Below, piece after piece: positions 1-64,000 of a stretch of DNA of 64,000 nt. The position numbers and the translations under genes are program-made. Source of the stretch: a virus. Positions within the stretch are counted from its first letter, which is position 1, and every line of letters starts with the position of its first letter. The notes beneath the pieces are model-generated. The model saw only the letters and a list, made by a program, of their open reading frames with translations, was not told where the DNA came from and ran no database searches. The stretch is from positions 1-64,000 of IMG/VR virus record IMGVR_UViG_3300046542_000312; one strand, given 5' to 3'.

Positions 1-99
1 TTCCGCCTGCTTCATCCACGCGTCCATCGACGCAGCGTCCTTGAAGCGCTCTTCGTCCGTGATCGGTCCTGAGACCACTGCATCAGCTACGTCAGTCAT
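1..99 (-). CDS. Truncated gene, possible scaffolding protein
   Basis: Only the first 33 codons are inside the window; the gene runs off the left edge. The ATG is at 97-99 on the minus strand. The visible N-terminus is acidic and hydrophilic (begins MTDVADAVVSG). It lies just downstream of the GroES-like gene and portal. In many podoviruses the scaffolding gene sits between portal and major capsid, and the capsid cluster lies at the right edge of this window, so scaffold is a positional guess only. Confidence 0.5.
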   Translation of the reverse strand, partial: MTDVADAVVSGPITDEERFKDAASMDAWMKQAE

Positions 100-110
100 G
101 ACCTATCTCC

Positions 111-506
111 TCAGACCTTCGCCACGGCGTTCGGGCCACTGACCCTTGCGTCCGGCGTGTCATCGTTGATCACCCTGAATTCCCACTTGCCGAGCTTGAA
201 GTTCCGGCCTGCGTAGGCTTTCAGGAGAACCCAGTCGCCGACGTCGAACGTCGGACCATTCGGGAACTTCTTCTCGTCGTCGAAAGCATCTTCGCCGAGG
301 CTCACTACGAGCGCGACTTCTGATGTTTCACGTTCCGCCTGCTGCGTACCGGACGAGAGGAAGATTCCTCCGTTCGTCTTCTCGACAACATTCGGGATGA
401 CTGCCAGAACCCTGAAACGCAGAGGGATCGGAAGTTCCAATCCGTCGGCTTTCAAGGATTCGATGACACCTTCTACGGTGAGATCCTCGAACCTGATATT
501 CGCCAT
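111..506 (-). CDS. GroES-like co-chaperonin domain protein
   Basis: Protein of 131 residues; the ATG at 506 is chosen because it begins MANIRFEDL and upstream codons look non-coding. The middle reads as a GroES-type beta-barrel: an N-terminal strand RVLAVIP, a GGIFLSS segment followed by ER, then GPTFDVGDWVL, matching the usual K..GGI.L..ER and GD.V pattern of Cpn10 folds. Phages use such proteins with host GroEL to fold capsid protein; placement between portal and head genes fits that. The N-terminal 25 residues are extra. Family assignment is by motif only. Confidence 0.55.
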   Translation of the reverse strand: MANIRFEDLTVEGVIESLKADGLELPIPLRFRVLAVIPNVVEKTNGGIFLSSGTQQAERETSEVALVVSLGEDAFDDEKKFPNGPTFDVGDWVLLKAYAGRNFKLGKWEFRVINDDTPDARVSGPNAVAKV

Positions 507-637
507 GTCTGTTTCCTCGCTGTGTGGTCTCACGGAGCAAGCCGTGCCTTGTAGTCGCCATAGATTCAGGCCCATCGGCCCTTGTCTATGTTCAGACTCT
601 CATGCCGATTTATTTTTTCAAATACCCCTCCAAGGAC

Positions 638-856
638 TCAATCCGAATCCTTGTTGTCGACCGTGAAGGCGTCCATGATCATGCTCTTCGTCTCCCGGAA
701 GGCGGTGATGTAGCCGCACATCCCCTTGTATTCGCCCTCGTTCAGGTCTCCCTTGAGGAGAGCCTCCGTGCGGTCGTCGACGTATTCGTCGAGCAGGGAG
801 CAGATCTTCTCCAGCGTCCTGCCCACGTCCAGCTCGGGCCTAAGGATTCGTCCCAT
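638..856 (-). CDS. Small protein of unknown function between portal and GroES-like gene
   Basis: A 72-residue, charged, probably helical protein (begins MGRILRPELD). Its start at 856 lies 1 bp from the portal stop at 858, so the two are probably translationally coupled. No family recognised. It is probably a head-assembly accessory by location only. The last codons carry an AAGGANTC octamer pair (632-652). Confidence 0.6.
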   Translation of the reverse strand: MGRILRPELDVGRTLEKICSLLDEYVDDRTEALLKGDLNEGEYKGMCGYITAFRETKSMIMDAFTVDNKDSD

Positions 857-857
857 G

Positions 858-3341
858 TCATTCTCCTCCGTTCATGTTCGACTGCTCGATCTGGGCGGCC
901 GTTCTCGCCAGATCGCCCAGAGCCTTTCCTGCCGCCACCCGGTTACTCGCCTCCTGGGCATCCTGCGCCTGGTCGTTCTGAGCCGCGGCGATGATGAGCT
1001 GGGTGGAGTTGCTCTGGTCGGCCTTGTCGGCGTCGGCGGCCATCTGCTCGCGCTTGAGCTGGGCGTTCTGCTGACGGGTGGCTGCCTTGTCCTGCGCGTC
1101 CATCATCACCTTGCGCTCCTTGATGTCGAGCTCTCGGGTCTGGTTCTGGACGATCGGGTCGTTTGCGGCGGCCTGAGCGGCCTGAGCCTGCTGTTCAAGC
1201 GTGTTCTTCTGGAGCAGCTTGTCGGCTGCCGCGCGGACGACTCCGGACAGACGGTTCTCGACTTCCGGCGGGAACTCTTCTCCGAAGTTCGGAAGCTCGA
1301 CGCCAGCCATCCTCGACATCTCCGCACGGTATGCGTAGGCAAGATGCTCGGCGAGGTGGGCCTCCATCGTCGCCATCATGGATCCGGCATTCGGGGACTG
1401 GCCGACCATCGCCTTCAGCTTCGGGTCGTTCATGAACGCCTGATGAACGGCGATGTGTGCCTCGTGGTCCTGATGCGGGAACACCTTGATCGGCTTCTGC
1501 ATGAGAACCGACATGTTCTCGCTCATCGGATCCTGCGGCTTCACGTCGTCGATCTTGAGCATCTTGTCGGCGTCCTGAACGCCCATCAGCTCGAGACCCT
1601 GCTTGTGCAAGAGCTGCATGTCGTACATTTGTGGAGCGGACTGAGCCTGCTGCATCACGCCCTGGTGACGGAGCATGCGCATTCCCATCGTCGACAAGTT
1701 AGGATCCGCCACCGGGAAGATGTACTTCATCACCAGCGCGAAGTCGGCCTGACGGTTCGCATCCTTGATGTCCTCGTAGTCGTATTCCGGCCCCATGAAC
1801 TCCTGGATGACCAGAGCCACGAGACGGAGCTTCTTCTGCATCGCTTCAAGGATTCGCTGATGAGTCGCGGACTCGATCTTCACCTGCTGCTCGATGAGCG
1901 CCATGACGGTGCCCACAGGAACCTCGCCGGAGACGGCCTTGGAGTCGATGTCCGGGATGGATGCGAGACGGCGCGCGTCCTCGACCAGCGTTCCCATGAG
2001 TGCTAGGTGCGTCTGACTGACTTCCTTGGTCGGCATCATGTAGATCGAGTCGGCGATCTTCTGCGTGGTCGTGGAGACATCGCGCAGTTCTCCGGGGCGT
2101 ACGGGGCTGTCGTCTCCTTCCCAGCGGAGCTGCTTGGATTTGAAGCCGGCCGGAACCGCATTCATCGTTCCGAGGTCGACGGCCTGGCGGAGCATCTTCG
2201 TGGCCGCGTCGGCATTGCCGCCGATGGTGTGCATCAGTCCTAGTCCGTAAGGACTCGTCAGCGACGGCAGATACGGGAAGCCGACAAAATACTCGATGCG
2301 CTTCATCGTGTCGTCTTCCTCGCGCCAGTTGCGGCGGAAGCCGAGCATCTGCTCCGAACCCTTGTCGATGGTCACGACGAACGGACGCAGCGGAGGACGG
2401 TCTTCCGTGTCTCCGGGCAGGTCGATGTCCAGCTCGATGTGATACTCGAGGATCTCGTAGGTGCCGTCGTTGGTGCGGGTCTTCTCGACGCCTTCCTTCG
2501 CACGCTCCCATTCACGCGCAGTATCGGTCGTGGTGGAGAGCGGAGGCTGGCCGAGGTCGACCTTCTTGTAATAGCCCGAGTGGAAGTCTTTCTTCAGCTC
2601 GTTCTCGGTCTTGTCGATGATGTGGATGATGCGGCTCGCATCGTCGATGCAGGTGGCACCGGACGGCAGGAGAACCTTGTCGGCCGGAATGCACTTGGCC
2701 TTGGGCACGCGGTTCTGGCTGTCATAGTAGATCTTCTCGATCCCGATGCCCGACATGCCGCAGCGCAGGAACGTCTGCTCGGCCTCGGCGCGCGCTCCAG
2801 GCATCTTCTGCGTCAACTGGTAGTTCAGTTCGTTGCCGACGCGCATGGCGGCCGCGGTGATCTCCGGGTTCTCACGACCCATGATCTTCGTCTTGGCAGG
2901 GCCAGCGGGCGGCCAGACGGCGGTCGCGACCTGCGCCTGGTAGCGGAGCACGGATTCGTTGAAGATCGAGTGCACGGTACCGCAGGCGTTCGGCCACGGC
3001 ACGGACTTCTGCTCCTTGGCGAGACCGAGCAGGGTGACGGCCTCCTTGTACTGGGTGAGCCACGTCTGGCGCGCCTGGTCATCCTCATCGAACTTGGCGA
3101 GCAGGTCGTTGATCGTCTCGGCCTTCACCTTGTCGTCGATGTGGTCGACGAGGTTCGCATCGAACGCCGGAGGAAGCATCGCCTCGACCAGTGCGTCAAC
3201 GATCGCCATCACGTCGCCGGATTCCATGTCCACGTCGAAGGAATCGGGTTCCGGGGCACTATCATCAACGACGACGTCGATCATCAGTCCACCGTCCCTG
3301 CTTGCAACCGGGTCGCCGCCTCTGTCGAAAATTTCCGCCAT
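858..3341 (-). CDS. Portal protein
   Basis: 827 residues. It forms the dodecameric ring at the capsid vertex through which DNA is packaged and ejected. The central region has portal-like features: a clip/stem region around FPYLPSLTSPYGLGL followed by a conserved block DARRLASIPDID and a long helix IEQQVKIESATHQRI. The C-terminal 150 residues are Ala/Gln-rich and probably coiled coil (NTLEQQAQAAQAAAND), a barrel/tunnel-like extension. The ATG at 3341 is preceded by a purine-rich AAAGGACGGG. It lies 14 bp from the large terminase stop; portal next to TerL is standard phage order. Confidence 0.85.
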   Translation of the reverse strand: MAEIFDRGGDPVASRDGGLMIDVVVDDSAPEPDSFDVDMESGDVMAIVDALVEAMLPPAFDANLVDHIDDKVKAETINDLLAKFDEDDQARQTWLTQYKEAVTLLGLAKEQKSVPWPNACGTVHSIFNESVLRYQAQVATAVWPPAGPAKTKIMGRENPEITAAAMRVGNELNYQLTQKMPGARAEAEQTFLRCGMSGIGIEKIYYDSQNRVPKAKCIPADKVLLPSGATCIDDASRIIHIIDKTENELKKDFHSGYYKKVDLGQPPLSTTTDTAREWERAKEGVEKTRTNDGTYEILEYHIELDIDLPGDTEDRPPLRPFVVTIDKGSEQMLGFRRNWREEDDTMKRIEYFVGFPYLPSLTSPYGLGLMHTIGGNADAATKMLRQAVDLGTMNAVPAGFKSKQLRWEGDDSPVRPGELRDVSTTTQKIADSIYMMPTKEVSQTHLALMGTLVEDARRLASIPDIDSKAVSGEVPVGTVMALIEQQVKIESATHQRILEAMQKKLRLVALVIQEFMGPEYDYEDIKDANRQADFALVMKYIFPVADPNLSTMGMRMLRHQGVMQQAQSAPQMYDMQLLHKQGLELMGVQDADKMLKIDDVKPQDPMSENMSVLMQKPIKVFPHQDHEAHIAVHQAFMNDPKLKAMVGQSPNAGSMMATMEAHLAEHLAYAYRAEMSRMAGVELPNFGEEFPPEVENRLSGVVRAAADKLLQKNTLEQQAQAAQAAANDPIVQNQTRELDIKERKVMMDAQDKAATRQQNAQLKREQMAADADKADQSNSTQLIIAAAQNDQAQDAQEASNRVAAGKALGDLARTAAQIEQSNMNGGE

Positions 3342-3355
3342 AATCCCGTCCTTTG

Positions 3356-4921
3356 TCAGTAATAAGCGACAGCGTCGCGAGGTTTCTTCTCTTCGTCGGG
3401 GTTTCCACCCCAGCGATCGTTCTCAGTGCCGATGAGCATTCCGTCGCGCATGTGGGCAAGCGCCTGGCTCATCGTATCGGTCAAGTCGTCCGTCAGGCCG
3501 TGCGGGAATGCGGACACCTCCTCGATCATCTCCTGCGCGTACTGGTGGCTCCTGAAGCAGTACACGCGGCCTGATGCGAAGATGTCCGCGACGCGGTTGA
3601 CGCGGGCGATCTTGTTGCCGTCCGCTCTCGTCGGGTTGGTCGTCATGACGGGGATGTCCATGCTCGAGAGTTCGAATGAGAGCGGACGTCCGGCCGACTT
3701 GGTTTCCACCAGCACGAGATCGGGCTTATAGAGATCGTAAAGCTTCTTCGCCGTTATTTTAAGCTCCGGCCAGAGCATCTTCTTCGCATACGCGTCGATC
3801 AGGAATGCGGCATCCACCGACTTGTCCTTCTCGCGGTCGTACATCTCGAAAACGCCCCACGTACTGCACGCGGAAGGATTCGATTTCGCCCCGTCGGTAT
3901 CGGCGCAGTCCCAGCTCTGCATGATGAAGTGGAACTTCGGATAGCCTCCGGGATTCATCGGGTTCTTGAACGGCCCCGGATTCCAGTCCTTCCACCACTC
4001 GTCCTTGATGATCGAGGCCTCGCCGGAGGTCGGCTTCTGGAGATAGGTCGCCGTCCAGGACTTGACGGTCAGCGAGGCCTTCTTCATTAGCATCGCCTGG
4101 AGCGTCCACATCTCAGGCCACAGGACTTCCGTGCCGTCCTCGTTCATCGCCGGGAATTCGATGACGCGCCAGTATTCGCCCGTCTCCTTGGCCTTCTCGA
4201 GGATGGAGGCCGTTAGGTCTCTCTGCGACCACCGGGTCATGACGAGGACGATGGCTGCGTCCGCCTGTTCGCGCTGACGGACACCGTTCTGGAACCAGCC
4301 GGCGGTCTTCTCGAACTCCTCCTCGGTGGTCTGCTCGGATGACGGGTCGTCGATGAGGATTAGGTTACCACCGTGGCCGGCGATGTTGGCTCCGGCACCC
4401 GCGGCGAAGTATTCCCCGGAGGCTGTCGTGTGCCACTGGCCGACGGCCTTCTTGTCCTTGCGGAGTTGGGTCTTCGGATAGATTGCCTGATATTCTGGTG
4501 ATCCGATCAGATCTCGCACCCACCCGCCGAACTGCGACACGAGGTCGTAGGTGTGGGAGATGTGCAGGATTTTCATGTTGGGGTTCTTCCCCATAAGCCA
4601 CGCTGGCAGGAGCCACGAGGTCATCTCGCTTTTCCCGTGGCGGGGAGGCATGTTGATGATCAGGCGCTTCAGCTTGCCGCTGGCGATGTCCTCGAACGCC
4701 TGAGCCATCTCGGCCAGATGGCGGCCCCACTTCATCTCCATCGGGAAGCGGGTCGTCCACATCTGCTTGGCGAAGTTCTCGAAGTGCTGGTCGCAGAGCT
4801 TGGCGTTGTTCCTGCGCGCCATCTCCGCGGCCATGCGGACGAGTTCCTTCTTCGTCTCGGCTGGGAGCAGAGCGAAGGCGTCTTCATCTTTGACGAGGTT
4901 CTGGAGCTGGACGAGATTCAA
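3356..4921 (-). CDS. terL: Terminase large subunit
   Basis: 521 residues; ATPase-nuclease motor for DNA packaging. Walker A at about residues 91-99 (MPPRHGKSE, the form usual in phage TerL) and Walker B at 187-193 (LILIDDP) followed by SS and EE. The C-terminal nuclease domain begins with the acidic strand QSWDCADTDG near residue 330. The start is a TTG at 4919-4921 with a strong AGGAGG a few bases upstream; no better ATG lies near the conserved N-terminus. The small subunit is not adjacent but about 11 kb away (15827-16783). Confidence 0.92.
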   Translation of the reverse strand: MNLVQLQNLVKDEDAFALLPAETKKELVRMAAEMARRNNAKLCDQHFENFAKQMWTTRFPMEMKWGRHLAEMAQAFEDIASGKLKRLIINMPPRHGKSEMTSWLLPAWLMGKNPNMKILHISHTYDLVSQFGGWVRDLIGSPEYQAIYPKTQLRKDKKAVGQWHTTASGEYFAAGAGANIAGHGGNLILIDDPSSEQTTEEEFEKTAGWFQNGVRQREQADAAIVLVMTRWSQRDLTASILEKAKETGEYWRVIEFPAMNEDGTEVLWPEMWTLQAMLMKKASLTVKSWTATYLQKPTSGEASIIKDEWWKDWNPGPFKNPMNPGGYPKFHFIMQSWDCADTDGAKSNPSACSTWGVFEMYDREKDKSVDAAFLIDAYAKKMLWPELKITAKKLYDLYKPDLVLVETKSAGRPLSFELSSMDIPVMTTNPTRADGNKIARVNRVADIFASGRVYCFRSHQYAQEMIEEVSAFPHGLTDDLTDTMSQALAHMRDGMLIGTENDRWGGNPDEEKKPRDAVAYY

Positions 4922-5060
4922 GATGCCTCCTGGGGCTTAAATGAATGCGGCCCAGCATCATGGCGAGTGATACTGAGCCGCTTTTTGCGGGGGAGGAAAC
5001 GGCCCGCATGATCACTCTGCGTGGCCTCGGAATTTTTTAGAATACCGCCTCCCGGAAACA

Positions 5061-5312
5061 TCAGAAGCTCAGGAAGCGGTCGGTCTTCTTGCTGGATAGC
5101 TTGAGGGAGCGGGCGCGGCCCTCGTTCCAGTCGACGAGGCCGAGAGTCTGAAGACGCCGGAGCCGCTTGTGGACGGCCACCCTGGAGACGCCGAGATCGG
5201 CGCTGAGTTCGGACAGAAGGGGTGCCACCCCCTCTACGGACATGCGGGCCCTGACGGCTTCGAGCGTCGCCTTCAAGACTGGAGTCCAGCTTGGCGTACG
5301 TTCAGTTTCCAT
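5061..5312 (-). CDS. Winged-helix DNA-binding protein (LexA/MarR-like HTH)
   Basis: About 83 residues. Residues 27-65 form a helix-turn-helix (LLSELSADLGVSRVAVHKRLRRLQTLGLV) followed by a wing, as in LexA N-terminal or Lrp/MarR small domains; there is no effector domain. Two tandem ATG codons (5315 and 5312) follow GGGAGGAA; the second has the better spacing. A perfect TTAA-N7-TTAA box sits 39 bp upstream (5351-5365), so transcription may respond to host CtrA. It is probably a phage transcription regulator; its target is unknown. Confidence 0.65.
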   Translation of the reverse strand: METERTPSWTPVLKATLEAVRARMSVEGVAPLLSELSADLGVSRVAVHKRLRRLQTLGLVDWNEGRARSLKLSSKKTDRFLSF

Positions 5313-5350
5313 CATTTCCTCCCGTGAATTCGTGACAGGCCCATCGGCCG

Positions 5351-5365
5351 TTAAGCCAACGTTAA
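5351..5365. promoter_or_regulatory. CtrA-type box TTAA-N7-TTAA
   Basis: Exact TTAAGCCAACGTTAA. The spacing of seven bases matches the known CtrA consensus of alphaproteobacteria. It lies 39 bp upstream of the winged-helix gene start. Confidence 0.6.
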
Positions 5366-5908
5366 TGTCGATTTCGGGAAAGGTGCAAACATGGCCGGAT
5401 CCGCCGGCAGCAAAACCACTTTCTGGTCTGATCGTACCCGGATCTGGATCGCTTATCTCGGGCTAGGTGGCGAAAGATATGGGTCGGGGACTCCGGCATG
5501 GGGCGGTGATGCGAAATCACGCCGTGGAGCCTTCCGGGTTCCCGCTGGGGTGCGGCGCGTCCGGAACGCCAGCTATCGCAGCCGGCTGCCTGTGCCTGGC
5601 GAAGGATTCGATCCTTCATGCCTACAGGCTTCCCTTCCTTGATATTGTGGTGCCGATTTCCGGGAATCAAGGACATCTTTCGGGTCTTGAAAGGCCTCGT
5701 CAGGGACGGGTATTTTCTTCGATTTTCGAAGCATGCCGTTAACCTGCACCGATTTTCGGGGTTTCGGATTCAATTCCGTTGTTCCCGTTTTCGTCTACCC
5801 ATTACTTTTTAGTTAAAAATCAAATATTTAGAGGTTTGAATCGGATTTCAAAAGGAATTAAACATATCCCTTGGGGAGATAAAGACGTATCCCCAGGGGA
5901 TATGAAAT
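5366..5908. other. Long intergenic region with a GC-rich structured block
   Basis: About 540 bp without a convincing gene between the AT-hook protein and the winged-helix gene. From 5500 to 5640 it is dense in self-complementary segments: GGTGAT-GCGAA-ATCAC, GGCG...CGCC and the 12-bp palindrome GCAGCCGGCTGC, then a T-arm-like GAAGGATCGAATCCTTC on the minus strand. Acceptor pairing for a tRNA is absent. It could be a structured RNA or a packaging/recombination site. The last 100 bp are AT-rich. Confidence 0.45.
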
Positions 5909-6250
5909 TCAGGACTCGTAGATCTCCCTCAGATAGGCTCCCACGCGCTTCTTGAAGTCGAGCTTTGCGCCGGGTCTCTGTCGCTGGAGTTCGCTTGCGG
6001 CACCCTCCATGATCGACCGGAGCGTCGAATCTATCATCGAATACGGCGTCCGGATGGCGAGCGCCTGGACGTACCGATGAGAGATCTCCTCGGCGAAGGC
6101 GCGTGCGATGTCATGGTCGGTCGGGTTGCCGATGGCGAGCTGCTTCTGGCGGTACCGTCGGCGGGCGGCCGAGGCGGCAGTCTCCTCCTTGTGGGTGTGC
6201 TTCTTGGCCGGGCGACCGCGCTTGGCGGGCTTCTTCTTCTCTTCTGCCAT
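5909..6250 (-). CDS. Basic protein with N-terminal AT-hook-like motif
   Basis: 113 residues. The N-terminus is lysine-rich with KRGRPAKK, a GRP core typical of AT-hook minor-groove binders, followed by an Arg/Lys-rich helix (AASAARRRYRQKQ) and a helical C-terminal half ending REIYES. It is probably a small DNA-binding protein. A GRP motif also occurs at the start of the neighbouring metallophosphoesterase. No family recognised. Confidence 0.6.
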   Translation of the reverse strand: MAEEKKKPAKRGRPAKKHTHKEETAASAARRRYRQKQLAIGNPTDHDIARAFAEEISHRYVQALAIRTPYSMIDSTLRSIMEGAASELQRQRPGAKLDFKKRVGAYLREIYES

Positions 6251-6326
6251 GAATTAATCTCCCTAAGTGATACGTTGGCGCTGTCTGAAACCCTTGATCT
6301 GCGGGCCTTTCCGGACAAATAGGAGG

Positions 6327-6340
6327 TTAACGGCAGTTAA
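6327..6340. promoter_or_regulatory. Degenerate CtrA-like box (N6 spacing)
   Basis: TTAACGGCAGTTAA: two TTAA half sites separated by six rather than seven bases, followed by the CCGCCGGCGG segment also seen at other phage promoters here. It lies 77 bp upstream of the 5909-6250 gene. Spacing departs from the CtrA consensus, so binding is uncertain. Confidence 0.35.
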
Positions 6341-6510
6341 CGCCCGACGCAAACCGCCGGCGGGATTGTGTTTCTACCAAAAGGCGTTTAGGAGTGCCTC
6401 TTTCAACAAGGGATTGAACGTGACGAAAACCGCATACAAGGATTCCGCCATGGTGCTTGCCGGAGTTTTCCTGTGCTTCGGCATCACCTGCGCCGTGGGC
6501 GCACTTGTCC

Positions 6511-6548
6511 GGCACCAGCCACACACCCCATCAGAGGTGGCTGGTGCC
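6511..6548. terminator. Strong inverted repeat after the metallophosphoesterase gene
   Basis: Twelve-bp perfect arms GGCACCAGCCAC (6511-6522) and GTGGCTGGTGCC (6537-6548) with a 14-nt loop, located just past the end of the minus-strand gene that stops at 6568. There is no clear T-run after the stem on either strand, so it may be a pause or mRNA-stabilising hairpin rather than a classical terminator. Confidence 0.5.
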
Positions 6549-6567
6549 GGATTGAGAAGGACGTGCA

Positions 6568-8256
6568 CTAAGCCCGTTTGCGACGGTCCTGTGTCACGTT
6601 CTTACGCGGGACGGGCCGTGTTGAAGTCGTCTTCCGAACCCGTGTCCGCCGCATTTTCGTGGATCCGATGAGGCCTCCGTTACCCTTCTGGTCTCCAGTC
6701 GCCCGGAAACGTCCGTCCTCGGACAGACAGATGATGGTCCGCTTTCCGCCCTGGTACTGGAGGATGTGCGCGTGCGCCCATGTCGTCGGGCCTTTGTTGT
6801 ATCCCTGGTCGAGTTTGGCGGACACGCCAGCGACGTAGACTCCTTCGACGATTTTGGGGGTGTGGGTGTGGCCGGAAGATGTCTTCGGCCCCATCTTGCG
6901 GTACTGGTTCGGCGATCCGCGGGAGCCTCCAGTTCCGAGGTCGCCGTGCATTCCGCACTCAACGTCGTCGACGAGGAAGGATCCGCCGGATGGAACGAAG
7001 TAGATGTCCTCGTGAAGGCCGGCTGCGACCATGGCCTCCTCGACGACGTTGAATCCTTCCTCGCGGTCTCGGATGGCCTCGTGCCACCAGCTATTGAGGC
7101 GGTGCCAGTAGTAGGCATTCTGAACGTCGATCGCCCCGGAGAGATCCTTGAGCCACTTGGCGAGAGCCGTGTCGTGGTTGGATTCGACGACGACGGACTG
7201 GCACCACGGCCTGCGGCAGGCGTTCGCGAAGGATACGGCCTCGGTGACCTCGTCCTCGACGCTCTCGGATCCTGCGGCCACGACAAGCGCCATGGTGTGC
7301 GGATCCTTGATGTTGTGATGATTCCTTCTTCTGAAGTCGAGAGTGTCCTCGAAGAACTGATATTCCGGCTGGAGCCAGTCGAGGAGCGAGCTGGTCGACG
7401 TGACCTTGCGCTTCTTCATGTCATATCCCCACGTCGTCATGGCGACCACGGGTTCCATCATCTCATAGTGGATGTCACCCCACATGGCGGCGCGCAGCCT
7501 CGGGCCTTTCTCGATCTTTCCATTCTTGACGAGGATGTCGAAGTCCTGGAAGGAGCCGTCGGCATTGGCGTTGATGTGGCGGAAGAATACCTCGCCGTCG
7601 ATGTCGATCTCGATGATCAGGGCGGCGTATGTGTGATGAAAGAGAGCCTTGCGGCCTGAGGCGCGCGGCGTGTACGAGGGCTGTGTCACGCAGCCCGTGG
7701 AGTAGGCGAACCGGGGCGGCTGGCCCTGCATGCGCGGAATGCTCTCCAGAGCCACTCTGGCGTGCGGGATGACCACGTGCTGGCCCTTGTTGGCCGTCGT
7801 CCAGCCACCGAGGGGATTGGCTGTCGTGGGGAGCACGTTCGCGTCTCCGACCCACAGCAGGTCATCGGTGAGGTGTACGCGGTCGAAATCAAGGTAGGGA
7901 GCGAGTTCAGGGGCGTAGACGGCCGTGGCGGCCGCGTGGTCTTCGTACATGCCCACTTGATACGTGAAGGGGCCGACCTTGAACTGTGCGCCGATCTCTT
8001 CGGCGAAGACGACGAGGTTGTCGAAGAAGGGCTTGAAGACGGGGGTGTCGTCCTGGGCGGACGTCGTCACGAGGCGGTGGACGATCCCCTTGGGCAGTCT
8101 CGACCAGGTTTCCTGGATCTTCGAGAGGCGGACTGGCTTCTTCCTTTCCTTCTCTGCCTCCGGCGGGTTGGCGGTCGCCGGAAGCAGAGGGTCTTTTCTG
8201 GGCCTTCCGACCCTCCTTCTGCCGGGGGAGTCTGGATTCATTCTCGATGTGGTCAT
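6568..8256 (-). CDS. Metallophosphoesterase, T5 A1-like
   Basis: About 562 residues from the ATG at 8256 (a GTG at 8268 is an alternative). An N-terminal AT-hook-like motif (RRRVGRPRKDP) is followed by a calcineurin-like phosphoesterase domain with metal-binding motifs in order: MWGDIHYE, VESNHDTAL, ECGMHGDLG and SGHTHTPK. This order (GDxH, NHD, GxH, GHTH) marks the family. T5 pre-early protein A1, needed for second-step DNA transfer and host DNA degradation, belongs to the same superfamily; equivalence here is inference. The C-terminus is very basic (RRTRVRKTT), suggesting nucleic-acid contact. Confidence 0.7.
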   Translation of the reverse strand: MTTSRMNPDSPGRRRVGRPRKDPLLPATANPPEAEKERKKPVRLSKIQETWSRLPKGIVHRLVTTSAQDDTPVFKPFFDNLVVFAEEIGAQFKVGPFTYQVGMYEDHAAATAVYAPELAPYLDFDRVHLTDDLLWVGDANVLPTTANPLGGWTTANKGQHVVIPHARVALESIPRMQGQPPRFAYSTGCVTQPSYTPRASGRKALFHHTYAALIIEIDIDGEVFFRHINANADGSFQDFDILVKNGKIEKGPRLRAAMWGDIHYEMMEPVVAMTTWGYDMKKRKVTSTSSLLDWLQPEYQFFEDTLDFRRRNHHNIKDPHTMALVVAAGSESVEDEVTEAVSFANACRRPWCQSVVVESNHDTALAKWLKDLSGAIDVQNAYYWHRLNSWWHEAIRDREEGFNVVEEAMVAAGLHEDIYFVPSGGSFLVDDVECGMHGDLGTGGSRGSPNQYRKMGPKTSSGHTHTPKIVEGVYVAGVSAKLDQGYNKGPTTWAHAHILQYQGGKRTIICLSEDGRFRATGDQKGNGGLIGSTKMRRTRVRKTTSTRPVPRKNVTQDRRKRA

Positions 8257-8286
8257 GGCATATCTCACTTGGCGATGAGGGGGATT

Positions 8287-8895
8287 TTAGGAATTGGGAC
8301 TTCGCTTGTTGCGCTCCCTCCATCGGCGGTCAGCCAGGATGGCGTGCCTCGCACGGATACGGTTCCTATCTGCGATGGTGTGGCATCCGGCCAGATCTGC
8401 GAAGAGCGCGAGCACGGAATCGCTAAGGTTGTAAACAGGCCAAGGATCGCTGACGGCGAAGATCGGATTGATGCTGAACATCGGCCTGAAGTCGCGCTGG
8501 ACGTGGAGTTCGACGCCCTTGCGCGCCCACGCCGTGTCTGTGTCAGACTCCCATGCGTAGTGTGGCTTTGCGGTCACACGCTCCTGCATTTCTTCATATC
8601 CGCGGTGGATGACCCCGGCGTCGCCGACCTCGATCGTTCCGGTTCCATGCGTCACTGCATCCTCGTATGCCTTCTGCACGGCTTTCTCGCCATACATCAT
8701 CTCGGCCCACATCCGGTTGATGTAGCTCTTCGTGTGGCTGGTCCGGGGGCGGTCGAAACGGATTTCGAGCTTGCCGTTCTTCTCCGCATCGAGGACGTGC
8801 TGGAGAAGACTCTGCTGGAAGGGGTACAGCGTCGTCTTCTCCTCGAGGGAGTTCATGGTGGCCTTGGCGAATGCGAGCATGTCCGTGTCGGTCAT
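8287..8895 (-). CDS. Conserved phage protein of unknown function
   Basis: 202 residues from the ATG at 8895, which overlaps the stop of the NrdH gene (ATGA), so the two are probably coupled. The sequence is mixed alpha/beta (MTDTDMLAFAKATMNS at the start) with no recognised domain. The C-terminal 40 residues are Arg-rich (RNRIRARHAILADRRWRER). Coupling to a redoxin does not define its function. Confidence 0.6.
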   Translation of the reverse strand: MTDTDMLAFAKATMNSLEEKTTLYPFQQSLLQHVLDAEKNGKLEIRFDRPRTSHTKSYINRMWAEMMYGEKAVQKAYEDAVTHGTGTIEVGDAGVIHRGYEEMQERVTAKPHYAWESDTDTAWARKGVELHVQRDFRPMFSINPIFAVSDPWPVYNLSDSVLALFADLAGCHTIADRNRIRARHAILADRRWRERNKRSPNS

Positions 8896-9146
8896 CGTGC
8901 CAGCTCCTTGATGAAGTCGGGACGGAAGCCAGTCCACGTGCGGCCGTTGACCTTGACGACGGGAGCCTGCGTGTAGCCCTCGACGCGGAGCTGGGCGAGC
9001 ATGTCGGGATCCTTGGACAGGTCGATGACCTGGTATTCGAGACCAGCGCGATCGAGCGCCGAGTAGGTCATCCTGCACTGGCTGCAGTTGGGCGTGGAGT
9101 AGACGAAAATGGTGTCGTCGTAGATGTCCTGGAGTTCTTCTAGCAT
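8892..9146 (-). CDS. nrdH: Glutaredoxin-like NrdH redoxin
   Basis: 84 residues with a thioredoxin fold: VYSTPNCSQCRMTYSAL carries the CxxC redox motif (CSQC), TQAPVVKVNG the cis-proline, and WTGFRPDFI the C-terminal segment typical of NrdH. NrdH reduces class Ib ribonucleotide reductase; no reductase gene is in this window, so it would serve the host enzyme or one outside the window. The length is normal for the family. The next gene starts inside its stop codon. Confidence 0.8.
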   Translation of the reverse strand: MLEELQDIYDDTIFVYSTPNCSQCRMTYSALDRAGLEYQVIDLSKDPDMLAQLRVEGYTQAPVVKVNGRTWTGFRPDFIKELAR

Positions 9147-9157
9147 GGCGCTTTCCC

Positions 9158-9232
9158 TCAGATGAGATTGATGGCCGCCACCGTGATGGCGACGGCCCAG
9201 AGAACGGAGACTGTGATGACCAGCCTCCGCAT
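9158..9232 (-). CDS. Possible 24-residue single-span membrane peptide
   Basis: A short open frame fills the gap between NrdH and the upstream gene: two arginines followed by one hydrophobic segment (LVITVSVLWAVAITVAAINLI). Its ATG at 9232 falls four bases after the preceding stop and there is no strong ribosome-binding site. It has the shape of a phage membrane micro-peptide but could be chance. Confidence 0.35.
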   Translation of the reverse strand: MRRLVITVSVLWAVAITVAAINLI

Positions 9233-9235
9233 GGT

Positions 9236-9583
9236 TCAGGACTCGTAGTTCGAGTCGTCGAGGAACTTCATGTTGAACCTCTCGACGATCTGGCTGTCGG
9301 ACAGCTTTGTGATGTCCGACGTGCCGCGCTTTCCGTTGCCAGCGTATTCGCCGTGCTCGTGTCGTGACACCGCCTTCGGATCGAAACCGTCGAGGTTCAA
9401 GGATTCGACGCCACGAGTGTATGCAACCATCTCAGGAACCGGATAGTCGGCATACGAGAAATACGCGTCGATGAGCGTTGATGCGGACGGGCTGTGGGAT
9501 TCGCCAGCCTTCGGAAGGGAGTTGTAGTGATCCGTAAGGATCTTCTTCTTCAAGGATTCGTACTGCTTGGCTGTGCTGGTCAT
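9236..9583 (-). CDS. Hypothetical protein
   Basis: 115 residues, hydrophilic (begins MTSTAKQYESLKKKIL), no recognised domain. It is the first gene after a CtrA-type box (9620-9634, 37 bp upstream) and a terminator (9661-9693), so it probably begins a transcription unit running through NrdH and the metallophosphoesterase. GGAGGTTCC precedes the ATG. Two AAGGATTC octamers lie inside it. Confidence 0.6.
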   Translation of the reverse strand: MTSTAKQYESLKKKILTDHYNSLPKAGESHSPSASTLIDAYFSYADYPVPEMVAYTRGVESLNLDGFDPKAVSRHEHGEYAGNGKRGTSDITKLSDSQIVERFNMKFLDDSNYES

Positions 9584-9619
9584 TGGAACCTCCGTTTGTT
9601 GACCTGACTAGAGAGTAGG

Positions 9620-9634
9620 TTAACGGCAGGGTAA
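9620..9634. promoter_or_regulatory. CtrA-type box TTAA-N7-GTAA
   Basis: TTAACGGCAGGGTAA, one mismatch in the second half site, 37 bp upstream of the gene starting at 9583. On the minus strand it is preceded by GCCGGCGACTTGCGC, resembling the arrangement at 13449 and 11399. Confidence 0.5.
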
Positions 9635-9660
9635 CGCGCAAGTCGCCGGCAGAAATGAAG

Positions 9661-9693
9661 AAGCCCTGCGATGAGGGGTCAATCGCAGGGCTT
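9661..9693 (-). terminator. Rho-independent terminator
   Basis: Twelve-bp perfect arms AAGCCCTGCGAT / ATCGCAGGGCTT with a 9-nt loop, followed on the minus strand by CTTCTTCATTTCT. It ends the transcript from 11.4 to 9.8 kb just before the next promoter box. Confidence 0.75.
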
Positions 9694-9834
9694 CGGTGGG
9701 TCTTGGTTGGAACCTTGCGACCACTCTTCAACGATATGCCGTTAAGGATTCGTTAGGCAAGGACAAAAAAGAAAGGGAGCCACGAAGGACTCCCAGTTGG
9801 AAAGGACGGGGTGTATCAGCCCGTCGGATGCATT

Positions 9835-10107
9835 CTACTCCTTGGCCCTAAGTTTGGCTAGGAGGCTTGAGTTACGGGTCAGGAAGTTGGCCGCATCCTC
9901 GGGTTCTGCGCGATGCACAGGCGTCTTCGCCGACGCTCCGATCCCCCACCTTACGTCGACGCCCATCTTCTGCAGCGCGAGCACGAGGTTGAAGAAGTGG
10001 TAGCCGCGATCCTTGATGTTGAATGTCTGACCGTCGACCGACACCCAGTTGACCGGATTGTCGTGCTTGCTGGGCTTCACAGGCTTGCCGTGGCGGCCGC
10101 TGATCAT
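9835..10107 (-). CDS. Hypothetical protein
   Basis: 90 residues, basic N-terminus (MISGRHGKPVKPSKHD), then KDRGYHFFNLVLALQKMGVDV. The start at 10107 overlaps the stop of the upstream gene (10104), continuing a run of overlapping genes that begins with the Acb2-like gene. No family recognised. Confidence 0.55.
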   Translation of the reverse strand: MISGRHGKPVKPSKHDNPVNWVSVDGQTFNIKDRGYHFFNLVLALQKMGVDVRWGIGASAKTPVHRAEPEDAANFLTRNSSLLAKLRAKE

Positions 10108-10547
10108 GTCTCAAGCCTTTCGATGACGTAGTCCTCCACGCGGTCGGGACGGATGACGAAACTCCCCTGGAGGAAAGTGGACACGAACAGCCTGTCGCCA
10201 TCTCTCTGGATGATGGAGATACGGTCTTCGAGGCCTTCGATGGGATCCATTCCATCCTCAGGAAACCCCGGATCTTCGCCGTCGAGGATGACGCGTCCGT
10301 GCTCCGGAGTCGGAACCGCCTCGTTCCCAAGGATGATCACATCATCCGGGTGGCACCACTGGAGTTCGGCCGGACGGGAGATCCGGTAGCGCCAGCGGCG
10401 CTCGACGCCGTGGCAATCCGTGAAGGTGAAGTTGAAGGAGTCCTTCACGAAGACCCACCAGTCCTTGCCGACGACGACGTTCAGGCGGAGATGCTCCTCG
10501 GACTCGTCGACGAGCAGATGGGCGAGAGCTGTGTTGATGTCGTTCAT
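10104..10547 (-). CDS. Hypothetical protein
   Basis: 147 residues from the ATG at 10547; an ATG at 10553 lies too close to the AAGGGG ribosome-binding site. The sequence is acidic and beta-rich with tryptophans (GKDWWVFVKDSFNFTF). The ATG overlaps the stop of the 38-residue gene upstream. A perfect AAGGAGTCCTT palindrome sits inside the gene (10437-10447). Function unknown. Confidence 0.6.
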   Translation of the reverse strand: MNDINTALAHLLVDESEEHLRLNVVVGKDWWVFVKDSFNFTFTDCHGVERRWRYRISRPAELQWCHPDDVIILGNEAVPTPEHGRVILDGEDPGFPEDGMDPIEGLEDRISIIQRDGDRLFVSTFLQGSFVIRPDRVEDYVIERLET

Positions 10548-10660
10548 TTCCATCCCCTTGCATCGAGTCTTGCACGCAGTCTGTCGTAATGCTCCTGCAT
10601 CGGCTCCTGTAGCTGGAGCCACGCGAGGAACCACAGGAATCCGTTTGTGAACTTCCTCAC
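10544..10660 (-). CDS. Small 38-residue protein, GTG start
   Basis: The GTG at 10660 overlaps the stop of the Acb2-like gene (GTGA) and has a good GGGAGG eight bases upstream; the stop overlaps the next ATG. Sequence begins VRKFTNGFLWFLAWLQLQ, amphipathic to hydrophobic, then a charged helix. The tight overlaps on both sides are the main evidence that it is translated. Confidence 0.5.
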   Translation of the reverse strand: MRKFTNGFLWFLAWLQLQEPMQEHYDRLRARLDARGWK

Positions 10661-11373
10661 TTTTCGTTCCTCCCTTCGACGCCGCGGCGGACACGATCCC
10701 GCGTTCGAGCATTCATCCAGTGCAGGGCTTCCTCGAGCTTGGTGATGGCGAGAGCATTCTCGCGGCAGGCGTACGGCCCTTTCTGGAAGGCGTTGAAGCG
10801 ATCGAGTATGATCGAGAGCAGCGCGCCCTCGGTGATGCCGTTGACAGAACTCTCGGAGACTGGGCCATTCTGGAAGCTGATAATGTCCCGCCATCCCTGC
10901 GTGCCGTTGTGGCCGCAGATGCTGTAGACGTGGTTCGCACCTCCAGGGCCGGGTTCGTCGTCGGCCGAGATCGAAAGCTCGTTGCCAGCAGGCGTGTCGT
11001 CATAGCGATAGACGGGACGTGCGTCATGAGGTGGAGCAATCGGGAGCTCAGGAGCTGGGTCAACGACGGCTTCGAACTCGACTTCCCAGCGGCCCTCCAT
11101 GTTGTGCCTGCCGAGATCGAAACGAGGTGTCTTCATGAAGATGAGCTTGTCGTCTTCGAAGATATCCTTCATGTCGTGGCGCAGCTTTTCGGTGGCCATG
11201 TGAACCGCCCATAGAGGCGTAATGACGCAACCTGGAGTCTGTCCACGGAACGTGAAGATCTGAGGCTCGGCCTTTGACGGGCGATCCTTATCGGACACGA
11301 ACTCGTTGAGGACCTTGGCCAGTTCGACCACGAAGAACTGGTCTGTGTTGATTGTTACCTGTTCGAATCCCAT
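10657..11373 (-). CDS. Protein with C-terminal Acb2/Tad1-like domain (putative anti-CBASS/anti-Thoeris)
   Basis: 238 residues. The N-terminal ~130 residues are not recognised. The C-terminal ~95 residues hold the pattern recalled for the Acb2/Tad1 family: GPVSESSVNGITEGALL, DRFNAFQKGPYACRENAL, then AITKLEEALHWMNARTRDR ending RGVEG. Acb2 proteins bind and sequester cyclic nucleotide signals made by CBASS, and related Tad1 binds Thoeris signals. The start at 11373 has a GGAGGAAACG site and a CtrA-type box 26 bp upstream. Family membership is from motif memory; the two-domain form is unusual. Confidence 0.6.
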   Translation of the reverse strand: MGFEQVTINTDQFFVVELAKVLNEFVSDKDRPSKAEPQIFTFRGQTPGCVITPLWAVHMATEKLRHDMKDIFEDDKLIFMKTPRFDLGRHNMEGRWEVEFEAVVDPAPELPIAPPHDARPVYRYDDTPAGNELSISADDEPGPGGANHVYSICGHNGTQGWRDIISFQNGPVSESSVNGITEGALLSIILDRFNAFQKGPYACRENALAITKLEEALHWMNARTRDRVRRGVEGRNEK

Positions 11374-11398
11374 GACGTTTCCTCCATGCTAGGGCATG

Positions 11399-11413
11399 TT
11401 AACGATGGGTTAA
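11399..11413. promoter_or_regulatory. CtrA-type box TTAA-N7-TTAA
   Basis: TTAACGATGGGTTAA, exact N7 spacing, 26 bp upstream of the Acb2-like gene. It is followed on the plus strand by the recurring CGCCGGCAGGATTC segment. Confidence 0.6.
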
Positions 11414-11444
11414 ACACCAGCACCAAGTCAAACGCCGGCAGGAT

Positions 11445-11894
11445 TCACGTCGCGGTGAAGGATGTCTTCGGAACTATGGTCAGACGGTCGTTGACGAGCT
11501 TCACCTCGACAGAATAGCCGCGGAAGTGAGCCTGTATGATCTTCCTCAAGCCATCCTTGCCGATCGACGACCATCGGAGCGTGTCCTCCTTCAGTATCTC
11601 CAGTGACTTCTGCGCCGTGGCGACGTCGGTGAGACCTCCATCGACGAGGGCGATTATGCCGCCGACGACGAAGACGATCTCATGCTCCAGGGGCGTCGCC
11701 GCCACCCACTTCTCCTCGTTGCCATTGCTGACCATGAACTTGCCCTCGTAGGGCTTCCTCAGGTAGTTGGGCTCCACATATTTGCTGAACACCCGGACCT
11801 TGCCGTAGACGGCCTCCTGAGCCAGGCCGAAGGCCTTGTGCTGGTCTTCGTGCCGGGCGACTTCGAGGCCGTCGTCGTTGATGACGATATACAT
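11445..11894 (-). CDS. Hypothetical protein
   Basis: 149 residues; begins MYIVINDDGLEVARHED, with a mid-protein hydrophobic stretch (HEIVFVVGGIIALVDGG) too short and polar for a sure membrane span. It stands alone after the methyltransferase gene. No recognised family. Confidence 0.6.
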   Translation of the reverse strand: MYIVINDDGLEVARHEDQHKAFGLAQEAVYGKVRVFSKYVEPNYLRKPYEGKFMVSNGNEEKWVAATPLEHEIVFVVGGIIALVDGGLTDVATAQKSLEILKEDTLRWSSIGKDGLRKIIQAHFRGYSVEVKLVNDRLTIVPKTSFTAT

Positions 11895-11948
11895 CTCGTT
11901 CTCCTCCCATACGGTACATAAATATACCTAAGAGGATTTTTGTTCCAA

Positions 11949-13163
11949 TCACGAGAACTGGGGATTCCCGTCCGCATCCCACGGAATGATGTCGGCCTCG
12001 ACCCTTGAGATGCGGTGTGCGATCCAGGATAGAACGTTGGTCGTGATCGAATTCCCGCATGCGTGGTATCGGCGGGTGTCCGGCGCGACGCCGTTCTGGA
12101 ACGGCACGTCCGTCCAGCCCATCGGGAACCCCTGAAGCGACTCCTCCTCGCAGGGCATCAGCTTGCGAGCGATCCACTGCTGTCCGTCCTCGTGGATGAC
12201 CCCGTGCCAGTGGTCGGCTAGGATCGTGTACATCGGGGCGTTGGCCTCCGAGATCCCGGTGCCACCCTGCTTTCCGAGCCTGCCGCTATTCTGGATCGAG
12301 TAGATGATGACCTGCTGATCCTTGGAATCCGATGCCATGAGCGGGTATGCGTATTCCGGGTTCTCCATGTAGGAGAACTTCGAATCCCGACCGATGAGCG
12401 CTAGGAGCTGAGTGCCTGAATGATCTCCGGGGACAGCGCCTTGCCATTGTTCTCCGCGCGCCGGAGCAGTCCAGACTTCGCCTTCTCGCTCAAAGAGTAT
12501 TTCTCCGGCGTCCCGGTCAGGATCAAATGAGACGACAATGTAGAGGCGACGCCTTGATTGGGCGACCCCGAAGTTGATGGAATCGAGAATTCTCCAGGCA
12601 ATGGACGTTCCGTCTTCTGCAAGCACATGACCTGCGTTCGACCAGCCGTCCCTTGGTGCGAGTAGAGGGTCTTCGTCCCCGGCAAACGCTGCCATGAGGG
12701 TTCCGAGGGGGTTGTCGGTGTGAGAGAGGAATCCATGAACGTTCTCCATGACGATGTAGCGGAGGTTGTTGATGCGGCGCATGCGGAGCGCCAGTTGGGC
12801 GAAGGCGAGGGTCAGGTTCCCGCGCGGATCCGAGAAGCCGCCGCGCAGGCCGGCGAGCGAGAAGCCCTGACATGGCGGCCCGCCTTCCAGCACGTCGATG
12901 TCACCGAGCAGGGACAGATCCTCGTCGGTGATCTGGGCGACGTCTCCGTAGTTGGTGACGGATCCACCCTCGATGCCGCGGTACTGCTTCTCGGCGAAGT
13001 CCTTGTGGTCGGGACGGTACTTCGGAGCCGTGCACCCGAGACGGTGGTGGAGAACGGCGGCCGGGAATGGCGCAGGCTCGGCATAGCCCCGGAAATCCCA
13101 TCCAAGGGGCTTACAGGCTACGCTTGCGGCGGAGATGCCGGAGAATGTGGAGAAGACCCTCAT
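11949..13163 (-). CDS. dcm: DNA (cytosine-5) methyltransferase
   Basis: 404 residues, complete C5-MTase. Motif I is VFSTFSGISAAS at the N-terminus, motif IV GGPPCQGFS with catalytic Cys98, motif VI MENV (140-142 ENV), motif VIII QSRRRLYIV (202-210), and motif X GNSITTNVL near the C-terminus. The target-recognition region between VIII and IX does not tell the site. No partner endonuclease is nearby, so it is probably an orphan enzyme protecting phage DNA or altering host methylation. The ATG overlaps the stop of the upstream gene. Confidence 0.92.
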   Translation of the reverse strand: MRVFSTFSGISAASVACKPLGWDFRGYAEPAPFPAAVLHHRLGCTAPKYRPDHKDFAEKQYRGIEGGSVTNYGDVAQITDEDLSLLGDIDVLEGGPPCQGFSLAGLRGGFSDPRGNLTLAFAQLALRMRRINNLRYIVMENVHGFLSHTDNPLGTLMAAFAGDEDPLLAPRDGWSNAGHVLAEDGTSIAWRILDSINFGVAQSRRRLYIVVSFDPDRDAGEILFEREGEVWTAPARGEQWQGAVPGDHSGTQLLALIGRDSKFSYMENPEYAYPLMASDSKDQQVIIYSIQNSGRLGKQGGTGISEANAPMYTILADHWHGVIHEDGQQWIARKLMPCEEESLQGFPMGWTDVPFQNGVAPDTRRYHACGNSITTNVLSWIAHRISRVEADIIPWDADGNPQFS

Positions 13164-13414
13164 GCCGACCAGCCATCCTCGGCGAGACTTTCCTCGACGG
13201 CCTGATGAAGCTCAAGCTCAAAGATGCCTTCCTTGATGAACCGGGGAGCGATGTGGTCGTCGAAGAACTTGTCGGCGACTTCCTGGCTGATGTAGGCCAT
13301 GCCTTCGCGGATTCCTTCAAGCTCCTCGATGTTCATGTTCATGAACGTGGCGTAGGCCTCGTCCCGTCGTGCGATTGCGGCGTCGAGCGCGTCCTTGAGA
13401 GTGCTGTCTGGCAT
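13160..13414 (-). CDS. Small acidic helical protein
   Basis: 84 residues from the ATG at 13414, which follows the recurrent leader AAAGGATTCGATC, an SD-like AAGGA merged with a GANTC site. Helical and acidic (MPDSTLKDALDAAIARRDE). It is coupled to the methyltransferase. A CtrA-type box is 35 bp upstream, so this gene and dcm form one unit. Function unknown. Confidence 0.6.
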   Translation of the reverse strand: MPDSTLKDALDAAIARRDEAYATFMNMNIEELEGIREGMAYISQEVADKFFDDHIAPRFIKEGIFELELHQAVEESLAEDGWSA

Positions 13415-13448
13415 GATCGAATCCTTTCTACGATTCCCTGTTGGCAGG

Positions 13449-13463
13449 TTAACGGTAGGGTAA
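13449..13463. promoter_or_regulatory. CtrA-type box TTAA-N7-GTAA
   Basis: TTAACGGTAGGGTAA, one mismatch, 35 bp upstream of the gene at 13414, with AAGGACTC (a GANTC site) 4 bp away at 13467-13474. It probably drives the small protein and dcm. Confidence 0.5.
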
Positions 13464-13494
13464 CGCAAGGACTCGATCAAGTAGCCGGCAGGAT

Positions 13495-13713
13495 TCAAAG
13501 ATCGTACCCGGATCCGTTCTCCGAATCCTTGTCGTTGATCCATGCGATCAGGTTCGCCAGCACGAACACCTCGCCTTCATCGGTCAGGTCGCCGGGATCT
13601 CCGGCCTCCCATCGGGCGTTGTTGCGTTTGATCTCGGAGGCGAGGAACTCTACGCGGCCGGGATGCCGGGACATCTTGTTCAGGAGATCGTGGAAGATCT
13701 GGATGTCCGGCAT
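13495..13713 (-). CDS. Hypothetical protein
   Basis: 72 residues (begins MPDIQIFHDLLNKMSRHPG), helical with an acidic tail. It lies between the CtrA-type box and another small gene in a row of small minus-strand genes. No family recognised. Confidence 0.5.
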   Translation of the reverse strand: MPDIQIFHDLLNKMSRHPGRVEFLASEIKRNNARWEAGDPGDLTDEGEVFVLANLIAWINDKDSENGSGYDL

Positions 13714-13718
13714 ATTGG

Positions 13719-13901
13719 CTACTCCGTGGATGCTTTGATTTCCTTGAGAAGCGGCATCATCAGGCAGTCCATGAAGGCTTCCGTCTGATGATCCTCGAGG
13801 GTGCCGTGGTATGTGATGGCCGCCTCAAGAAGGCGATCGAGAGATGCCTTCCATTCGGACTTCAATTCGGCAATCTCCTGTTCGTAATCCATCCAGTCCA
13901 T
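13719..13901 (-). CDS. Hypothetical small helical protein
   Basis: 60 residues, MDWMDYEQEIAELKSEWKAS and so on, strongly helical with heptad-like spacing; a coiled coil is possible. It is 5 bp from its downstream neighbour. AAAGGAT precedes the start. Confidence 0.5.
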   Translation of the reverse strand: MDWMDYEQEIAELKSEWKASLDRLLEAAITYHGTLEDHQTEAFMDCLMMPLLKEIKASTE

Positions 13902-13919
13902 ACGGGTATCCTTTCGAGT

Positions 13920-14135
13920 TTAGATCGATTTGACGGCAAGGAATGCGAGCGTGGCCACCAGCCCGGTCTCGTACAGCTCCCGGAGACGGTGAACCATGTG
14001 GATCAGGATCAGATATCCGGGGTTCTTCTTCTCGATGAGCCTGAAGGAGAACACGAACGAGAGCGCGCGCAGAAGCAGCCACATGGTGACGACGATGGGC
14101 GGGTTGAGGAACAGGTTCCATGCGATGTAGTTCAT
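13920..14135 (-). CDS. Small membrane protein
   Basis: 71 residues with two likely hydrophobic spans, PPIVVTMWLLLRALSFVFSF and TGLVATLAFLAVKSI, separated by a charged loop. It overlaps the stop of the upstream gene by an ATGA (14132-14135). Not a recognised holin; its position away from the lysis genes argues for a host-takeover membrane protein. Confidence 0.55.
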   Translation of the reverse strand: MNYIAWNLFLNPPIVVTMWLLLRALSFVFSFRLIEKKNPGYLILIHMVHRLRELYETGLVATLAFLAVKSI

Positions 14136-14443
14136 CGGATTCTCCTGGATGAGATGTCACGGCGGCAGAGATCGGCCAGCGTTATGGGTGTGCCATCGCC
14201 ATCGTTCTTCTCGTTCTGGAGCCGGATCAGATGACCTTCGTCGACCTTGAAGGCGTATTCGGCAGCCTGCTCGTCGGCATAGGAGCCGGGCATCCAGCAG
14301 TCATGCCAGCTTATCGAGCATCGGCCGTCGTCGAGCTTGAAGATCTTCTTGCGGCCCTTGCAGGCGTCGGATCGGATACCTGCGTACTGCCAGCCGGGAG
14401 ATAGGAGGGACAGGTCGATGATGGCTGTGGGAAACTTGTGCAT
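14132..14443 (-). CDS. Hypothetical protein
   Basis: 103 residues (begins MHKFPTAIIDLSLLSPGWQY). It has four cysteines (DACKGRK, RCSISWHDCW, LCRRD) that are not spaced as a known finger. AAGGAGGC precedes the ATG. The leader contains one copy of a 32-bp direct repeat (14502-14533) and a TTAACCAT half site. Confidence 0.55.
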   Translation of the reverse strand: MHKFPTAIIDLSLLSPGWQYAGIRSDACKGRKKIFKLDDGRCSISWHDCWMPGSYADEQAAEYAFKVDEGHLIRLQNEKNDGDGTPITLADLCRRDISSRRIR

Positions 14444-14501
14444 GGGTGCCTCCTTGTGGTGGGAGTGACTGCAACGCCAGTAAGCAGAGGCTCCTGTTAA
14501 C

Positions 14502-14533
14502 CATCATGTGCGTCGGCGGAACGAGATGCAAAT
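14502..14533. repeat. 32-bp direct repeat, copy 1 (leader element)
   Basis: Matches 15103-15134 with one mismatch. It begins CATCATGTGCGTCGGCGGAA. It lies 59 bp upstream of the minus gene at 14443 and overlaps a TTAACCAT CtrA half site (14497-14504). It is probably an operator or promoter segment. Confidence 0.7.
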
Positions 14534-14566
14534 AAAGAAGCCCCCAGGCGTGATGCCAAGGGTCTT
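14534..14566 (-). terminator. Probable terminator, imperfect stem
   Basis: On the minus strand, AAGACCCTTGGC...GCCTGGGGGCTT followed by CTTTATTTGC. The stem has internal mismatches. It lies just after the gene ending at 14594 and before the leader repeat, like the terminator-promoter cassette at 9.6 kb. Confidence 0.45.
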
Positions 14567-14593
14567 ACGAGTGACTAAGGACGAATCCCTGGA

Positions 14594-15067
14594 TCAGAGC
14601 GCGGGCAGCGGGATCAGCCTGGATCCTGTACCGAGATCGGCGACGAGCCTCATCGAGACCATGAACATGTCCTCGCGGTGGATGCCGTAGAGATGGAAGG
14701 GGTGGGACTCCGGTGTCTCCGCCATCCTTGATGGCAGCATCAGCGTGTCATTCTGCTTGCCGCGGAAGAACTCGACCTCTGGCCTCCTGCGCCAGATGAC
14801 GGGCTTGTTCTCGGCGATGCGGACGTCTGCGTCGAGCGTGGCGCGAACGATCCTAATAACCGCATCCATGATGCCCCCGTTCTCTTCGGCGGTGCCCGTC
14901 ATATACCGGGTCGGGAACCCCATGGTGAACTTGGTGTAGGGAGTGACCTCGTCGGGGCCGATGTGGCAGGGGCCGGGCGTGCCTTCGATGAAGGGGATGT
15001 CTGCGATGCCCTCGAGAAGGGCCTTCTCCATCCATTCGGCGGTGTCTCGTGAAAGTTCAGGTGTCAT
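14594..15067 (-). CDS. Hypothetical protein bracketed by direct repeats
   Basis: 157 residues (begins MTPELSRDTAEWMEKALLEG). It contains KFTMGFPTRYMTGTAEENGG and a beta-rich C-terminal half. The gene is bounded by 32-bp direct repeats at 14502 and 15103, so it may have been inserted or lost as a unit. No family recognised. Confidence 0.55.
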   Translation of the reverse strand: MTPELSRDTAEWMEKALLEGIADIPFIEGTPGPCHIGPDEVTPYTKFTMGFPTRYMTGTAEENGGIMDAVIRIVRATLDADVRIAENKPVIWRRRPEVEFFRGKQNDTLMLPSRMAETPESHPFHLYGIHREDMFMVSMRLVADLGTGSRLIPLPAL

Positions 15068-15102
15068 GCGTAGTCTCCTGCGACCCCCATTGGCCGCACG
15101 GA

Positions 15103-15134
15103 CATCATGTGCGTCGGCGGAACGAGAAGCAAAT
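15103..15134. repeat. 32-bp direct repeat, copy 2 (divergent promoter region)
   Basis: Same sequence as 14502-14533 with one change. It lies in the 125-bp gap between the minus gene at 15067 and the plus RHH-like gene at 15193, where a divergent operator would be expected. Confidence 0.7.
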
Positions 15135-15192
15135 GACGCCGCCGACAGACCGTGCTAAGAGGTGCCGGCCAACAATGAGGAAGGGAATCGGC

Positions 15193-15393
15193 ATGACGAA
15201 GAACAACGTGAACATGATCGTGCATGTGGGCGACGGCTCTCTGGTGGAGATGATGCCGAACTTCATGAGCGAGCAGAACCTGGCGGACATCGAGGAGATC
15301 GCCCGCAAGGAAGGAAAGACCGTCACCGAGCTGGTGCTGGAGGGTGCCCGGATGCTGATCGAGAAGCGCGGCCTCAAGATGCCCGAGGAGTGA
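15193..15393 (+). CDS. Ribbon-helix-helix-like small protein
   Basis: 66 residues from the ATG at 15193 after AAGGGAATCGGC. The first 14 residues could form a strand (VNMIVHVGDGSLVEMM), followed by two helices NLADIEEIARKEGKTVTELVLEGARMLIEKRG; the GKTVTELV turn is typical of CopG/Arc RHH proteins. It is likely a dimeric DNA-binding regulator and may bind the 32-bp repeat beside it. The longer open frame upstream looks non-coding. Confidence 0.6.
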   Translation: MTKNNVNMIVHVGDGSLVEMMPNFMSEQNLADIEEIARKEGKTVTELVLEGARMLIEKRGLKMPEE

Positions 15394-15826
15394 GGGGCCG
15401 AAGTGTTTCCCCCGTGATTTCGGAGACACATTAGCAAGGACTAAAACGTGAACGACGATGGCACGGGTTGTTGTCAACGGAAATTGAATCCGGAATCTGC
15501 GCGGAATTTTTGGGGCGATGTTTGCGTTTTCGACGCCGGGGGTGTTTTTGGGCGGAATCGGAGGTTGGGTGTGGGAAATCGTATATATAGAAATGAATCC
15601 GGCGAAGGCCCAACCGGGGGGATGGGGGTGGGTAGGGGGAGCCCCACCCCCTCGTGCGCGCGACGCCTGCATGTGTGCCCGTGCGGACGCGCTTCCATAC
15701 TCGTCGATCGGCATCCATCCGCGCGAAGGACTCGGCCTCGAATCCTTGCCCAATATGTTAACAAATAGTGCATTCTGATATGACGACCTTCTCCTTGAAG
15801 GTTACGATACCAACAATATCAACAAC
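15394..15826. other. Intergenic region between convergent genes, with G-quadruplex motif
   Basis: No gene is supported here. At 15615-15639 is a run of four G-tracts (6, 5, 3 and 5 G) with 1-2 nt gaps, a strong G-quadruplex pattern, overlapping a GGGGTGGG...CCCCACCCC hairpin. Further right, AAGGACTC and GAATCCTT face each other (15726-15747), then GTTAAC and an AT-rich end. It could be a terminator zone or replication-related site. Confidence 0.5.
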
Positions 15827-16783
15827 TTAGCTGTCGAGTTTGAGACTTCTGGAAATACGTGCCAGCATTTCGTCGTCAGAGAGTTCCTGGTAGTCGTCGT
15901 CCTTGTCGAGTGCCTTCGTGTCCCACAGCTTCACGTGCTTCATGGAGCCGAGAGCCTTGGCGGCGGCAACGCGGTCTGAATCCTTCTGGCCATCGCGCAT
16001 CACGTCAACGAGCGCATCGATGACTTCACGTCTCACCAGGTCGGCATCATAGTATATCTGATGCCTCACAGCCGCCTTCAACGCTGCAATCCTTGCAGCC
16101 ACGTGCGGCGTCTTCTCCAGTCTCGACGCCGCTGGCCCCGATGTCGTCCTCTCCATGTTCGAGCAGTCATAGCTGGCTTCGTAGGCCTCGATCTGCCGCT
16201 TCCCCTCAGAGCGCAACTGGCAGAACTTCTCCTGCTGTGCCGTCAGGCGCTTCGTCTTGCCATCGCTGGTCTTGTATGTGGCCGTCTTCGCCCGCGCCCT
16301 GCTGAGGGTATCGCTGTCCGGGTTCAGGTCTTCGTCCAGCTCTTCCGCGTATTCGGCCAGCTCTTCGTCCGTCATCGGCTCCTCTTCGACGGGGTCGTCC
16401 TTCTGCCCGGCGTGAGATTTAGTCTGCTTCGGCGGCTCCACGGACGCGATGCGCACAGGCACCGATGCCACCATCTCCACCACGTCGTCGGGAATGTCCT
16501 CCACCTCTGAAGCCCTTGTATCCTCGGCAGTTGGCGCATCCTCGGGCTTGCCGGCATCCTTCTCCTCGATCGGGTCGGCGGCGTGCTGCAGCACGGGCTC
16601 GGGTTCGATGGCGGCACTGTGGACTGGCGGGATCGGCTTGGCTCCTTTCCTGCTGTCGTTGAATGCCTTCTCGTATGCGGGCGTGGTCTCCCTCTCTGGT
16701 GACGGGGTGTTCTCTCCCATCTCCTTGAGCCTCTCCTTATTCGCTTGGGTGTTGGCTAGTAGTCTCTGCCTAAGATCGGACAT
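15827..16783 (-). CDS. terS: Terminase small subunit with long acidic N-terminal extension
   Basis: 318 residues from the ATG at 16783, which has GAGGAGGAGCG six bases upstream. The C-terminal ~130 residues match the Terminase_2 pattern: LTAQQEKFCQLRSEGKRQIE, EASY, AASRLEKTPHVAARIAAL, then a helical oligomerisation region. TerS binds the pac/cos site and hands DNA to TerL. The first ~180 residues are acidic, Pro/Glu-rich and probably disordered; ordinary TerS proteins are about 150-200 residues. It is isolated from terL by about 11 kb. Confidence 0.75.
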   Translation of the reverse strand: MSDLRQRLLANTQANKERLKEMGENTPSPERETTPAYEKAFNDSRKGAKPIPPVHSAAIEPEPVLQHAADPIEEKDAGKPEDAPTAEDTRASEVEDIPDDVVEMVASVPVRIASVEPPKQTKSHAGQKDDPVEEEPMTDEELAEYAEELDEDLNPDSDTLSRARAKTATYKTSDGKTKRLTAQQEKFCQLRSEGKRQIEAYEASYDCSNMERTTSGPAASRLEKTPHVAARIAALKAAVRHQIYYDADLVRREVIDALVDVMRDGQKDSDRVAAAKALGSMKHVKLWDTKALDKDDDYQELSDDEMLARISRSLKLDS

Positions 16784-17399
16784 CTGTCGCTCCTCCTCGC
16801 TCTGCTCGTCAGTGCGGGCTACGCCGTTGTGCCCGCATGCAGTTCCATGTCTGACCTTGCACGGACGATGCCGATCCTGGAATACCTGCGGTATCTGGGC
16901 GTGTGTGACCTGCTCGTTTCCGGGGCAGGATTTGCGGCTCATGCATTCCACTTGCAGCCGCGTCGGCGGGCTGTCGGAGGCTTGCAGGCCCACTCCGAAA
17001 TCTTTTTCAAATTATTTTCGACCCCGAATCACCAGCACTATCGAGTCCTTGTCAATAGGTTTGGCGGTCACTCTGAATAATTCTTTGCAAACCCTCTTGT
17101 GGCCGACGAATCCTTGCCGCATCTTTTAATCATCGGCGGCACGGAATGGTCTTCGGATCCACTCAATAGCCCACACGGTCGAGACCGCCGACGGATCCTT
17201 CAGGATCACCTCTTGCTCCGGAGAAACGGGCTACGGAATGAGCGGCTCAGCCACTCGGTTATTTGACATCGTGAATAGATCCCTAGCGTCGATGACGCGA
17301 ACGGACGGACACCAAGGTTCTCAAGGATTGGCCTGAGGCATCTACATCATTCGGATGTGGATACGGGCATGCCAACCGCCCACAACAAGGAGAGATACC
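16784..17399. other. Divergent intergenic region upstream of early plus-strand genes
   Basis: About 600 bp between the minus-strand terS and the first plus-strand small gene. No gene supported. It holds a degenerate third copy of the 31-bp repeat (16787-16817), GAGTCCTT and GAATCCTT octamers (17043, 17108), a TTGACA hexamer near 17266 and a hairpin ACATCATTCGGATGT just before the next gene. Promoters for the plus-strand block are expected here. Confidence 0.45.
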
Positions 17400-17690
17400 A
17401 TGACCACACCAAAGGCAACTGCATCCAAGCTGTTCCGCGTCCTCAAGAAGATCCACGCAGAGATTGTGGAGCTAAAGGAGGAAGGACTCCAGGAGATGCT
17501 CGCCGAACTGAACGAGGCCTTCGATGACAAGTCGGAGAAGTGGCAGGACAGCGAGAAGGGTGCGAAGTTCCGGGAGGACATCGACACCATTGAATACTTC
17601 GAGGAGATCCTCGGACAGATCGAGAGCGCCTGCATCGAGGGAGCTGAACAGCTTCAGTCCTGCGACATCGAGGCCGATCTATACGCATAA
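17400..17690 (+). CDS. Hypothetical small acidic protein
   Basis: 96 residues from the ATG at 17400 (AAGGAGAG upstream). Highly helical and acidic (KLFRVLKKIHAEIVELKEEG, EEILGQIESACIEG). First gene of the plus-strand early-type block. No family recognised. Four bases after its stop begins the first hammerhead-like motif. Confidence 0.6.
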   Translation: MTTPKATASKLFRVLKKIHAEIVELKEEGLQEMLAELNEAFDDKSEKWQDSEKGAKFREDIDTIEYFEEILGQIESACIEGAEQLQSCDIEADLYA

Positions 17691-17693
17691 CCA

Positions 17694-17752
17694 ACCGCCT
17701 GATGATGACCGACTGGCCTCGGTCGAAACGCTCTCTATGAGGGCGTCGCGGT
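17694..17752 (+). ncRNA. Hammerhead ribozyme-like motif 1 (type I)
   Basis: Stem I ACCGC (17694-17698) / GCGGT (17748-17752). Core CTGATGA (17699-17705) plus one extra T. Stem II GACCGA/TCGGTC with loop CTGGCC. GAAA at 17725-17728. Stem III is seven pairs (17729-17735 with 17739-17745), then TC, predicting cleavage after 17747. Loop TGGC can pair with GCCA at 17754-17757. All conserved hammerhead core bases are present; the extra T after A9 is a known tolerated position in some variants. Confidence 0.65.
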
Positions 17753-17797
17753 AGCCAACCAACGCCCGATCCCGCCGGGCCAGCAAAGGATACGAAC

Positions 17798-17989
17798 ATG
17801 AGCATCGAGAAGAAGAGACAGGCCGTAGCCGAGGGTTCCGTCGTTGCGTTCCGCAAGGGCAAGGAGGCCGTCTGGTATGTGGTCACCAGCACCATCGGAA
17901 AGTTCGGGATCGTCTACCGTGAGGAAGGCACGAGCAACGCCGAGCAGGTCATCGACCGCTGCTATATCGAACAGGTACGAGCCGCCTGA
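17798..17989 (+). CDS. Hypothetical small protein
   Basis: 63 residues, beta-rich (EGSVVAFRKGKEAVWYVVTS), resembling a small SH3-like fold but not identifiable. AAAGGATACGAAC precedes the ATG. Its TGA stop lies inside the CTGACGA core of the second hammerhead-like motif. Confidence 0.6.
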   Translation: MSIEKKRQAVAEGSVVAFRKGKEAVWYVVTSTIGKFGIVYREEGTSNAEQVIDRCYIEQVRAA

Positions 17990-18041
17990 CGAGTCCTTTG
18001 GCGAGGACGAAACCGGATCTCTTCGGAGGTTTGGTAGCGGT
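17981..18041 (+). ncRNA. Hammerhead ribozyme-like motif 2 (type I, near-perfect)
   Basis: Stem I GCCGC (17981-17985) / GCGGT (18037-18041). Core CTGACGA (17986-17992) with no insertion. Stem II GTCCT/AGGAC with loop TTGGCG. GAAA 18009-18012. Stem III has nine pairs (some G-U) closed by a TTCG tetraloop (18022-18025), then TA, so cleavage is predicted after 18036. Loop TGGC faces GCCA at 18043-18046. The stop codon of the upstream gene is within the core. Confidence 0.8.
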
Positions 18042-18092
18042 AGCCAACCACAGGGAGCGTTCCACTGACCGCCGTTCCCGGAAAGGATCATC

Positions 18093-18332
18093 ATGATCAG
18101 CAGCAAGACATTCGCCCGCTACATGGAGCGGCATCACGCGGAGCCTTTCGAGGAGGAAGGCCTCGACTACACCTTTACGGTATGGACGGCGGGAGAGGAC
18201 GAGGTAGGACAGGTGTCACACAGCCACCTCAACGGCTCCGTCGAATACCACCTGCGCGGACCGGCGCTTGCCGAGTTCGAGAAAAGCAGGGAGGCCGCAA
18301 GGCTGAACGGCTGGATCGGAGGTGTGGCATGA
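18093..18332 (+). CDS. Hypothetical small protein
   Basis: 79 residues (begins MISSKTFARYMERHHAEPFE), with a beta-rich middle (YTFTVWTAGEDEVGQVSHS). GGAAAGGATCATC precedes the ATG. It overlaps the next gene by ATGA. No family recognised. Confidence 0.55.
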   Translation: MISSKTFARYMERHHAEPFEEEGLDYTFTVWTAGEDEVGQVSHSHLNGSVEYHLRGPALAEFEKSREAARLNGWIGGVA

Positions 18333-18535
18333 CGGCGTCGTGGGCAACCATCAGTCACATGCGAAAGCTGGACGGACTGGCTTCCACTCCATCGTGGATG
18401 GGGAGCATCGCGATCGATCTCGAAGAGGACGGTCTCATGCGCTACTCAGACGGAGTGTGGTCTATCACCCTAGAGGGACACGAGTTCATCTTCCTCAATG
18501 AAGAGGGTGTTCTCCTTGAAGATGACGAGGCGTAG
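18329..18535 (+). CDS. Hypothetical small protein
   Basis: 68 residues starting at the ATG that overlaps the previous stop (18329). Contains DGVWSITLEGHEFIFLNEEG, a beta-rich acidic C-terminus. It is translationally coupled to its upstream neighbour. Confidence 0.55.
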   Translation: MTASWATISHMRKLDGLASTPSWMGSIAIDLEEDGLMRYSDGVWSITLEGHEFIFLNEEGVLLEDDEA

Positions 18536-18684
18536 ATGGGATCGCCGCTCCTCGCCTCAGGCTCGTCACTGCGGGAACGCTCCGCCATCGACGACTTCGC
18601 CGAAACATACGAAGGGCGGTATCTGGCCGACCTTCCGTCAACGACACACACCGCTTTCTACCGGATGCCGGAAAGGAACACGAC

Positions 18685-18888
18685 ATGGCCTTCGACTACG
18701 CAGCACACCTCAAGGCGGCCTACGACCACAGGGCCGCATGCGAATCCTTCGTCATCACTGGCGGGCCGGATCTCATCATGGCTCGTCAGCGTCTGGAGGA
18801 GATAGGCCACCTGCCGCGCGGGACATGGGGGTATCTCGAAGCCGAGAGCCTCCGCCGCAAGCTTCACGACTACAAGCAAGCCGTCTGA
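18685..18888 (+). CDS. Hypothetical small helical protein
   Basis: 67 residues (MAFDYAAHLKAAYDHRAACE...), helical. GGAAAGGAACACG precedes the ATG. Its TGA stop is the TGA of the CTGAAGA core in the third hammerhead-like motif. Confidence 0.55.
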   Translation: MAFDYAAHLKAAYDHRAACESFVITGGPDLIMARQRLEEIGHLPRGTWGYLEAESLRRKLHDYKQAV

Positions 18889-18939
18889 AGATGACGCTAT
18901 GGCAAGCGTCGAAACCCTGAGGAAAGGCAGGGTCACGGT
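18880..18939 (+). ncRNA. Hammerhead ribozyme-like motif 3 (type I)
   Basis: Stem I GCCGT (18880-18884, with one G-U) / ACGGT (18935-18939). Core CTGAAGA (18885-18891) plus an extra T as in motif 1. Stem II GACGCT/AGCGTC with loop ATGGCA. GAAA 18911-18914. Stem III CCCTG/CAGGG, then TC, so cleavage is predicted after 18934. Loop TGGC can pair with GCCG at 18941-18944 (one G-U). The upstream stop codon is inside the core. Confidence 0.7.
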
Positions 18940-18988
18940 AGCCGGACAAACTGACTATCATCAACGCGAACCACAGGGAGAACCAACC

Positions 18989-19399
18989 ATGGCTCAAGGC
19001 CGTGCCATCGACCATCAGCAGATCTTCATTAACGCGATCGACGAGGCCACTGGGCGCATCAAGCTCGCTGGCGGCGTTGTCCGCTTCAACGCTCTAACCT
19101 TCCCGGTCTTAATCATGCAGGCCTTCGACTGGAACGACGAGGCGGTCGCCAAAGGTGCCATCAACATGTCGGACGAGTTCCTGACCGAGGTCGTACTCCT
19201 TGAGGCGAACGCCACCGATGAGGAGCGCGAGATCTTCGGGCCGTTGGTTCCCATCGCAATCCGGGGGTTCCTCGCAAGGGAGGCAGCCGAACACAAGCGC
19301 AAGGCCACCCTGTTCGCAGAAGCCGCCCGCAAGAACCGCGACCGACGCCGCGTCTACCACAAGCATAAGTCCGGCCATGCGGCTGGAGATACGCCATGA
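18989..19399 (+). CDS. Hypothetical protein
   Basis: 136 residues from the ATG at 18989. Alpha/beta start (MAQGRAIDHQQIFINAIDEA) and a basic helical tail (AAEHKRKATLFAEAARKNRDRRR). It overlaps the next gene by ATGA. No family recognised. Confidence 0.55.
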   Translation: MAQGRAIDHQQIFINAIDEATGRIKLAGGVVRFNALTFPVLIMQAFDWNDEAVAKGAINMSDEFLTEVVLLEANATDEEREIFGPLVPIAIRGFLAREAAEHKRKATLFAEAARKNRDRRRVYHKHKSGHAAGDTP

Positions 19400-19719
19400 C
19401 CGACGCAGCCTTCGAGGCCCGGCGGCATCTCAGGGAGGTCAACCGCATCGCCTCCCTCGCAAGCCAGATGGCCACCGGCTACATCATCGGCCGGAACTAC
19501 TCGGCCGACAGCGGATATCAGGCGGGACGGTGGACGAAAGCCGTGGCCGCCGCCAGGAAGCGATACCCCGCACTGATCAAGTCCTCGCCCCTCGATGCGC
19601 TCCGGCTCTTTGCGGACATCGTGTCGGCCGTGAACGCCATGCACGAGGCAAGGACTTCCAAGCGGGATCTCGGACAGACATTCTCAATGGATCACGAACA
19701 CCGCCTGACCGGACGATAA
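19396..19719 (+). CDS. Hypothetical helical protein
   Basis: 107 residues, Ala/Arg-rich helices (FEARRHLREVNRIASLASQM). The start overlaps the previous stop. The stop codon begins a leader element (19715-19742) that recurs at 21147 and 22297. Confidence 0.55.
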   Translation: MTDAAFEARRHLREVNRIASLASQMATGYIIGRNYSADSGYQAGRWTKAVAAARKRYPALIKSSPLDALRLFADIVSAVNAMHEARTSKRDLGQTFSMDHEHRLTGR

Positions 19720-19754
19720 CTCCGGCCGGGTGGCCAGACATATAGGAGGAGGAC

Positions 19755-20273
19755 ATGAAGCTCGAACGATACAGGGACTTCGCCGCCCGCATGGGTGCGG
19801 AGGGGGAGGACAGGCCGGAGACGCGGCTGGTCGAGGACGCCCACAGGGGACGGAGCCGTGACTGGTTCCTGGTCTTCGTGAAAGGAAAGAACGGCGGCGT
19901 CGCGCTGGTCGACTGTTTGAGGGGCCGCCTTCCGGAGACTGGCAACAGCTTCAAGATACCGGCGGACACGACGAGGCTGGCACTGTCGCAGTACCTGCTG
20001 TCGGACACGGCGATGAAGGCGGCGCGGGAGATGCTCACGCCGGACAGCGAGGCCGACCTCGACATCTTCACCTTCGCCGTCGGACTGCATTCGCTGGAAC
20101 GAAACGAGTACGGATCCGGTAACGGGGACTACGACACCAAGCCACCGTCGCTCGACGGCAGGCTCTGGCTCCGCATCCCGCGTGACCGGCGCATGGAGTT
20201 CGTCAAGGCGATGGCCATGGGGCTGCGACGCGGCATCCATCCCGACCAGACGACGGAGGAGATGCTGGCATGA
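19755..20273 (+). CDS. Hypothetical protein
   Basis: 172 residues (MKLERYRDFAARMGAEGEDR...). Contains FLVFVKGKNGGVALVDCLRG and FTFAVGLHSLERNEYGSG, mixed alpha/beta. AGGAGGAGGAC gives a strong ribosome-binding site. It overlaps the following gene by ATGA. No recognised family. Confidence 0.6.
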   Translation: MKLERYRDFAARMGAEGEDRPETRLVEDAHRGRSRDWFLVFVKGKNGGVALVDCLRGRLPETGNSFKIPADTTRLALSQYLLSDTAMKAAREMLTPDSEADLDIFTFAVGLHSLERNEYGSGNGDYDTKPPSLDGRLWLRIPRDRRMEFVKAMAMGLRRGIHPDQTTEEMLA

Positions 20274-20614
20274 CCTCGACGACAGAATGGGTTAGAGACT
20301 GGTTCCGCAAGAACGGTCTGGCCAGCATGGACGAGGTCATCAGGGGGCTGCCGATGTGCGATCCCCTGGAAGTCGAGGCCGTCACCTACGCGCTGGTGGC
20401 GACGGCCCAGCTCGGGGAGAACGAGGACGGGGACTTCTATCCGTGGTCGCCGTCTCCGTTCCCGCCGGAGGACATGGAGATCATCAGGGCTGAAGGATTC
20501 CCTCCGGGGTTCATCCGCCTGTTCTGCGACCGCCATGGATGCGATCTCTACGAGGCCATGGAGCGTAACCAGAAGTATAGGTCCTTCATTAACCAGAAGT
20601 GGCAGGGGGAGTAG
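20270..20614 (+). CDS. Hypothetical protein, possible HTH N-terminus
   Basis: 114 residues. The first 50 (WVRDWFRKNGLASMDEVIRG, then ALVATAQLG) could form a small winged or HTH unit, but this is weak. The middle is Pro-rich (YPWSPSPFPPEDME). Coupled to its upstream neighbour. Confidence 0.5.
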   Translation: MTSTTEWVRDWFRKNGLASMDEVIRGLPMCDPLEVEAVTYALVATAQLGENEDGDFYPWSPSPFPPEDMEIIRAEGFPPGFIRLFCDRHGCDLYEAMERNQKYRSFINQKWQGE

Positions 20615-20665
20615 ACAGTTGTCAACAATTGTATATGGTGAGCCTGCCAACCACGGAGACACGCC

Positions 20666-21151
20666 ATGACCGCCATCGAATCCATCACCCTTCCTTACGA
20701 CCTTCCCACCTTCGCAGGGGTCGACGCGGCGCATACGGCGGACTTCGGCATGCAGGCCTATGTCGGCGGCGTGTCGGCCTGCATCCATCACTCGCTCACA
20801 ACCAACATGCCCGTCTGGCTCGACGTGTTCTGCGCCGACCAGGCGACGGCCGACGCCTTCCTCGCCCACGTGGCCGACAAGGACGTGCTGCCGAACGTCA
20901 GGATCCCCGCCTTCCGCCATCTCGACGGCGTGGACGCATACATCTGCGACGGCCGCATGATCTGGGCTTCCTGCCCGGCGCGCGCGGTCATCGAGGCGCT
21001 GGCCGAGGACGACACGTTCGACGAGGACGCGAAGCGGGAGACAGTCCGCTCCTACTTCGGTCTCGGCCACCCGGAACACGAGCTCCACCACTACGCCGGG
21101 TTCTTCGCAATGGGGGAAGAACTGGCGCGGCTTCTCAAGGTCACGAGATAA
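20666..21151 (+). CDS. Hypothetical protein
   Basis: 161 residues (begins MTAIESITLPYDLPTFAGVD). The TAA stop lies inside the recurring leader element at 21147-21174. There is an acidic centre and a helical C-terminus. Function unknown. Confidence 0.55.
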   Translation: MTAIESITLPYDLPTFAGVDAAHTADFGMQAYVGGVSACIHHSLTTNMPVWLDVFCADQATADAFLAHVADKDVLPNVRIPAFRHLDGVDAYICDGRMIWASCPARAVIEALAEDDTFDEDAKRETVRSYFGLGHPEHELHHYAGFFAMGEELARLLKVTR

Positions 21152-21234
21152 GTCCAGCCATGTAGCCAGACTTATGGATTGTCACTTGCAAGGCCGGATC
21201 GAATTATCAACTGGCCAACACAAGGAGAGCCATC

Positions 21235-22194
21235 ATGGGTCGCACATCCAATCGCATCATATCCGAGTTCTCGCGCAAGCAGGGCGAACGCGTCAAGGCC
21301 ATCGGCAAGCAGCCTGAGAACGGCGGCCTCGGTGGCAACCACTCCGTCACCACCTACTTCCTGTCCCGCGTCCTCTACCGCGTCGCCATGGCGGGCGGAG
21401 ACAGCTACGCTCTGAAGGGCGGCATGCTCCACTACATGCGCGACGGCCTCGGCGGCTGCCGCCCCACATCCGACATCGACCTGCACGCCCACGACGAGGA
21501 GCTGGCCGGCGAGATCGACTACACGATCCGGGAGATGCTGACGGCCACAGTCTACGACGACAACGGAGAGGTCGACGACGGCATCTGGATCGACAGCGTC
21601 ATCCCGGAAGGACTCGCGCACTCGGGAGGAGAAGGCCGTCGGTTCGTCATCAAGGGCGGCGTCGGCGAGACCGAGGTCTCCGTCAAGATCGACGTGGGAT
21701 TCGGGGGCGTGAAGCCAAAGGACATGGCCTACAAGGCCGTGCCACTGATCGCGAAGAACGTGCCGACCGCCGAGATGCCGTGCTTCCCCGACTGGTACGT
21801 GGTGTCCGAAAAGCTACACGCCATCGAGCAGCATGGTGCCGAGAACACCCGCGTCCGCGACTACTGGGATCTCCGCAAGTTCGCCCGCATGATCGAGGAA
21901 GGCACGCTCGACAGACAGAAGGTCATCGAGGCCATCGTCTTCACATACGGGGATCGCGACACCGAGATCGACGCGGATCCCTTCGGACTGCGCGCTGAGT
22001 TCGCAGACGAGTTCCGCGAGAAGACGTGGAGGAACTGGCACAACTCCCGCAACTGGAAGCAGGAGGGCACCCTCGAGCAGTGCGTCCTCGACATCCAGGA
22101 GATCTACCGCGAACTCCTGTGGGAGGCACGTCTCCTCATCGAGGACAGGCTTGCCGACGCTCAGGCCTACGGGTATCCCGTCTACCGTCCCTGA
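21235..22194 (+). CDS. AbiEii/AbiGii-type nucleotidyltransferase
   Basis: 319 residues. The nucleotidyltransferase core is visible: KGG at 61-63, RPTSDIDL at 76-83 with the two metal-binding aspartates (D80, D82), a third acidic strand VKIDVGFG, and the downstream EKLHAIEQ...RVRDYWDLRK block typical of AbiEii. In type IV toxin-antitoxin systems this enzyme blocks tRNAs by nucleotide addition. No AbiEi antitoxin is adjacent; the upstream gene is unrelated. AAGGAGAG precedes the ATG, and a terminator follows. Confidence 0.75.
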   Translation: MGRTSNRIISEFSRKQGERVKAIGKQPENGGLGGNHSVTTYFLSRVLYRVAMAGGDSYALKGGMLHYMRDGLGGCRPTSDIDLHAHDEELAGEIDYTIREMLTATVYDDNGEVDDGIWIDSVIPEGLAHSGGEGRRFVIKGGVGETEVSVKIDVGFGGVKPKDMAYKAVPLIAKNVPTAEMPCFPDWYVVSEKLHAIEQHGAENTRVRDYWDLRKFARMIEEGTLDRQKVIEAIVFTYGDRDTEIDADPFGLRAEFADEFREKTWRNWHNSRNWKQEGTLEQCVLDIQEIYRELLWEARLLIEDRLADAQAYGYPVYRP

Positions 22195-22214
22195 TTACTA
22201 TCATCATTCCCCAT

Positions 22215-22246
22215 AGCCCCCTTGGTTCATTCCTTGGGGGCTTTTT
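22215..22246 (+). terminator. Rho-independent terminator
   Basis: AGCCCCC-TT-GG-TTCATT-CC-TT-GGGGGCT followed by TTTT. It closes the transcript ending with the AbiEii-like gene. Confidence 0.85.
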
Positions 22247-22261
22247 GCGTTCCGGAGATTG

Positions 22262-22292
22262 TCGCTCCTCCTCGTGCCTCGTCAGTGCGAAG
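22262..22292. repeat. 31-bp perfect direct repeat, left copy
   Basis: Identical to 25688-25718. The pair exactly brackets the four-gene MoxR/VWA module (22387-25685). A degenerate copy forms the leader of terS (16787-16817, minus strand). Confidence 0.85.
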
Positions 22293-22386
22293 GACTCATA
22301 ACTCCGGCCACGTAGCCAATCTTTGCCTTGTTCCAGGATTCGCCGGCACACATGATGGGTGTACGCCAAGCTAACAAGGATTCATC

Positions 22387-23439
22387 ATGATCGACACGCT
22401 CTCCCAGTCCAGCATCAAGCCTTCGACCGTCGCCGAGATCATCGCCGCCGTCGTCGATCGCAACATGCGTCTCGCAGACGTCGGTTCCGGCAAGGAGCCG
22501 CTCACGCCCTACATCGTCGGCGACCCCGGCATCGCCAAGACTTCCGTCGTCCGGAAGGTGGGCCACACCATGGGGCTGGAAGTCCGCACGCTCATCACGG
22601 CGCAGTACGATCCGGCCGTTCTCGGCGGCTTCCCGATCGTGTCCGCGGACAAGGGTACGGTCAGGCGCGCACGTGCGGAGGAACTGCCATGGGAAGGACG
22701 CGGGATCCTGTTCCTCGACGAGCTGCCGCAGGCATCTCTGGCCGTCCAGAACATCGTGGCGCAGCTCATCCAGGAGCATCGCATCGGCCCGACGGTCATC
22801 CCTCCGACGTGGTCCATCATCGCCGCAGGCAACAAGCCGTCCAACCGTGCAGGCACCACCACGATCCCCTCCCATCTCCGGGGCAGGCTCATGTTCCTCT
22901 ACATGGAGCCGGACATCGACGAGTGGCTGGAATACGCCGTGGAGGCGGATGTCGCCGCGGAGATCGTCGGCTACCTCAGGTACCGCAAGGACTTCTTCCA
23001 CAAGTTCGAGACCACCGCCGACGGTCAGCGCAACCCGCGTAGCTGGGAGAAGTCCAGCGAGATCATCGCTCTCAGGCTGTCTCCGCTGGCCGAGCAGGCG
23101 GCTCTGACGGGTGTTCTTGGTGTTGCTGGCGGCGGAGATCTTGCGGGCTTCCTCCGGCTCTACAGGGAGCTTCCGTCGATCGAGGAGATCCTGTCGAACC
23201 CGCGCGGTGCCAGACTGCCCGTCCAGCCTCAGGTGGCATACGCCTGCGCGGCCGCTCTCGCCCGTGCCGTTGACGCAGGCAACATCGACCGGGCGATCAC
23301 GTATCTGGACCGCATCGGCAAGAACGACATCAAGACCTTCGCCCTGAACGACGCGCTCCTGCGCAATCCGGGAACCGTGCAGAACAAGGCGATGGCCGAG
23401 TGGATCATGAACTACCGCAAGCAGAGGAGCGTCGCATGA
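22387..23439 (+). CDS. MoxR-family AAA+ ATPase
   Basis: 350 residues. Walker A GDPGIAKTS at 45-53, Walker B ILFLDEL at 107-113, sensor region IIAAGNKPSN and the arginine-rich SHLRGRL block, as in MoxR/CbbQ-type ATPases. These act as chaperones with a VWA partner that binds metal and client protein. The partner is encoded two genes downstream (24558). The ATG follows ACAAGGATTCATC, an SD fused with a GANTC octamer. The next gene overlaps by ATGA. Confidence 0.85.
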   Translation: MIDTLSQSSIKPSTVAEIIAAVVDRNMRLADVGSGKEPLTPYIVGDPGIAKTSVVRKVGHTMGLEVRTLITAQYDPAVLGGFPIVSADKGTVRRARAEELPWEGRGILFLDELPQASLAVQNIVAQLIQEHRIGPTVIPPTWSIIAAGNKPSNRAGTTTIPSHLRGRLMFLYMEPDIDEWLEYAVEADVAAEIVGYLRYRKDFFHKFETTADGQRNPRSWEKSSEIIALRLSPLAEQAALTGVLGVAGGGDLAGFLRLYRELPSIEEILSNPRGARLPVQPQVAYACAAALARAVDAGNIDRAITYLDRIGKNDIKTFALNDALLRNPGTVQNKAMAEWIMNYRKQRSVA

Positions 23440-23558
23440 GGATCCGTTTCGTATTCGCCGCAGGGGTGATGCTCCTGCTCGCCGCCTGCCAGAGCAACAA
23501 CCAGTACAGCGATCCGATCGTCATCGAGGCGATCAGGCTACAGAACGAGGGGAAATGA
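23436..23558 (+). CDS. Small predicted lipoprotein
   Basis: 40 residues. Signal peptide MRIRFVFAAGVMLLLAAC with lipobox LAAC and Cys18 as the lipidated residue, followed by a short hydrophilic tail. Start and stop overlap both neighbours (ATGA each), so it is translated within the MoxR-VWA operon. Small phage lipoproteins can act in superinfection exclusion or spanin-like roles; neither is shown here. Confidence 0.65.
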   Translation: MRIRFVFAAGVMLLLAACQSNNQYSDPIVIEAIRLQNEGK

Positions 23559-24565
23559 ACATGTACGACCACGAAGACAAGAAGACCATCGACATCGAAG
23601 ACTACATCGTAGCGGCCGGCACCAGCGACACGCCCGTCGCCGACATGCCTGTGGCATTCGAGGAAGCCGCCGAAGTGAAGGACGACGATGGCAACCTGCA
23701 CAGGACGTCGCTTCTGATCTCGGTCAAGTTCTCGGCATGGAAGGGCGAGCGCGTCGACCGTCCGGCCTCCGACGAGATCGTCCGGCAGAGCAAGGCCGAA
23801 TCCAAGTCGGCCCGCGTCGTCAAGTCGCTGGTGTCGAAGGAATACCTCACCGACATCAATGCGTCGATGAAGTCGCTCAAGACCATCTGGCACCTCCAGA
23901 CGCTCCCCTGGATGGATTCGGGCCAGCGCATCATTCCGGCGACGAAGTTCCCCAAGTTCATGGACGCGGCCCTGCCGATCATCAACCAGTTCGACCAGGC
24001 CGCCGACAAGTTCGCATCGGAGTATCCGGATCTCCTGTCGAAAGCGGAGGCCCGTCTCGGATCCCTATACCGCGCCGAGGACTATCCGGACGTGGCCAGC
24101 GTGCGCGCTCTCTTCGCCGTGACGATCCGTCCGTCTCCCGTGCCGCACTATGACGACTGGCGCGTCGACCTTCCGAACGAACAGATCGAGGCCATCAAGC
24201 TTCTGACGAGGAAGTCCACGGCCGAGGCATGCGCCCAGGCGACACGCGTGCTGGCACTGCGTCTCTACAAGCTCGTCCACCAGTTCCACGACAGGATCGA
24301 CGCGTTCGACAAGGGCGAGACCGAACGCCTGCGCTCCCAGCTCACGGATGCGATCGGCGATCTCGCAGGCAGGGCCGACGACTACAACTTCGAGGGCAAC
24401 CATGAGCTGGCCGGGATCATCTCGGACATGAAGAACCAGCTTGCCGTGCCGACCAAGGGACTCGTCCGCAACGAGGAGGCCCGCGCCGTGGTGAAGAGCA
24501 ACGCCGAGAACTTGATGGGCAGGCTGCGTGGTCTCGGTCTCTCGAAGGATTCGTCCGATGAGTGA
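23555..24565 (+). CDS. DUF3150-like protein of the MoxR-VWA module
   Basis: 336 residues. The pattern VKFSAWKGERVDRP, then a lysine-rich segment, WMDSGQRIIPATKFPKFM, EYPDLLSKAEARLGSLYR and VTIRPSPVPHYDDW resembles DUF3150 proteins, which often sit between MoxR ATPases and VWA proteins on plasmids and phages. The C-terminal half is helical. The start at 23555 overlaps the lipoprotein stop; an ATG at 23561 is an alternative. Biochemical role unknown. Confidence 0.55.
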   Translation: MNMYDHEDKKTIDIEDYIVAAGTSDTPVADMPVAFEEAAEVKDDDGNLHRTSLLISVKFSAWKGERVDRPASDEIVRQSKAESKSARVVKSLVSKEYLTDINASMKSLKTIWHLQTLPWMDSGQRIIPATKFPKFMDAALPIINQFDQAADKFASEYPDLLSKAEARLGSLYRAEDYPDVASVRALFAVTIRPSPVPHYDDWRVDLPNEQIEAIKLLTRKSTAEACAQATRVLALRLYKLVHQFHDRIDAFDKGETERLRSQLTDAIGDLAGRADDYNFEGNHELAGIISDMKNQLAVPTKGLVRNEEARAVVKSNAENLMGRLRGLGLSKDSSDE

Positions 24566-25685
24566 TGCGGCGGCACGTGGCGTCGAGGCGGCGATGACGG
24601 GGCTGATGAACACACAGCCCTTCTTCGCCTCGGTGCTTCACACGATGGAGGTCTCCGTCGAGGACAGCCTGCCGACGTCCACTATCATCGTCGACGGGGA
24701 GCGGGTGTTCATTCATCCGCGCTTCGTTCTCGAGCACACCGAGAAGGAGCTTCAGGCCGTGCTGGCGAAAGAGGCTATGCACGTGGTCTACAAGCACCAC
24801 CTGAGGCGTGGCGACAGGGATGCGCGCATCTGGAACCTCGCCGCCTCATACGTGGCCATTCCGCTCGTCCTGGAGTGTGGTCTCTATCCGCCGCGTGGAT
24901 ACCTTCACGACAAGGATTTCGAGAACCTGTCCGTCGAGGAGGTCTACGAAATCCTGAAGGAAGACCTCGAAGACGACGAGGAGGAGATCGAACAGCAATT
25001 CGGCCGCGCCGCCGAGACCGGAGGCATCGTCATCGACCCGGAGGACGCGTCGAAGGCTTCCGGCCAGGGGCAGATGCAACTGGAGGCCGACGTCCGCTTC
25101 GCCATGGCCCAGGCATCCCAGCAGGGCAAGCTTCCGGGATCTCTGAAGAGAAAGCTCGATGCGGGGCTGGAGAGGGCCGTACAGTGGCAGGAGCTGCTTT
25201 TGCATGAACTCACCCGTCACGGAGCCTTGGACTGGTCCTACGCCCGTCCCAGCCTGTTTGCGCCACCAGATGTGATCCTTCCCACCACGCATGGCATGCA
25301 GGCAGGCGTGGTCGTCATCGCCGGGGACACTTCGGGGTCGCTTTCGGTCGAGCAGCTCATGGACCAGATCGCCGAGACGAACGCCATCATCGAACAGGCT
25401 CGGCCGTCGCTCGTCTGGCTCGTCCAGTGCGACGAACACGTACAGCATGCCGAAGTCCTCGATGGGCCGATCCCCGGACTGCAGGTGGCCGGCGGCGGCG
25501 GCACGCGGTTCCAGCCCGTGTTCGACTGGATCGAGGAGATGGAGGTCAATCCCGACGTCCTCATCTACATGACCGACTGCGAAGGCCCGGCTCCGTTCGA
25601 ACCGGACTATCCGGTGATCTGGCTGTCGTGTTCCCGGAAGAGCGGGCCGTTCGGGACTACCATCCATACCAACAGTCCCAACTGA
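24558..25685 (+). CDS. VWA-like / DUF2201-type protein with degenerate metallopeptidase site
   Basis: 375 residues from the ATG at 24558 that overlaps the previous stop. The N-terminal domain matches the putative metallopeptidase domain that precedes VWA domains: VLAKEAMHVVYKHHLRRGD stands where the family has HExxH, and IWNLAASYVAI where it has N-x-A-x-D. Here the first His is Lys71 and the Asp is Ser, so catalysis is probably lost. The C-terminal VWA domain keeps the MIDAS DTSGS at 257-261. It is the likely partner of the MoxR ATPase. Confidence 0.75.
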   Translation: MSDAAARGVEAAMTGLMNTQPFFASVLHTMEVSVEDSLPTSTIIVDGERVFIHPRFVLEHTEKELQAVLAKEAMHVVYKHHLRRGDRDARIWNLAASYVAIPLVLECGLYPPRGYLHDKDFENLSVEEVYEILKEDLEDDEEEIEQQFGRAAETGGIVIDPEDASKASGQGQMQLEADVRFAMAQASQQGKLPGSLKRKLDAGLERAVQWQELLLHELTRHGALDWSYARPSLFAPPDVILPTTHGMQAGVVVIAGDTSGSLSVEQLMDQIAETNAIIEQARPSLVWLVQCDEHVQHAEVLDGPIPGLQVAGGGGTRFQPVFDWIEEMEVNPDVLIYMTDCEGPAPFEPDYPVIWLSCSRKSGPFGTTIHTNSPN

Positions 25686-25687
25686 AC

Positions 25688-25718
25688 TCGCTCCTCCTCG
25701 TGCCTCGTCAGTGCGAAG
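25688..25718. repeat. 31-bp perfect direct repeat, right copy
   Basis: Identical to 22262-22292, starting 3 bp after the stop of the VWA gene. It is followed by GAATCGTTAACC. Confidence 0.85.
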
Positions 25719-25857
25719 AATCGTTAACCTCGGATGCGTCGGCCGCTTGACGGTTGCATGGCGCACCGTTAACGTCCAATCAGCACTGGGGAGCATGGCC
25801 CCGGCAGCGGTCTCGCGGAAGCTGAGACATCCTTTCTTCCTTGGTTGGCGCTTTAGA

Positions 25858-25900
25858 AGAAAGCACCCCGTTCTCGAAAGAGGCGGGGTGTTCTGCTTTT
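25858..25900 (+). terminator. Rho-independent terminator
   Basis: CACCCCG (25864-25870) / CGGGGTG (25884-25890) with flanking AAAG/CTTTT complementarity and a terminal TTTT. It ends the MoxR-VWA operon. Confidence 0.75.
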
Positions 25901-26118
25901 ATGGCTCCGCTATCATCAAGGCACGTGTCGCAAATGCCGAATTCGTGGCCACTGAATGGGTTCTGACCGTCCATCCGGTGTTCGACACGTCAATAGTTCT
26001 TCGACGCACTGTATGGCCTGTTTCTGACGGTTATCCGTATTTCCCTTCATGTTCGACGACTCCAGTCAGGATGCACGCTCGTCTGTTTGCCGTCCGTTTC
26101 TATTAAGATTCAAGGACA

Positions 26119-26267
26119 TACGTGATTATCTACTTCCACTACCCTTCTGTCCTCCGCCTCCCTGCTCGCTCTGAGTCAGATTCCGAATCCGAGTCTCCAA
26201 CAGGAGGCAGGTGGGGGGGGCAGGTGGGCAGGTGGGCAGGTGGGTAGTGGAAGTAGATAATCACGTA
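26119..26267. other. Candidate replication origin
   Basis: A 26-bp perfect inverted repeat (26119-26144 and 26242-26267) encloses four GANTC sites at 26173, 26179, 26185 and 26191 (exact 6-bp spacing) and four CAGGTGGG units (26208, 26221, 26229, 26237) that also form a G-quadruplex pattern. It lies in a 740-bp gene-free stretch directly upstream of the polymerase-like gene. Iterons plus inverted repeats next to a replication gene are typical of origins; function is inferred. Confidence 0.55.
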
Positions 26268-26284
26268 CATAACTGTAACTGTTA

Positions 26285-26290
26285 TATAAT
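26285..26290 (+). promoter_or_regulatory. Possible -10 element upstream of polymerase-like gene
   Basis: Perfect TATAAT in an AT-rich stretch just right of the inverted repeat, 140 bp before the ATG at 26431. The -35 region is not consensus, so activator dependence is possible. Confidence 0.35.
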
Positions 26291-26430
26291 CCTCGACACG
26301 AGTCCTATGTTGGAAGCACTGTTGAAGGATTCGATTGTAGCCGGCGCTTGCGGCTGGCAGAAACGTGTCTCACTATCTGGATGTCACCGCCGCGTTTGCC
26401 GACGCGAGTGACGCTTAGAAAGGACACATC

Positions 26431-27639
26431 ATGAAAGCCAATCCCCTGCATCACACATGCACGTGGTTCGACAGCGAACTCCGTGACCGCGCACTTTGCT
26501 TCGACTGGGACGTTGACCCGGACACCGTCGAGCAGCTTGTGCCATTTCCTCCTTACAGGACGACGAAGGGCCGCAACACGATGGCCGCCGTCATCTCGGA
26601 TGCGATTATCTCCTCGAAGATGCACCCAGGAATCCGCACGTCGTACTCCCGCAACAACAACTGGAATGCCGAAAAGTCCCGCTACTACGGGAAGGATCTG
26701 GCGCTGACCACGGTTCCCGAGATCGTCGATCGTCTCGTGGACAGCGGAGTCCTTGTCGAGCACGACAAGCGCCCTCCGACGCCGTTCGCCACCGGAATCC
26801 AGTCTTCATTCCTCCCGTCCGAACACCTGAAGGACATCGAGCTTCAGGCCGTACGGCGTCGACGCAACGAGCTGATCCGCCTCAAGGACAAGGAAGGCGG
26901 ATACATCGACTACAAGGACACGGAGCGCACGGAGCGTGACCGCAGGTTCGTGACGAAGATCAATCGAATCCTTGAGGAAGCCGACATCGAGCTGAACTCT
27001 CCGAATGGTATCCAGGAAGGAGACCTGATCCGGTTCTCCGAGCATTCCGTCATCGCGGCTGACAAGTCCCTCTACCGGGTCTATAACCGCGGCGTATGGA
27101 CGATGGGCGGAAGGTTCTACGGAGGCTTCTGGCAGGGTGTCAGCAAGAAGGACAGGGCGTTCTTCTGCATCAACGGCCAGTCTGTCGCCGAGGAGGACTA
27201 CAGTCAGATCCATCCGTCCATGCTGTATGCCATGGCAGGAGCCACGAAGGACGGAGACGCCTACGATATCCCCGGCTGGGATCGCGACCTCTGTAAGAAG
27301 GCGTTCAACATCCTCATCAACGCCAACGGCTGGACTCAGTGCCACAATGCGCTGATGTACAAGGGCATGGACTACGACGAGGCGGCCGCCTTCATCGAGG
27401 CGGTCAAGGCCAAGCACCCGAAGATCCGGGAATACTTTCACAGCGGACTCGGCATCGAACTCCAGAACTTCGACTCGGCGATGTGCCGGATCGTGCTTGA
27501 CGAGATGAGCATCAAGCGCAAGATCGTGTGCCTCCCCATCCACGATTCCTTCATCGTCCCTGAGGACTGCCGTGACGAACTGGTCGAAGTGATGCAGATG
27601 GCCTGGAGCAAGGTGATGCCGACGCTGGCAAATCACTGA
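26431..27639 (+). CDS. Minimal family-A-like polymerase palm/fingers protein
   Basis: 402 residues. Motif A-like DYSQIHPSMLYA at 256-267 (compare DYSQIELR in Pol I), motif B/O-helix-like RDLCKKAFNILINANG at 285-300, and motif C-like PIHDSFIVP at 369-377 (compare HDE in DNA polymerases and HDSFG in T7 RNA polymerase). RVYNRG and GGRFYGGF precede motif A. The N-terminus has a winged-helix-like segment (VPEIVDRLVDSGVLVEHDKR). There is no 3'-5' exonuclease domain and the length is half that of usual family A enzymes. Whether it makes DNA, RNA or primers cannot be told from sequence. It lies beside the candidate origin. Confidence 0.5.
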   Translation: MKANPLHHTCTWFDSELRDRALCFDWDVDPDTVEQLVPFPPYRTTKGRNTMAAVISDAIISSKMHPGIRTSYSRNNNWNAEKSRYYGKDLALTTVPEIVDRLVDSGVLVEHDKRPPTPFATGIQSSFLPSEHLKDIELQAVRRRRNELIRLKDKEGGYIDYKDTERTERDRRFVTKINRILEEADIELNSPNGIQEGDLIRFSEHSVIAADKSLYRVYNRGVWTMGGRFYGGFWQGVSKKDRAFFCINGQSVAEEDYSQIHPSMLYAMAGATKDGDAYDIPGWDRDLCKKAFNILINANGWTQCHNALMYKGMDYDEAAAFIEAVKAKHPKIREYFHSGLGIELQNFDSAMCRIVLDEMSIKRKIVCLPIHDSFIVPEDCRDELVEVMQMAWSKVMPTLANH

Positions 27640-27645
27640 AACTGA

Positions 27646-27682
27646 AACGGCCTCGGGGGAAAGGACTCACCCCGAGGCCGTT
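27646..27682. terminator. Bidirectional terminator
   Basis: Thirteen-bp perfect stem AACGGCCTCGGGG / CCCCGAGGCCGTT with a loop that contains AAGGACTC, followed by TTAAATT. It lies between the polymerase-like gene and the convergent minus genes. Confidence 0.8.
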
Positions 27683-27901
27683 AAATTAGGTTCTCCAACC
27701 TCTTCATCCCTACCGGACGGGCCGTTTCACCGTGAGGCTATTGGCAGGGACGAAGGTTTGCCGTCCTTCATCCATAATGAATTGATACAGGTGTGACATG
27801 TATTTGTCAACAGCCGACGGCTCGGCCATCTGGGTTGATAAACCTTATAAAACAATAACTTATATCAATGTCAACTTACTATTTGGCTCGTGATGCAAGA
27901 A

Positions 27902-28459
27902 TCACCCGTGCATCTCGACCTCGACAGTCACGCACTGGAGATGCGCAAGCCCACGCTCGGCCAGTCTCCTGCGCTTCGCCTCCTTGCCTTCCTGCTCGAG
28001 CATGAGCATCTTCTCGCGGTTGTTGGCGATGTACTCGTGATCCTTCTTCAGGAGCTTCAGTCCGTGCTGGACGCGGTACTCGATGCGGATGTCGCGGTTG
28101 CGCTCGCGCTCGGCCTCGCAGACGTCCCATTCGCGGAGCATGTCCTGGAGAACGCCGGCCAGTCTCTTCGCCTCATCCGGGTCTGCGGTGATGATCGTCT
28201 CGAAGAACTTCTTCACCGGGATCTCCTCGACCTCGGCGCAGTGGCAGAGCGTCTGGAACTCCTCGGACTTCAGCCATCGCCGAACCTTCGCCTGTCCGAA
28301 GTTGTCCTCCGGCTTGTGGTAGGCCTCAATGGCCGCCTCGCTTGCCTCGATGTACAGTTCCCCCAGAACCGCCCGGAATAGTCTCGCATCGTACGATGCA
28401 TCTCGGTCTGTCTCGATCGATGGATTTTGCGTAGTGCTTCTCTGTGATTGCGCGGTCAT
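27902..28459 (-). CDS. Hypothetical protein downstream of RusA
   Basis: 185 residues from the ATG at 28459 (MTAQSQRSTTQNPSIE...). The start lies inside the RusA gene in another frame (134-bp overlap). The C-terminal half is a long charged helix (LREWDVCEAERERNRDIRIE, then KEAKRRRLAERGLAHL), likely coiled coil. No recognised family; a recombination accessory by location. Confidence 0.5.
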   Translation of the reverse strand: MTAQSQRSTTQNPSIETDRDASYDARLFRAVLGELYIEASEAAIEAYHKPEDNFGQAKVRRWLKSEEFQTLCHCAEVEEIPVKKFFETIITADPDEAKRLAGVLQDMLREWDVCEAERERNRDIRIEYRVQHGLKLLKKDHEYIANNREKMLMLEQEGKEAKRRRLAERGLAHLQCVTVEVEMHG

Positions 28460-28775
28460 TGACGTAGATCCTCCCCTGCAAGGCGTCTTCCACCAGACTT
28501 CCGTCCAGATCGGGCCTTCTCGATGCGTAGTAGATGAACAGATACAGCCGGAGCTCGCCCTCCAGCATCTCACCCAGCACAGGGCACTGGCGCTCGAACG
28601 TCTTCAGATAGTCCAGGGCTTTCTGCGACTTGATCGACCTGACCCGGCCGTTCGCCGCCGGCACGATCCGCCGGCTGTTTGCCTTCGAGCATGGCTCGCC
28701 GAGGATCTCGAACTGAACCCAGCGGGTTCCGTCCTCCTCGAATCCTTCCTCCAGCTCAGCCTGTTTAATCGCCAT
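28326..28775 (-). CDS. rusA: RusA-family Holliday junction resolvase
   Basis: 149 residues from the ATG at 28775; a TTG at 28796 is less likely. The fold signature is visible: VQFEILGEPCSKANSRRIV at the start, then RPDLDGSLVEDALQGRIYVNDRAI with the conserved D..N/D..K.. D-D pair of RusA (DLDGSL and YVNDRAI). It resolves recombination intermediates during replication and packaging. The CtrA-type box abuts the start codon. Confidence 0.8.
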   Translation of the reverse strand: MAIKQAELEEGFEEDGTRWVQFEILGEPCSKANSRRIVPAANGRVRSIKSQKALDYLKTFERQCPVLGEMLEGELRLYLFIYYASRRPDLDGSLVEDALQGRIYVNDRAITEKHYAKSIDRDRPRCIVRCETIPGGSGGTVHRGKRGGH

Positions 28776-28789
28776 TACCCTGCTGTTAA
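28775..28789. promoter_or_regulatory. CtrA-type box abutting the rusA start
   Basis: On the minus strand TTAACAGCAGGGTAA, N7 spacing, one mismatch in the second half, touching the rusA ATG. Bound protein here would be more likely to repress than activate. Confidence 0.45.
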
Positions 28790-28918
28790 CCTTCAAGCGT
28801 CAACAGGATTGCTATTCCAATCCTTGCCAACAGTTGCCGTGAGTCCTTCGGAAGCCTTGATTCACACATGCTCCACACCGATGATTGTATCCGCCGACAA
28901 GGGAAGGAACCAAACCCC

Positions 28919-29845
28919 ATGCATTTCACCAACAAACTGGGCCTCCCGGATGCCATCGTGAACGCCGTCACCAACGACGAGTATTCGCGCGGCAACTCCG
29001 ACGCGAGTGTCACCCAGCTCATCGGCAGCCCGCGCCAGAGCGTGCTGTTCCGCAGACACCACGAGCAGATCGAGGTCGACGTCTCCGAGCGCTTCTGGGC
29101 GCTCTGGGGAAAGACGATCCATACACTCCTGGAGGACAAGGCCGCCGGCGACGAGACGGTCGCCACCGAGCAGAGACTGTTCACGAGGATCGACGGATGG
29201 AACATCTCGGGCCAGTTCGACTGGCTGAAGTGGGACGGGCCGGAACTGTCGCTCAAGGATTACAAGCTCTGCACCGCATACGCCGCCATGTCGGAGAAGT
29301 CGGAATGGGAGAACCAGCTCAACATGCTGGCCTGGCTCATCGAGACTGTGGCCAACGAAGCCGATGAGGATGGCGTTCTTCCCGATGAACCTTTCTGCGT
29401 GGAAGACATCGGCATCGTCGCCCTGATACGTGACTGGTCGAGGGCCGCCGCCGACAAGGATCCCGACTATCCCCAGTCTCCGATCCTCCAGCTACCGCAG
29501 AGACTATGGCCATACGAGGAGCGCGAGGCCTACGTTCGGGAGCGTGTCCGGCTTCACCGAGAAGCGAGGACGCACAGGATGCGCGGCGACGAGCTGGCAC
29601 CCTGCACCGACGAGGAACGATGGATCAAGCCTCAGGACTGGGCCGCGATGAAGCCCGGAGCCAAGCGCGCCTCCCGCGTCTTCCAGACCGAGGAGGACGC
29701 CGTCGAATACGCAAAGACCAAGCCGGAGCTGGAGGTCGTCCGCCGGAAATCAGAACCAACCAAGTGCAAGCTCTACTGCTCGGTGTCGTCGTTCTGCGAC
29801 CAGTACCAGCGGGAGCTACTATCATCAGCGGAGGTGTCCGAATGA
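28919..29845 (+). CDS. PD-(D/E)XK-type nuclease
   Basis: 308 residues from the ATG at 28919 (MHFTNKLGLPDAIV...), with AAGGGAAGGAACC upstream. Nuclease motifs: an early RGNSDASVTQLIGSPRQ, FWALWGKTIHTLLEDKA, then SGQFDWLKWDG and SLKDYKLC giving the D...xDYK catalytic pattern, and ENQLNMLAWLI as the conserved Q-x3-Y-like helix. It resembles Cas4/RecB-like exonucleases that act with phage recombination proteins. It overlaps the HNH gene by ATGA. Confidence 0.65.
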   Translation: MHFTNKLGLPDAIVNAVTNDEYSRGNSDASVTQLIGSPRQSVLFRRHHEQIEVDVSERFWALWGKTIHTLLEDKAAGDETVATEQRLFTRIDGWNISGQFDWLKWDGPELSLKDYKLCTAYAAMSEKSEWENQLNMLAWLIETVANEADEDGVLPDEPFCVEDIGIVALIRDWSRAAADKDPDYPQSPILQLPQRLWPYEEREAYVRERVRLHREARTHRMRGDELAPCTDEERWIKPQDWAAMKPGAKRASRVFQTEEDAVEYAKTKPELEVVRRKSEPTKCKLYCSVSSFCDQYQRELLSSAEVSE

Positions 29846-30135
29846 ACAAGACCTTCAGACTGCGTTCCGAGGCCTACATGGCCCATGTGAGGACTTTTCC
29901 GTGTCTGGTATGCGGAGACGTGTCGGAAGCCCACCATCTGCTCCGCACGCCCGATGGAAGGGGCATGGGCATGAAGTCCGGCGACCAGTGGTGCGTGCCA
30001 CTCTGCCACGAGCACCACATGGAGCTTCACAATCTCGGAGCCGAGCCGCTCTATTTTACCCTCAAGGGAGTCGAGGATCCCGTCACATGGGCGCGATGCT
30101 GCTACGCCGCATGGGAGATGCTCCATGGCGAGTGA
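29842..30135 (+). CDS. HNH-like zinc-binding protein (DUF968-type)
   Basis: 97 residues. CLVC at 21-24, AHHLL at 30-34, then CVPLCHEHHMELHNLG near 51-66, an HNH/zinc arrangement common in small phage recombination nucleases. The start overlaps the previous stop, so nuclease and HNH protein are coupled. It may act as an endonuclease on recombination intermediates. Confidence 0.7.
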   Translation: MNKTFRLRSEAYMAHVRTFPCLVCGDVSEAHHLLRTPDGRGMGMKSGDQWCVPLCHEHHMELHNLGAEPLYFTLKGVEDPVTWARCCYAAWEMLHGE

Positions 30136-30724
30136 CATCCGCAGGATCGCCATCGTCACCGAGGCGACACTCACGCAGATGAAGCAGAACACGCTCGGCA
30201 TCGCCGCCTGCGTTCGCATCCCCGGACACCGCGTCCCGCTCGATCTTCTGGCCGCCCAGACGGGCACCCGGTTCCAGACATCGTGGTCGTCGATCGACGA
30301 GCCGGAGAAGGCGGTCTCCATCGAAGCCGCGATCCAGGGGTTCAAGCGGAACTCCGCGGGCGTGGCCGTGACCCTGAAGCTCCATCCCGACGACACCCCG
30401 CCGGAACTATTCACGACGGCCGGCTCCTCCAGATGGCTGATCGCCTGGATACAGCTCGGAGACGCCGACGAGCCAGTCGAGGGAGAGATCGCATCGGCAG
30501 GACGCCGTGCAGAATCATCTGCCAGAGGACTCGTCCGGCATCCCGACTTCCAGTCCTGGTGCTCAAGGACTTACGGCGTTAGCGCAGACGAGGAAGGAGC
30601 CACGCAGGCCGTGCTTGAGTCCTGCGGTGTTGAAGGACTCGACGAGATATCCATGAACCACCGCGCCACCCGCCTTCTCGAAGAGGTCCGGGAAGAATTC
30701 GTTAAGGACTGGAATCGATCATGA
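30125..30724 (+). CDS. Hypothetical protein
   Basis: 199 residues, starting inside the end of the HNH gene. MASDIRRIAIVTEATLTQMK..., alpha/beta with SWSSIDEPEKAVSIEAAIQG, and HPDFQSWCSRTYG near the C-terminus, a pattern seen in phage recombination/nuclease operons but not identified. It probably belongs to the replication/recombination unit. Confidence 0.55.
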   Translation: MASDIRRIAIVTEATLTQMKQNTLGIAACVRIPGHRVPLDLLAAQTGTRFQTSWSSIDEPEKAVSIEAAIQGFKRNSAGVAVTLKLHPDDTPPELFTTAGSSRWLIAWIQLGDADEPVEGEIASAGRRAESSARGLVRHPDFQSWCSRTYGVSADEEGATQAVLESCGVEGLDEISMNHRATRLLEEVREEFVKDWNRS

Positions 30725-30782
30725 GTCCTACAAAACCCGACCGAATCCTTCAAAAGCCTATTGCGCCGATCGAGTCCTTGGG

Positions 30783-30797
30783 TTAACGATGGATTAA
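30783..30797. promoter_or_regulatory. CtrA-type box TTAA-N7-TTAA
   Basis: TTAACGATGGATTAA, exact N7 spacing, 31 bp upstream of the HTH gene at 30828, with GANTC octamers on both sides (30772 and 30813). Confidence 0.6.
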
Positions 30798-30827
30798 CAA
30801 AGATTTGACTTGAAGGATTCAACGACA

Positions 30828-31037
30828 ATGATCGTATTCGGAACCGAGTATTGGAGCGTCACCGACATCGCCAGGCAGTGCGGCGACGTGCACCGAGACA
30901 CCGTCTACCACTGGATGAAGACGAGGGTCTTTCCTCCGGCCCGCCTGAAACAGGGCAAGTCCCGATACTGGGATCCGAAGGAGATCATCGAATTCTACAG
31001 GATCGAATTCGTCGAGCCATTGCAGAGGGCAGCATGA
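30828..31037 (+). CDS. Small helix-turn-helix protein (MerR/excisionase-like)
   Basis: 69 residues from the ATG at 30828; a TTG at 30810 is possible but GAAGGA favours the ATG. EYWSVTDIARQCGDVHRDTVYHWMKTRVFPPAR forms an HTH followed by KQGKSRYWDPKEI, as in MerR-type or Xis/AlpA proteins. It could be an excisionase for the integrase 1.3 kb downstream. The stop overlaps the next start. Confidence 0.65.
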   Translation: MIVFGTEYWSVTDIARQCGDVHRDTVYHWMKTRVFPPARLKQGKSRYWDPKEIIEFYRIEFVEPLQRAA

Positions 31038-31264
31038 CCACCACCGTCGTCTACGTTCTTCTCATCCTCACCTGCACCCAGCCGGACGCCGACACCAAGA
31101 CCTGCACGCAGAAGCGCCAGGTCTTCCCCGTCGAAGCCCAGTGCCAGGACATGATGCAGAGGATCGGAAGTGCGTTGACGGCGGATGCGATGAAGCCCGG
31201 CACGGTGATGATGATGGAATGCCGCCAGGGCGCGGCGACAACAACAGAGGGAGCATCCAAGTGA
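31034..31264 (+). CDS. Small secreted or membrane protein
   Basis: 76 residues with an N-terminal hydrophobic segment (TTVVYVLLILTCTQ) that could be a signal peptide, and four cysteines in the mature part (two disulphides possible). It overlaps both neighbours (ATGA, GTGA). Function unknown. Confidence 0.55.
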   Translation: MTTTVVYVLLILTCTQPDADTKTCTQKRQVFPVEAQCQDMMQRIGSALTADAMKPGTVMMMECRQGAATTTEGASK

Positions 31265-31650
31265 AGGACTCGAACGACTATCTCGGCCGCATGGCCACCA
31301 GACTTCAGAACCGCCTCATCGAGATCGCCGGCGACAACCGCGGCGAGTTCCGCGACTTCGAGCCGGGCACCGCGAAGATCCGCTGCGATCTGGCGCTCAC
31401 CATGAACGAGGAGCACGACGGATATCTTCTCGACGCCTTCGTCGAGAGGTTCCGCGAGGAAGTATCCGACCGCGCTTTCTCCGGCCCAGTCCGCTGGTGG
31501 CGGCTTCCGACCGTCGAGATCGGTAAACTCCCGGAAATGGACGATGAGTTCAGCCTGTTCGAATCCGAGAACATCGAGGATCACGACTTCCAGATGTGGT
31601 TCCCCTGGTCTCCGCGCACCCTCGTCGTGCGCTTCACCGTAGAGGCCTGA
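31261..31650 (+). CDS. Hypothetical protein, GTG start
   Basis: 129 residues. The GTG at 31261 overlaps the previous stop and has GAGGGAG seven bases upstream; the downstream ATG would remove conserved-looking residues. Alpha/beta, with MWFPWSPRTLVVRFTVEA at the C-terminus. No family recognised. Confidence 0.55.
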   Translation: MKDSNDYLGRMATRLQNRLIEIAGDNRGEFRDFEPGTAKIRCDLALTMNEEHDGYLLDAFVERFREEVSDRAFSGPVRWWRLPTVEIGKLPEMDDEFSLFESENIEDHDFQMWFPWSPRTLVVRFTVEA

Positions 31651-31651
31651 C

Positions 31652-32191
31652 ATGTTCAACATCGGCCCGTGGAAACCAGAGGAAGTCCAGAGAGCGAGAG
31701 AGCTCTACATCGCTGGCATGACCCTCGACAATATCACCAAGCATCTTCCGGGCCGATCCGCCAACGCCGTCGGCTCCAAGCTGTTCAAGCTCGGCATGAC
31801 CGGACTGGCCGCCAAGGGTAAGGCCGCCGTGCAGAAAAGCGCAGTCGCCGAAGCCCCTCCCGAGAACTTCGTGGAATGGACGCGCAGGCAGGAAGCCGCA
31901 CTCATCGAGCTGTGGTACCAGAACGCGCCGCTCTCCCGGATCGTCGAGAAGACGAAGCACACCGAGGAGCAGATCGGAGACTACGTGAAGCGCATGGGCG
32001 TCCACGACAGGAACTCCCCGACGTTCAAGGCGGACTCCCGCGGCAAGCGTCTCCGGGTGTGCATGACCTGCCAGCAGGTCTTCATGTCGTCCGGGGCTGG
32101 TAACCGTCTCTGCGGATGCGTCGACACCGGAGGGTATCACGACACCACGGGAGCTGGCCGCAAGACAGGCGGAATGGCACATTCCAAGTGA
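31652..32191 (+). CDS. GcrA-like double-HTH protein with C-terminal zinc finger
   Basis: 179 residues. Residues 7-50 (WKPEEVQRARELYIAGMTL, then SANAVGSKLFKLGM) resemble the GcrA N-terminal domain, W-x-(E)..LW..G.S...I...AV..K...LG. Residues 76-118 repeat a similar HTH (WTRRQEAALIELWYQNAPLS). The C-terminus has CMTCQQVFMS then NRLCGC, a zinc finger. Host GcrA binds sigma70 and methylated GANTC promoters; this phage is rich in GANTC. A role as transcription factor is inferred. Confidence 0.5.
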   Translation: MFNIGPWKPEEVQRARELYIAGMTLDNITKHLPGRSANAVGSKLFKLGMTGLAAKGKAAVQKSAVAEAPPENFVEWTRRQEAALIELWYQNAPLSRIVEKTKHTEEQIGDYVKRMGVHDRNSPTFKADSRGKRLRVCMTCQQVFMSSGAGNRLCGCVDTGGYHDTTGAGRKTGGMAHSK

Positions 32192-32228
32192 GGACAAAAC
32201 CCGCCGGCGATTTGACAGTCTCGGCGGG

Positions 32229-32243
32229 TTAATACATGGTTAA
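32229..32243. promoter_or_regulatory. CtrA-type box TTAA-N7-TTAA
   Basis: TTAATACATGGTTAA, exact N7, 58 bp upstream of the integrase. A CCGCCGGCG...CGGCGGG hairpin is just 5' of it and may terminate the previous transcript. Confidence 0.6.
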
Positions 32244-32300
32244 CGAGTAGACAGAATTCTACTCTCTGATTCACGCCAACCGGATCCAAGGAATACATAC

Positions 32301-33476
32301 ATGGACATCAACATCGAGATCAAGGGCGACCGCCCGCACCACGACCCCATTCCGGGCGTGAAGATCGTCTGGTCAAAGAAGAGCCAGAAGTTCTACTACT
32401 ACGACCAGGCCACCAACAAGCCGATCACCGGATCCCCGGACACGTGGGAGTTCCGCGCGGCCATGAAGACGGCGGCGTCGACCACGGTCAAGGAGATGAT
32501 CGACCAGTACCGCCTGAGCACCGACTACAGGAAGCTGAAGTCGTCGAGCAAGATCACAAAGGACAGGGAGCTCATGCTCATCGAGGAGCGGTTCGGCGAG
32601 CGTCCGATCGACAGTGTCACGCGCTCCGACATCAACCAGGTCTACGACATCGAGCTGGGAGACCGTCCCGGTAGAATGGTCTCCTTCCTTGCCGCCGCCA
32701 AGGCTGTCTGGAACCACGCCATCGTCAACGAGAAGACTATCATCAACCCGTGCAACACCTTCAAGCGTCCGAACCTCGGAAGCCTCAAGGCATGGCCGGA
32801 ACATCTCATCCAGCCCGCGCTCGACAGCCTGCCCGAACATATGCGCGACATGTGCGTGCTGGCTCTATACACCGGACAGCGCTACTCGGATCTACGCGCC
32901 ATGCTGTGGACTGACTTCGACCCCAAGGCGCGAACGATCAAGGTCGTACAGGAGAAGCTGTTCAAGGAAGGCGAGGACGAGGGAGACAAGGTTCTTGAGA
33001 TTCCATGCCACGACAAGCTCTACTCTTACCTGATGAAGATGCCCCGGAAAGGCCCGTATATCTGCATGACAAGCACATGCAAGCAGTGGCCCCAGAACGG
33101 CCAGTTCGCTGGCAACCTGAACCGACTGTTCTCGAAGACGGCGATGAAGGGCTACTCGATCCACGGACTGCGCAAGACCGCCGCCAAGCGTCTCGCCGAC
33201 GTCGGCTGCTCGGCCCACCAGATCATGTCGATCACCGGCCACTCGACCCTCGCCGAGGTTCAGCGCTACACCCGCGGCTTCAGCCAGAAGAAGGCGTCGC
33301 AGGAAGCCATGTCGATGCTCCAGGGCAAGCAGCACCAGGACATCGTCGAGGCGCTCCCGAAGAACCTGTTCGAGCGCAAGGCGGCCCTTCTGGCACTTCT
33401 AGCGGAAGTTGAATCCGCAGAGGCCGAGCAGGGTGAATACGAAGTCCCGCTCGAAACTGTCAGAGAGCTGATTTGA
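32301..33476 (+). CDS. int: Tyrosine recombinase (phage integrase)
   Basis: 391 residues. SAM-like core-binding region at about 60-150, then a catalytic domain with R194 (TGQRYSDLR), H288 and R291 (HGLRKT), H314 (TGHSTL) and nucleophile Y323 (RYTRG). All of R-H-R-H-Y are present. It would integrate phage DNA at an att site. The adjacent 280-bp gene-free stretch is rich in short repeats fitting attP. Length is usual. Confidence 0.9.
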   Translation: MDINIEIKGDRPHHDPIPGVKIVWSKKSQKFYYYDQATNKPITGSPDTWEFRAAMKTAASTTVKEMIDQYRLSTDYRKLKSSSKITKDRELMLIEERFGERPIDSVTRSDINQVYDIELGDRPGRMVSFLAAAKAVWNHAIVNEKTIINPCNTFKRPNLGSLKAWPEHLIQPALDSLPEHMRDMCVLALYTGQRYSDLRAMLWTDFDPKARTIKVVQEKLFKEGEDEGDKVLEIPCHDKLYSYLMKMPRKGPYICMTSTCKQWPQNGQFAGNLNRLFSKTAMKGYSIHGLRKTAAKRLADVGCSAHQIMSITGHSTLAEVQRYTRGFSQKKASQEAMSMLQGKQHQDIVEALPKNLFERKAALLALLAEVESAEAEQGEYEVPLETVRELI

Positions 33477-33758
33477 TTGGGTTTTCCGGGTTTTCCAAAA
33501 ATGTTGCCGAGGTTCGGAAAAACTGGAAAAAATCGGAAAACTAAGTGGACAACCCCTTGATTTCATTGGATCACTAATGTTCTTCATGAACGTAACTTCT
33601 GTAATGAAATCAACCACTTAGAATTTTGGGTTTGTCGGGGTTTGTCGGAGCATGTAGGCTGACAGGGAAAACTAGGAAAACTTCTACTAAAACTTGTCTC
33701 CCGGAGATTGACTTCGGGAGACCCAGACATAACCTTCCGCCGTGTCAGGAGACGTGGA
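33477..33758. other. Candidate attP / integrase-binding region
   Basis: No gene in 280 bp after int. It contains about seven copies of GGAAAA(A)CT or its complement (33480-33545 and 33661-33685), a tandem GGTTTGTCGG pair (33629-33648), and an 8-bp hairpin GTCTCCCG/CGGGAGAC (from 33700). It is AT-richer than flanks. Arm-type integrase sites next to int are usual. The exact core cannot be set without an attB. Confidence 0.5.
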
Positions 33759-34022
33759 ATGAGCATCGAAGCACAGCACATCTGGTCGGCGATCGACGAC
33801 GTTGCGGAACGGAATCACGTGTCAGTCAGAGAGCTGGCGACCCGTGCCGGGCTTCACTACACGGCCCTCTACAAGCGCAAGAAAGGTGACGAGGACAGGT
33901 GGCCGACGAGCCATACTCTCGCCGCCACCCTGTCCGCCGCAGGTGTCTCGTTCGCCGAGTTCGGGGCCATCGTGGACACTATTTCGCGGCAGCCTTCTTC
34001 TCCCGCTTCATCTCAGAGATAG
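33759..34022 (+). CDS. Cro/C1-type HTH protein
   Basis: 87 residues from the ATG at 33759. AIDDVAERNHVSVRELATRA, GLHYTALYKRKKGDE and TSHTLAATLSAAGVSFAEF form an XRE-type HTH with its dimerisation helix; there is no peptidase or effector domain. It is a likely lysogeny regulator or Cro. The 3' end overlaps the convergent giant gene by 44 bp. Confidence 0.7.
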   Translation: MSIEAQHIWSAIDDVAERNHVSVRELATRAGLHYTALYKRKKGDEDRWPTSHTLAATLSAAGVSFAEFGAIVDTISRQPSSPASSQR

Positions 34023-37000
34023 CCTTGTTGCCCTCCTCGATCAGCTCCTGCTGGGCCTTCTTGTAGTCGCGGATCGCGGCTTCCTTCTCCGCCTTCGGAA
34101 CACCATCGTCATCCTCCATCTGGCGGATGGCGCGGTTGATGTCCGAACGCTCCTTGTCGAGAGACGCGAGGTAGGGCGCTACCGAGAGCTCCGATCCGTA
34201 CTTCTTCTCAAGTCTGTCCATCTGGTCGTAGTCGCTGTTCTTGGCGGCCGCCCTGTACTCCTCGAAGGCGTACATGACATCGTCGCGGTTGCCGTAATAC
34301 TGGCGCGTCTTAGCATCCTTGTCGTTGGCCGTATAGAAGCGCTTCAGGGCCAGCGTCTTGTTCGGGTTCCACTCGTTGTCCTCGCCGGATCCGAAGACCA
34401 TCGACCCCGTGCGGATGGCGTCCATGACCGACGTGCCAAGGCCACCCGTCAGCGACTTGTAGACGTACTCCATCTGGGCTGGGCTGACATCGACGGCACC
34501 CGGACGGATCGCGCTTCCGCCCGTCTCCTCGTTCAGCCATTTCGACAGACCGATGAACGGAGCCGACGTCGCGTTCCAGTAGCGGGCTGAGTTCGGAACC
34601 TCGAGGTTCGACGCACCCTTCTTGTCCGGCACGATCTGTCGGCCGGCGAAGTCCTCATTGGATGCGAGATCGATCGGAGCATCGAGGATCGTCGGCGCGA
34701 ACGTGTTCAGGTCGAAGAAGTCCTGGGCCGCGCCGAGCGGATAGAGCGACTTGCCCATGTTCGACAGCGTGTTGCCGGAAGCAGACCAGGCATCCTTCTT
34801 GCCGAGCGCGACCTCCGCGGCGTTGCGGCCGAGGTTCATGATCGAATCGAGACCAGCCGGAAGCGACAGGGTGAAGTTGCCGCCCTTCGTCAGGCCGAGC
34901 GTCGGGATCACCCACGTCTTCTCCTTCACGTAGTCGGGAAGGTTGTCGTAGAGTAGCTCGTCGTTCTCGTCGCGCTCTCCGGCGAACTCCTGGAAGAACA
35001 CCTGCGCGGCTCCCATCATCGCCATCGTCGCGATCGACTTGCGAACCTTCGGCGAGCGGGCGGCCGCATTGAAGAGCGCCATGTTGCCCTGGACCGCGGC
35101 GTTGTAGAACAGATAGAAGGTGTTGATGATCTCCTTCTTCGTTCCGCCAGCCGAGAAGTTGACGGTGATGTTCAGCGCCGCCTGGGCCGCACGCTCCGGG
35201 GAGTAGCCCTGTTCCTTGAGCGCCTTGAACGTGGCCACGCGGGTCATGTCCTCGAACGACTGGGAAGCCGCCTCAAGCAGGTTGAGCGGAGCCTCCAGCA
35301 TCTTGCCGATCTGGGCGCGCGTCTTCGGCTGACCGTCAGCAAGGGAGTTCATCTCCCGGATCATGCGGTCGGTAAAGTATTCGCCCGAACGCAGACCCAT
35401 CGTCGACGTGGTGCCGCCGAGACGCTTCAGTTCTAGGTAGTCCGGGGAGGCGTAGAGGTCGAAGTTCTTCTTGCCGCCGTAGGAAGTCTTGATCGTGTTG
35501 GCCAGCGCCGGGAGGAGGTTCTTGGCGATCTTCAGACCCGTGCCCTTCTTATACTGGCCGGAGTTGACGAGCGCGGTCTGGATGTCCTTAGCGGGGTTGT
35601 TCAGGATGAAGTTACCGTTGTATGTCGTGGCCAGCGTTCCGAGCAGGCGGCGGTAGGCCCGCAGACCGCGCAGGAAATACCCGGCCTGCTGCGGGTCGCG
35701 CAGGATCATCTGCTTTAGCTCAGATGCCACGGCAGGATCCTTGACGCGAACGGCAACCTCGCGGCCGCCGATCTTGGCGGTCACGATGTCTGATGCATCC
35801 TTCCAGCGGCTGTCGGTCTGCACCTTGGTCTTGCCATCGGAACCGACGCTCTTCTTCTTGTCGCCCTCAGTGACGATCTCGGCGAAGTCCGAGATGGGAC
35901 GCGTGGCCGAGTTCATCTTGTCGTTGTTGGCGTTCAGGCGAACCATGTCATAGAGAGCCGTCGAGACGCTGTTGCGCTCGGCACGCGATAGCGTCCTCAG
36001 ATGTGCCGAGATCATGTTCGGGATGATGTTGGCCGCAAGGGATTCACGTCCGGCCGCCTGCTTGCCTTCACGCCCCTTGATCGAGAACCCGCGCTCGGAA
36101 ACGAACGATCCATTGAAGACGTCGCTGTCGGTCTCCTCGGCGAGGTTCTTCTGGTCGAGGAAGTCCTGGAGAGGCACGTGGTTGGGGCCGAAACCGGGAT
36201 GATCATGGATCTCCTGGCTGATGAGGCCGCTCTCGAGCTGGGTCTTCTTCATGTCCTTGACGATGGCATAGGCAGCATCGGCGGCGTTGTCGAATCGCTT
36301 CTTGGTGCCAGGCCCCATGGACTCCACGGCCTTCAGGATCGCGTCGGCTTCCGCGTCCGTCATTCCGGATCCGTCGCGGTTGGCGGTACCGTCCTCACGC
36401 TGCTTGTCGGTGAAGCGGGTCTCGTAGATGGCCTTGTTTCTATCCTTCGCCGCGCGGGCATAGAGGTAGGCTTCCAGACCAAGGACGTTCTTCTTGGTTG
36501 GATTGTCTGCCGTCTGAAGGAACAGGTCAGCCGCGCCGCCCTTGCCGTTCGCCATGCGGAGCTTCTCGAACTCGGCGTTCGACATCTTGATGTTGGCCGC
36601 ACGCTCCAGCAGGGGAATGAACAGCTTTTGCTCGGCGATGCGCTCGCGCTCGGAGATTCGGTTAGCGTGCATCTCGGCCTGATATGCGACGTCCGTGTCG
36701 GGCGTGATGTATCCTCCGGCCTTCTTCACCGCGTCCTGGAACTTTCCGAGCGACCACTTGTCGTTCACCCACTCGCGACCGACGTTAGCCAGAACGTTGG
36801 AGAAGTCCTCCTTACGTGCGGCAACCCCCTTCTTCTTCACGAATGGGAGTCTGTCCATGACATTGGCATAGGCCGAGCCGAGGGTGTTCTCCAGGACACG
36901 TGCCGTTGCGGCATATTCGGGGACGAAGTCGTGTCGTGCACGCACCTCGATCGGTGTCTCTGGGATGCGCTTCTTGCCAGCCTTGTCCCACGCGAAGCGC

Positions 37001-40000
37001 TCGAGTTCGTTGAGCGACATCTTCGGGGTGTCGACGGGCGTGCCTTCTCCCTTCACGGAATCCGTGTCGGAATCAGCATTCTCGTCCGCATTAGTCTTTG
37101 AGGCTCTCTTCTCCGGAACGACGCGCTCGCCGCCGGAACGCTCGCCAAGCCTTCCTTCCGAGAAGTCCTTCAGGATCTCGTTGGCATACTGAGTTCCGCG
37201 CTGATCCTTGCCGATGTTCCTCAGCCAGTTCCAGACACGGCGCAGGGCACCCTTGGCTTCCGGAGTCGCGGTCGTGATGTCGCCGCTCTCGTCGAGCTTA
37301 ATGAACGAATCCGCCATCATGCTGGCAGCCGCTTCCTCCCGGATGCGGGCCTCGCTCCATCCATTGCCTTCCGCACGGCGGCGGGCGAGCTGGTCATAGG
37401 TGTAGTCGCGGTCGCCGACCTTGCGCTTCCTGGTCTCCTCGAGCAGTACGTTCTGGTCGTTCGCGTGGATGTCGTTCCACAGCATGTGCGCCGCTTCTTC
37501 CGCGGTGGTGCGCTCGATACCAACCTTCCTTCCTTCGGAGTCCGAAAGATGCGCGGCATGACTGACCTCGAGCAGACTGTCGGTCGCACGGCTGGTGTCG
37601 GCCGAACGCTCGACACGTCCCTTGGTCACGCCGTCGGACGGGCCTTCGACGAACGGCTTGAATTCCGACTGGAGGTTCTTCAGGCCCAGCTTGCCGAGGG
37701 TCGCGTCGAAACGCTCGCGGGCGTCCTGATAGGAGGGATCATCCTCGAAACGCTGGGCGCGGGTCTTGGGCTTCTCCGGCACCTTCTTGGCGGTGTCACC
37801 GATAGGAGACTTTGGTTCCGCTTCCGCACGTCTGGCGGCACGGCGATCAAGCTCCGCCTGGATCTTTGGAGAATACTGCTGGGCCGCCGGCTGCCTCGTG
37901 GCGAGATCCGCCTCCGCTTCCTGACGGGTGGCGAAGGTCGATACGGCGCGTTCGGCCGTGCGGTTGCCACTATCATCAAGGGCGCGCTCCATGACGGCGT
38001 ATGCGCGGGGATCCTTGATCGTGCGGTATCCGCGTCCGGCAAACTCGTTCTTCACGGCTGTGGCGGCCTGCTTGCGGGAAGGATAGCCATCCCCCATGAC
38101 ATTGCCCTTCTGGTCGGCAACCACCCATGTGGCGTCTGCCGGAGCAGGGCCGTCACGGTTCACTGCCTTCACCTCATAGCCAGTCGATGAGGCATCCTCC
38201 GGCAGAGCCGTCGTCTGTCTCTCACGTCCGATCTGGTCGCTCGGGCGGTAGTCGTTGTCAGCACGCTTTACGGCCTCGCCACGTGCAACCATCTGGTCGA
38301 AGTGCTGTTGCGGATTTGCAACACCTGAGGCTTCCTGAACGCGGATGGGATCCATCGTTCCCAGATCGCGAACGGCCTGAGACACGCGGGTGTAGTCCGC
38401 CTCTGGATCAACCTGGGCATTAGTGGTCTGTGCCAGGGGAGTGGCGTCGTTTTCGCCGACCTGAAGGCGGCCTTCGGTGAGGACATCCGTGGAGGGTGTC
38501 GGGTTCGTCTGAACCTTCGGCGTTTCGATGACCCCCGGAAGAGTCTGCTGGACTGGCTCGGCAGGCTTCACCTCGGCCATGCGCTTCGTCAGGGCAGTCT
38601 CGGCCGCGGCGCGCTTCGGCGACGGGGACGAACGGCGCTTGCCATCCGAATCCACGACAACATAGGCAATGCCGGGCCCTTCAGCCACGTCGTCTACGGG
38701 CTTGCCCTTCTCGAGAGCCTGAATCCTGAACTGGGGAGCCTCGGGAGTCCTTGGTGTCTGAGGTGCCTGCTCGACGGTCGGCAAGGATTCCTGGACGCGT
38801 CCTTCAGGCTCCGGCGTTACGTAACGCTGACGGGGCGCTTCCTCGGCTTCGAGGTTCGGCATCTCGGGAAGGAGGTTTTCGGTAACCTGTCTCCTTGCGG
38901 TAACATCCGGGGCAGGCGCAGGTGGTGGCTCGGGGGTCGAATTGGTCGTCGGTTCGACGGTTTCGGGAACTCGGCTGGCGGCCTGCTGGAGGGGCTCCTC
39001 CAGTGCCCGTGTCTCCGCCTGTAGACGTGCCTCCTGCTCCGCGTTGGCGCGTGCGCTCTCGGCCTCGCGGTTCGCCTGCATCTCGAACGCATTGTCGCCG
39101 CGCATCGTGAAGCCTTCGCCGCGGGTTCCGGGACGAAGATCTGGAATTCTCGGAGCGTTGGCGGCGCTGGGAGCCGGAAGTCCGAAGTCGGTCGACATCA
39201 CGCGGCGGTATGCGGCCTCGGCGGCTGCTTCCTGTTCCGTCTGCGGGGCATCCTCGGCAAGGAAGTCACGTGTGGCCTGAACCTGATCGGCCGCATGGGC
39301 CGCATCTGACTGTTCTGATGCGATGTCGTCGTCGAGCTGTCCGCGAACTTTTGCATCCGCTTTCGCACCTCGTCCCTCGGCATAGGCATGGCCAGCACCG
39401 AAGGAGCCACCCATGGCACCAGCGGCGACTGCGGCCTGCGCGTATTCCTTCATGGCATCATCGCTGAACACGTCGAGACCTGCCTGATGGCGCTCGATCG
39501 CCTGCTGAACGACTTCCGTCGGCAGCTCCGTCGCGGCCCCGCCGATAGCGCTCTTGAGCATGTTGATGAAACCACCTGCGGCAGGGGTCTTGGCGACGGC
39601 AAGAGCGGCGTCGGCGCTCGCCTTGGCGGCAAGATCCTCGGCGGAACGCAGGCCGACCTTGGCGGCTCCGCGGGCGAGGCCTCCTGTGACTGCTCCACCA
39701 ATCTTTCCCAGTCCTGGCGCAACGACGCCGAGAGCCGTGTCAGCGGCACCCTGGACAGGTGCCCATGCGAAGGCTTCTCCGGGATTGTTGACGTGGCCCT
39801 GCTGTTCCTGAACCTGACGTTCGAGGTTCGAACCAGCCATCATCGGGGTGGCGACGAGCGTGCCGGCGGCAAGCGCGCCTGCGGGGCCGGCCGCGAGACC
39901 GCCGACTCCAGCGGCACCAAGCGTGGCCGCCATCTGGGGCGTGGACTGGAGGCCGGAGTGCAGGATGTACTGTCCGTAGTTGCCCTTGTCCCACATGTCG

Positions 40001-40338
40001 CCCGTGGACTGGAACTGATCCTCGTATTCCTGCTGGGCCTGACGATCCTTGGCGAGCTGGGCGTAGTTCTCGACCGCGGCTTCATCCCAGCCGAGCTGGT
40101 TCTGGGCCTCGATGCCAGCGTGACGCAGGCCGAGCCATGCGTTCTCGGCTCCGATGCCTACGGACTGCAGGATTCCGGGGTTCTGCTTTTCGACCTGGAC
40201 GGGAGGTGCCGGGAGCGGCGGGGCGTACTCGTTGAGCTTGGCCAGGATCTTCGCTTCCTCGGCTTCTGTCGGGACGGATCCCGCAACCTTGAACTTGCGG
40301 AGGACGTTGTTCCCGTCGTAGCGCTCGATAATGGCCAT
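33979..40338 (-). CDS. Giant polyvalent virion protein (LPD38-type C-terminus)
   Basis: 2119 residues. The N-terminus has Gly/Ala-rich hydrophobic stretches (AATLGAAGVGGLAAGPAG and others) that could insert in membrane. The middle is low-complexity, Pro/Glu/Gln-rich. The C-terminal third has EDMTRVATFKALKEQGYSPE, ALNITVNFSAGG and GLDSIMNLGRN, the recalled pattern of large polyvalent protein associated domain 38. Such proteins are packaged and ejected into the host with DNA. It is last in the virion operon. No N4-like RNA polymerase motifs were found. Confidence 0.65.
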   Translation of the reverse strand: MAIIERYDGNNVLRKFKVAGSVPTEAEEAKILAKLNEYAPPLPAPPVQVEKQNPGILQSVGIGAENAWLGLRHAGIEAQNQLGWDEAAVENYAQLAKDRQAQQEYEDQFQSTGDMWDKGNYGQYILHSGLQSTPQMAATLGAAGVGGLAAGPAGALAAGTLVATPMMAGSNLERQVQEQQGHVNNPGEAFAWAPVQGAADTALGVVAPGLGKIGGAVTGGLARGAAKVGLRSAEDLAAKASADAALAVAKTPAAGGFINMLKSAIGGAATELPTEVVQQAIERHQAGLDVFSDDAMKEYAQAAVAAGAMGGSFGAGHAYAEGRGAKADAKVRGQLDDDIASEQSDAAHAADQVQATRDFLAEDAPQTEQEAAAEAAYRRVMSTDFGLPAPSAANAPRIPDLRPGTRGEGFTMRGDNAFEMQANREAESARANAEQEARLQAETRALEEPLQQAASRVPETVEPTTNSTPEPPPAPAPDVTARRQVTENLLPEMPNLEAEEAPRQRYVTPEPEGRVQESLPTVEQAPQTPRTPEAPQFRIQALEKGKPVDDVAEGPGIAYVVVDSDGKRRSSPSPKRAAAETALTKRMAEVKPAEPVQQTLPGVIETPKVQTNPTPSTDVLTEGRLQVGENDATPLAQTTNAQVDPEADYTRVSQAVRDLGTMDPIRVQEASGVANPQQHFDQMVARGEAVKRADNDYRPSDQIGRERQTTALPEDASSTGYEVKAVNRDGPAPADATWVVADQKGNVMGDGYPSRKQAATAVKNEFAGRGYRTIKDPRAYAVMERALDDSGNRTAERAVSTFATRQEAEADLATRQPAAQQYSPKIQAELDRRAARRAEAEPKSPIGDTAKKVPEKPKTRAQRFEDDPSYQDARERFDATLGKLGLKNLQSEFKPFVEGPSDGVTKGRVERSADTSRATDSLLEVSHAAHLSDSEGRKVGIERTTAEEAAHMLWNDIHANDQNVLLEETRKRKVGDRDYTYDQLARRRAEGNGWSEARIREEAAASMMADSFIKLDESGDITTATPEAKGALRRVWNWLRNIGKDQRGTQYANEILKDFSEGRLGERSGGERVVPEKRASKTNADENADSDTDSVKGEGTPVDTPKMSLNELERFAWDKAGKKRIPETPIEVRARHDFVPEYAATARVLENTLGSAYANVMDRLPFVKKKGVAARKEDFSNVLANVGREWVNDKWSLGKFQDAVKKAGGYITPDTDVAYQAEMHANRISERERIAEQKLFIPLLERAANIKMSNAEFEKLRMANGKGGAADLFLQTADNPTKKNVLGLEAYLYARAAKDRNKAIYETRFTDKQREDGTANRDGSGMTDAEADAILKAVESMGPGTKKRFDNAADAAYAIVKDMKKTQLESGLISQEIHDHPGFGPNHVPLQDFLDQKNLAEETDSDVFNGSFVSERGFSIKGREGKQAAGRESLAANIIPNMISAHLRTLSRAERNSVSTALYDMVRLNANNDKMNSATRPISDFAEIVTEGDKKKSVGSDGKTKVQTDSRWKDASDIVTAKIGGREVAVRVKDPAVASELKQMILRDPQQAGYFLRGLRAYRRLLGTLATTYNGNFILNNPAKDIQTALVNSGQYKKGTGLKIAKNLLPALANTIKTSYGGKKNFDLYASPDYLELKRLGGTTSTMGLRSGEYFTDRMIREMNSLADGQPKTRAQIGKMLEAPLNLLEAASQSFEDMTRVATFKALKEQGYSPERAAQAALNITVNFSAGGTKKEIINTFYLFYNAAVQGNMALFNAAARSPKVRKSIATMAMMGAAQVFFQEFAGERDENDELLYDNLPDYVKEKTWVIPTLGLTKGGNFTLSLPAGLDSIMNLGRNAAEVALGKKDAWSASGNTLSNMGKSLYPLGAAQDFFDLNTFAPTILDAPIDLASNEDFAGRQIVPDKKGASNLEVPNSARYWNATSAPFIGLSKWLNEETGGSAIRPGAVDVSPAQMEYVYKSLTGGLGTSVMDAIRTGSMVFGSGEDNEWNPNKTLALKRFYTANDKDAKTRQYYGNRDDVMYAFEEYRAAAKNSDYDQMDRLEKKYGSELSVAPYLASLDKERSDINRAIRQMEDDDGVPKAEKEAAIRDYKKAQQELIEEGNKAISEMKREKKAAAK

Positions 40339-40433
40339 GTCAGCTCCCTAAGACTTTACTGGAGGACGGGATCCCTAGACCCCGTCTCTTGCTGTGAACC
40401 CATAGTGACCGGGTCGAATCCTTCTTGGAAGGG

Positions 40434-41879
40434 TTAGCGGACGTCGTCGACTGTCGTGTCGTCGGTCTCGTCGCCCTTGTACTGTCCGGCAGGCTGCATG
40501 CGACCGCGGAAGATGTTGTCGTACTTCGACATCGTCTGGTCGTAGATGCGTGCCTTTCCTGCGGCATCCGCCTTGGCGTACTGGTCGGCGAGGGATCCCG
40601 GCTGAACCTTCTGATACCCGGTCTGACCGATGCCCAGTTCCTCCTTGGTCGCGTCACGGGAGGCATTGGAGATTGTCGTCTCCTGAGCCGCCGTGTAGCC
40701 GCCCGCACCCTTCGCCGTCTTGTTGGCCGCAGTGAGGGCGATCCTCTGGGCGTTCGTCTCGCGCTGTAGACCAGCCTCGAGTTCGGCCTTCTTGATGGAC
40801 CTCTCGTAGGCAGTGTTGGCTTCCCCCTGCCTTGCGGTGGCGTCGTTCGCATCTCTCTGCAGGCCGCGCGTGTTCTGTCGGTCGGCGTTGATGTCATTGT
40901 TCATCGAGTTGGCGTTACCGGCCGTGATCGCATTCGCCGCCGACGCGCCCTGGAGCGCCGCCTGGACGTTCGTGTTGTAGCCGGCCTTGGTGAACTCGTC
41001 CTGACGGTTCGCCTGCTGTGTCAGCATGTCCTGCTGCTTGAAGTACAGGTCGGACGCGGTCTTCAGGTCGCCCGCCGCCAGAGCCTGACGCGCGAGAGCG
41101 ATGTCCGTCTGGTTCTTGATGGAATCACGGAGCTGTGAACGGTAGTCGTCCTTGAGCTTGGCTTTGTAGTCCATCATCGCCAGCGCCGACTTCCCGGCAT
41201 CGTTGGACGATCCCCAGGCGAAACCAAATCTCGCAAGGTCGTTCCAGTTCAGCTTGTCGCTCGGAGCGTTTTCCTTGAGCCTGGAGGCATCGTCCTTGAG
41301 ATACTGCTCCATGTCGCCATAGGCGTCTCCGCCGCGCATCTGTCCAAGCATCTCGGCGACGCCCTTCTGGGCACCGAGCATCTGGTCGGGAGACTGGATG
41401 TCACGCTGGGACGGCTGGGGCATGGCGGGAAGGTTCGGCTGCATCACCTCGGGGATGACGTAGTCCGGCTTCGTGAGCTGTGGCACTGGAGCGATGGCCG
41501 GAGCCGACGGCTTCTGTTCCGGAGTCGGAGGGGCGGCAGGCTCGAAACGTCCGGGAATTGCGCTCGGGTTCAGAAGACGCGGGTTCAATGCAGGAGCCTG
41601 CGCGGCCTGCTGGGGCATGGGGCTCTCCCGGCGTTCCTCGGCGAACGTCTTCGGCGTAGAGACATTCTGTCCCTGACCCTTGTTCTTGATGGATTCGAGG
41701 AAGGCCTTGCCAGCGTCCGACTCGGCGAACTTGTTGGCCGCACTATCATCGACGACGCCTGCGCGCTGACGCGGAGCTGTGCTCTGGTTCTGGCCGGGAT
41801 TGCCGCCAGCCGCCAGAATCAACTGCCTCTGCCAGGAAGGCATCGCCGTCTGTCCCGGAACTTCCCAATCGTTAGCCAT
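40434..41879 (-). CDS. Internal virion / ejection protein, coiled-coil
   Basis: 481 residues, with a Pro/Gln-rich N-terminal half (PAAPPTPEQKPSAPAIAPVP) and a long helical Ala/Asn/Gln-rich C-terminal half (LQRDANDATARQGEANTAYE). It lies between the transglycosylase and the giant polyvalent protein, as do T7 gp14-16-like ejection proteins. Assigned by context and composition. Confidence 0.5.
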   Translation of the reverse strand: MANDWEVPGQTAMPSWQRQLILAAGGNPGQNQSTAPRQRAGVVDDSAANKFAESDAGKAFLESIKNKGQGQNVSTPKTFAEERRESPMPQQAAQAPALNPRLLNPSAIPGRFEPAAPPTPEQKPSAPAIAPVPQLTKPDYVIPEVMQPNLPAMPQPSQRDIQSPDQMLGAQKGVAEMLGQMRGGDAYGDMEQYLKDDASRLKENAPSDKLNWNDLARFGFAWGSSNDAGKSALAMMDYKAKLKDDYRSQLRDSIKNQTDIALARQALAAGDLKTASDLYFKQQDMLTQQANRQDEFTKAGYNTNVQAALQGASAANAITAGNANSMNNDINADRQNTRGLQRDANDATARQGEANTAYERSIKKAELEAGLQRETNAQRIALTAANKTAKGAGGYTAAQETTISNASRDATKEELGIGQTGYQKVQPGSLADQYAKADAAGKARIYDQTMSKYDNIFRGRMQPAGQYKGDETDDTTVDDVR

Positions 41880-41908
41880 ATCTGTCTCCTGAAATCTTTA
41901 GAGCTATC

Positions 41909-42787
41909 TCACGCCCGTCTTGTGGAATTTGGAACAGTCGCCATGCGGATGGCGCGCTCCACGGCCGCCTGATAGATCGGGTCGGCATTCGGATCCGGCT
42001 GGGACTGCGCGAGGATGTCGAGCATGTACTGACGCTTGGCCTGTTCCTGCGGTTCCTGATCTTCGGCCGCACGTCGCTCCATGAGCTGTGACCATGCAGC
42101 GTTTCCATCGTCGGACGACACCTGCGTGTTCGAGGCCTGGAAACCGTCGTCGAACGGCTTGAAGGTCGCAACCCCCATCGAGGGATCGCCAGACGGAGTT
42201 TGCGACTGGTAGGCCTGCATGTAGGTCTGGCCGCTTCTTCCAGCAGGAGCACGCACAGGCCCGGCACCCGAACCCGACGGAGCCTGCGACACGACTGGAG
42301 GAACCTCGCCATCACCGACAGCACCGAGGAGAGCCATAGCCTTCTTCCTGTGTCCTGCCATCTGGTTGTTCACCTTGTCGGCGACGGTTCCGGGAGCGCC
42401 GCCGTTGTTCGCGTCGGAGGCGTTGTATCGGCCGACACGTCCGGCGTTGATCGCCGAGTATACGTCCATCATGCCCATGCCGGGCTTGTAGCCGGCACCA
42501 CGGAAGTAGGAGGCGACCGCACCGTTCTGGCCGAGCTGGGATCCGATGGGATCATTCCAGTCGACGCCGTGCTGTTTTGCCTGAGGCTGACCGAACTGGA
42601 TCAGCCCCTTGTGCTGGCCGTACTGGGTCGTCGGCCCCTTCTGGGTTGGGTTGAACGTCCCGCCCGTCTCGTAGCTGATCGCCGTCGCAAGGTCGACAGG
42701 ATCCATCCCGAGGGCACCAGCCGTCTCGAGAATGCCTGCGCGGATCCGGGGATCGCGCTCGTATCCGTTTCCTGCCGTCCTAGCCAT
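41909..42787 (-). CDS. Virion-associated lytic transglycosylase
   Basis: 292 residues. Residues 20-110 have lysozyme-like fold marks: ILETAGALGMDPVDLATAIS, YETGGTFNPTQKG with the catalytic-type Glu, and HKGLIQFGQ, followed by QLGQNGAVASYF and MMDVYSAINAG. It cuts peptidoglycan locally during DNA ejection. The C-terminal half is disordered. Neighbouring genes are ejection-type proteins. Confidence 0.75.
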   Translation of the reverse strand: MARTAGNGYERDPRIRAGILETAGALGMDPVDLATAISYETGGTFNPTQKGPTTQYGQHKGLIQFGQPQAKQHGVDWNDPIGSQLGQNGAVASYFRGAGYKPGMGMMDVYSAINAGRVGRYNASDANNGGAPGTVADKVNNQMAGHRKKAMALLGAVGDGEVPPVVSQAPSGSGAGPVRAPAGRSGQTYMQAYQSQTPSGDPSMGVATFKPFDDGFQASNTQVSSDDGNAAWSQLMERRAAEDQEPQEQAKRQYMLDILAQSQPDPNADPIYQAAVERAIRMATVPNSTRRA

Positions 42788-42788
42788 G

Positions 42789-43451
42789 TCAGCCTCCGAA
42801 TCTTACCTTGCCCGTCGCAGGATCCCTGGAGAGCGGCATCAGGCCACCAACCGGGCCACCGTCGTTGAGCTTGATCGAACCAAACCGACCGCCGCCGGAC
42901 TGCTTCTTCTCGGCCATCCCGAGGAAGCGCTTGTATCCTTCCGGATCCGACTGCATTACGCCGATGCGGTTAAGACCTGCCGCGAAACCGCCATTGCCCT
43001 GGATCTTCTTGGACATGTCGTCGAAGAACTTCTGATCGGCACTGACACCTGCGCTCTGTGCGGCGGCCGCTGCGGCTGCAGGGTTGCGGTTTAGGTCGGC
43101 CAGAGAACCGCCGAGGCCGTGATTGACCTCGATCGAGTCCGCCGCACCGCCGAGGCCACCGACAGGGCCGCCGTCTGCATATCCCTGAGGGGCCATCTGA
43201 CCCGGCATGCTTCCACGTGTCATCATAGGATTCCCCTGAGGCTGTGCCGACCGCATGATGTCCTGCGCCACGGTCGTCGGCTGTTGCTGTTGCTGGGCCG
43301 CGGCGGCCGCCCGCGTCTTCTCGCGTTCCTGAAGCTCTGAGAGAACGAGGAACTGAGGAGCGGGCGAACCCTGCGACTGCATGAGTCTCTGAAGCTGATC
43401 GTCGGGAAGCATCTTGAGATCGGATGCCACCTGCATGAGGTTCTCTGCCAT
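42789..43451 (-). CDS. Virion structural protein, Gln/Ala/Gly-rich
   Basis: 220 residues. Low-complexity runs (AAAAAQQQQQPTT; AAAAAAAQSAG) and two copies of DGGPVGGL, a motif common in podovirus internal proteins. It is 1 bp from the transglycosylase. Its function is probably within the virion core. Confidence 0.55.
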   Translation of the reverse strand: MAENLMQVASDLKMLPDDQLQRLMQSQGSPAPQFLVLSELQEREKTRAAAAAQQQQQPTTVAQDIMRSAQPQGNPMMTRGSMPGQMAPQGYADGGPVGGLGGAADSIEVNHGLGGSLADLNRNPAAAAAAAQSAGVSADQKFFDDMSKKIQGNGGFAAGLNRIGVMQSDPEGYKRFLGMAEKKQSGGGRFGSIKLNDGGPVGGLMPLSRDPATGKVRFGG

Positions 43452-43460
43452 GGTGCCTCC

Positions 43461-44414
43461 TTACGACTGGCCCATTAGAAGTCCGAGACCTCCGAGCGCG
43501 TTTCCGACGTTGTTTCCGCCGCCTGTCGTCTGCGTGACGTTGGAGTTCGCAGTGACCGGGACGCCGTGCAGGATGCCCGAAAGCCAGTTGAGCTGCTGCT
43601 TCTGGTAGTCGTTCTGGTTGTTGAAGTCGTTGTACGCCAGATCGAGCTTCGACTGGTCGTAGTCCTGCAGATACTTGCCAGCGTTCATCTGCGCTTCCGC
43701 ATTCTTGAGCGTCTGGTCGTTGAGAGCCGTGCCCTGATTGAAGAGCTGGTTGCCGAGCGCACCCTGCGCCTGAAGGGCCGCCTGAGACATCTGCTGGCCC
43801 TGCATGTTGTTGCTGACGTTGGTCTTCGCCACGTCGATGTCACGGGCATTTTCAGTGTTGTACTGGCTCTGCGCGGCCTGATAGGCCTGCTGGTAGCCAT
43901 TGGCGTCGATCGTCGCCAGACGGTCGTTCAGATCGTCGTTCGCGAGCGCATCGGCCACGGATCTGCGGGTGCCGCCGAGAGCGCCAGCCTGAACGGCGGC
44001 ACCCGCACGGTCTCCGGCCTGCTGTGCGAAGTCCTGGGTGGCACCCTTCTTCTGGTTCGCGACAACGGCATCCATGTACGGCGACATGTAGGACTGGGCC
44101 GAATCCCTGAAGGATCCGCCAGCGTCGACCGTGCCCGGAGTGTAGTTCGCCGACTGGCCGAGCTTGTCCGCGGCCGACTGCGTGGCGGACGTTCCGGCCT
44201 GCATCGACCCGTTGTTGTTCTGAAGCCCGTTGACCGTGCTGATCGCGCCCGTCGTCGAGGAGTTCAGGTTCGCGATGCGCGGACCCTCATACGCCTGATA
44301 CGGCTTGTCGGCGACCGACTGCGCGTCAGCCATCATCGCCTCGTAGTACGGGCGAGCATAGCTTGGCAGGTTGGTCTGGGTTACTGTGCTATTCGTGCTT
44401 CCGCTACCGCCCAT
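43461..44414 (-). CDS. Virion structural protein, helical Gln/Asn-rich
   Basis: 317 residues; GSGSTNSTVTQTNLPSYARP at the start and a long helical centre (DANGYQQAYQAAQSQYNTEN). The N-terminal TNLPSYARPYYE block is common to phage proteins annotated as internal or tail. It overlaps the upstream GNAT gene by 11 bp. Confidence 0.55.
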   Translation of the reverse strand: MGGSGSTNSTVTQTNLPSYARPYYEAMMADAQSVADKPYQAYEGPRIANLNSSTTGAISTVNGLQNNNGSMQAGTSATQSAADKLGQSANYTPGTVDAGGSFRDSAQSYMSPYMDAVVANQKKGATQDFAQQAGDRAGAAVQAGALGGTRRSVADALANDDLNDRLATIDANGYQQAYQAAQSQYNTENARDIDVAKTNVSNNMQGQQMSQAALQAQGALGNQLFNQGTALNDQTLKNAEAQMNAGKYLQDYDQSKLDLAYNDFNNQNDYQKQQLNWLSGILHGVPVTANSNVTQTTGGGNNVGNALGGLGLLMGQS

Positions 44415-44847
44415 GGTTCAAATCCTCGATTTTGAATTCGTACGTTTCGCGGGTCTTTCTCCCGCCGTATTTCTTGTAGAACTGCGCCCATCCGGGCCGT
44501 CCGTACGTCTCTACCCAGGGGCATCCCTGATCCTTTGCGAAGGACTTGACCGTCTCCATCACGAGACCGATCCAGTCCTGCATCTCGACACCTCCGACGT
44601 GGGGCACTCCAAGGACTCGACGGTATTCCGTCTGGTAGATCTGGAGCGTGTAGAACGCCACGATCCTGCCTGAGTCCTTGTCGTAGACTATCCACAGGGA
44701 GTTCTTCCCGGATTCGATGTCCTTCATGATCGAGGCTACCGTCTCGACCCCGTGGAAGCGCTTCTCGAGGCGCTCCATGTATTCGACGATGTGCGGGAAC
44801 ACGAAGTCGATGTGTTCGGGGAGTACGACTGAAACCTCGTATGACAT
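44404..44847 (-). CDS. GNAT-fold acetyltransferase-like protein
   Basis: 147 residues. LWIVYDKDSGRIVAFYTLQI is the central strand pair, DWIGLVMETVKSFAKDQGC the following helix, and GRPGWAQFYKKYGGRKTRE the C-terminal block often seen in phage-encoded GNAT-like proteins in virion operons. Acetyl-CoA-binding loop residues are not obvious, so it may be a structural adaptation. Confidence 0.55.
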   Translation of the reverse strand: MSYEVSVVLPEHIDFVFPHIVEYMERLEKRFHGVETVASIMKDIESGKNSLWIVYDKDSGRIVAFYTLQIYQTEYRRVLGVPHVGGVEMQDWIGLVMETVKSFAKDQGCPWVETYGRPGWAQFYKKYGGRKTRETYEFKIEDLNHGR

Positions 44848-44859
44848 GACGAATCCTTC

Positions 44860-46110
44860 TTATCCGGGCATGAACATACTAGGGTCTAGTTTCGCCGGCT
44901 GCTGGGGACTTCCGCCCTTCGTCTGCCGGACGCCTTCCGTCATCGCCCGCAGAGCCTTGTGCCCGGCATCCGAAGATCCGTTGCCAAGGCCGGAGACGAC
45001 GTCGGCAGGAATGACATGCTCGTCGGTAGCCAGACGTGCGGGGGTCTTCCCGTCGACTACTGCGGGGATGGAATCGGACATGCCGTCGCCATCTCCCTTG
45101 ATCGCCCCCAGACCGCCTTCCTTGCCGCCCATCTCGGACATGATCTGGCTGCTCGCCGCCTTGTCCGCATGGATGTCGGCCATCAGCTCCTCGAGAGCGT
45201 CCGGGCCGAAGAACTCCAGGAACAGCTCGATGGCCTCCTGGGGCTGGGGATGCTTTCCTTCGAGGGCCGCAACCGCACCCTTCTGGATCTCGGCCATCGC
45301 GGCCTGATCCGGCTGGTCTCCGCCTTCGACCGCGCCGCCGTCGGCGTAGCCCTTGCCCGTGAAGTACAGGTGTTCGGACGAATCCTTGAGGGGATCATGG
45401 TTGAAGTCCGTCGGGCGGGCCGAATGGTCGCGGTTGAGCGTCGGGCCGTCTTCCTCGTCTTCGGAGCTTCCGCCACCGCCACCGTTGAAGAGACCGAGCT
45501 GGTTCGCCACCATGCCGCCGACCATCAGATTGCCAGGAGTTGCGAGCTTGCCAATACCGCCGAGCGCCGACTTCACGCCACCGAGCGCACCGCCAGCGGC
45601 AGGAGCCGCTGTTGCCGCACCGGGAGCGCCGAGAACCGCGCCAAGCGTCGTGTTCGCCGCGCCAGCGCCGCCAGCGCCGATGGCACCGGGAGCGGCAGGG
45701 AAGAAGTTGGCACCAAGACCAGCCGCACCGCCGAGACCACCTGCACCAGCAGATCCAGCGGCCGCAGCCGTCGGAGCCGCAAGCGCAGACGTTCCAGCGG
45801 CACCCGCCGCAGATCCGGCCGCGCCGAGACCGCCAGCAGCCGCGCCACCAAGACCTCCGGCGGCACCCGCTCCAGCACCAAGGGCCGTCGTGGCCGCAGG
45901 AGCGGCAAGGGCTGAGGTTCCAGCGGCTCCGAGACCACCAAGGCCTCCAGCCGCCGCACCCGCACCAGCGGCACCTGCGCCCGCTGCTCCGGCACCTGCC
46001 GCGCCAGCTCCGGCCGCACCGGCAGCTCCCAGTCCGCCAAGCGCACCGAGGGCCGCACCACCCGTCAAAACAGCGGCCGCGCCGCCAAGAAGCCAAGGAA
46101 GAAGTTTCAT
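44860..46110 (-). CDS. Ala/Gly-rich virion protein
   Basis: 416 residues. The first ~230 are nearly all Gly/Ala with GAAGAGAAGAG-type repeats after a short hydrophobic start. The C-terminal half has DEHVIPADVVSGLGNGSSDA, a block common to podovirus internal proteins. The repetitive part may act as a flexible or membrane-active segment during ejection. Confidence in the gene is high, in the role low. Confidence 0.6.
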   Translation of the reverse strand: MKLLPWLLGGAAAVLTGGAALGALGGLGAAGAAGAGAAGAGAAGAGAAGAGAAAGGLGGLGAAGTSALAAPAATTALGAGAGAAGGLGGAAAGGLGAAGSAAGAAGTSALAAPTAAAAGSAGAGGLGGAAGLGANFFPAAPGAIGAGGAGAANTTLGAVLGAPGAATAAPAAGGALGGVKSALGGIGKLATPGNLMVGGMVANQLGLFNGGGGGSSEDEEDGPTLNRDHSARPTDFNHDPLKDSSEHLYFTGKGYADGGAVEGGDQPDQAAMAEIQKGAVAALEGKHPQPQEAIELFLEFFGPDALEELMADIHADKAASSQIMSEMGGKEGGLGAIKGDGDGMSDSIPAVVDGKTPARLATDEHVIPADVVSGLGNGSSDAGHKALRAMTEGVRQTKGGSPQQPAKLDPSMFMPG

Positions 46111-46341
46111 TTATGCGATCCTCACAACACGTTCAGTCTCATCGTACCAGAGCTGACCTTTTTTCAAACCATCGTCCGAGATCGGGAGGTCGTCGGCGTA
46201 GACCTGCGTGACGGTGATCTCTCCGGGCATGACCATCAGGCGGAGCATCTTCTCGATGTCCCTGATGATCCTGTCCATTTCCCGCTGGTCGTAGGTGGCC
46301 GGAGCCTTGCCGAGCCGGATGTTCACGTTGAGTTCGTTCAT
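46111..46341 (-). CDS. Small virion-operon protein
   Basis: 76 residues from the ATG at 46341 (MNELNVNIRLGKAPATYDQR...). It includes DDGLKKGQLWYDETERVVRI, a beta-rich tail like small fibre-attachment proteins. It overlaps no gene but is tightly packed. Confidence 0.55.
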   Translation of the reverse strand: MNELNVNIRLGKAPATYDQREMDRIIRDIEKMLRLMVMPGEITVTQVYADDLPISDDGLKKGQLWYDETERVVRIA

Positions 46342-46342
46342 C

Positions 46343-48217
46343 TCATCTCTCCCCGTCGGTGCGGACGCGAATCCTTGGAACGCCCAGCGTCCACCGCGCC
46401 CCGACCTTGTCGGATTCAATCCTCATGGACATCGAGCGGCCGCGGAGCCGGATGCTCTTCTTGCCTGTAATCGTGTACGGAATGACCGTCAGTCTCTTCG
46501 CCGTCGCCGACGTCGAACCATGATCCGCATCTCCCGGCCAGTCAGACGCCGTCAGCGTGTGGACAAGTTCCGCGCCACTGTCCGGAGAAGCCTCGAAGTC
46601 CGCGTCGAAGATGAACAGGTCGGCGAACATCACGTCCTGACCGTCCGCGATCTCGATCGACGAGCTTTGGACGTAGGCCACAAGCGGATTGACGACGAAG
46701 TCCGTCGCATCGTCGTAGCCGATCTCGTGGTCGTAGATCCTGCCGTTGAAGGCTCCGATCGGGTTGTCGGCATAGTCGCCGTCGTACCATGCAGTCCTTC
46801 CGAAAGACGCGCGGCTGAAGGCTCCGGTTTCCATCGAGCAGAAGATGCTAACGTCGCAGTCGAGCGAGTCCTTGGAAGGATAGCTCCACCAGAACTCGCG
46901 GTTCGCCTGGTTGATGCCAGCCGTCGCCTTTTCGAACTCCTCGTGGTTGAAGTCGAGGTCGAGCCAGGTCTCGATGTCGCAGGGCACATAGGTGATCGTG
47001 CCGTCGTAGCGGTAGAAGCCCTTCTTGCCCATCCACATCATCGTGTCGCCGAAGACGGCGATGGCATTCGGCCCCATGATCGAGATGTTCTGTCCGATCA
47101 GCTCGAAGTTGAAGACGTATGTTCCACCGACGTAGGTCATCGCGTAGACGGCCTTGTCCGTGAAAATCAGGATGGACTGGCGCGTCTGCTTGACGGCGAC
47201 GATGCGCGACCCGGATCCGAGCGTCAGGCCGCCGGACGTGGAGACGCGGTCGACCACCCAGTTCAGGGGGTTCTCCTGATCCGACCAGCGAACGTGCATG
47301 GGATTGGGCTTGCCATCTCCGAGGTACTCCTCGCAGCCGAAGGCGATCAGATGGCCGTCACGTTCTGATACCAGCACCCACTCGGCCGAATGCGGCGCGG
47401 AGTGCTGATCCGGGAGCGTGGTGATGTCCTTCACCCTGTCCATCGGGTTGGTGGAGTCCCAGTGGAAGATGGGCGAGCCGCGGCGGACGCAGAACAGGTC
47501 TTCGCCGAAGTTGTCTCCAGACCACAGGGCGAGACGCTGGAAGGCGATGGCGTCATCAGCCGGGCCGCCCCATGTTCCGCGTCCCCAGCCGCCAGCACCC
47601 CAGCCGTAGCCGTATTCAGTCCTGTCGAGGCCAGTCGGAAGGAGGATCTCTACCTTGGTCGCTCCGCCGCCCGTCTGTGACGTAATGGCTGGATTGACGA
47701 GATCGAATCCGAATGTAACAGCGTCGATGATCTCGGTTACCTCGAACTCGCCCTTCAGGCCGGCGAGCGGAATGCCGCCCACTCCCGACGTTGGGGTGAG
47801 GATGATCCAGTCTCCGACGGACGAGAAGTGTGGGGTGTCGAGTTCCACCGTGAAGTGTGTCTCTCCTGCAACAGTCGTGATCGCATCGGTGACATTGTGG
47901 GTGGCGATGATCGGGGTGACATCGAGGTTCGTGCCGTCACGCTCGACGTACAGGCGCTTGTGCGTACCGATGGCCGTGTTGAGCGTTCCGTTGAGCGAGC
48001 TCCAGCGATAGAGCCACCTGCACGAGCCCATGTAGATCTCATGGTCGCGAGGCTGGAATCCGCCGATCTTCTGAGTGTAATACTGACCCCGGACAGGGTG
48101 CCAGCGCACGTTCATGCCGTCGCGCCAGTAGCCCGACGCCGCGCTCTCGGTGGAGTCGAGAACGAGACCGGGTGGAACTTTCAGGGAGATGAGCTGACGC
48201 TGTCTTCCGGTCTTCAT
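46343..48217 (-). CDS. Tail tube/stopper protein (P22 gp10-like)
   Basis: 624 residues, beta-rich throughout. The N-terminus has SLKVPPGLVLDSTESAASGY and GMNVRWHPVRG, then a tryptophan-glycine block GYGWGAGGWGRGTWGG followed by LALWSGDNFGEDLFCVRRGS, typical of podovirus tail proteins that plug the portal (packaged DNA stabilisation/tail hub). Assignment to P22 gp10-type is by pattern; T7 gp12-like is an alternative. Confidence 0.55.
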   Translation of the reverse strand: MKTGRQRQLISLKVPPGLVLDSTESAASGYWRDGMNVRWHPVRGQYYTQKIGGFQPRDHEIYMGSCRWLYRWSSLNGTLNTAIGTHKRLYVERDGTNLDVTPIIATHNVTDAITTVAGETHFTVELDTPHFSSVGDWIILTPTSGVGGIPLAGLKGEFEVTEIIDAVTFGFDLVNPAITSQTGGGATKVEILLPTGLDRTEYGYGWGAGGWGRGTWGGPADDAIAFQRLALWSGDNFGEDLFCVRRGSPIFHWDSTNPMDRVKDITTLPDQHSAPHSAEWVLVSERDGHLIAFGCEEYLGDGKPNPMHVRWSDQENPLNWVVDRVSTSGGLTLGSGSRIVAVKQTRQSILIFTDKAVYAMTYVGGTYVFNFELIGQNISIMGPNAIAVFGDTMMWMGKKGFYRYDGTITYVPCDIETWLDLDFNHEEFEKATAGINQANREFWWSYPSKDSLDCDVSIFCSMETGAFSRASFGRTAWYDGDYADNPIGAFNGRIYDHEIGYDDATDFVVNPLVAYVQSSSIEIADGQDVMFADLFIFDADFEASPDSGAELVHTLTASDWPGDADHGSTSATAKRLTVIPYTITGKKSIRLRGRSMSMRIESDKVGARWTLGVPRIRVRTDGER

Positions 48218-48225
48218 GGGTCACC

Positions 48226-48801
48226 TCATTTCGTGGGCTTTGACGGAACCGGGAAGAACTTTCCGGTATAGTCCTGGAGCAGGAAGTTGGTGCTTACCAA
48301 CTGGCCGCCGCAGTTGTGTACGACCGAGAACCAGTATCGCTGCTGCGGGATTGGCTTGAGCCGCCAGACGCCGAATGACACCAGCTCGTCCTTGGCGGAC
48401 ACTTCCTTCTCGGTCGGTGCGCGGAACGATCCATCGACGTTTATGTCGTTCATGAACCTGACTTCGTAGGTCTGCTGGAAGTCCTCGAGACCGAGTGCCT
48501 CGATCCGCAACGGAGGAGAGCATTTCCGCATCTTCGATCCCCACACCTCGATGTAGAGGAAACCGTTATCGGCCCAGCTCCGGGTGTAGCCCATGTTCGA
48601 GACCACGGGCAGGAAAATGTCTGAAAGGCGATCGATCTTGTCGTTGGCCTTGTCCGCCTTGTTGTCGGCCGTGACCGCCAGTCCATTGGCTTCCACGGCC
48701 TTGTCCTTCGTCGCCGCCACATACGCACCGAGGCAGACGGTCGATGCACCAAGCAGGACCGCCAGCACTGTGATTCCGATACGGATGAACCTCGCTCCCA
48801 T
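48226..48801 (-). CDS. Membrane-anchored protein of the lysis region
   Basis: 191 residues from the ATG at 48801. The N-terminal span IRIGITVLAVLLGASTVCLG is followed by a helical linker and a beta-rich domain. It may be exported and anchored. It lies between the second holin candidate and the tail tube gene. No family recognised. Confidence 0.55.
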   Translation of the reverse strand: MGARFIRIGITVLAVLLGASTVCLGAYVAATKDKAVEANGLAVTADNKADKANDKIDRLSDIFLPVVSNMGYTRSWADNGFLYIEVWGSKMRKCSPPLRIEALGLEDFQQTYEVRFMNDINVDGSFRAPTEKEVSAKDELVSFGVWRLKPIPQQRYWFSVVHNCGGQLVSTNFLLQDYTGKFFPVPSKPTK

Positions 48802-48806
48802 GACCG

Positions 48807-49046
48807 TCACTTTCCAAAGCTGTTGAGGAAGACCTTGATGTTCTCCCACCATGTGAAGACGGTGACCACCGCGGCCGCCGTCGTCGTGAAGAATGCAACG
48901 AGAGTCTTCAGCACGAAATTCATCAGGGCCGTCGTCTCCTCGTCGCGTCGGATCATGTCCCTGAGCCTGCGGTATTCATTACGAGGAAGCTGGACTGTGA
49001 CGATCTCGTCGTCCTCCAGCTCCTTCACCAACTTGATCTGCGTCAT
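48807..49046 (-). CDS. Second holin candidate
   Basis: 79 residues. A charged N-terminal half (PRNEYRRLRDMIRRDEETTA) is followed by one hydrophobic span (FVLKTLVAFFTTTAAAVVTV) and a short tail. Its position directly after Rz/Rz1 and its single span suggest a holin, antiholin or pinholin-like protein. The start overlaps the Rz1 stop. Confidence 0.5.
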   Translation of the reverse strand: MTQIKLVKELEDDEIVTVQLPRNEYRRLRDMIRRDEETTALMNFVLKTLVAFFTTTAAAVVTVFTWWENIKVFLNSFGK

Positions 49047-49354
49047 TGCGCCGTCTTCCCCTCGTTACTCACTGCAAAATCCACGACGGCGTTGTAGCGC
49101 GTGATCATGTTCCTTCCGCACGCCGACTTGCGACCATCCATGGCGGCCGCCTCCTTGTGCAGTTTCATGTTTCCGACCCGTCCGAGCTGTCCTTCCGGCA
49201 CCTTGAGCTTCTCGTCGAAGCAGGTCTCTAGCTGACCAGGCAGCCTGAAGGTCTCCCGCAGATCGGGCTTAGTTGGAATTGCCCCAGAGCTTCCGCAGCT
49301 CGCGAGTGTCAGAGTCAGTGAGACAAGAACTGTCATCCTTAATGCTGTCGACAT
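49043..49354 (-). CDS. Rz1: Rz1-like outer-membrane spanin lipoprotein
   Basis: 103 residues from the ATG at 49354, overlapping the end of Rz in another frame. Signal peptide with lipobox LTLASC (Cys20). Overlapped Rz/Rz1 genes are the standard two-component spanin that disrupts the outer membrane at lysis. It is longer than most Rz1 proteins and not very proline-rich. Confidence 0.7.
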   Translation of the reverse strand: MSTALRMTVLVSLTLTLASCGSSGAIPTKPDLRETFRLPGQLETCFDEKLKVPEGQLGRVGNMKLHKEAAAMDGRKSACGRNMITRYNAVVDFAVSNEGKTAQ

Positions 49355-49631
49355 AGTCCTCGAATCCCTTGATCTTCGCCTGCGCCGCCGCGGCTTCTTC
49401 CGTTGCCTTCGCCTCCATCTCGTTGATCTTCTTGTTGAAAGCCTCGATGTCCTTGAGTTTCTGCTCCGCCGCACGCCGAGCGTCCTCAGACACCTGCAGC
49501 TCCCACACGGCTCTCTCTGTGGAAACGCCGTGCTGGAAGACCAGCCAGTAACTCATCCCAACACACAGGATGAGAACTACGAATAGGGCGACCTTGATGA
49601 CCGCCAGATATGGCTTGATGGCTTCCAGCAT
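49269..49631 (-). CDS. Rz: Rz-like inner-membrane spanin
   Basis: 120 residues from the ATG at 49631. N-terminal span VALFVVLILCVGMSYWLVF followed by a periplasmic coiled coil (RRAAEQKLKDIEAFNKKINE). It partners Rz1, which starts inside its 3' end (86-bp overlap). It follows the lysozyme gene closely. Confidence 0.75.
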   Translation of the reverse strand: MLEAIKPYLAVIKVALFVVLILCVGMSYWLVFQHGVSTERAVWELQVSEDARRAAEQKLKDIEAFNKKINEMEAKATEEAAAAQAKIKGFEDYVDSIKDDSSCLTDSDTRELRKLWGNSN

Positions 49632-49641
49632 GACGGCCTCC

Positions 49642-50271
49642 TTACAGCCCGGAGACGCACAGTTCGGCCTCGCCGAGACGCTGTGCATCACCCATTTCAC
49701 GCCGGTTAACGATGCCGCGCGTAACCTTCCCGTTTGCCTGGTTCCACGCGGTTGCGGCTTCACAGGCCTCCCTGTAGCGCTTTGCGGTGATCCGCTTGCC
49801 AGCAGTGGACGTCCTCGCCCTGTCGACGCCGATGTTGTAGGCGAGCGAGATCATCGAGGCCTGCACGCTGATCGGAGCCTGATTGAATCCTTCCAGCTTG
49901 TCGACGAGTGGCAGGTAGTAGTCCATGACTGAAGCAGTCAGCATGTCATCGCACTGCTTCTTCGTGAACGTCATGCCAGGAGTCACAGGCTTTCCGTTTA
50001 TGCGGGTCTCTCCCCAGCACACTGTCCACACGCCAACCATGTCCTTGTACGACGTAGTCTTCAAGGATTCCCACGGTTTGATCAGGCTTTCGACCGCCAG
50101 TACGACTGGGGCCGGAGTGATCCCCTTGGCGATGGCCGCACGGACTTCCTTCGAGGTGTCCGGGGCAGAGCCGCCGCCGAACGCGGCCCATCCGGAAGCC
50201 GACGCTGCAACGATAACCGCGGCAATGGCGGCTTTGCCCCGGCCGCTGGAAACGATCCTGTTAATCGGCAT
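49642..50271 (-). CDS. SAR-type endolysin, glycoside hydrolase 24
   Basis: 209 residues from the ATG at 50271. The N-terminal segment GKAAIAAVIVAASASGWAAF is Ala/Gly-rich and weakly hydrophobic, as in signal-anchor-release endolysins. The catalytic triad has the T4-lysozyme spacing: E68-(8)-D77-(5)-T83 (KPWESL, YKDMVG, VWTVCWGE). It cleaves peptidoglycan. It overlaps the holin gene by 11 bp. Confidence 0.85.
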   Translation of the reverse strand: MPINRIVSSGRGKAAIAAVIVAASASGWAAFGGGSAPDTSKEVRAAIAKGITPAPVVLAVESLIKPWESLKTTSYKDMVGVWTVCWGETRINGKPVTPGMTFTKKQCDDMLTASVMDYYLPLVDKLEGFNQAPISVQASMISLAYNIGVDRARTSTAGKRITAKRYREACEAATAWNQANGKVTRGIVNRREMGDAQRLGEAELCVSGL

Positions 50272-50491
50272 TGGTGATCTCCTTCTGCGCGACGATCCGT
50301 GCGACGAATGCGCCGGCCGACGTGATGGCTGAAAGTCCGGCGAATGCGCCGAGCGGCATCCAGAGCGGCGCACCGAAGATCTGGAAGTAGACCTCGACGG
50401 CAGACAGGGCGGCCGCCAGAAGAATGAGCCGAATGCTCCATGCCTTCTTTACGACCGTCTTCCAGTCCTTGCCCAGTTCGAATTTGAACAT
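50261..50491 (-). CDS. Holin
   Basis: 76 residues. Two hydrophobic segments (SIRLILLAAALSAVEVYFQI and ALGAFAGLSAITSAGAFVAR-like) after a KDWKTVVKKAW start, the pattern of a phage holin family commonly next to GH24 lysozymes. AAAGGATTCGATC precedes the ATG. It controls timing of lysis with the SAR endolysin. Confidence 0.7.
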   Translation of the reverse strand: MFKFELGKDWKTVVKKAWSIRLILLAAALSAVEVYFQIFGAPLWMPLGAFAGLSAITSAGAFVARIVAQKEITNAD

Positions 50492-50504
50492 GATCGAATC
50501 CTTT

Positions 50505-51797
50505 CTATTCCAGTGAGTAGACCTGGAAGGTGCGAACACCCTGCGTGTCGATCACGTACATCTTGCCGTTGTCCGGGTTGTATCCTGCCGAGTATGCCTG
50601 CCGTCCGACGTTCTTCCGGGGATCCGATCCCTCGGGGTCGTCGATCGCGATCACCTCGGATGTCATCGGCACGTGCTCGATGTCCTGCGTGATCGACAGT
50701 CCGGATCCGAAGCTGCCGTTCCACTCGATCTCGATCATGCGGTTGGATGCTGAGGACGTGCCGTTGAAGATCACCTGGACGATGCGATTATGGTCTGTCT
50801 GCACCCAGGCCTGACGTTTGAGGTTGTCCCACACGCTGTAGCTGAGGTCAGTGTTGTCAGGGTCGGAAATTCCGCGGATGGAGACTATGTTCGACATGAG
50901 CGTCACGCCCACCGTCTGGTCGATCTCGATGACCGCGTAGTAGCGGATGCCTTCGGGGCCGATCTCGTCTCCGGTCAGGGGATCCGTGCAGTTCTGGTCT
51001 CCCCACGACATCAGAGCCTGCATCTGGAATCTGCTTCCGAGACGGATCATGTTCCAGGAGTCGAACGTGAAGTTCGACATGCCCGTCATGATCACGTCGG
51101 ACGTCGGCGCATCGAGCCACTCGGTGAAGTTCCAGTTCTTCGTTCCGATGCGAAGCTCGGTGCCCGTCTCGTCGATGACAGGGAAGATGGCCGCGGGGCC
51201 GCCTTCGCCCTGCGTGGTCACGGCATAGCGGAACGGCAGGTATGGATCCGGTCGCCAGATCTCGGTGGCGATGATCGAGCCGCCAGTGCCCGGCTCCATG
51301 TTGTAGGTCAGGTCGTCCGCGACGATAAGCGTGTCATCGTTGTGCCAGAACGGCGGAGTGCCGTAATACACCTCCTGCGGATCAGCGGTGTCATCGAACT
51401 CGCGAAGAGCCCACGCACCCTCGGAATCGTCATAGATTCCGAGCCACTGGCCGTGCAGAACGGCAATGCGCTCCTTGTTCCAGCTCATGCCAGCAAAATA
51501 CTTCCCGTGCGTGTCTCCGTTGAAGGTGATGCCGGGCGTGCTGTCGATGCTGTAGAGCACGGACGAGCCGTCGACCGCCAGCCTGTTCAGCCGGAAGCCG
51601 TCCGCGTCCTCCTCCACTTCCTCGTCGATGACGGCTGGGGTGGCGTAGTAGACGGTTGTCGGGCTGACGTAGTACGGACCAGCGATGATCGGCACGGGAA
51701 CCTCGTTCGGGTGCATGATGACCTTCTGCACCTGAGGATTCCACGTCCACTCCGGCGGAGCGGTGTCCTTGGGCTTGGTGTGGAAGAAAATGATCAT
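50505..51797 (-). CDS. Tail fibre-associated beta-rich protein
   Basis: 430 residues from the ATG at 51797, which overlaps the stop of the upstream fibre gene. Beta-rich with regular short repeats, perhaps a propeller (KYFAGMSWNKERIAVLHGQW, then RPDPYLPFRYAVTT). It is likely part of the adsorption apparatus by position. No enzyme motif seen. Confidence 0.5.
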   Translation of the reverse strand: MIIFFHTKPKDTAPPEWTWNPQVQKVIMHPNEVPVPIIAGPYYVSPTTVYYATPAVIDEEVEEDADGFRLNRLAVDGSSVLYSIDSTPGITFNGDTHGKYFAGMSWNKERIAVLHGQWLGIYDDSEGAWALREFDDTADPQEVYYGTPPFWHNDDTLIVADDLTYNMEPGTGGSIIATEIWRPDPYLPFRYAVTTQGEGGPAAIFPVIDETGTELRIGTKNWNFTEWLDAPTSDVIMTGMSNFTFDSWNMIRLGSRFQMQALMSWGDQNCTDPLTGDEIGPEGIRYYAVIEIDQTVGVTLMSNIVSIRGISDPDNTDLSYSVWDNLKRQAWVQTDHNRIVQVIFNGTSSASNRMIEIEWNGSFGSGLSITQDIEHVPMTSEVIAIDDPEGSDPRKNVGRQAYSAGYNPDNGKMYVIDTQGVRTFQVYSLE

Positions 51798-52801
51798 GGG
51801 CCGAGTGTCCTCCAGAACCACAGGACGGAGCGGAAGTTGCGGGATGCATCACCAGCTCCGACGATGGTCACCGAGTACACTCCGGACGCGAAGGATCCGA
51901 CGATGGTTCCGGGGCCGGTCCCCATCGTGTCGGTCAGGCTGATCTGCTCGGCGGTGATGCCGCTTCCCGTCAGGTCGAAGACGGGGTAGGTGCCGTTCTC
52001 AGGATAGACGAAGTGGGCGATGGCGACGTCCTTGAAGCCCTTCTTGGTCACATCGCTCGTATCGATCGACGAGATGATGCTGGCGCGCGTCGGAGTTCCC
52101 GGATCCGGCAGAGCGTCGATGGCCGCCGCGATTGCAGCGTTGTAGTCCACGGCGATCTCGGCCTCGATCTCGGCGAGGGTCTTGCCGTCCAGGTGCTCGG
52201 AATCGACCGCCAGAGAAGCCGTTCCCGTCAGGTCTCCGGTCACGTCGCCCGTGAGGTTGCCAGTGATGGCTCCGGTCACGGTCAGCGCTCCGGCGATGGT
52301 CTGGTCGCCTCCGACAGTCACGTCATCGGCAACCGTCAGGTCTCCCGTGACATTCAGGTTCTCGACGCGCAGTGCACCCGTCACGTTGATGTGGCTGTGG
52401 AGATCCCAGGCATCGGCTCCGTCGATCAGGACGAGCGTGGAGAAGCCCATCGGGATGGTGACCAGGTCTCCACCCGCAACGCCGATCTTGACGTTCTTGC
52501 CGCCCGTGGTCTGGTTGCGGACGTAGTAGATCTTCGGCTGTGCGGGGGCGAGGATCGTCCTGTCGGCCGTCAGGGCACCCGTGACCACGAGGATTGCACT
52601 GCGCGACTCGTCGCCCTCGACGTCGCCGTAGACGGACGCAAGGGTGTAGTCGGCATCGACCATCACGACCTGAGTCGTGGCATAGAGCGCCTGTTCGAGG
52701 AGCTGGCCGAGGTTCCGGTTGGTGATCTGTCCCCAGATCCCATTCTTCTCGCCATCGGCCATCATTTCGAGGCGGAGACTGTTCGAATATGTAGAGGGCA
52801 T
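51794..52801 (-). CDS. Tail fibre protein with repeat-rich stalk
   Basis: 335 residues. N-terminal MPSTYSNSLRLEMMADGEKNG and IWGQITNRNLGQLLEQAL are typical of phage fibre N-termini that attach to the tail. The middle has hexapeptide-like repeats (LNVTGDLTVADDVTVGGDQT), a trimeric beta-helix-type stalk. It is coupled to the 50505 gene. Confidence 0.7.
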   Translation of the reverse strand: MPSTYSNSLRLEMMADGEKNGIWGQITNRNLGQLLEQALYATTQVVMVDADYTLASVYGDVEGDESRSAILVVTGALTADRTILAPAQPKIYYVRNQTTGGKNVKIGVAGGDLVTIPMGFSTLVLIDGADAWDLHSHINVTGALRVENLNVTGDLTVADDVTVGGDQTIAGALTVTGAITGNLTGDVTGDLTGTASLAVDSEHLDGKTLAEIEAEIAVDYNAAIAAAIDALPDPGTPTRASIISSIDTSDVTKKGFKDVAIAHFVYPENGTYPVFDLTGSGITAEQISLTDTMGTGPGTIVGSFASGVYSVTIVGAGDASRNFRSVLWFWRTLGP

Positions 52802-52851
52802 CGTCCGCTCCTATTTCACTATCATCATGCTATGTCGTGGCCCCGGAATTT

Positions 52852-53265
52852 CTAAGCGATGGCCAGCAGGGACTGCGCGTGCCCGTTCCTCGGGAACCTG
52901 ACCTTGAAGACTCCGTCCTGCGAATGCCTGTCGAATTCGAAGTCGAGGATGGCCACGGCCTTCGAATCCTTGGTGACGTTGAAGATCAGAGCGCCGCGAG
53001 CCACGATTTCGCCCGTCCACTGGACGTCGGTGAAGTCGACCACGGCCTTTCCTTCGTCGATGCGGATGGCGCAGTCGACGATCACGCCGCCCTGGTCGTA
53101 GCCGCCGCCCGTGATCTCGCCGGATTCGACGTAGACCGTCGTCGAGGCGGGATCGAGGCTCGCAGTGGAGCGGTAGAGCGCCATGCCGAACATGTCGTTC
53201 TCGAAGTCGTGAACGCCCTGGAGTAGTTCCTTCTTGAAGGAATAGGGGATACCGGAACGGATCAT
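52852..53265 (-). CDS. Virion structural protein
   Basis: 137 residues from the ATG at 53265, overlapping the adaptor gene's stop. Beta-rich (STTVYVESGEITGGGYDQGG). Similar short proteins sit next to adaptor genes in podoviruses. No specific family. Confidence 0.55.
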   Translation of the reverse strand: MIRSGIPYSFKKELLQGVHDFENDMFGMALYRSTASLDPASTTVYVESGEITGGGYDQGGVIVDCAIRIDEGKAVVDFTDVQWTGEIVARGALIFNVTKDSKAVAILDFEFDRHSQDGVFKVRFPRNGHAQSLLAIA

Positions 53266-53888
53266 GTGGGCTGTCTCCTCGTGCGGACGAAGTCGAATTT
53301 CATGCGGCCGATGCCGATGGCCTGGAGGCTGTTCATGCTGTCGGCGACACGCTTCTCGAGAAGAGCCAGCGTGTCCTCGTCGAGCTTCAGGTAGACGGCA
53401 GCGCGCAGAAGGGTGGCGGAAAGCAGGGCTTCCTCGCAACTATCGCCGAGGAAGGACGTGTCCGTCTCAACGATCGAGTCCGGGTTGTGGTAGTACCAGA
53501 GATCCGTCGGATAGGCCGCGGCAGGAGTTGGATACAGATCGAGCTGCTTCTGCCCGCGGAACTCGTAGTAGCGCGGAACGCCCGTGAATGTCGGGTCAGG
53601 ATACATCGTGCGGCCGAATCCATCGTCCTTCTGATCCAGATACTTAAACTGGCCGGCTGCGACCACGGCGAAGGAATAGAGGGCCAGCGCGTCATCCGGG
53701 AGGGTGATCGTGGAAGTGTTGACAACGGTGACGAGTCCTTCAGCCTGCTTGCGGACGGAGGGGAACTCCATCTGCTGGAAGATCGCGGTCTCGGCCATCC
53801 TGATGAACAGGTCGATGTTGTCGAGGAACGTGTCCTCGTCGTTTTCCATGTACTGCTGGACGGCCAGCCTGAGTTCTTCGTAATTCAT
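53262..53888 (-). CDS. Phage adaptor protein
   Basis: 208 residues. N-terminal helix (MNYEELRLAVQQYMENDEDT, then IDLFIRMAETAIFQQ) followed by a beta segment, FGRTMYPDPTFTGVPRYYEF, and a helical end DEDTLALLEKRVADS. This is the pattern of gp10/adaptor-type proteins binding below the portal. Near the second adaptor (54181). Confidence 0.6.
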   Translation of the reverse strand: MNYEELRLAVQQYMENDEDTFLDNIDLFIRMAETAIFQQMEFPSVRKQAEGLVTVVNTSTITLPDDALALYSFAVVAAGQFKYLDQKDDGFGRTMYPDPTFTGVPRYYEFRGQKQLDLYPTPAAAYPTDLWYYHNPDSIVETDTSFLGDSCEEALLSATLLRAAVYLKLDEDTLALLEKRVADSMNSLQAIGIGRMKFDFVRTRRQPT

Positions 53889-54181
53889 CAGATACCTCCG
53901 AAATAGGTGCCGAGAAGGACGCGCGTCTCAGGCAGGTTGCCGACCGGATCCCATCCTCCTGGGCCTCCGACGTTGATCTGTGGACGAGGGCGGCCCTTGG
54001 GGCGGGGGTCATCGTAGCGGAGCTGCTTCTGCGCCATCGGGCCGGGGTTCGGCTGGTCGTAGCACCTGTCGCAGACGTAGATGTTCTTGGAATTGCCGTA
54101 GTCGTCGCATTCGGGGCGTAGCTCTCCGGGCTTCACCTTCCGCATGCATCGCTCGCAATATGCGAATACGATCGTCGCCAT
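53888..54181 (-). CDS. Small zinc-binding protein
   Basis: 97 residues from the ATG at 54181 (a GTG lies one codon upstream). YCERCMRK at the N-terminus and YVCDRCYDQ form two CxxC knuckles. The rest is Pro/Gly-rich. It is located between two adaptor genes. Probably structural. Confidence 0.6.
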   Translation of the reverse strand: MATIVFAYCERCMRKVKPGELRPECDDYGNSKNIYVCDRCYDQPNPGPMAQKQLRYDDPRPKGRPRPQINVGGPGGWDPVGNLPETRVLLGTYFGGI

Positions 54182-54840
54182 CACAGATCTCCGACATAGG
54201 GCCGCCAGAAGAACGTCGACTTGTCGCGATCCTCGTAGCTGGCTTCCTCGAACTTCTGATCGGCGATCGCCTGTAGTCCCGCGGAGTCAGCGCGCACGGC
54301 CCTGTCCTTGGACTTCTGCGCGAGCTTGGCGGCGAGAGCGGCGATGTAGGCCGGAATGAACGTCCAGCGCACGTCGAGCTCCGCGCCGTTGTTGGCGGGA
54401 TCCGCGATCCTCCTGATGCGGAAGATCGTCATGTAGTATTCGGTATCCGGAACAGGCCAGACGATCATGCTGGGAGCGGTCTTCTGCTTGTCTATGGTGA
54501 TGAACGACGGGATCGTCCCAGTCTGATCCTTGCGGGCCGTGCGGGCGTAGGCGACCATCGGCTGCTTGGGAACCGGGATGTCGCGGCCGCCCTGCGACGC
54601 CACCGCCTCGAAGACATCGAGCGTGTCAGCCGGAAGATCGTAGCGGGTCTGCCCCGGAACCATCGGGATAGCGATCTCGTCGATAGTCCAGAAATTGATG
54701 CCCTTCGAGGCCCACTCGATGTTCAGGAGAGCCATGGAGCGGCGCGCGGTCTGGATGTCATGACCCGTACGGGATTCGATACCAGCCTGCTCGTAGGCCT
54801 CCTCGATGATTGTCGCGATGTCGAATACTTCGTTTGCCAT
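54181..54840 (-). CDS. Head-tail connector/adaptor protein
   Basis: 219 residues. EEAYEQAGIESRTGHDIQTA, ARRSMALLNIEWASKGINFW and TIDEIAIPMVPGQTRYDLPA match a common phage protein found between capsid and tail genes, thought to form the first ring below the portal. AAGGATTCGACC precedes the ATG. Confidence 0.6.
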   Translation of the reverse strand: MANEVFDIATIIEEAYEQAGIESRTGHDIQTARRSMALLNIEWASKGINFWTIDEIAIPMVPGQTRYDLPADTLDVFEAVASQGGRDIPVPKQPMVAYARTARKDQTGTIPSFITIDKQKTAPSMIVWPVPDTEYYMTIFRIRRIADPANNGAELDVRWTFIPAYIAALAAKLAQKSKDRAVRADSAGLQAIADQKFEEASYEDRDKSTFFWRPYVGDL

Positions 54841-54850
54841 GGTCGAATCC

Positions 54851-55072
54851 TTAGTGCTTTGCCCGGTTCGCCGAGGCGGACATCACACGGAGGTTCTTCC
54901 TTGCGTTGTCCTGCGGGTCGCCATTTTTGTGATCGATATCGCGGCCATCATGCTTTGACACGCGCCCTTCGCGCTCGAACTCGCGGCGGTTCTTGTTCCG
55001 CTTGGCTCGGTCGCGCTTGTCCTGTTCGGACGCCTGGTACTTCAGGTATTCGTCGCGGTAGTTCCTCGCCAC
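54851..55072 (-). CDS. Truncated HNH endonuclease, GTG start
   Basis: 73 residues; the GTG at 55072 has GGAGGATAAC upstream. KHDGRDIDHKNGDPQDNARK then NLRVMSASANR is the HNH motif D-H-x-N-G-(D)-x2-x-N...NLR...N of phage homing nucleases. It is shorter than free-standing HNH enzymes, so may be a remnant or a compact form. Inserted between structural genes. Confidence 0.6.
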   Translation of the reverse strand: MARNYRDEYLKYQASEQDKRDRAKRNKNRREFEREGRVSKHDGRDIDHKNGDPQDNARKNLRVMSASANRAKH

Positions 55073-55134
55073 TACGTTATCCTCCGGATGGGTCTCTTCT
55101 GAGGTTCCCACCCGGAGTCCGTTTTTGTAAGCGG

Positions 55135-55356
55135 TCAGCCCAGGATGTTGAGCACCACGAGGGTGATCTCCTGAAGAAGACCGATCGACGGGGCGGTGTC
55201 GCCCGGCTTGCAGTTCACCCACGTCGAGTAATAGGCGCGGTAGAGCCTGCTGTCGTAGTTGTTCGTAACCGTTTCAGCCGCCTCCGTGGGGTGATACGCG
55301 TGGATCTTTGTAGGATTCGCGCGTGTCACGACGATGATGACTTGGTTTGCTGCCAT
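55135..55356 (-). CDS. Small virion protein, paralogue A
   Basis: 73 residues (MAANQVIIVVTRANPTKIHAY...). It is clearly related to the next gene upstream (IVV.R.....I.AYH), so a tandem duplication. Beta-rich; location next to the receptor-binding genes suggests a fibre-associated or decoration role. Confidence 0.55.
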   Translation of the reverse strand: MAANQVIIVVTRANPTKIHAYHPTEAAETVTNNYDSRLYRAYYSTWVNCKPGDTAPSIGLLQEITLVVLNILG

Positions 55357-55386
55357 ATGGACTCCCCATCTGGAGATCGCGTACCG

Positions 55387-55590
55387 TCAGGCCGCCAGCT
55401 CGATCTCCGTTCCTTCAGATACATCGACCTGATCACCCGGTGCGACACCGGATACGAATGCGATTTTGTACGCACGGAAGGTCTCCGATTCATACGCCTC
55501 GCTAACTGTCACCGTCTGACTGGACGAGTGGTAGGCAAAGATCCTGTTTGGATCGTCCTTCCGGATCACGACAATCATGTTCACCGCCAT
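55387..55590 (-). CDS. Small virion protein, paralogue B
   Basis: 67 residues from the ATG at 55590 (MAVNMIVVIRKDDPNRIFAY...); an ATG at 55596 sits too close to GGAGG. Paralogue of the 55135 gene. Confidence 0.55.
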   Translation of the reverse strand: MAVNMIVVIRKDDPNRIFAYHSSSQTVTVSEAYESETFRAYKIAFVSGVAPGDQVDVSEGTEIELAA

Positions 55591-55604
55591 AGTCATTTCC
55601 TCCG

Positions 55605-57755
55605 TTACCTTCTGATATAACTGTTCGAGTTGCCCAGCGTGTTCAGTGCCGGCGAGTTCGTTCCGAGGATCAACTGGGACGAACCGTAGAGCATGACGTG
55701 AGCATTGCTGTCCGCCGTGACATCAGTGGTGCTGTTACCGACAAGGCCTCCATTCGGATGGACGTACCTGCTCTGCTCGGCACACTGGACACCGACGCCG
55801 CCATTGCCCGTAATGAACGAAGGGCGCGCGAACGCACCATTACCGACTCTGGCAATTGAGAAGCCGAACATTCCAAGTCCTCCAGAAGTCGTCAGCCTGC
55901 CATTAGCACTCGAGTAGACGGGCATGTACTGGGCTTCAGAGCCGTTGAAATGGATCACCCCAAAGGACGCGCCACACGACACGGCTACACCGCCATCGAA
56001 GTACGACTTGTTGCGGAGAGCGACCCCCCAGAACCAGGCTCCAAACGCAAGGGCGCATGATCTTGCATTTGTCAGACCGTCATAGATTGGTGTCTTGATC
56101 CTCGAATCATACAGGTTAATTCCGATATGTCCGTCGACAGCGGTGTATCCCGAGTCTAGTGCCCCGCCGATCACGCCGATATCCTCGAAGATAGGACATT
56201 CTGTGCGTAGTGCCGTAAGCCATCCCGCCGGGGTTCCGCTCACGGTCGCCGGGATCTTGAACGTGGTCGTGAAGACCGTCATTCTCCAGGTGTTCGCATC
56301 GTTGCCCTGCTGACCGATGTTTGTCGTCTGGATCCACATGCGGATCGTAACCGTCGTCGAAGTCGTCGACACGACGGGCCAGTAGCCGACCAGTTTGGCC
56401 TTGTCGGCGTGGCTGATGGCTGATCCGATCAATCCAGTCTCGACGAGAACCCATCCGGCGGCAGCAGCGGCCGTAGCCACCGACGAATCCACTGTCAGGG
56501 TCAATGTGTATCCAGCCGCCACGCTTCCAGCCGTGTTCGACAGGTTCGTGACAAGACTGGACACGGGAGTCGCGCCCTTGATCCTCACACGGGAGTAATC
56601 CTTGTCAGTCCATGAGAATCTCTCGGCAAGCGGAGAGGACGACCCCGCCACGGGGAGCTGGATCGTGAAGATGGCTCCTCCCGTGACGAGGCCGCCAGCC
56701 GCGTCATAGGCCGCCAAAGCTGCCGAGATCGTAGGATAATCGGTCGGAATGGTTACCGTAGCAGGAAGGAATGCGGACGTGCCATCAGCACCCTTGAGGG
56801 ATGCCAGCCACTGGCTTTCCGTGCCAACGAATCCGTTGTCGACGGCGACCTGATACGCACTGTCTCCATCAGCTCCGGGCGCACCTGGAGATCCCGGAGC
56901 GCCCGGGGATCCCGGCGCACCGTGAAGGCTTGCAAGCCATGCTGATTCGGTTCCGACGAAGCCGTTGTTCACGGCGACGATGTAGGCGGAATCTCCATCC
57001 GGACCCGGATCGCCGTCAGCACCCTTCAGAGATGCGATCCACGCAGACTCGGAGCCGACAAACCCAGTGTCGAGAGCCGACTGATAGGCCGACTTGCCCG
57101 GCGTGCCATCATCTCCAGGCGCTCCAGGATCTCCGTCAGCACCCTTGAGGGACGCGAGCCACTGGGCCTCCGTGCCGGAGAACCCGTTGTCGAGAGCGAC
57201 CTGATACGCAGAGTCGCCAGCGGCACCAGGAGCACCAGGGGATCCAGGAGCACCCGGCGCTCCGTCATCACCATTCAGTGACGCGAGCCATTCGACTTCG
57301 GTTCCGTTGAAGCCGTTGTCCACGGCCACTTGATACGCCGACCTGCCATCTTCTCCCTGGAGGCTGGCAAGCCACTGGCTCTCGGTGCCAACGAATCCAT
57401 TGGCCACCGCGACCTGGTATGCCGACGCGCCAGCAGGTCCCGGAACCCCCGTGTTGGGGCCGGGAGGTCCTTGCGGGCCGACAAGGCTTTCAAGCCACTC
57501 GTCCTCGGTTCCGACGAATCCTTCATCCACAGCCACTTCGTATGCCGACTTTCCGTCGTCACCGGGCGCACCGGGTGCTCCGTCCGCACCTTCCAAGGAT
57601 TCAAGCCACTGATCCTGCGTGCCGACAAACCCGTTCTGCACGGCAATCTCGTATGCGGAATAGCCGCGAGGACCTCTCGGGCCTTCGCCTCCGCCGCCAC
57701 CACCGCCGCCTTCGAAGACGTCGGTAACTCCGTTTGGGCCTAGTGCGTTGCTCAT
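55605..57755 (-). CDS. Receptor-binding protein/tailspike with collagen-like repeats
   Basis: 716 residues. N-terminal anchor SNALGPNGVTDVF shared with the next two upstream genes, then a Gly-rich linker and about nine repeats of SAYQVAV-NGFVGTESQWLA-SL separated by collagen-like GAPGAPG segments. From about 330 on a beta-helix-like domain (TVTIPTDYPTISAALAAYDA), as in tailspike depolymerases. It recognises the host surface. AAAGGATTCGATG precedes the start. Confidence 0.75.
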   Translation of the reverse strand: MSNALGPNGVTDVFEGGGGGGGGEGPRGPRGYSAYEIAVQNGFVGTQDQWLESLEGADGAPGAPGDDGKSAYEVAVDEGFVGTEDEWLESLVGPQGPPGPNTGVPGPAGASAYQVAVANGFVGTESQWLASLQGEDGRSAYQVAVDNGFNGTEVEWLASLNGDDGAPGAPGSPGAPGAAGDSAYQVALDNGFSGTEAQWLASLKGADGDPGAPGDDGTPGKSAYQSALDTGFVGSESAWIASLKGADGDPGPDGDSAYIVAVNNGFVGTESAWLASLHGAPGSPGAPGSPGAPGADGDSAYQVAVDNGFVGTESQWLASLKGADGTSAFLPATVTIPTDYPTISAALAAYDAAGGLVTGGAIFTIQLPVAGSSSPLAERFSWTDKDYSRVRIKGATPVSSLVTNLSNTAGSVAAGYTLTLTVDSSVATAAAAAGWVLVETGLIGSAISHADKAKLVGYWPVVSTTSTTVTIRMWIQTTNIGQQGNDANTWRMTVFTTTFKIPATVSGTPAGWLTALRTECPIFEDIGVIGGALDSGYTAVDGHIGINLYDSRIKTPIYDGLTNARSCALAFGAWFWGVALRNKSYFDGGVAVSCGASFGVIHFNGSEAQYMPVYSSANGRLTTSGGLGMFGFSIARVGNGAFARPSFITGNGGVGVQCAEQSRYVHPNGGLVGNSTTDVTADSNAHVMLYGSSQLILGTNSPALNTLGNSNSYIRR

Positions 57756-57768
57756 ATCATCGAATCCT

Positions 57769-59442
57769 TTAGTTCAGGTCTGCCCATCCCGTGCCGTTGT
57801 AGACACGGAGCTTATGGGTTGAAGTATCGTAGTAGGTGAGTCCTTCGACCCACGCGACATCCGTCGGCGTGCCGCTGCGTGCCGCGAACTGGACGGTCTG
57901 CTTGTTCACGGTCAGCGCGCCGAAGACACTTAGGAAGTCGTTCGCACCAGCACCTGCGCCGCGCTCGGTATAGGTGAAGACGGTGTTGGCATGACGAGTG
58001 CCGGCCGTATTCGTGGTCGCTGCGTAGGCGGTGCACGTGATGAAGATGTCGTTGCCGCCATCGTTGCTGAAGTCCACCGCCGTTGCAGGCACGCTCGTCA
58101 ACAGGAGGGTGATCCTATTGCGCGCCGCCTGCGTTCCGCCGTTCTGTCCGACCTGGATACCCTTGATGGAATCCGCGCCGAACTGGACGCCTCTGCCCGT
58201 GATGAGGCAGTCGGAACCCAACTGCTTCAGGAGGCCGCCACCCACCCGCGAGTCATCGAGAATCAAGTCGCTTATCGAAATCGCTTGAGCGTAGTTGGTG
58301 ACGCACCATTCAGGACTGTCACCCCAGCAGTGTAGCTGGGCAAACTGAGATCCCGAAGCCCTAGATCCGATGACGAACGTGCTGGATCCGGCCAGAGCAG
58401 CCTGGTTATGGCGGCTCATGGAAACCAGCATCCTGCCGATCATAGAGTCGTGTGGGCCGTCAAAGATCGGATTCCCCTTGCTGAACTGAATGAAGAACTT
58501 GTCCAGGAAGCACTCGCCCGCAGAGTCCGTGTAGTCGTTATCCCAGGCAGGCGCGACCGATCCCCACGCCGACCTGAATCCGCCCATCGGGCAGTATTCG
58601 CAGTCGACGTCGTCGATTATATACGCTCTGCCATAAATCGAGATGTTCCATCCCGTGGCGCTGGCATTCGCCGCGACATCCTTGCGCCCGTCGATCGTGA
58701 AGGCCAACAGACCGAAGCGATTCGGGCCATCGGCGGAATCTCCGGCCGAAAGCGTCGCGTAGTCCTGAGTCTTGAGCAGGTCGCCTAGATATCCATCCTT
58801 GCGCTTGAGCCACGAGACTCGCCGGCCAGATCCGCGGATGACGACGCGGCTCTTCAGGGTGACTTCTCCTCCGAGCCAGAACATGCCAACGCCGACGTCG
58901 AGATATCCGCCACCCTTTGCAACAAGGTAGTCGGTTGCGTTGTTGAACGCCGGAGCGCTGTCAAACGTAGATGTCGTGTCCGGGGTTGCCCCGAAACAGG
59001 CCACGTTCACCGACATCGTGTAGGTCAGCTCCCACCACGCGCCGTCGGCGCTTTGGAACTTTCCAGCATGCGTCGGCTGGGACGCGACACGCTTGTAGAG
59101 CGCGGCTCCGCCATCGCCGGGTGCAGAATAGCCACCGACACGGATCGCGTTGACCGTCCCCGGAATGGTGACTGACGACATGCCCAGAACGTAGAAGTTC
59201 GCACCGTCGAGACCGGGATCACCCTTGGCTCCAGGAGCGCCATTGGTTCCAGGTGCTCCGTCTTCTCCGGGTTCTCCCTTGAGGCTTTCCAGCCACTCGG
59301 ACTCGGATCCGATGAATCCATTCTGGACAGCGACCGTGTATGCGGAATAGCCGCGCGGACCCGGCGGTCCAGGCTCTCCGGAACCTCCGCCTCCGCTCGT
59401 GAAGTTGTCAGTGATGCCGTTGGCACCGAGAGCATTTGCCAC
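57769..59442 (-). CDS. Second receptor-binding protein/tailspike, GTG start
   Basis: 557 residues from the GTG at 59442 (GGAGG seven bases upstream). Anchor ANALGANGITDNF, one SAYTVAVQNGFIGSESEWLE unit and collagen-like segment, then a pectate-lyase-type beta-helix (SAPAFNNATDYLVAKGGGYL). C-terminal tip DVAWVEGLTYYDTSTHKLRV is typical of fibre ends. Probably a depolymerase or alternative receptor binder. Confidence 0.7.
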   Translation of the reverse strand: MANALGANGITDNFTSGGGGSGEPGPPGPRGYSAYTVAVQNGFIGSESEWLESLKGEPGEDGAPGTNGAPGAKGDPGLDGANFYVLGMSSVTIPGTVNAIRVGGYSAPGDGGAALYKRVASQPTHAGKFQSADGAWWELTYTMSVNVACFGATPDTTSTFDSAPAFNNATDYLVAKGGGYLDVGVGMFWLGGEVTLKSRVVIRGSGRRVSWLKRKDGYLGDLLKTQDYATLSAGDSADGPNRFGLLAFTIDGRKDVAANASATGWNISIYGRAYIIDDVDCEYCPMGGFRSAWGSVAPAWDNDYTDSAGECFLDKFFIQFSKGNPIFDGPHDSMIGRMLVSMSRHNQAALAGSSTFVIGSRASGSQFAQLHCWGDSPEWCVTNYAQAISISDLILDDSRVGGGLLKQLGSDCLITGRGVQFGADSIKGIQVGQNGGTQAARNRITLLLTSVPATAVDFSNDGGNDIFITCTAYAATTNTAGTRHANTVFTYTERGAGAGANDFLSVFGALTVNKQTVQFAARSGTPTDVAWVEGLTYYDTSTHKLRVYNGTGWADLN

Positions 59443-59453
59443 GATAGTCCTCC

Positions 59454-60887
59454 TTATGTAGCCGGGAAGATCGCGTCGGCGATTGCTTCCGCTATCTTGG
59501 CGTATCCTGCCGCGTTCGGATGAGCACCGTCGCGCATCCATCCTGCGGCAACTGCCTGTGCGTATGTTCCAAGCGTGGCTCTCAAGTCGATGTATTTTAG
59601 ACTGTTGCGATTGATGAGTTCGAGCATCTGCAGGGAGAGAGACTCGAGTCTGGTGCTCATGAACGAGGGGTCGCACGCGTTCGGGATGACGAAGAGGATG
59701 TCCGCGCCAGTCGCCTTGATGCCGTTGATGATCGTCTGCATCTGCGCCATGTATGCGGATTCGACCACCGATCCGTTAGCGTCGTTGATGCCGAGATTGA
59801 GGATGACCAGGTCTGGATTGTAGGGGGCGATCACCGGAGTGGGAGAGAAGGCCTCGGTTCCCGAGCTCCAGTCGATGGACCTTCCGCCGCTCCACCCGGC
59901 GTTCACGACCGTGATCTCCTTTACGGTGGAGTTGTAGGCGATTGCTCCAAGAACATGGACTGCACCAGTTGCGTGCACGCCTCGAAGGTTCAGGACGTGT
60001 ACTCCAGGGGAGACGCCTCCGATGATGTCTGGAAACACGTATCCGGGAGACGCGTTGTAGTACATCGTCGAGATCGTCGCCTTGTCGACACCGTCAATCC
60101 CCGCAATGATGGCGTTCTGAGCCGTCACCTCGCCCTTGAATACGTAGATCTCGGCCGTGTCCCACTGCTCCGTCGGGGTGAACGTGAACGCGGTGGCCGT
60201 TCCAGACGAACGCTGTGTGAAGCCTCCAGCGGTGTTCGCACCGTAATTCCACGAGGCTCCCGTGACGATGCGGTTGTCGTAGGTATTCTGGACGAGCGTG
60301 CTGGCATTGCCGATGAAGCTAGACCACGAGGCTTTGGATCCGCGCGCCGTGAGGATTCCGGCGAGGAGAGTCGGGTAGGAGTTGGCCTTGTCGTTGTTCA
60401 CCATGCTCGCGCCGTTCGCGCCGAATCCGGCCGTCGTGCTATCACCCACGCACAGAATCCGTGCGTTCCGCTTCCCAGCCTTCTGTGCGCGAACGGCAGC
60501 CGACCACGTGGGAAGTCCGATGACGTTGAATCGAGTCGAAGGTGGAACGACTGTTTCCGTGGTGATGCCCGTGGCCGTCCATGCGAACGGAATGGGGTTC
60601 GGGAGGTTGTCCGCCCGGTCGATGGTGAAGCCTGTCGTGGACACCTGACGCGGGGTCAGGGGCGCGCCAGCGCTCCCTCTCGTAATCTGCACCACGGGAG
60701 GCGCGCCGAACGGAACAGGGAATGCGAAGAATTCAGGAGTTCCAAGGATGCTGTCATCCTTGCCCCACTGCTGACGCATTGTTCCAATGTCCATGAATCC
60801 GTTCACGGCGGCGTCGTCGATGAAGCCGTCGTCAAGGCCACCACCGAAGCGGTCGGTTACTCCGTTTGGTCCGAGAGAATTTCCCAT
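59454..60887 (-). CDS. SGNH/GDSL-type esterase tail protein
   Basis: 477 residues. Anchor GNSLGPNGVTDRF at the N-terminus, shared with the two downstream genes. The C-terminal SGNH hydrolase has block I VGDSTTAG with Ser150, block III LNLGINDAN, and block V DGAHPN with Asp453 and His456. It probably deacetylates capsular or O-antigen polysaccharide during adsorption. Length is typical of such fused tail esterases. Confidence 0.8.
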   Translation of the reverse strand: MGNSLGPNGVTDRFGGGLDDGFIDDAAVNGFMDIGTMRQQWGKDDSILGTPEFFAFPVPFGAPPVVQITRGSAGAPLTPRQVSTTGFTIDRADNLPNPIPFAWTATGITTETVVPPSTRFNVIGLPTWSAAVRAQKAGKRNARILCVGDSTTAGFGANGASMVNNDKANSYPTLLAGILTARGSKASWSSFIGNASTLVQNTYDNRIVTGASWNYGANTAGGFTQRSSGTATAFTFTPTEQWDTAEIYVFKGEVTAQNAIIAGIDGVDKATISTMYYNASPGYVFPDIIGGVSPGVHVLNLRGVHATGAVHVLGAIAYNSTVKEITVVNAGWSGGRSIDWSSGTEAFSPTPVIAPYNPDLVILNLGINDANGSVVESAYMAQMQTIINGIKATGADILFVIPNACDPSFMSTRLESLSLQMLELINRNSLKYIDLRATLGTYAQAVAAGWMRDGAHPNAAGYAKIAEAIADAIFPAT

Positions 60888-60897
60888 GTCACCCCCC

Positions 60898-61239
60898 TCA
60901 GATGCCAGCCTGGATGGCCTGAACGGTCACGGTTCCCTGGAGAGCCGTCGCGCGCAGGGCCGTGACTGGCTTGCCGATGTTGGTGGCGAGAGCGATCGTG
61001 GAAGCCGTGGCGAACTCGTCGGCCACGTCCTGAAGCAGGAAGTCGACCCATACGGCCGTTCCTGCAGCGATCTCCGCGTATTCGGAAAGCGTGAACTCGA
61101 TGTCCACGGATGTGTCCTCGGTCGCTCCGGATGCCACATCCTTCGAGATGACGATAGTCGCCTGGAAGTCCTGCCTTGTCGGATCGAACGGGATGATCCA
61201 GCTATTGCCGGATGCGAGTGTCTTCTGCCAAGTCGCCAT
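60898..61239 (-). CDS. Virion protein, paralogue 1
   Basis: 113 residues from the ATG at 61239. Beta-rich, ending PVTALRATALQGTVTVQAIQ; the C-terminal third resembles the adjacent 61244 protein (FPVTAIRFENAVG). The pair probably arose by duplication; decoration or fibre role. Confidence 0.6.
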   Translation of the reverse strand: MATWQKTLASGNSWIIPFDPTRQDFQATIVISKDVASGATEDTSVDIEFTLSEYAEIAAGTAVWVDFLLQDVADEFATASTIALATNIGKPVTALRATALQGTVTVQAIQAGI

Positions 61240-61243
61240 TTTC

Positions 61244-61591
61244 TTATGCTCCCGAGTACAGGACTTCAACGATGTAAGGATACGCCGAGCCGACAGCATT
61301 TTCGAAGCGGATGGCCGTAACCGGGAACTCGAGTCCTACGTTGGCGGTGGTGATGTCTCCGGCGACCAAGGAATCGACCTCGGTGTCGGAGATGGAGAAC
61401 CAGATCGCCTGATCGGGATCCGTGATCTTCGCGAAGTCCGAGATCGTGGCCTCGAGGGTCACGGCGTCGCTCACGCCGACTCCGGTCGAGGTGATGTTCA
61501 TCGTTGCCTCGAAGTGCTTGCAGACGCGCGGATTGGTCAGGACGATGAATTCATCCCCCGGAGCAACGGTCTTCTTGATGGGCTTCCACAT
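61244..61591 (-). CDS. Virion protein, paralogue 2
   Basis: 115 residues (MWKPIKKTVAPGDEFIVLTN...). Related to the 60898 protein. Beta-rich. It is the first gene after the hairpin at 61611-61642, so it may be expressed at a lower level than capsid. Confidence 0.6.
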   Translation of the reverse strand: MWKPIKKTVAPGDEFIVLTNPRVCKHFEATMNITSTGVGVSDAVTLEATISDFAKITDPDQAIWFSISDTEVDSLVAGDITTANVGLEFPVTAIRFENAVGSAYPYIVEVLYSGA

Positions 61592-61610
61592 GTGGATCTC
61601 CTGGAAATGA

Positions 61611-61642
61611 AAAGGGCCGGGCCGATCACAGCCCAGCCCTTT
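61611..61642 (-). terminator. Terminator/attenuator after capsid cluster
   Basis: AAAGGGCCGGGC / GCCCAGCCCTTT, 12-base arms with one mismatch and an 8-nt loop, followed on the minus strand by TTCATTTCC. It may set higher expression of capsid genes over tail genes. Confidence 0.7.
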
Positions 61643-61669
61643 AGCTGATGGTCGCCTATCCTTGACTTC

Positions 61670-61915
61670 TTACGAAGTGGCGGCGTTCGCGCCCTGCGTT
61701 GCGATGACCTTCCAGTTCGTCCCATCGGAACGGAGAAGGCCGGCTGCTCCTGCGACGCCATTCGTCGTGTAGACGATGACACCGCTGTTCGAGGCGGCGG
61801 CAGGAAGAGACGCGAAGGCGTAGCTCGGAACCTTGATGGTTCCGTCGAGAGCGCCCTTGAGGATCGGAGCCTCGACGGACACTTCGGACTTGATGGGGCC
61901 TGACGTTGTCGACAT
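61670..61915 (-). CDS. Small virion protein
   Basis: 81 residues (MSTTSGPIKSEVSVEAPILK...), with SNSGVIVYTTNGVAGAAGLL. Similar C-terminal blocks occur in fibre tips and small decoration proteins. Directly after the major capsid gene. Confidence 0.6.
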   Translation of the reverse strand: MSTTSGPIKSEVSVEAPILKGALDGTIKVPSYAFASLPAAASNSGVIVYTTNGVAGAAGLLRSDGTNWKVIATQGANAATS

Positions 61916-61962
61916 GTTCTATCTCCTTTGGTGGAGAGGGGGATTGCTCCCCCTCCGGATCC

Positions 61963-62859
61963 TTAGACGCCAGGGTTTCCGTAGAAGCCGAGGTAGTCGC
62001 GGAGCATGAACGAGTAGCGCTCTTCCCAGAGGTGGGTGATCGCGCCGAGCGTCGGGTGGTGATGCTCGGTGTGCTCGACAGGCGTACGCTTGAAGTAGTA
62101 GGCGCCGCCATCGACGGACGTGGAGATCATCCAGCTATCCGGGTCGTCCATGAACTGCAGGACTTCCCAGTCCTGGCCCTTGTAGACGTTGATGTCGTTG
62201 TCCATCGAGCCGACCTTGCGATCCGAGCCGAACAGGACGGATGCCTGGAACTTCTTCTCAACAGGCACGAACACCTTGTTGATGCGGGCGTTGATCTTGC
62301 GACCACGCTCGTCCTTCCAGCGGCCGACCGTGATTTCGGCCTGAACGAGGGCCGTCTCATGGAGGTCGGACGGAACCGCAGCGCGGTTCGAGATGGTGCC
62401 GCCGCCCTTGAGCGGGTGCGCCGTGTTGAAGAAGGTCACGCCGTCGCCGGACTTTTCAGTCGTGTAGGCGGCGTTGAACTTGTTGAGACCAACAACGTTC
62501 TTCGTTTCCTTCAGGGACTTCGCGATGTCGCGAGTCTTGTTGATCGCGTTCTTGAAGTAGAGGTTGTCGTCGATCGCCTCCTTGGTGATCGTGAACCCAA
62601 GCGTGTACTTGAGGTGGTTCACGCGAACCTTGTAGGCCTCGCCGTCCGTGTCCAGATGGAACGGAGTTCCTTCCGGCGTTACCTTGGCCAGACCGAAGCC
62701 ATACGTCTTCAGGTCTTCTTCGAAGGCCTGCGAGGAGGTGGCGGCGGTGTACAGCTTCAGGAACTCGTCCGGGAAGGTGTCGTAGTTCTGCCCGAACACC
62801 ATGCGGATGCCGGGGGTGAGCTGAGCGGAAATGTCGGCTCTTGTCAGTGCAGAAGTCAT
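61963..62859 (-). CDS. Major capsid protein (Mu gpT-like)
   Basis: 298 residues. Pattern of the Mu-like major head subunit family: ISAQLTPGIRMVFGQNYDTF, SQAFEEDLKTYGFGLAKVTP, YTLGFTITKEAIDDNLYFKN, FFNTAHPLKGGGTISNRAAV and NDINVYKGQDWEVLQFMDD. These fall in the expected order for an HK97-fold capsid subunit. AGAAGGAAACAG upstream gives a good ribosome-binding site. Confidence 0.8.
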   Translation of the reverse strand: MTSALTRADISAQLTPGIRMVFGQNYDTFPDEFLKLYTAATSSQAFEEDLKTYGFGLAKVTPEGTPFHLDTDGEAYKVRVNHLKYTLGFTITKEAIDDNLYFKNAINKTRDIAKSLKETKNVVGLNKFNAAYTTEKSGDGVTFFNTAHPLKGGGTISNRAAVPSDLHETALVQAEITVGRWKDERGRKINARINKVFVPVEKKFQASVLFGSDRKVGSMDNDINVYKGQDWEVLQFMDDPDSWMISTSVDGGAYYFKRTPVEHTEHHHPTLGAITHLWEERYSFMLRDYLGFYGNPGV

Positions 62860-62887
62860 GTTCTGTTTCCTTCTTCAGGCGATCCGA

Positions 62888-63463
62888 TTAGGACGCCGCG
62901 TTGCCCGTTGCGGTCTTGAACGCGTGGGTGTTCAGAACCACCTGCACGATCGGATAGGCAGTGCCGACCTGATCAGCGTCGATGCCGACGATGCGGAGCG
63001 GCAGGGTAGCCGTCGCAGCGATGGAACCAGCGTTGAGGGCGACCTTGGCCTGACCGAATACGCCGGCGGCGTTCTGGACCAGAGCGGCGTTCATGCCGAC
63101 GCAGTTCTGACCGAGCGTTCCGTTCGCCTGGATCTCGAAGACCGAATCCTGGTCATCGGCCACGTAGGCGACGATGTCGGAGGCGTCTGCGGTCGTTCCA
63201 GACGGGCACTCGGTGCTCCACTGGTACTTGCCGTTCACGTCCGTGTATTCGAATCCATCGAACACGCCGATCGGGAGGGCGGTGGTCGTTCCGGTTTCCT
63301 TGGAAACCACGCCACCGGGGACGAGTTTCGCAAGCTCGCCCTTGACGAGACGGGTTGCGGCAGGAGCCGCGGCCTTGTATGCAGTGCGTCCACCGGCACT
63401 CGTGTCGATGGAGGACTTCCCACGGATCTTTCTCAGACCGAACGGTGCAGCGATGTCAGTCAT
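62888..63463 (-). CDS. Capsid-associated structural protein
   Basis: 191 residues (MTDIAAPFGLRKIRGKSSID...), beta-rich with Ala/Gly. It is a common phage protein immediately upstream of capsid genes, probably decoration or head stabilisation. AGAAGGAATGC precedes the start. Confidence 0.65.
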   Translation of the reverse strand: MTDIAAPFGLRKIRGKSSIDTSAGGRTAYKAAAPAATRLVKGELAKLVPGGVVSKETGTTTALPIGVFDGFEYTDVNGKYQWSTECPSGTTADASDIVAYVADDQDSVFEIQANGTLGQNCVGMNAALVQNAAGVFGQAKVALNAGSIAATATLPLRIVGIDADQVGTAYPIVQVVLNTHAFKTATGNAAS

Positions 63464-63516
63464 CTTGCATTCCTTCTGTTGTTACCTTTGACCACCGCCG
63501 AAATGACGGGGGTAAT

Positions 63517-63978
63517 TCACTTTGCCCTTTCGAGGACTTCCTCGGTGGCGTGGCGCTCGGGGTTCAGGAAGGGCACGTAGCGATCTCCCATCCCGGCCGC
63601 CATCTGGGCGTTCACCGCGTCAGCCCTTCCGGACCGATTTTCGTCGAAGTAACGCTCGCGCGCCTTCGCTTTTGGTTCAGGCATCTCACAGAGAACGAGG
63701 CCACCGCCACGCTCGACCTGCGACATGTTATCCGCGACGTCCAGGGCGAACTCCGGATCCTCGGTCGGATCCACCGGACGCCAGCCTTCCTGGCGCTTGC
63801 GCATCCAGTTGTCCGCATCCTTGGCTCCGCGGCTCGACATCGCGATGTAGCGACGACGCTTGCCGTTGAACGACGCCGAGCCGTTCAGGATGTCCTTCGG
63901 TTCCCATGTGTACTCCCGGAAATCTTCAGCCTCGCGGCCTTCGTTCTCACGGTCGGTCCTGTCAATCGTCTTACTCAT
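63517..63978 (-). CDS. Head-region protein, charged
   Basis: 153 residues from the ATG at 63978 (MSKTIDRTDRENEGREAEDF...), GAGGAAAGCTGAG upstream. Highly charged, with a middle FNGKRRRYIAMSSRGAKDAD and a long helix. It is upstream of the capsid genes; an assembly or minor head role is possible. It is the last gene in the window. Confidence 0.55.
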   Translation of the reverse strand: MSKTIDRTDRENEGREAEDFREYTWEPKDILNGSASFNGKRRRYIAMSSRGAKDADNWMRKRQEGWRPVDPTEDPEFALDVADNMSQVERGGGLVLCEMPEPKAKARERYFDENRSGRADAVNAQMAAGMGDRYVPFLNPERHATEEVLERAK

Positions 63979-64000
63979 CTCAGCTTTCCTCACCTAGCCT

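What the first reader, a model, noticed from the sequence alone, without database searches (positions are those of the whole stretch)
17694..18939. Three serial hammerhead ribozyme-like motifs separate tiny early genes
At 17694-17752, 17981-18041 and 18880-18939 the plus strand can fold as a type-I hammerhead with every core element: CTGANGA, stem II, GAAA, stem III, then TC or TA before stem I. The second has no deviation and a TTCG tetraloop; the first and third share one extra T after A9. Each would cut the mRNA between two small genes. Hammerheads are known in phages, but serial copies punctuating one operon are unusual. An RNA-processing system for early mRNA is inferred.
Basis: partly seen in the sequence, partly recalled or inferred. 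Interest (0 to 1): 0.95.

Follow-up and report, generated by a model that had tools for sequence, protein, structure and literature searches.

The report
Three hammerhead ribozymes between phage genes
A bacterial virus genome carries three intact self-cutting RNA motifs (hammerhead ribozymes) in the gaps between very small genes, a layout already reported in other bacterial viruses, and comparison with hundreds of relatives suggests they cut one long message into separate messages right where each upstream gene stops.

Summary
Three complete type I hammerhead ribozymes (HHRs) lie on the + strand with predicted cleavage after 17747, 18036 and 18934, and nothing comparable occurs elsewhere in the 64 kb. 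Rfam misses them at gathering threshold. A covariance model built from viral relatives (and from two of the three) scores them 68.7, 57.9 and 32.8 bits, against 12.2 for the next match. The relatives show strong base-pair covariation and a loop II-3' tail pseudoknot. The extra U after A9 is common in the family. The record is a probable temperate phage (integrase, terminase, T5-A1-like DNA transfer protein). Serial HHRs flanking phage genes are not new: Perreault et al. 2011 described them and showed cleavage of a triple array, so this is a new member of a known kind. Two regularities, not found in the literature I could search, bear on the open question of function. Upstream genes stop immediately before the ribozyme or at the UGA inside its CUGANGA core (2 of 3 here). 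In many relatives the released 5' end can re-pair with a covarying downstream complement that excludes stem I; this is weak in the window. I infer co-transcriptional mRNA punctuation, possibly gated by the terminating ribosome. Nothing was tested biochemically.

The parts
17400..17690 (+). ORF1, 96 aa, first gene of the + strand block; TAA stop 8 nt before the ribozyme core
   Evidence: the ORF listing with start moved to the ATG behind an SD-like AAGGAG; 111-aa ORF matches phrog_4068 (unknown function) at E 8.5e-6
17694..17752 (+). Hammerhead ribozyme 1 (type I), extra U after A9, cleavage after C17 = 17747
   Evidence: 68.7 bits
17753..17758 (+). 3' tail AGCCAA whose GCCA can pair with loop II UGGC of ribozyme 1 (pseudoknot)
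   Evidence: sequence; loop II-tail pairing statistics in 308 relatives
17798..17989 (+). ORF2, 63 aa; its UGA stop is U4G5A6 of ribozyme 2
17981..18041 (+). Hammerhead ribozyme 2 (type I), canonical core, UUCG loop on stem III, cleavage after A17 = 18036
   Evidence: RF00163 21.2 bits; 32.8 bits
18037..18073 (+). Leader released by ribozyme 2; GCGGU at its 5' end can re-pair with a downstream ACCGC (alternative to stem I)
   Evidence: RNA.fold of the leader; family test
18093..18332 (+). ORF3, 79 aa
18329..18535 (+). ORF4, 68 aa, start overlaps the ORF3 stop (ATGA)
   Evidence: sequence
18685..18888 (+). ORF5, 67 aa; its UGA stop is U4G5A6 of ribozyme 3
18880..18939 (+). Hammerhead ribozyme 3 (type I), extra U after A9, cleavage after C17 = 18934
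   Evidence: 57.9 bits
18989..19399 (+). ORF6, 136 aa, first gene after ribozyme 3
   Evidence: with start moved to the ATG behind AGGGAG

Best explanation
Three self-cleaving type I pseudoknot hammerhead ribozymes punctuate the start of a polycistronic phage transcript. Each folds and cuts as it is transcribed, separating the upstream gene from the next one. The upstream mRNA then ends in two stable hairpins (stems II and III) with a 2',3'-cyclic phosphate about 50 nt past its stop codon, and the downstream mRNA starts with a 5'-OH leader of about 50-56 nt. The likely purpose is to make short mRNAs with nuclease-resistant ends and independent lifetimes. Because the upstream stop lies at the edge of stem I or inside the core, a terminating ribosome should hold the ribozyme unfolded, so cleavage is probably coupled to upstream translation. 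Shown here: sequence, structure, covariation and stop-codon position. Known chemistry of the class: cleavage and end groups. Inferred: activity of these copies, mRNA stabilisation, ribosome gating.
For: Three complete HHRs and none by chance. Only three matches of the model in the window, with a wide score gap. Pair covariation in relatives. In pattern-fetched loci where only core, stem I and tail were required, stems II and III are present in all but three of 22 loci, two of which are copies of one sequence. 387 hits in 257 loci against 0 in 3.59 Mb of reversed sequence. Loop II-tail pairs of 4 or more Watson-Crick bp in 190 of 308 HHRs, swap mean 60. HHRs lie on one strand within loci; only one locus has both strands. 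Stop codon at -13..-7 or at the core UGA in 195 of 262 upstream-distinct HHRs, against 84 of 1475 random positions. Frame test 86 / 26 / 26. Next start at median 42 nt after cleavage. Published cleavage of serial phage HHRs in vitro and in E. coli (PMC3088659).
Against: No biochemical test of these copies. The pseudoknots are short (4-5 bp with G-U), and in a published case shortening the pseudoknot from 6 to 4 bp cut the rate about 20-fold (PMC3088659, bimolecular construct). Stop-codon docking could reflect genome compactness alone. mRNA stabilisation is untested; 5'-OH RNAs can also be degraded.
Confidence: 0.8

Rival explanations
1. The ribozymes act as regulated switches: cleavage destroys or activates a transcript depending on ribosome traffic on the upstream gene or on a competing downstream strand, so their purpose is control of expression ratio, not generation of stable mRNAs.
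For: The stop codon sits inside the core or abuts stem I. In many relatives the released 5' strand has a covarying complement downstream that excludes stem I (CCGC follows GCGG in 69/106 against 4/28 for GTGG; CCAC follows GTGG in 18/28 against 27/106; Fisher 1.3e-6 and 2e-4).
Against: The alternative hairpin is weak or absent in two of the three window copies. The fast HHR rates known for the class would often cut before a ribosome arrives.
Confidence: 0.3
2. The motifs are intact but serve only to be compact 3'-end hairpins or passive intergenic spacers spread with gene cassettes; self-cleavage is incidental.
For: Stop codons abut the motifs, as expected in compact phage genomes; gene content around HHRs varies (PMC3088659).
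Against: The catalytic core is invariant while the helices turn over by compensatory change, which indicates selection on catalysis.
Confidence: 0.1
3. Chance or DNA-level repeats that happen to resemble hammerheads.
For: The three copies share direct repeats in stem I and tail, GTCGCGGTAGCCAACCA.
Against: Stems II and III differ entirely in sequence between copies yet pair; zero hits in shuffled and reversed controls; covariation in relatives.
Confidence: 0.02

Closest known systems
Clustered hammerhead ribozymes in prophages (Perreault et al. 2011, PMC3088659), above all the triple array around ardA in Agrobacterium tumefaciens
   Same: Several HHRs on one strand flank single small genes of a phage transcript; many use a stem I-stem II pseudoknot; serial copies proven to cleave in vitro and in E. 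coli. HHRs of the window's type (GCGGUAGCC tail) occur here in Rhizobium, Sinorhizobium, Mesorhizobium, Shinella, Hoeflea, Aminobacter and Gellertiella genomes, the same bacterial order as Agrobacterium (from my own knowledge).
   Different: Different phage and different flanking genes. Stop codons and an alternative product hairpin are not mentioned in that paper's main text.
Rfam RF00163 Hammerhead_1
   Same: Type I topology, core, stems
   Different: All three below the gathering cutoff (34 bits); copies 1 and 3 carry an extra U after A9, a form found in 179 of 308 relatives (insert is T in 167)
Pseudoknot-containing hammerhead (crystal structure, PMC11300833)
   Same: Loop II pairs with the strand beyond helix I
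   Different: Window pseudoknot is 4-5 bp, that one is 6 bp; three-dimensional structure of these copies not determined

Membership tests
Hammerhead ribozyme, type I | Invariant core CUGANGA ... GAA(A) ... UH with A15.1-U16.1 closing stem III | tested here: met
   one extra U after A9 in copies 1 and 3, shared with many relatives
Hammerhead ribozyme, type I | Three helices I, II, III around the core, stem I open | tested here: met
Hammerhead ribozyme, type I | Covariation of helices across homologues | tested here: met
   99.7% paired, covariation score 0.695 against 0.208; sequences had been preselected by a pairing descriptor, so partly circular
Rfam RF00163 at its curated threshold | Reaches the gathering score of 34 bits | tested here: not met
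   best 21.2 bits against 34. The structural features that define a type I hammerhead are complete, so I read this as a sensitivity limit of the model and not as a missing feature
[quoted passage not shown]
   loop II UGGC can pair with tail GCCA/GCCG, 4-5 bp with G-U; predicted only, and short compared with the tested 6-bp case
Hammerhead ribozyme, type I | Self-cleavage after H17 leaving 2',3'-cyclic phosphate and 5'-OH | not testable with these tools
   needs in vitro transcription
Serial phage hammerhead arrays (Perreault 2011) | Two or more HHRs on one strand flanking genes of a phage | tested here: met

The most novel reading that the evidence does not exclude
Phage hammerheads are translation-docked, self-capping mRNA punctuation. 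The ribozyme supplies the stop codon of the upstream gene, so ribosome and ribozyme compete for the same RNA. In many phages the cut 5' end then snaps into a hairpin that replaces stem I and the pseudoknot, making cleavage irreversible and sealing the new 5' end.
Probability: 0.3. Interest if true: 0.8.

Novelty: new member of a known kind. Interest (0 to 1): 0.5.

Why it matters
[quoted passage not shown] The arrays collected here have regular geometry: stop codon at the ribozyme, next start about 40 nt after the cut, up to 16 copies in one phage. They also show two covarying interactions. Together these turn the open question into simple mutational tests (move the stop codon, break the product hairpin, kill the core).

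Tried and rejected
ATPase (22387-23439) as a bait for close phage relatives: none found. Terminase large subunit: only relatives at about 40% identity, no syntenic phage. blastn of the region against GenBank phages: no match. Order-wide search of host genomes with the model scored only 33 of thousands of candidates per genome and is uninformative. Type II/III descriptors in the window: nothing. A fourth ribozyme in the ORF4-ORF5 gap: not found by descriptor or model. Intrinsic terminators or sigma-70 promoters between the genes: no excess over shuffles. Considered that the upstream proteins' C-terminal Ala-Ala, imposed by stem I (30 of 118 end in AA, 34 in PA), is a degradation tag: not testable here. 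PHROG annotation of genes in the 16-ribozyme array: the call failed on a wrong frame and was not repeated.

Full report
WHAT IS THERE. On the + strand, copy 1 reads ACCGC-CUGAUGA-U-GACCGA(cuggcc)UCGGUC-GAA-ACGCUCUC(uau)GAGGGCGU-C|GCGGU. Copy 2 is GCCGC-CUGACGA-GUCCUU(uggc)GAGGAC-GAA-ACCGGAUCUC(uucg)GAGGUUUGGU-A|GCGGU. Copy 3 is GCCGU-CUGAAGA-U-GACGCU(auggca)AGCGUC-GAA-ACCCUG(aggaaagg)CAGGGU-C|ACGGU (| marks the predicted cut). All core positions of a type I hammerhead are present. A strict descriptor finds these three and nothing else on either strand, with a mean of 0.0 hits in 200 random sequences of the same dinucleotide make-up. Minimum free energy folding, which knows nothing of hammerheads, returns the three-way fold for each copy. 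Copy 3 even replaces C-G by U-A at the core end of stem I.

RFAM. At gathering cutoff nothing is reported; only copy 2 is seen at relaxed threshold, 21.2 bits against 34. I built a model from 23 viral copies, two of them from the window. It gives 68.7, 57.9 and 32.8 bits, next best 12.2. Copies 1 and 3 were in the model; copy 2 was not.

RELATIVES. A pattern asking only for the core, a CCGC/GCGG stem I and the GGTAGCC tail drew 22 viral loci. Stems II and III, not asked for, are present in all but three of the loci, two of which hold the same sequence. Three further stem I variants and a general pattern brought the set to 387 hammerheads in 257 loci. The reversed sequences (3.59 Mb) contain none. 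On the 23-sequence alignment 299 cells pair at 99.7%, with 72 double changes against 19.3 in shuffles and a covariation score of 0.695 against 0.208; sliding the partner by any of 1-3 columns destroys it. These sequences had been selected for pairing, so the independent evidence is the stems found in pattern-only loci and the absence of hits in controls. The extra U after A9 is a family trait: an inserted base in 179 of 308, U in 167. Loop II pairs with the tail behind stem I: 190 of 308 have 4 or more Watson-Crick pairs against 60 when tails are swapped. In the window this is UGGC with GCCA (copies 1 and 2) or GCCG (copy 3, one G-U).

SERIAL ARRAYS ARE KNOWN AND COMMON. Perreault et al. 2011 (PMC3088659) state that multiple hammerheads often flank single genes or short gene blocks in prophages, propose processing of long phage RNAs into gene-length mRNAs, and show cleavage of a triple array from Agrobacterium tumefaciens in vitro and in E. 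coli. Here, 72 of 258 locus strands hold two or more strict type I copies, and one phage record (46 kb, G001) holds 16 copies in about 8 kb. The window is one more case. The terminase bait did not fetch the array-bearing records, so the arrays are not confined to one close phage lineage.

CONTEXT. The record is a 65,259-base viral contig with a terminase, portal, T5-A1-like DNA transfer protein and major head protein on the - strand and an ATPase, HNH nuclease, exonuclease and integrase on the + strand. The ribozymes sit at three junctions among the first six genes of the + strand block. None of these proteins has a firm family. Rhizobiales genomes carry hammerheads with the same tail, which hints at an alphaproteobacterial host but does not prove it.

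STOP-CODON DOCKING. ORF2 and ORF5 end with the UGA that is U4G5A6 of ribozymes 2 and 3; ORF1 ends 8 nt before core 1. In the family, of 262 hammerheads with distinct upstream sequence and a called upstream frame, 84 use the core UGA as stop and 111 have the stop at -13 to -7 relative to C3, abutting stem I. At random positions on the same strands only 84 of 1475 have a stop in that range. Frames open for 80 or more codons up to the ribozyme number 86 in the UGA frame against 26 and 26 in the others. Frames were called by length, not by a gene finder, so single assignments can be wrong: ORF5 in the window was missed by the automatic rule. The next start lies at a median of 42 nt after the cut, and about 50-56 nt after it in the window. 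Spacing is therefore tight upstream and looser downstream. Compactness may explain the upstream side; ribosome gating is the more interesting reading and is untested.

PRODUCT HAIRPIN IN RELATIVES. In 169 of 309 hammerheads the first bases after the cut can form a hairpin of 4 or more Watson-Crick pairs with a loop of at most 12; shuffled tails give 27.9. The complement changes with stem I. After reduction to 171 distinct tails, CCGC follows GCGG in 69/106 but GTGG in only 4/28, and CCAC follows GTGG in 18/28 against 27/106 (Fisher 1.3e-6 and 2e-4). The smaller ACGG and GCAG groups show it weakly (4/15 and 1/10). One phage (L022) has GTAGC..GCTAC, CAGC..GCTG and GGGA..TCCC in the same array. 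This hairpin uses the 3' strand of stem I and often the bases of the pseudoknot, so it cannot coexist with the active ribozyme; the natural reading is product release and 5' end sealing. The window's own subfamily (UAGCC tail) shows it in 11 of 31. Of the window copies only ribozyme 2 has a clear candidate, GCGGU..ACCGC, enclosing another helix. I therefore do not claim it for this locus.

MECHANISM. Shown: intact hammerheads, their placement, family covariation, stop-codon docking. Established for the class: cleavage after H17 with 2',3'-cyclic phosphate and 5'-OH. Inferred: co-transcriptional processing into short mRNAs with structured ends; coupling to translation.

LITERATURE LIMITS. Eight full-text searches over open-licence papers found no report of stop-codon docking or of the product hairpin, but only titles and abstracts of most hits were seen, and subscription papers and preprints are mostly not held, so 'not described' is provisional.

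VERDICT. Observation confirmed, interpretation supported, kind already known. Value lies in a clean new example and in two family-wide regularities that make the function testable.

Noticed in passing
L392 (G001:C1:14000-27000), 16 places at G001:C1:16716-24785: One 46 kb phage record carries 16 type I hammerheads on one strand in about 8 kb; for the 12 found by the strict descriptor, the next start lies 31-46 nt after each cut.
   Followed up: partly
Family of 309 HHRs, e.g. L022, L031, L049, L120, L150: The 5' end released by cleavage has a covarying complement just downstream (often GCGG-NNNN-CCGC, GNRA-like loops), an alternative to stem I.
   Followed up: yes
L298, L306, L360, L255 and others: Type II and type III hammerheads occur in the same fetched viral contigs as type I copies, so arrays mix topologies.
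   Followed up: no
window:17989 and 18888; family-wide: Where the core UGA is the stop codon, stem I dictates the last residues of the upstream protein, mostly PA, AA, TA or SA; a C-terminal Ala-Ala could matter for proteolysis.
   Followed up: partly
window:18043-18057 and 18966-18980; 18078-18090 and 18668-18680: Leader sequences repeat between junctions (GCCAACCACAGGGAG, CCGGAAAGGATCA), including the ORF4-ORF5 gap, which has no ribozyme; possible relic of a lost copy.
   Followed up: no
window:6568-8268 (-) and 32301-33476 (+): T5 A1-like DNA transfer protein (phrog_1745, E 2e-157) in a phage that also has an integrase, an unusual combination.
   Followed up: no
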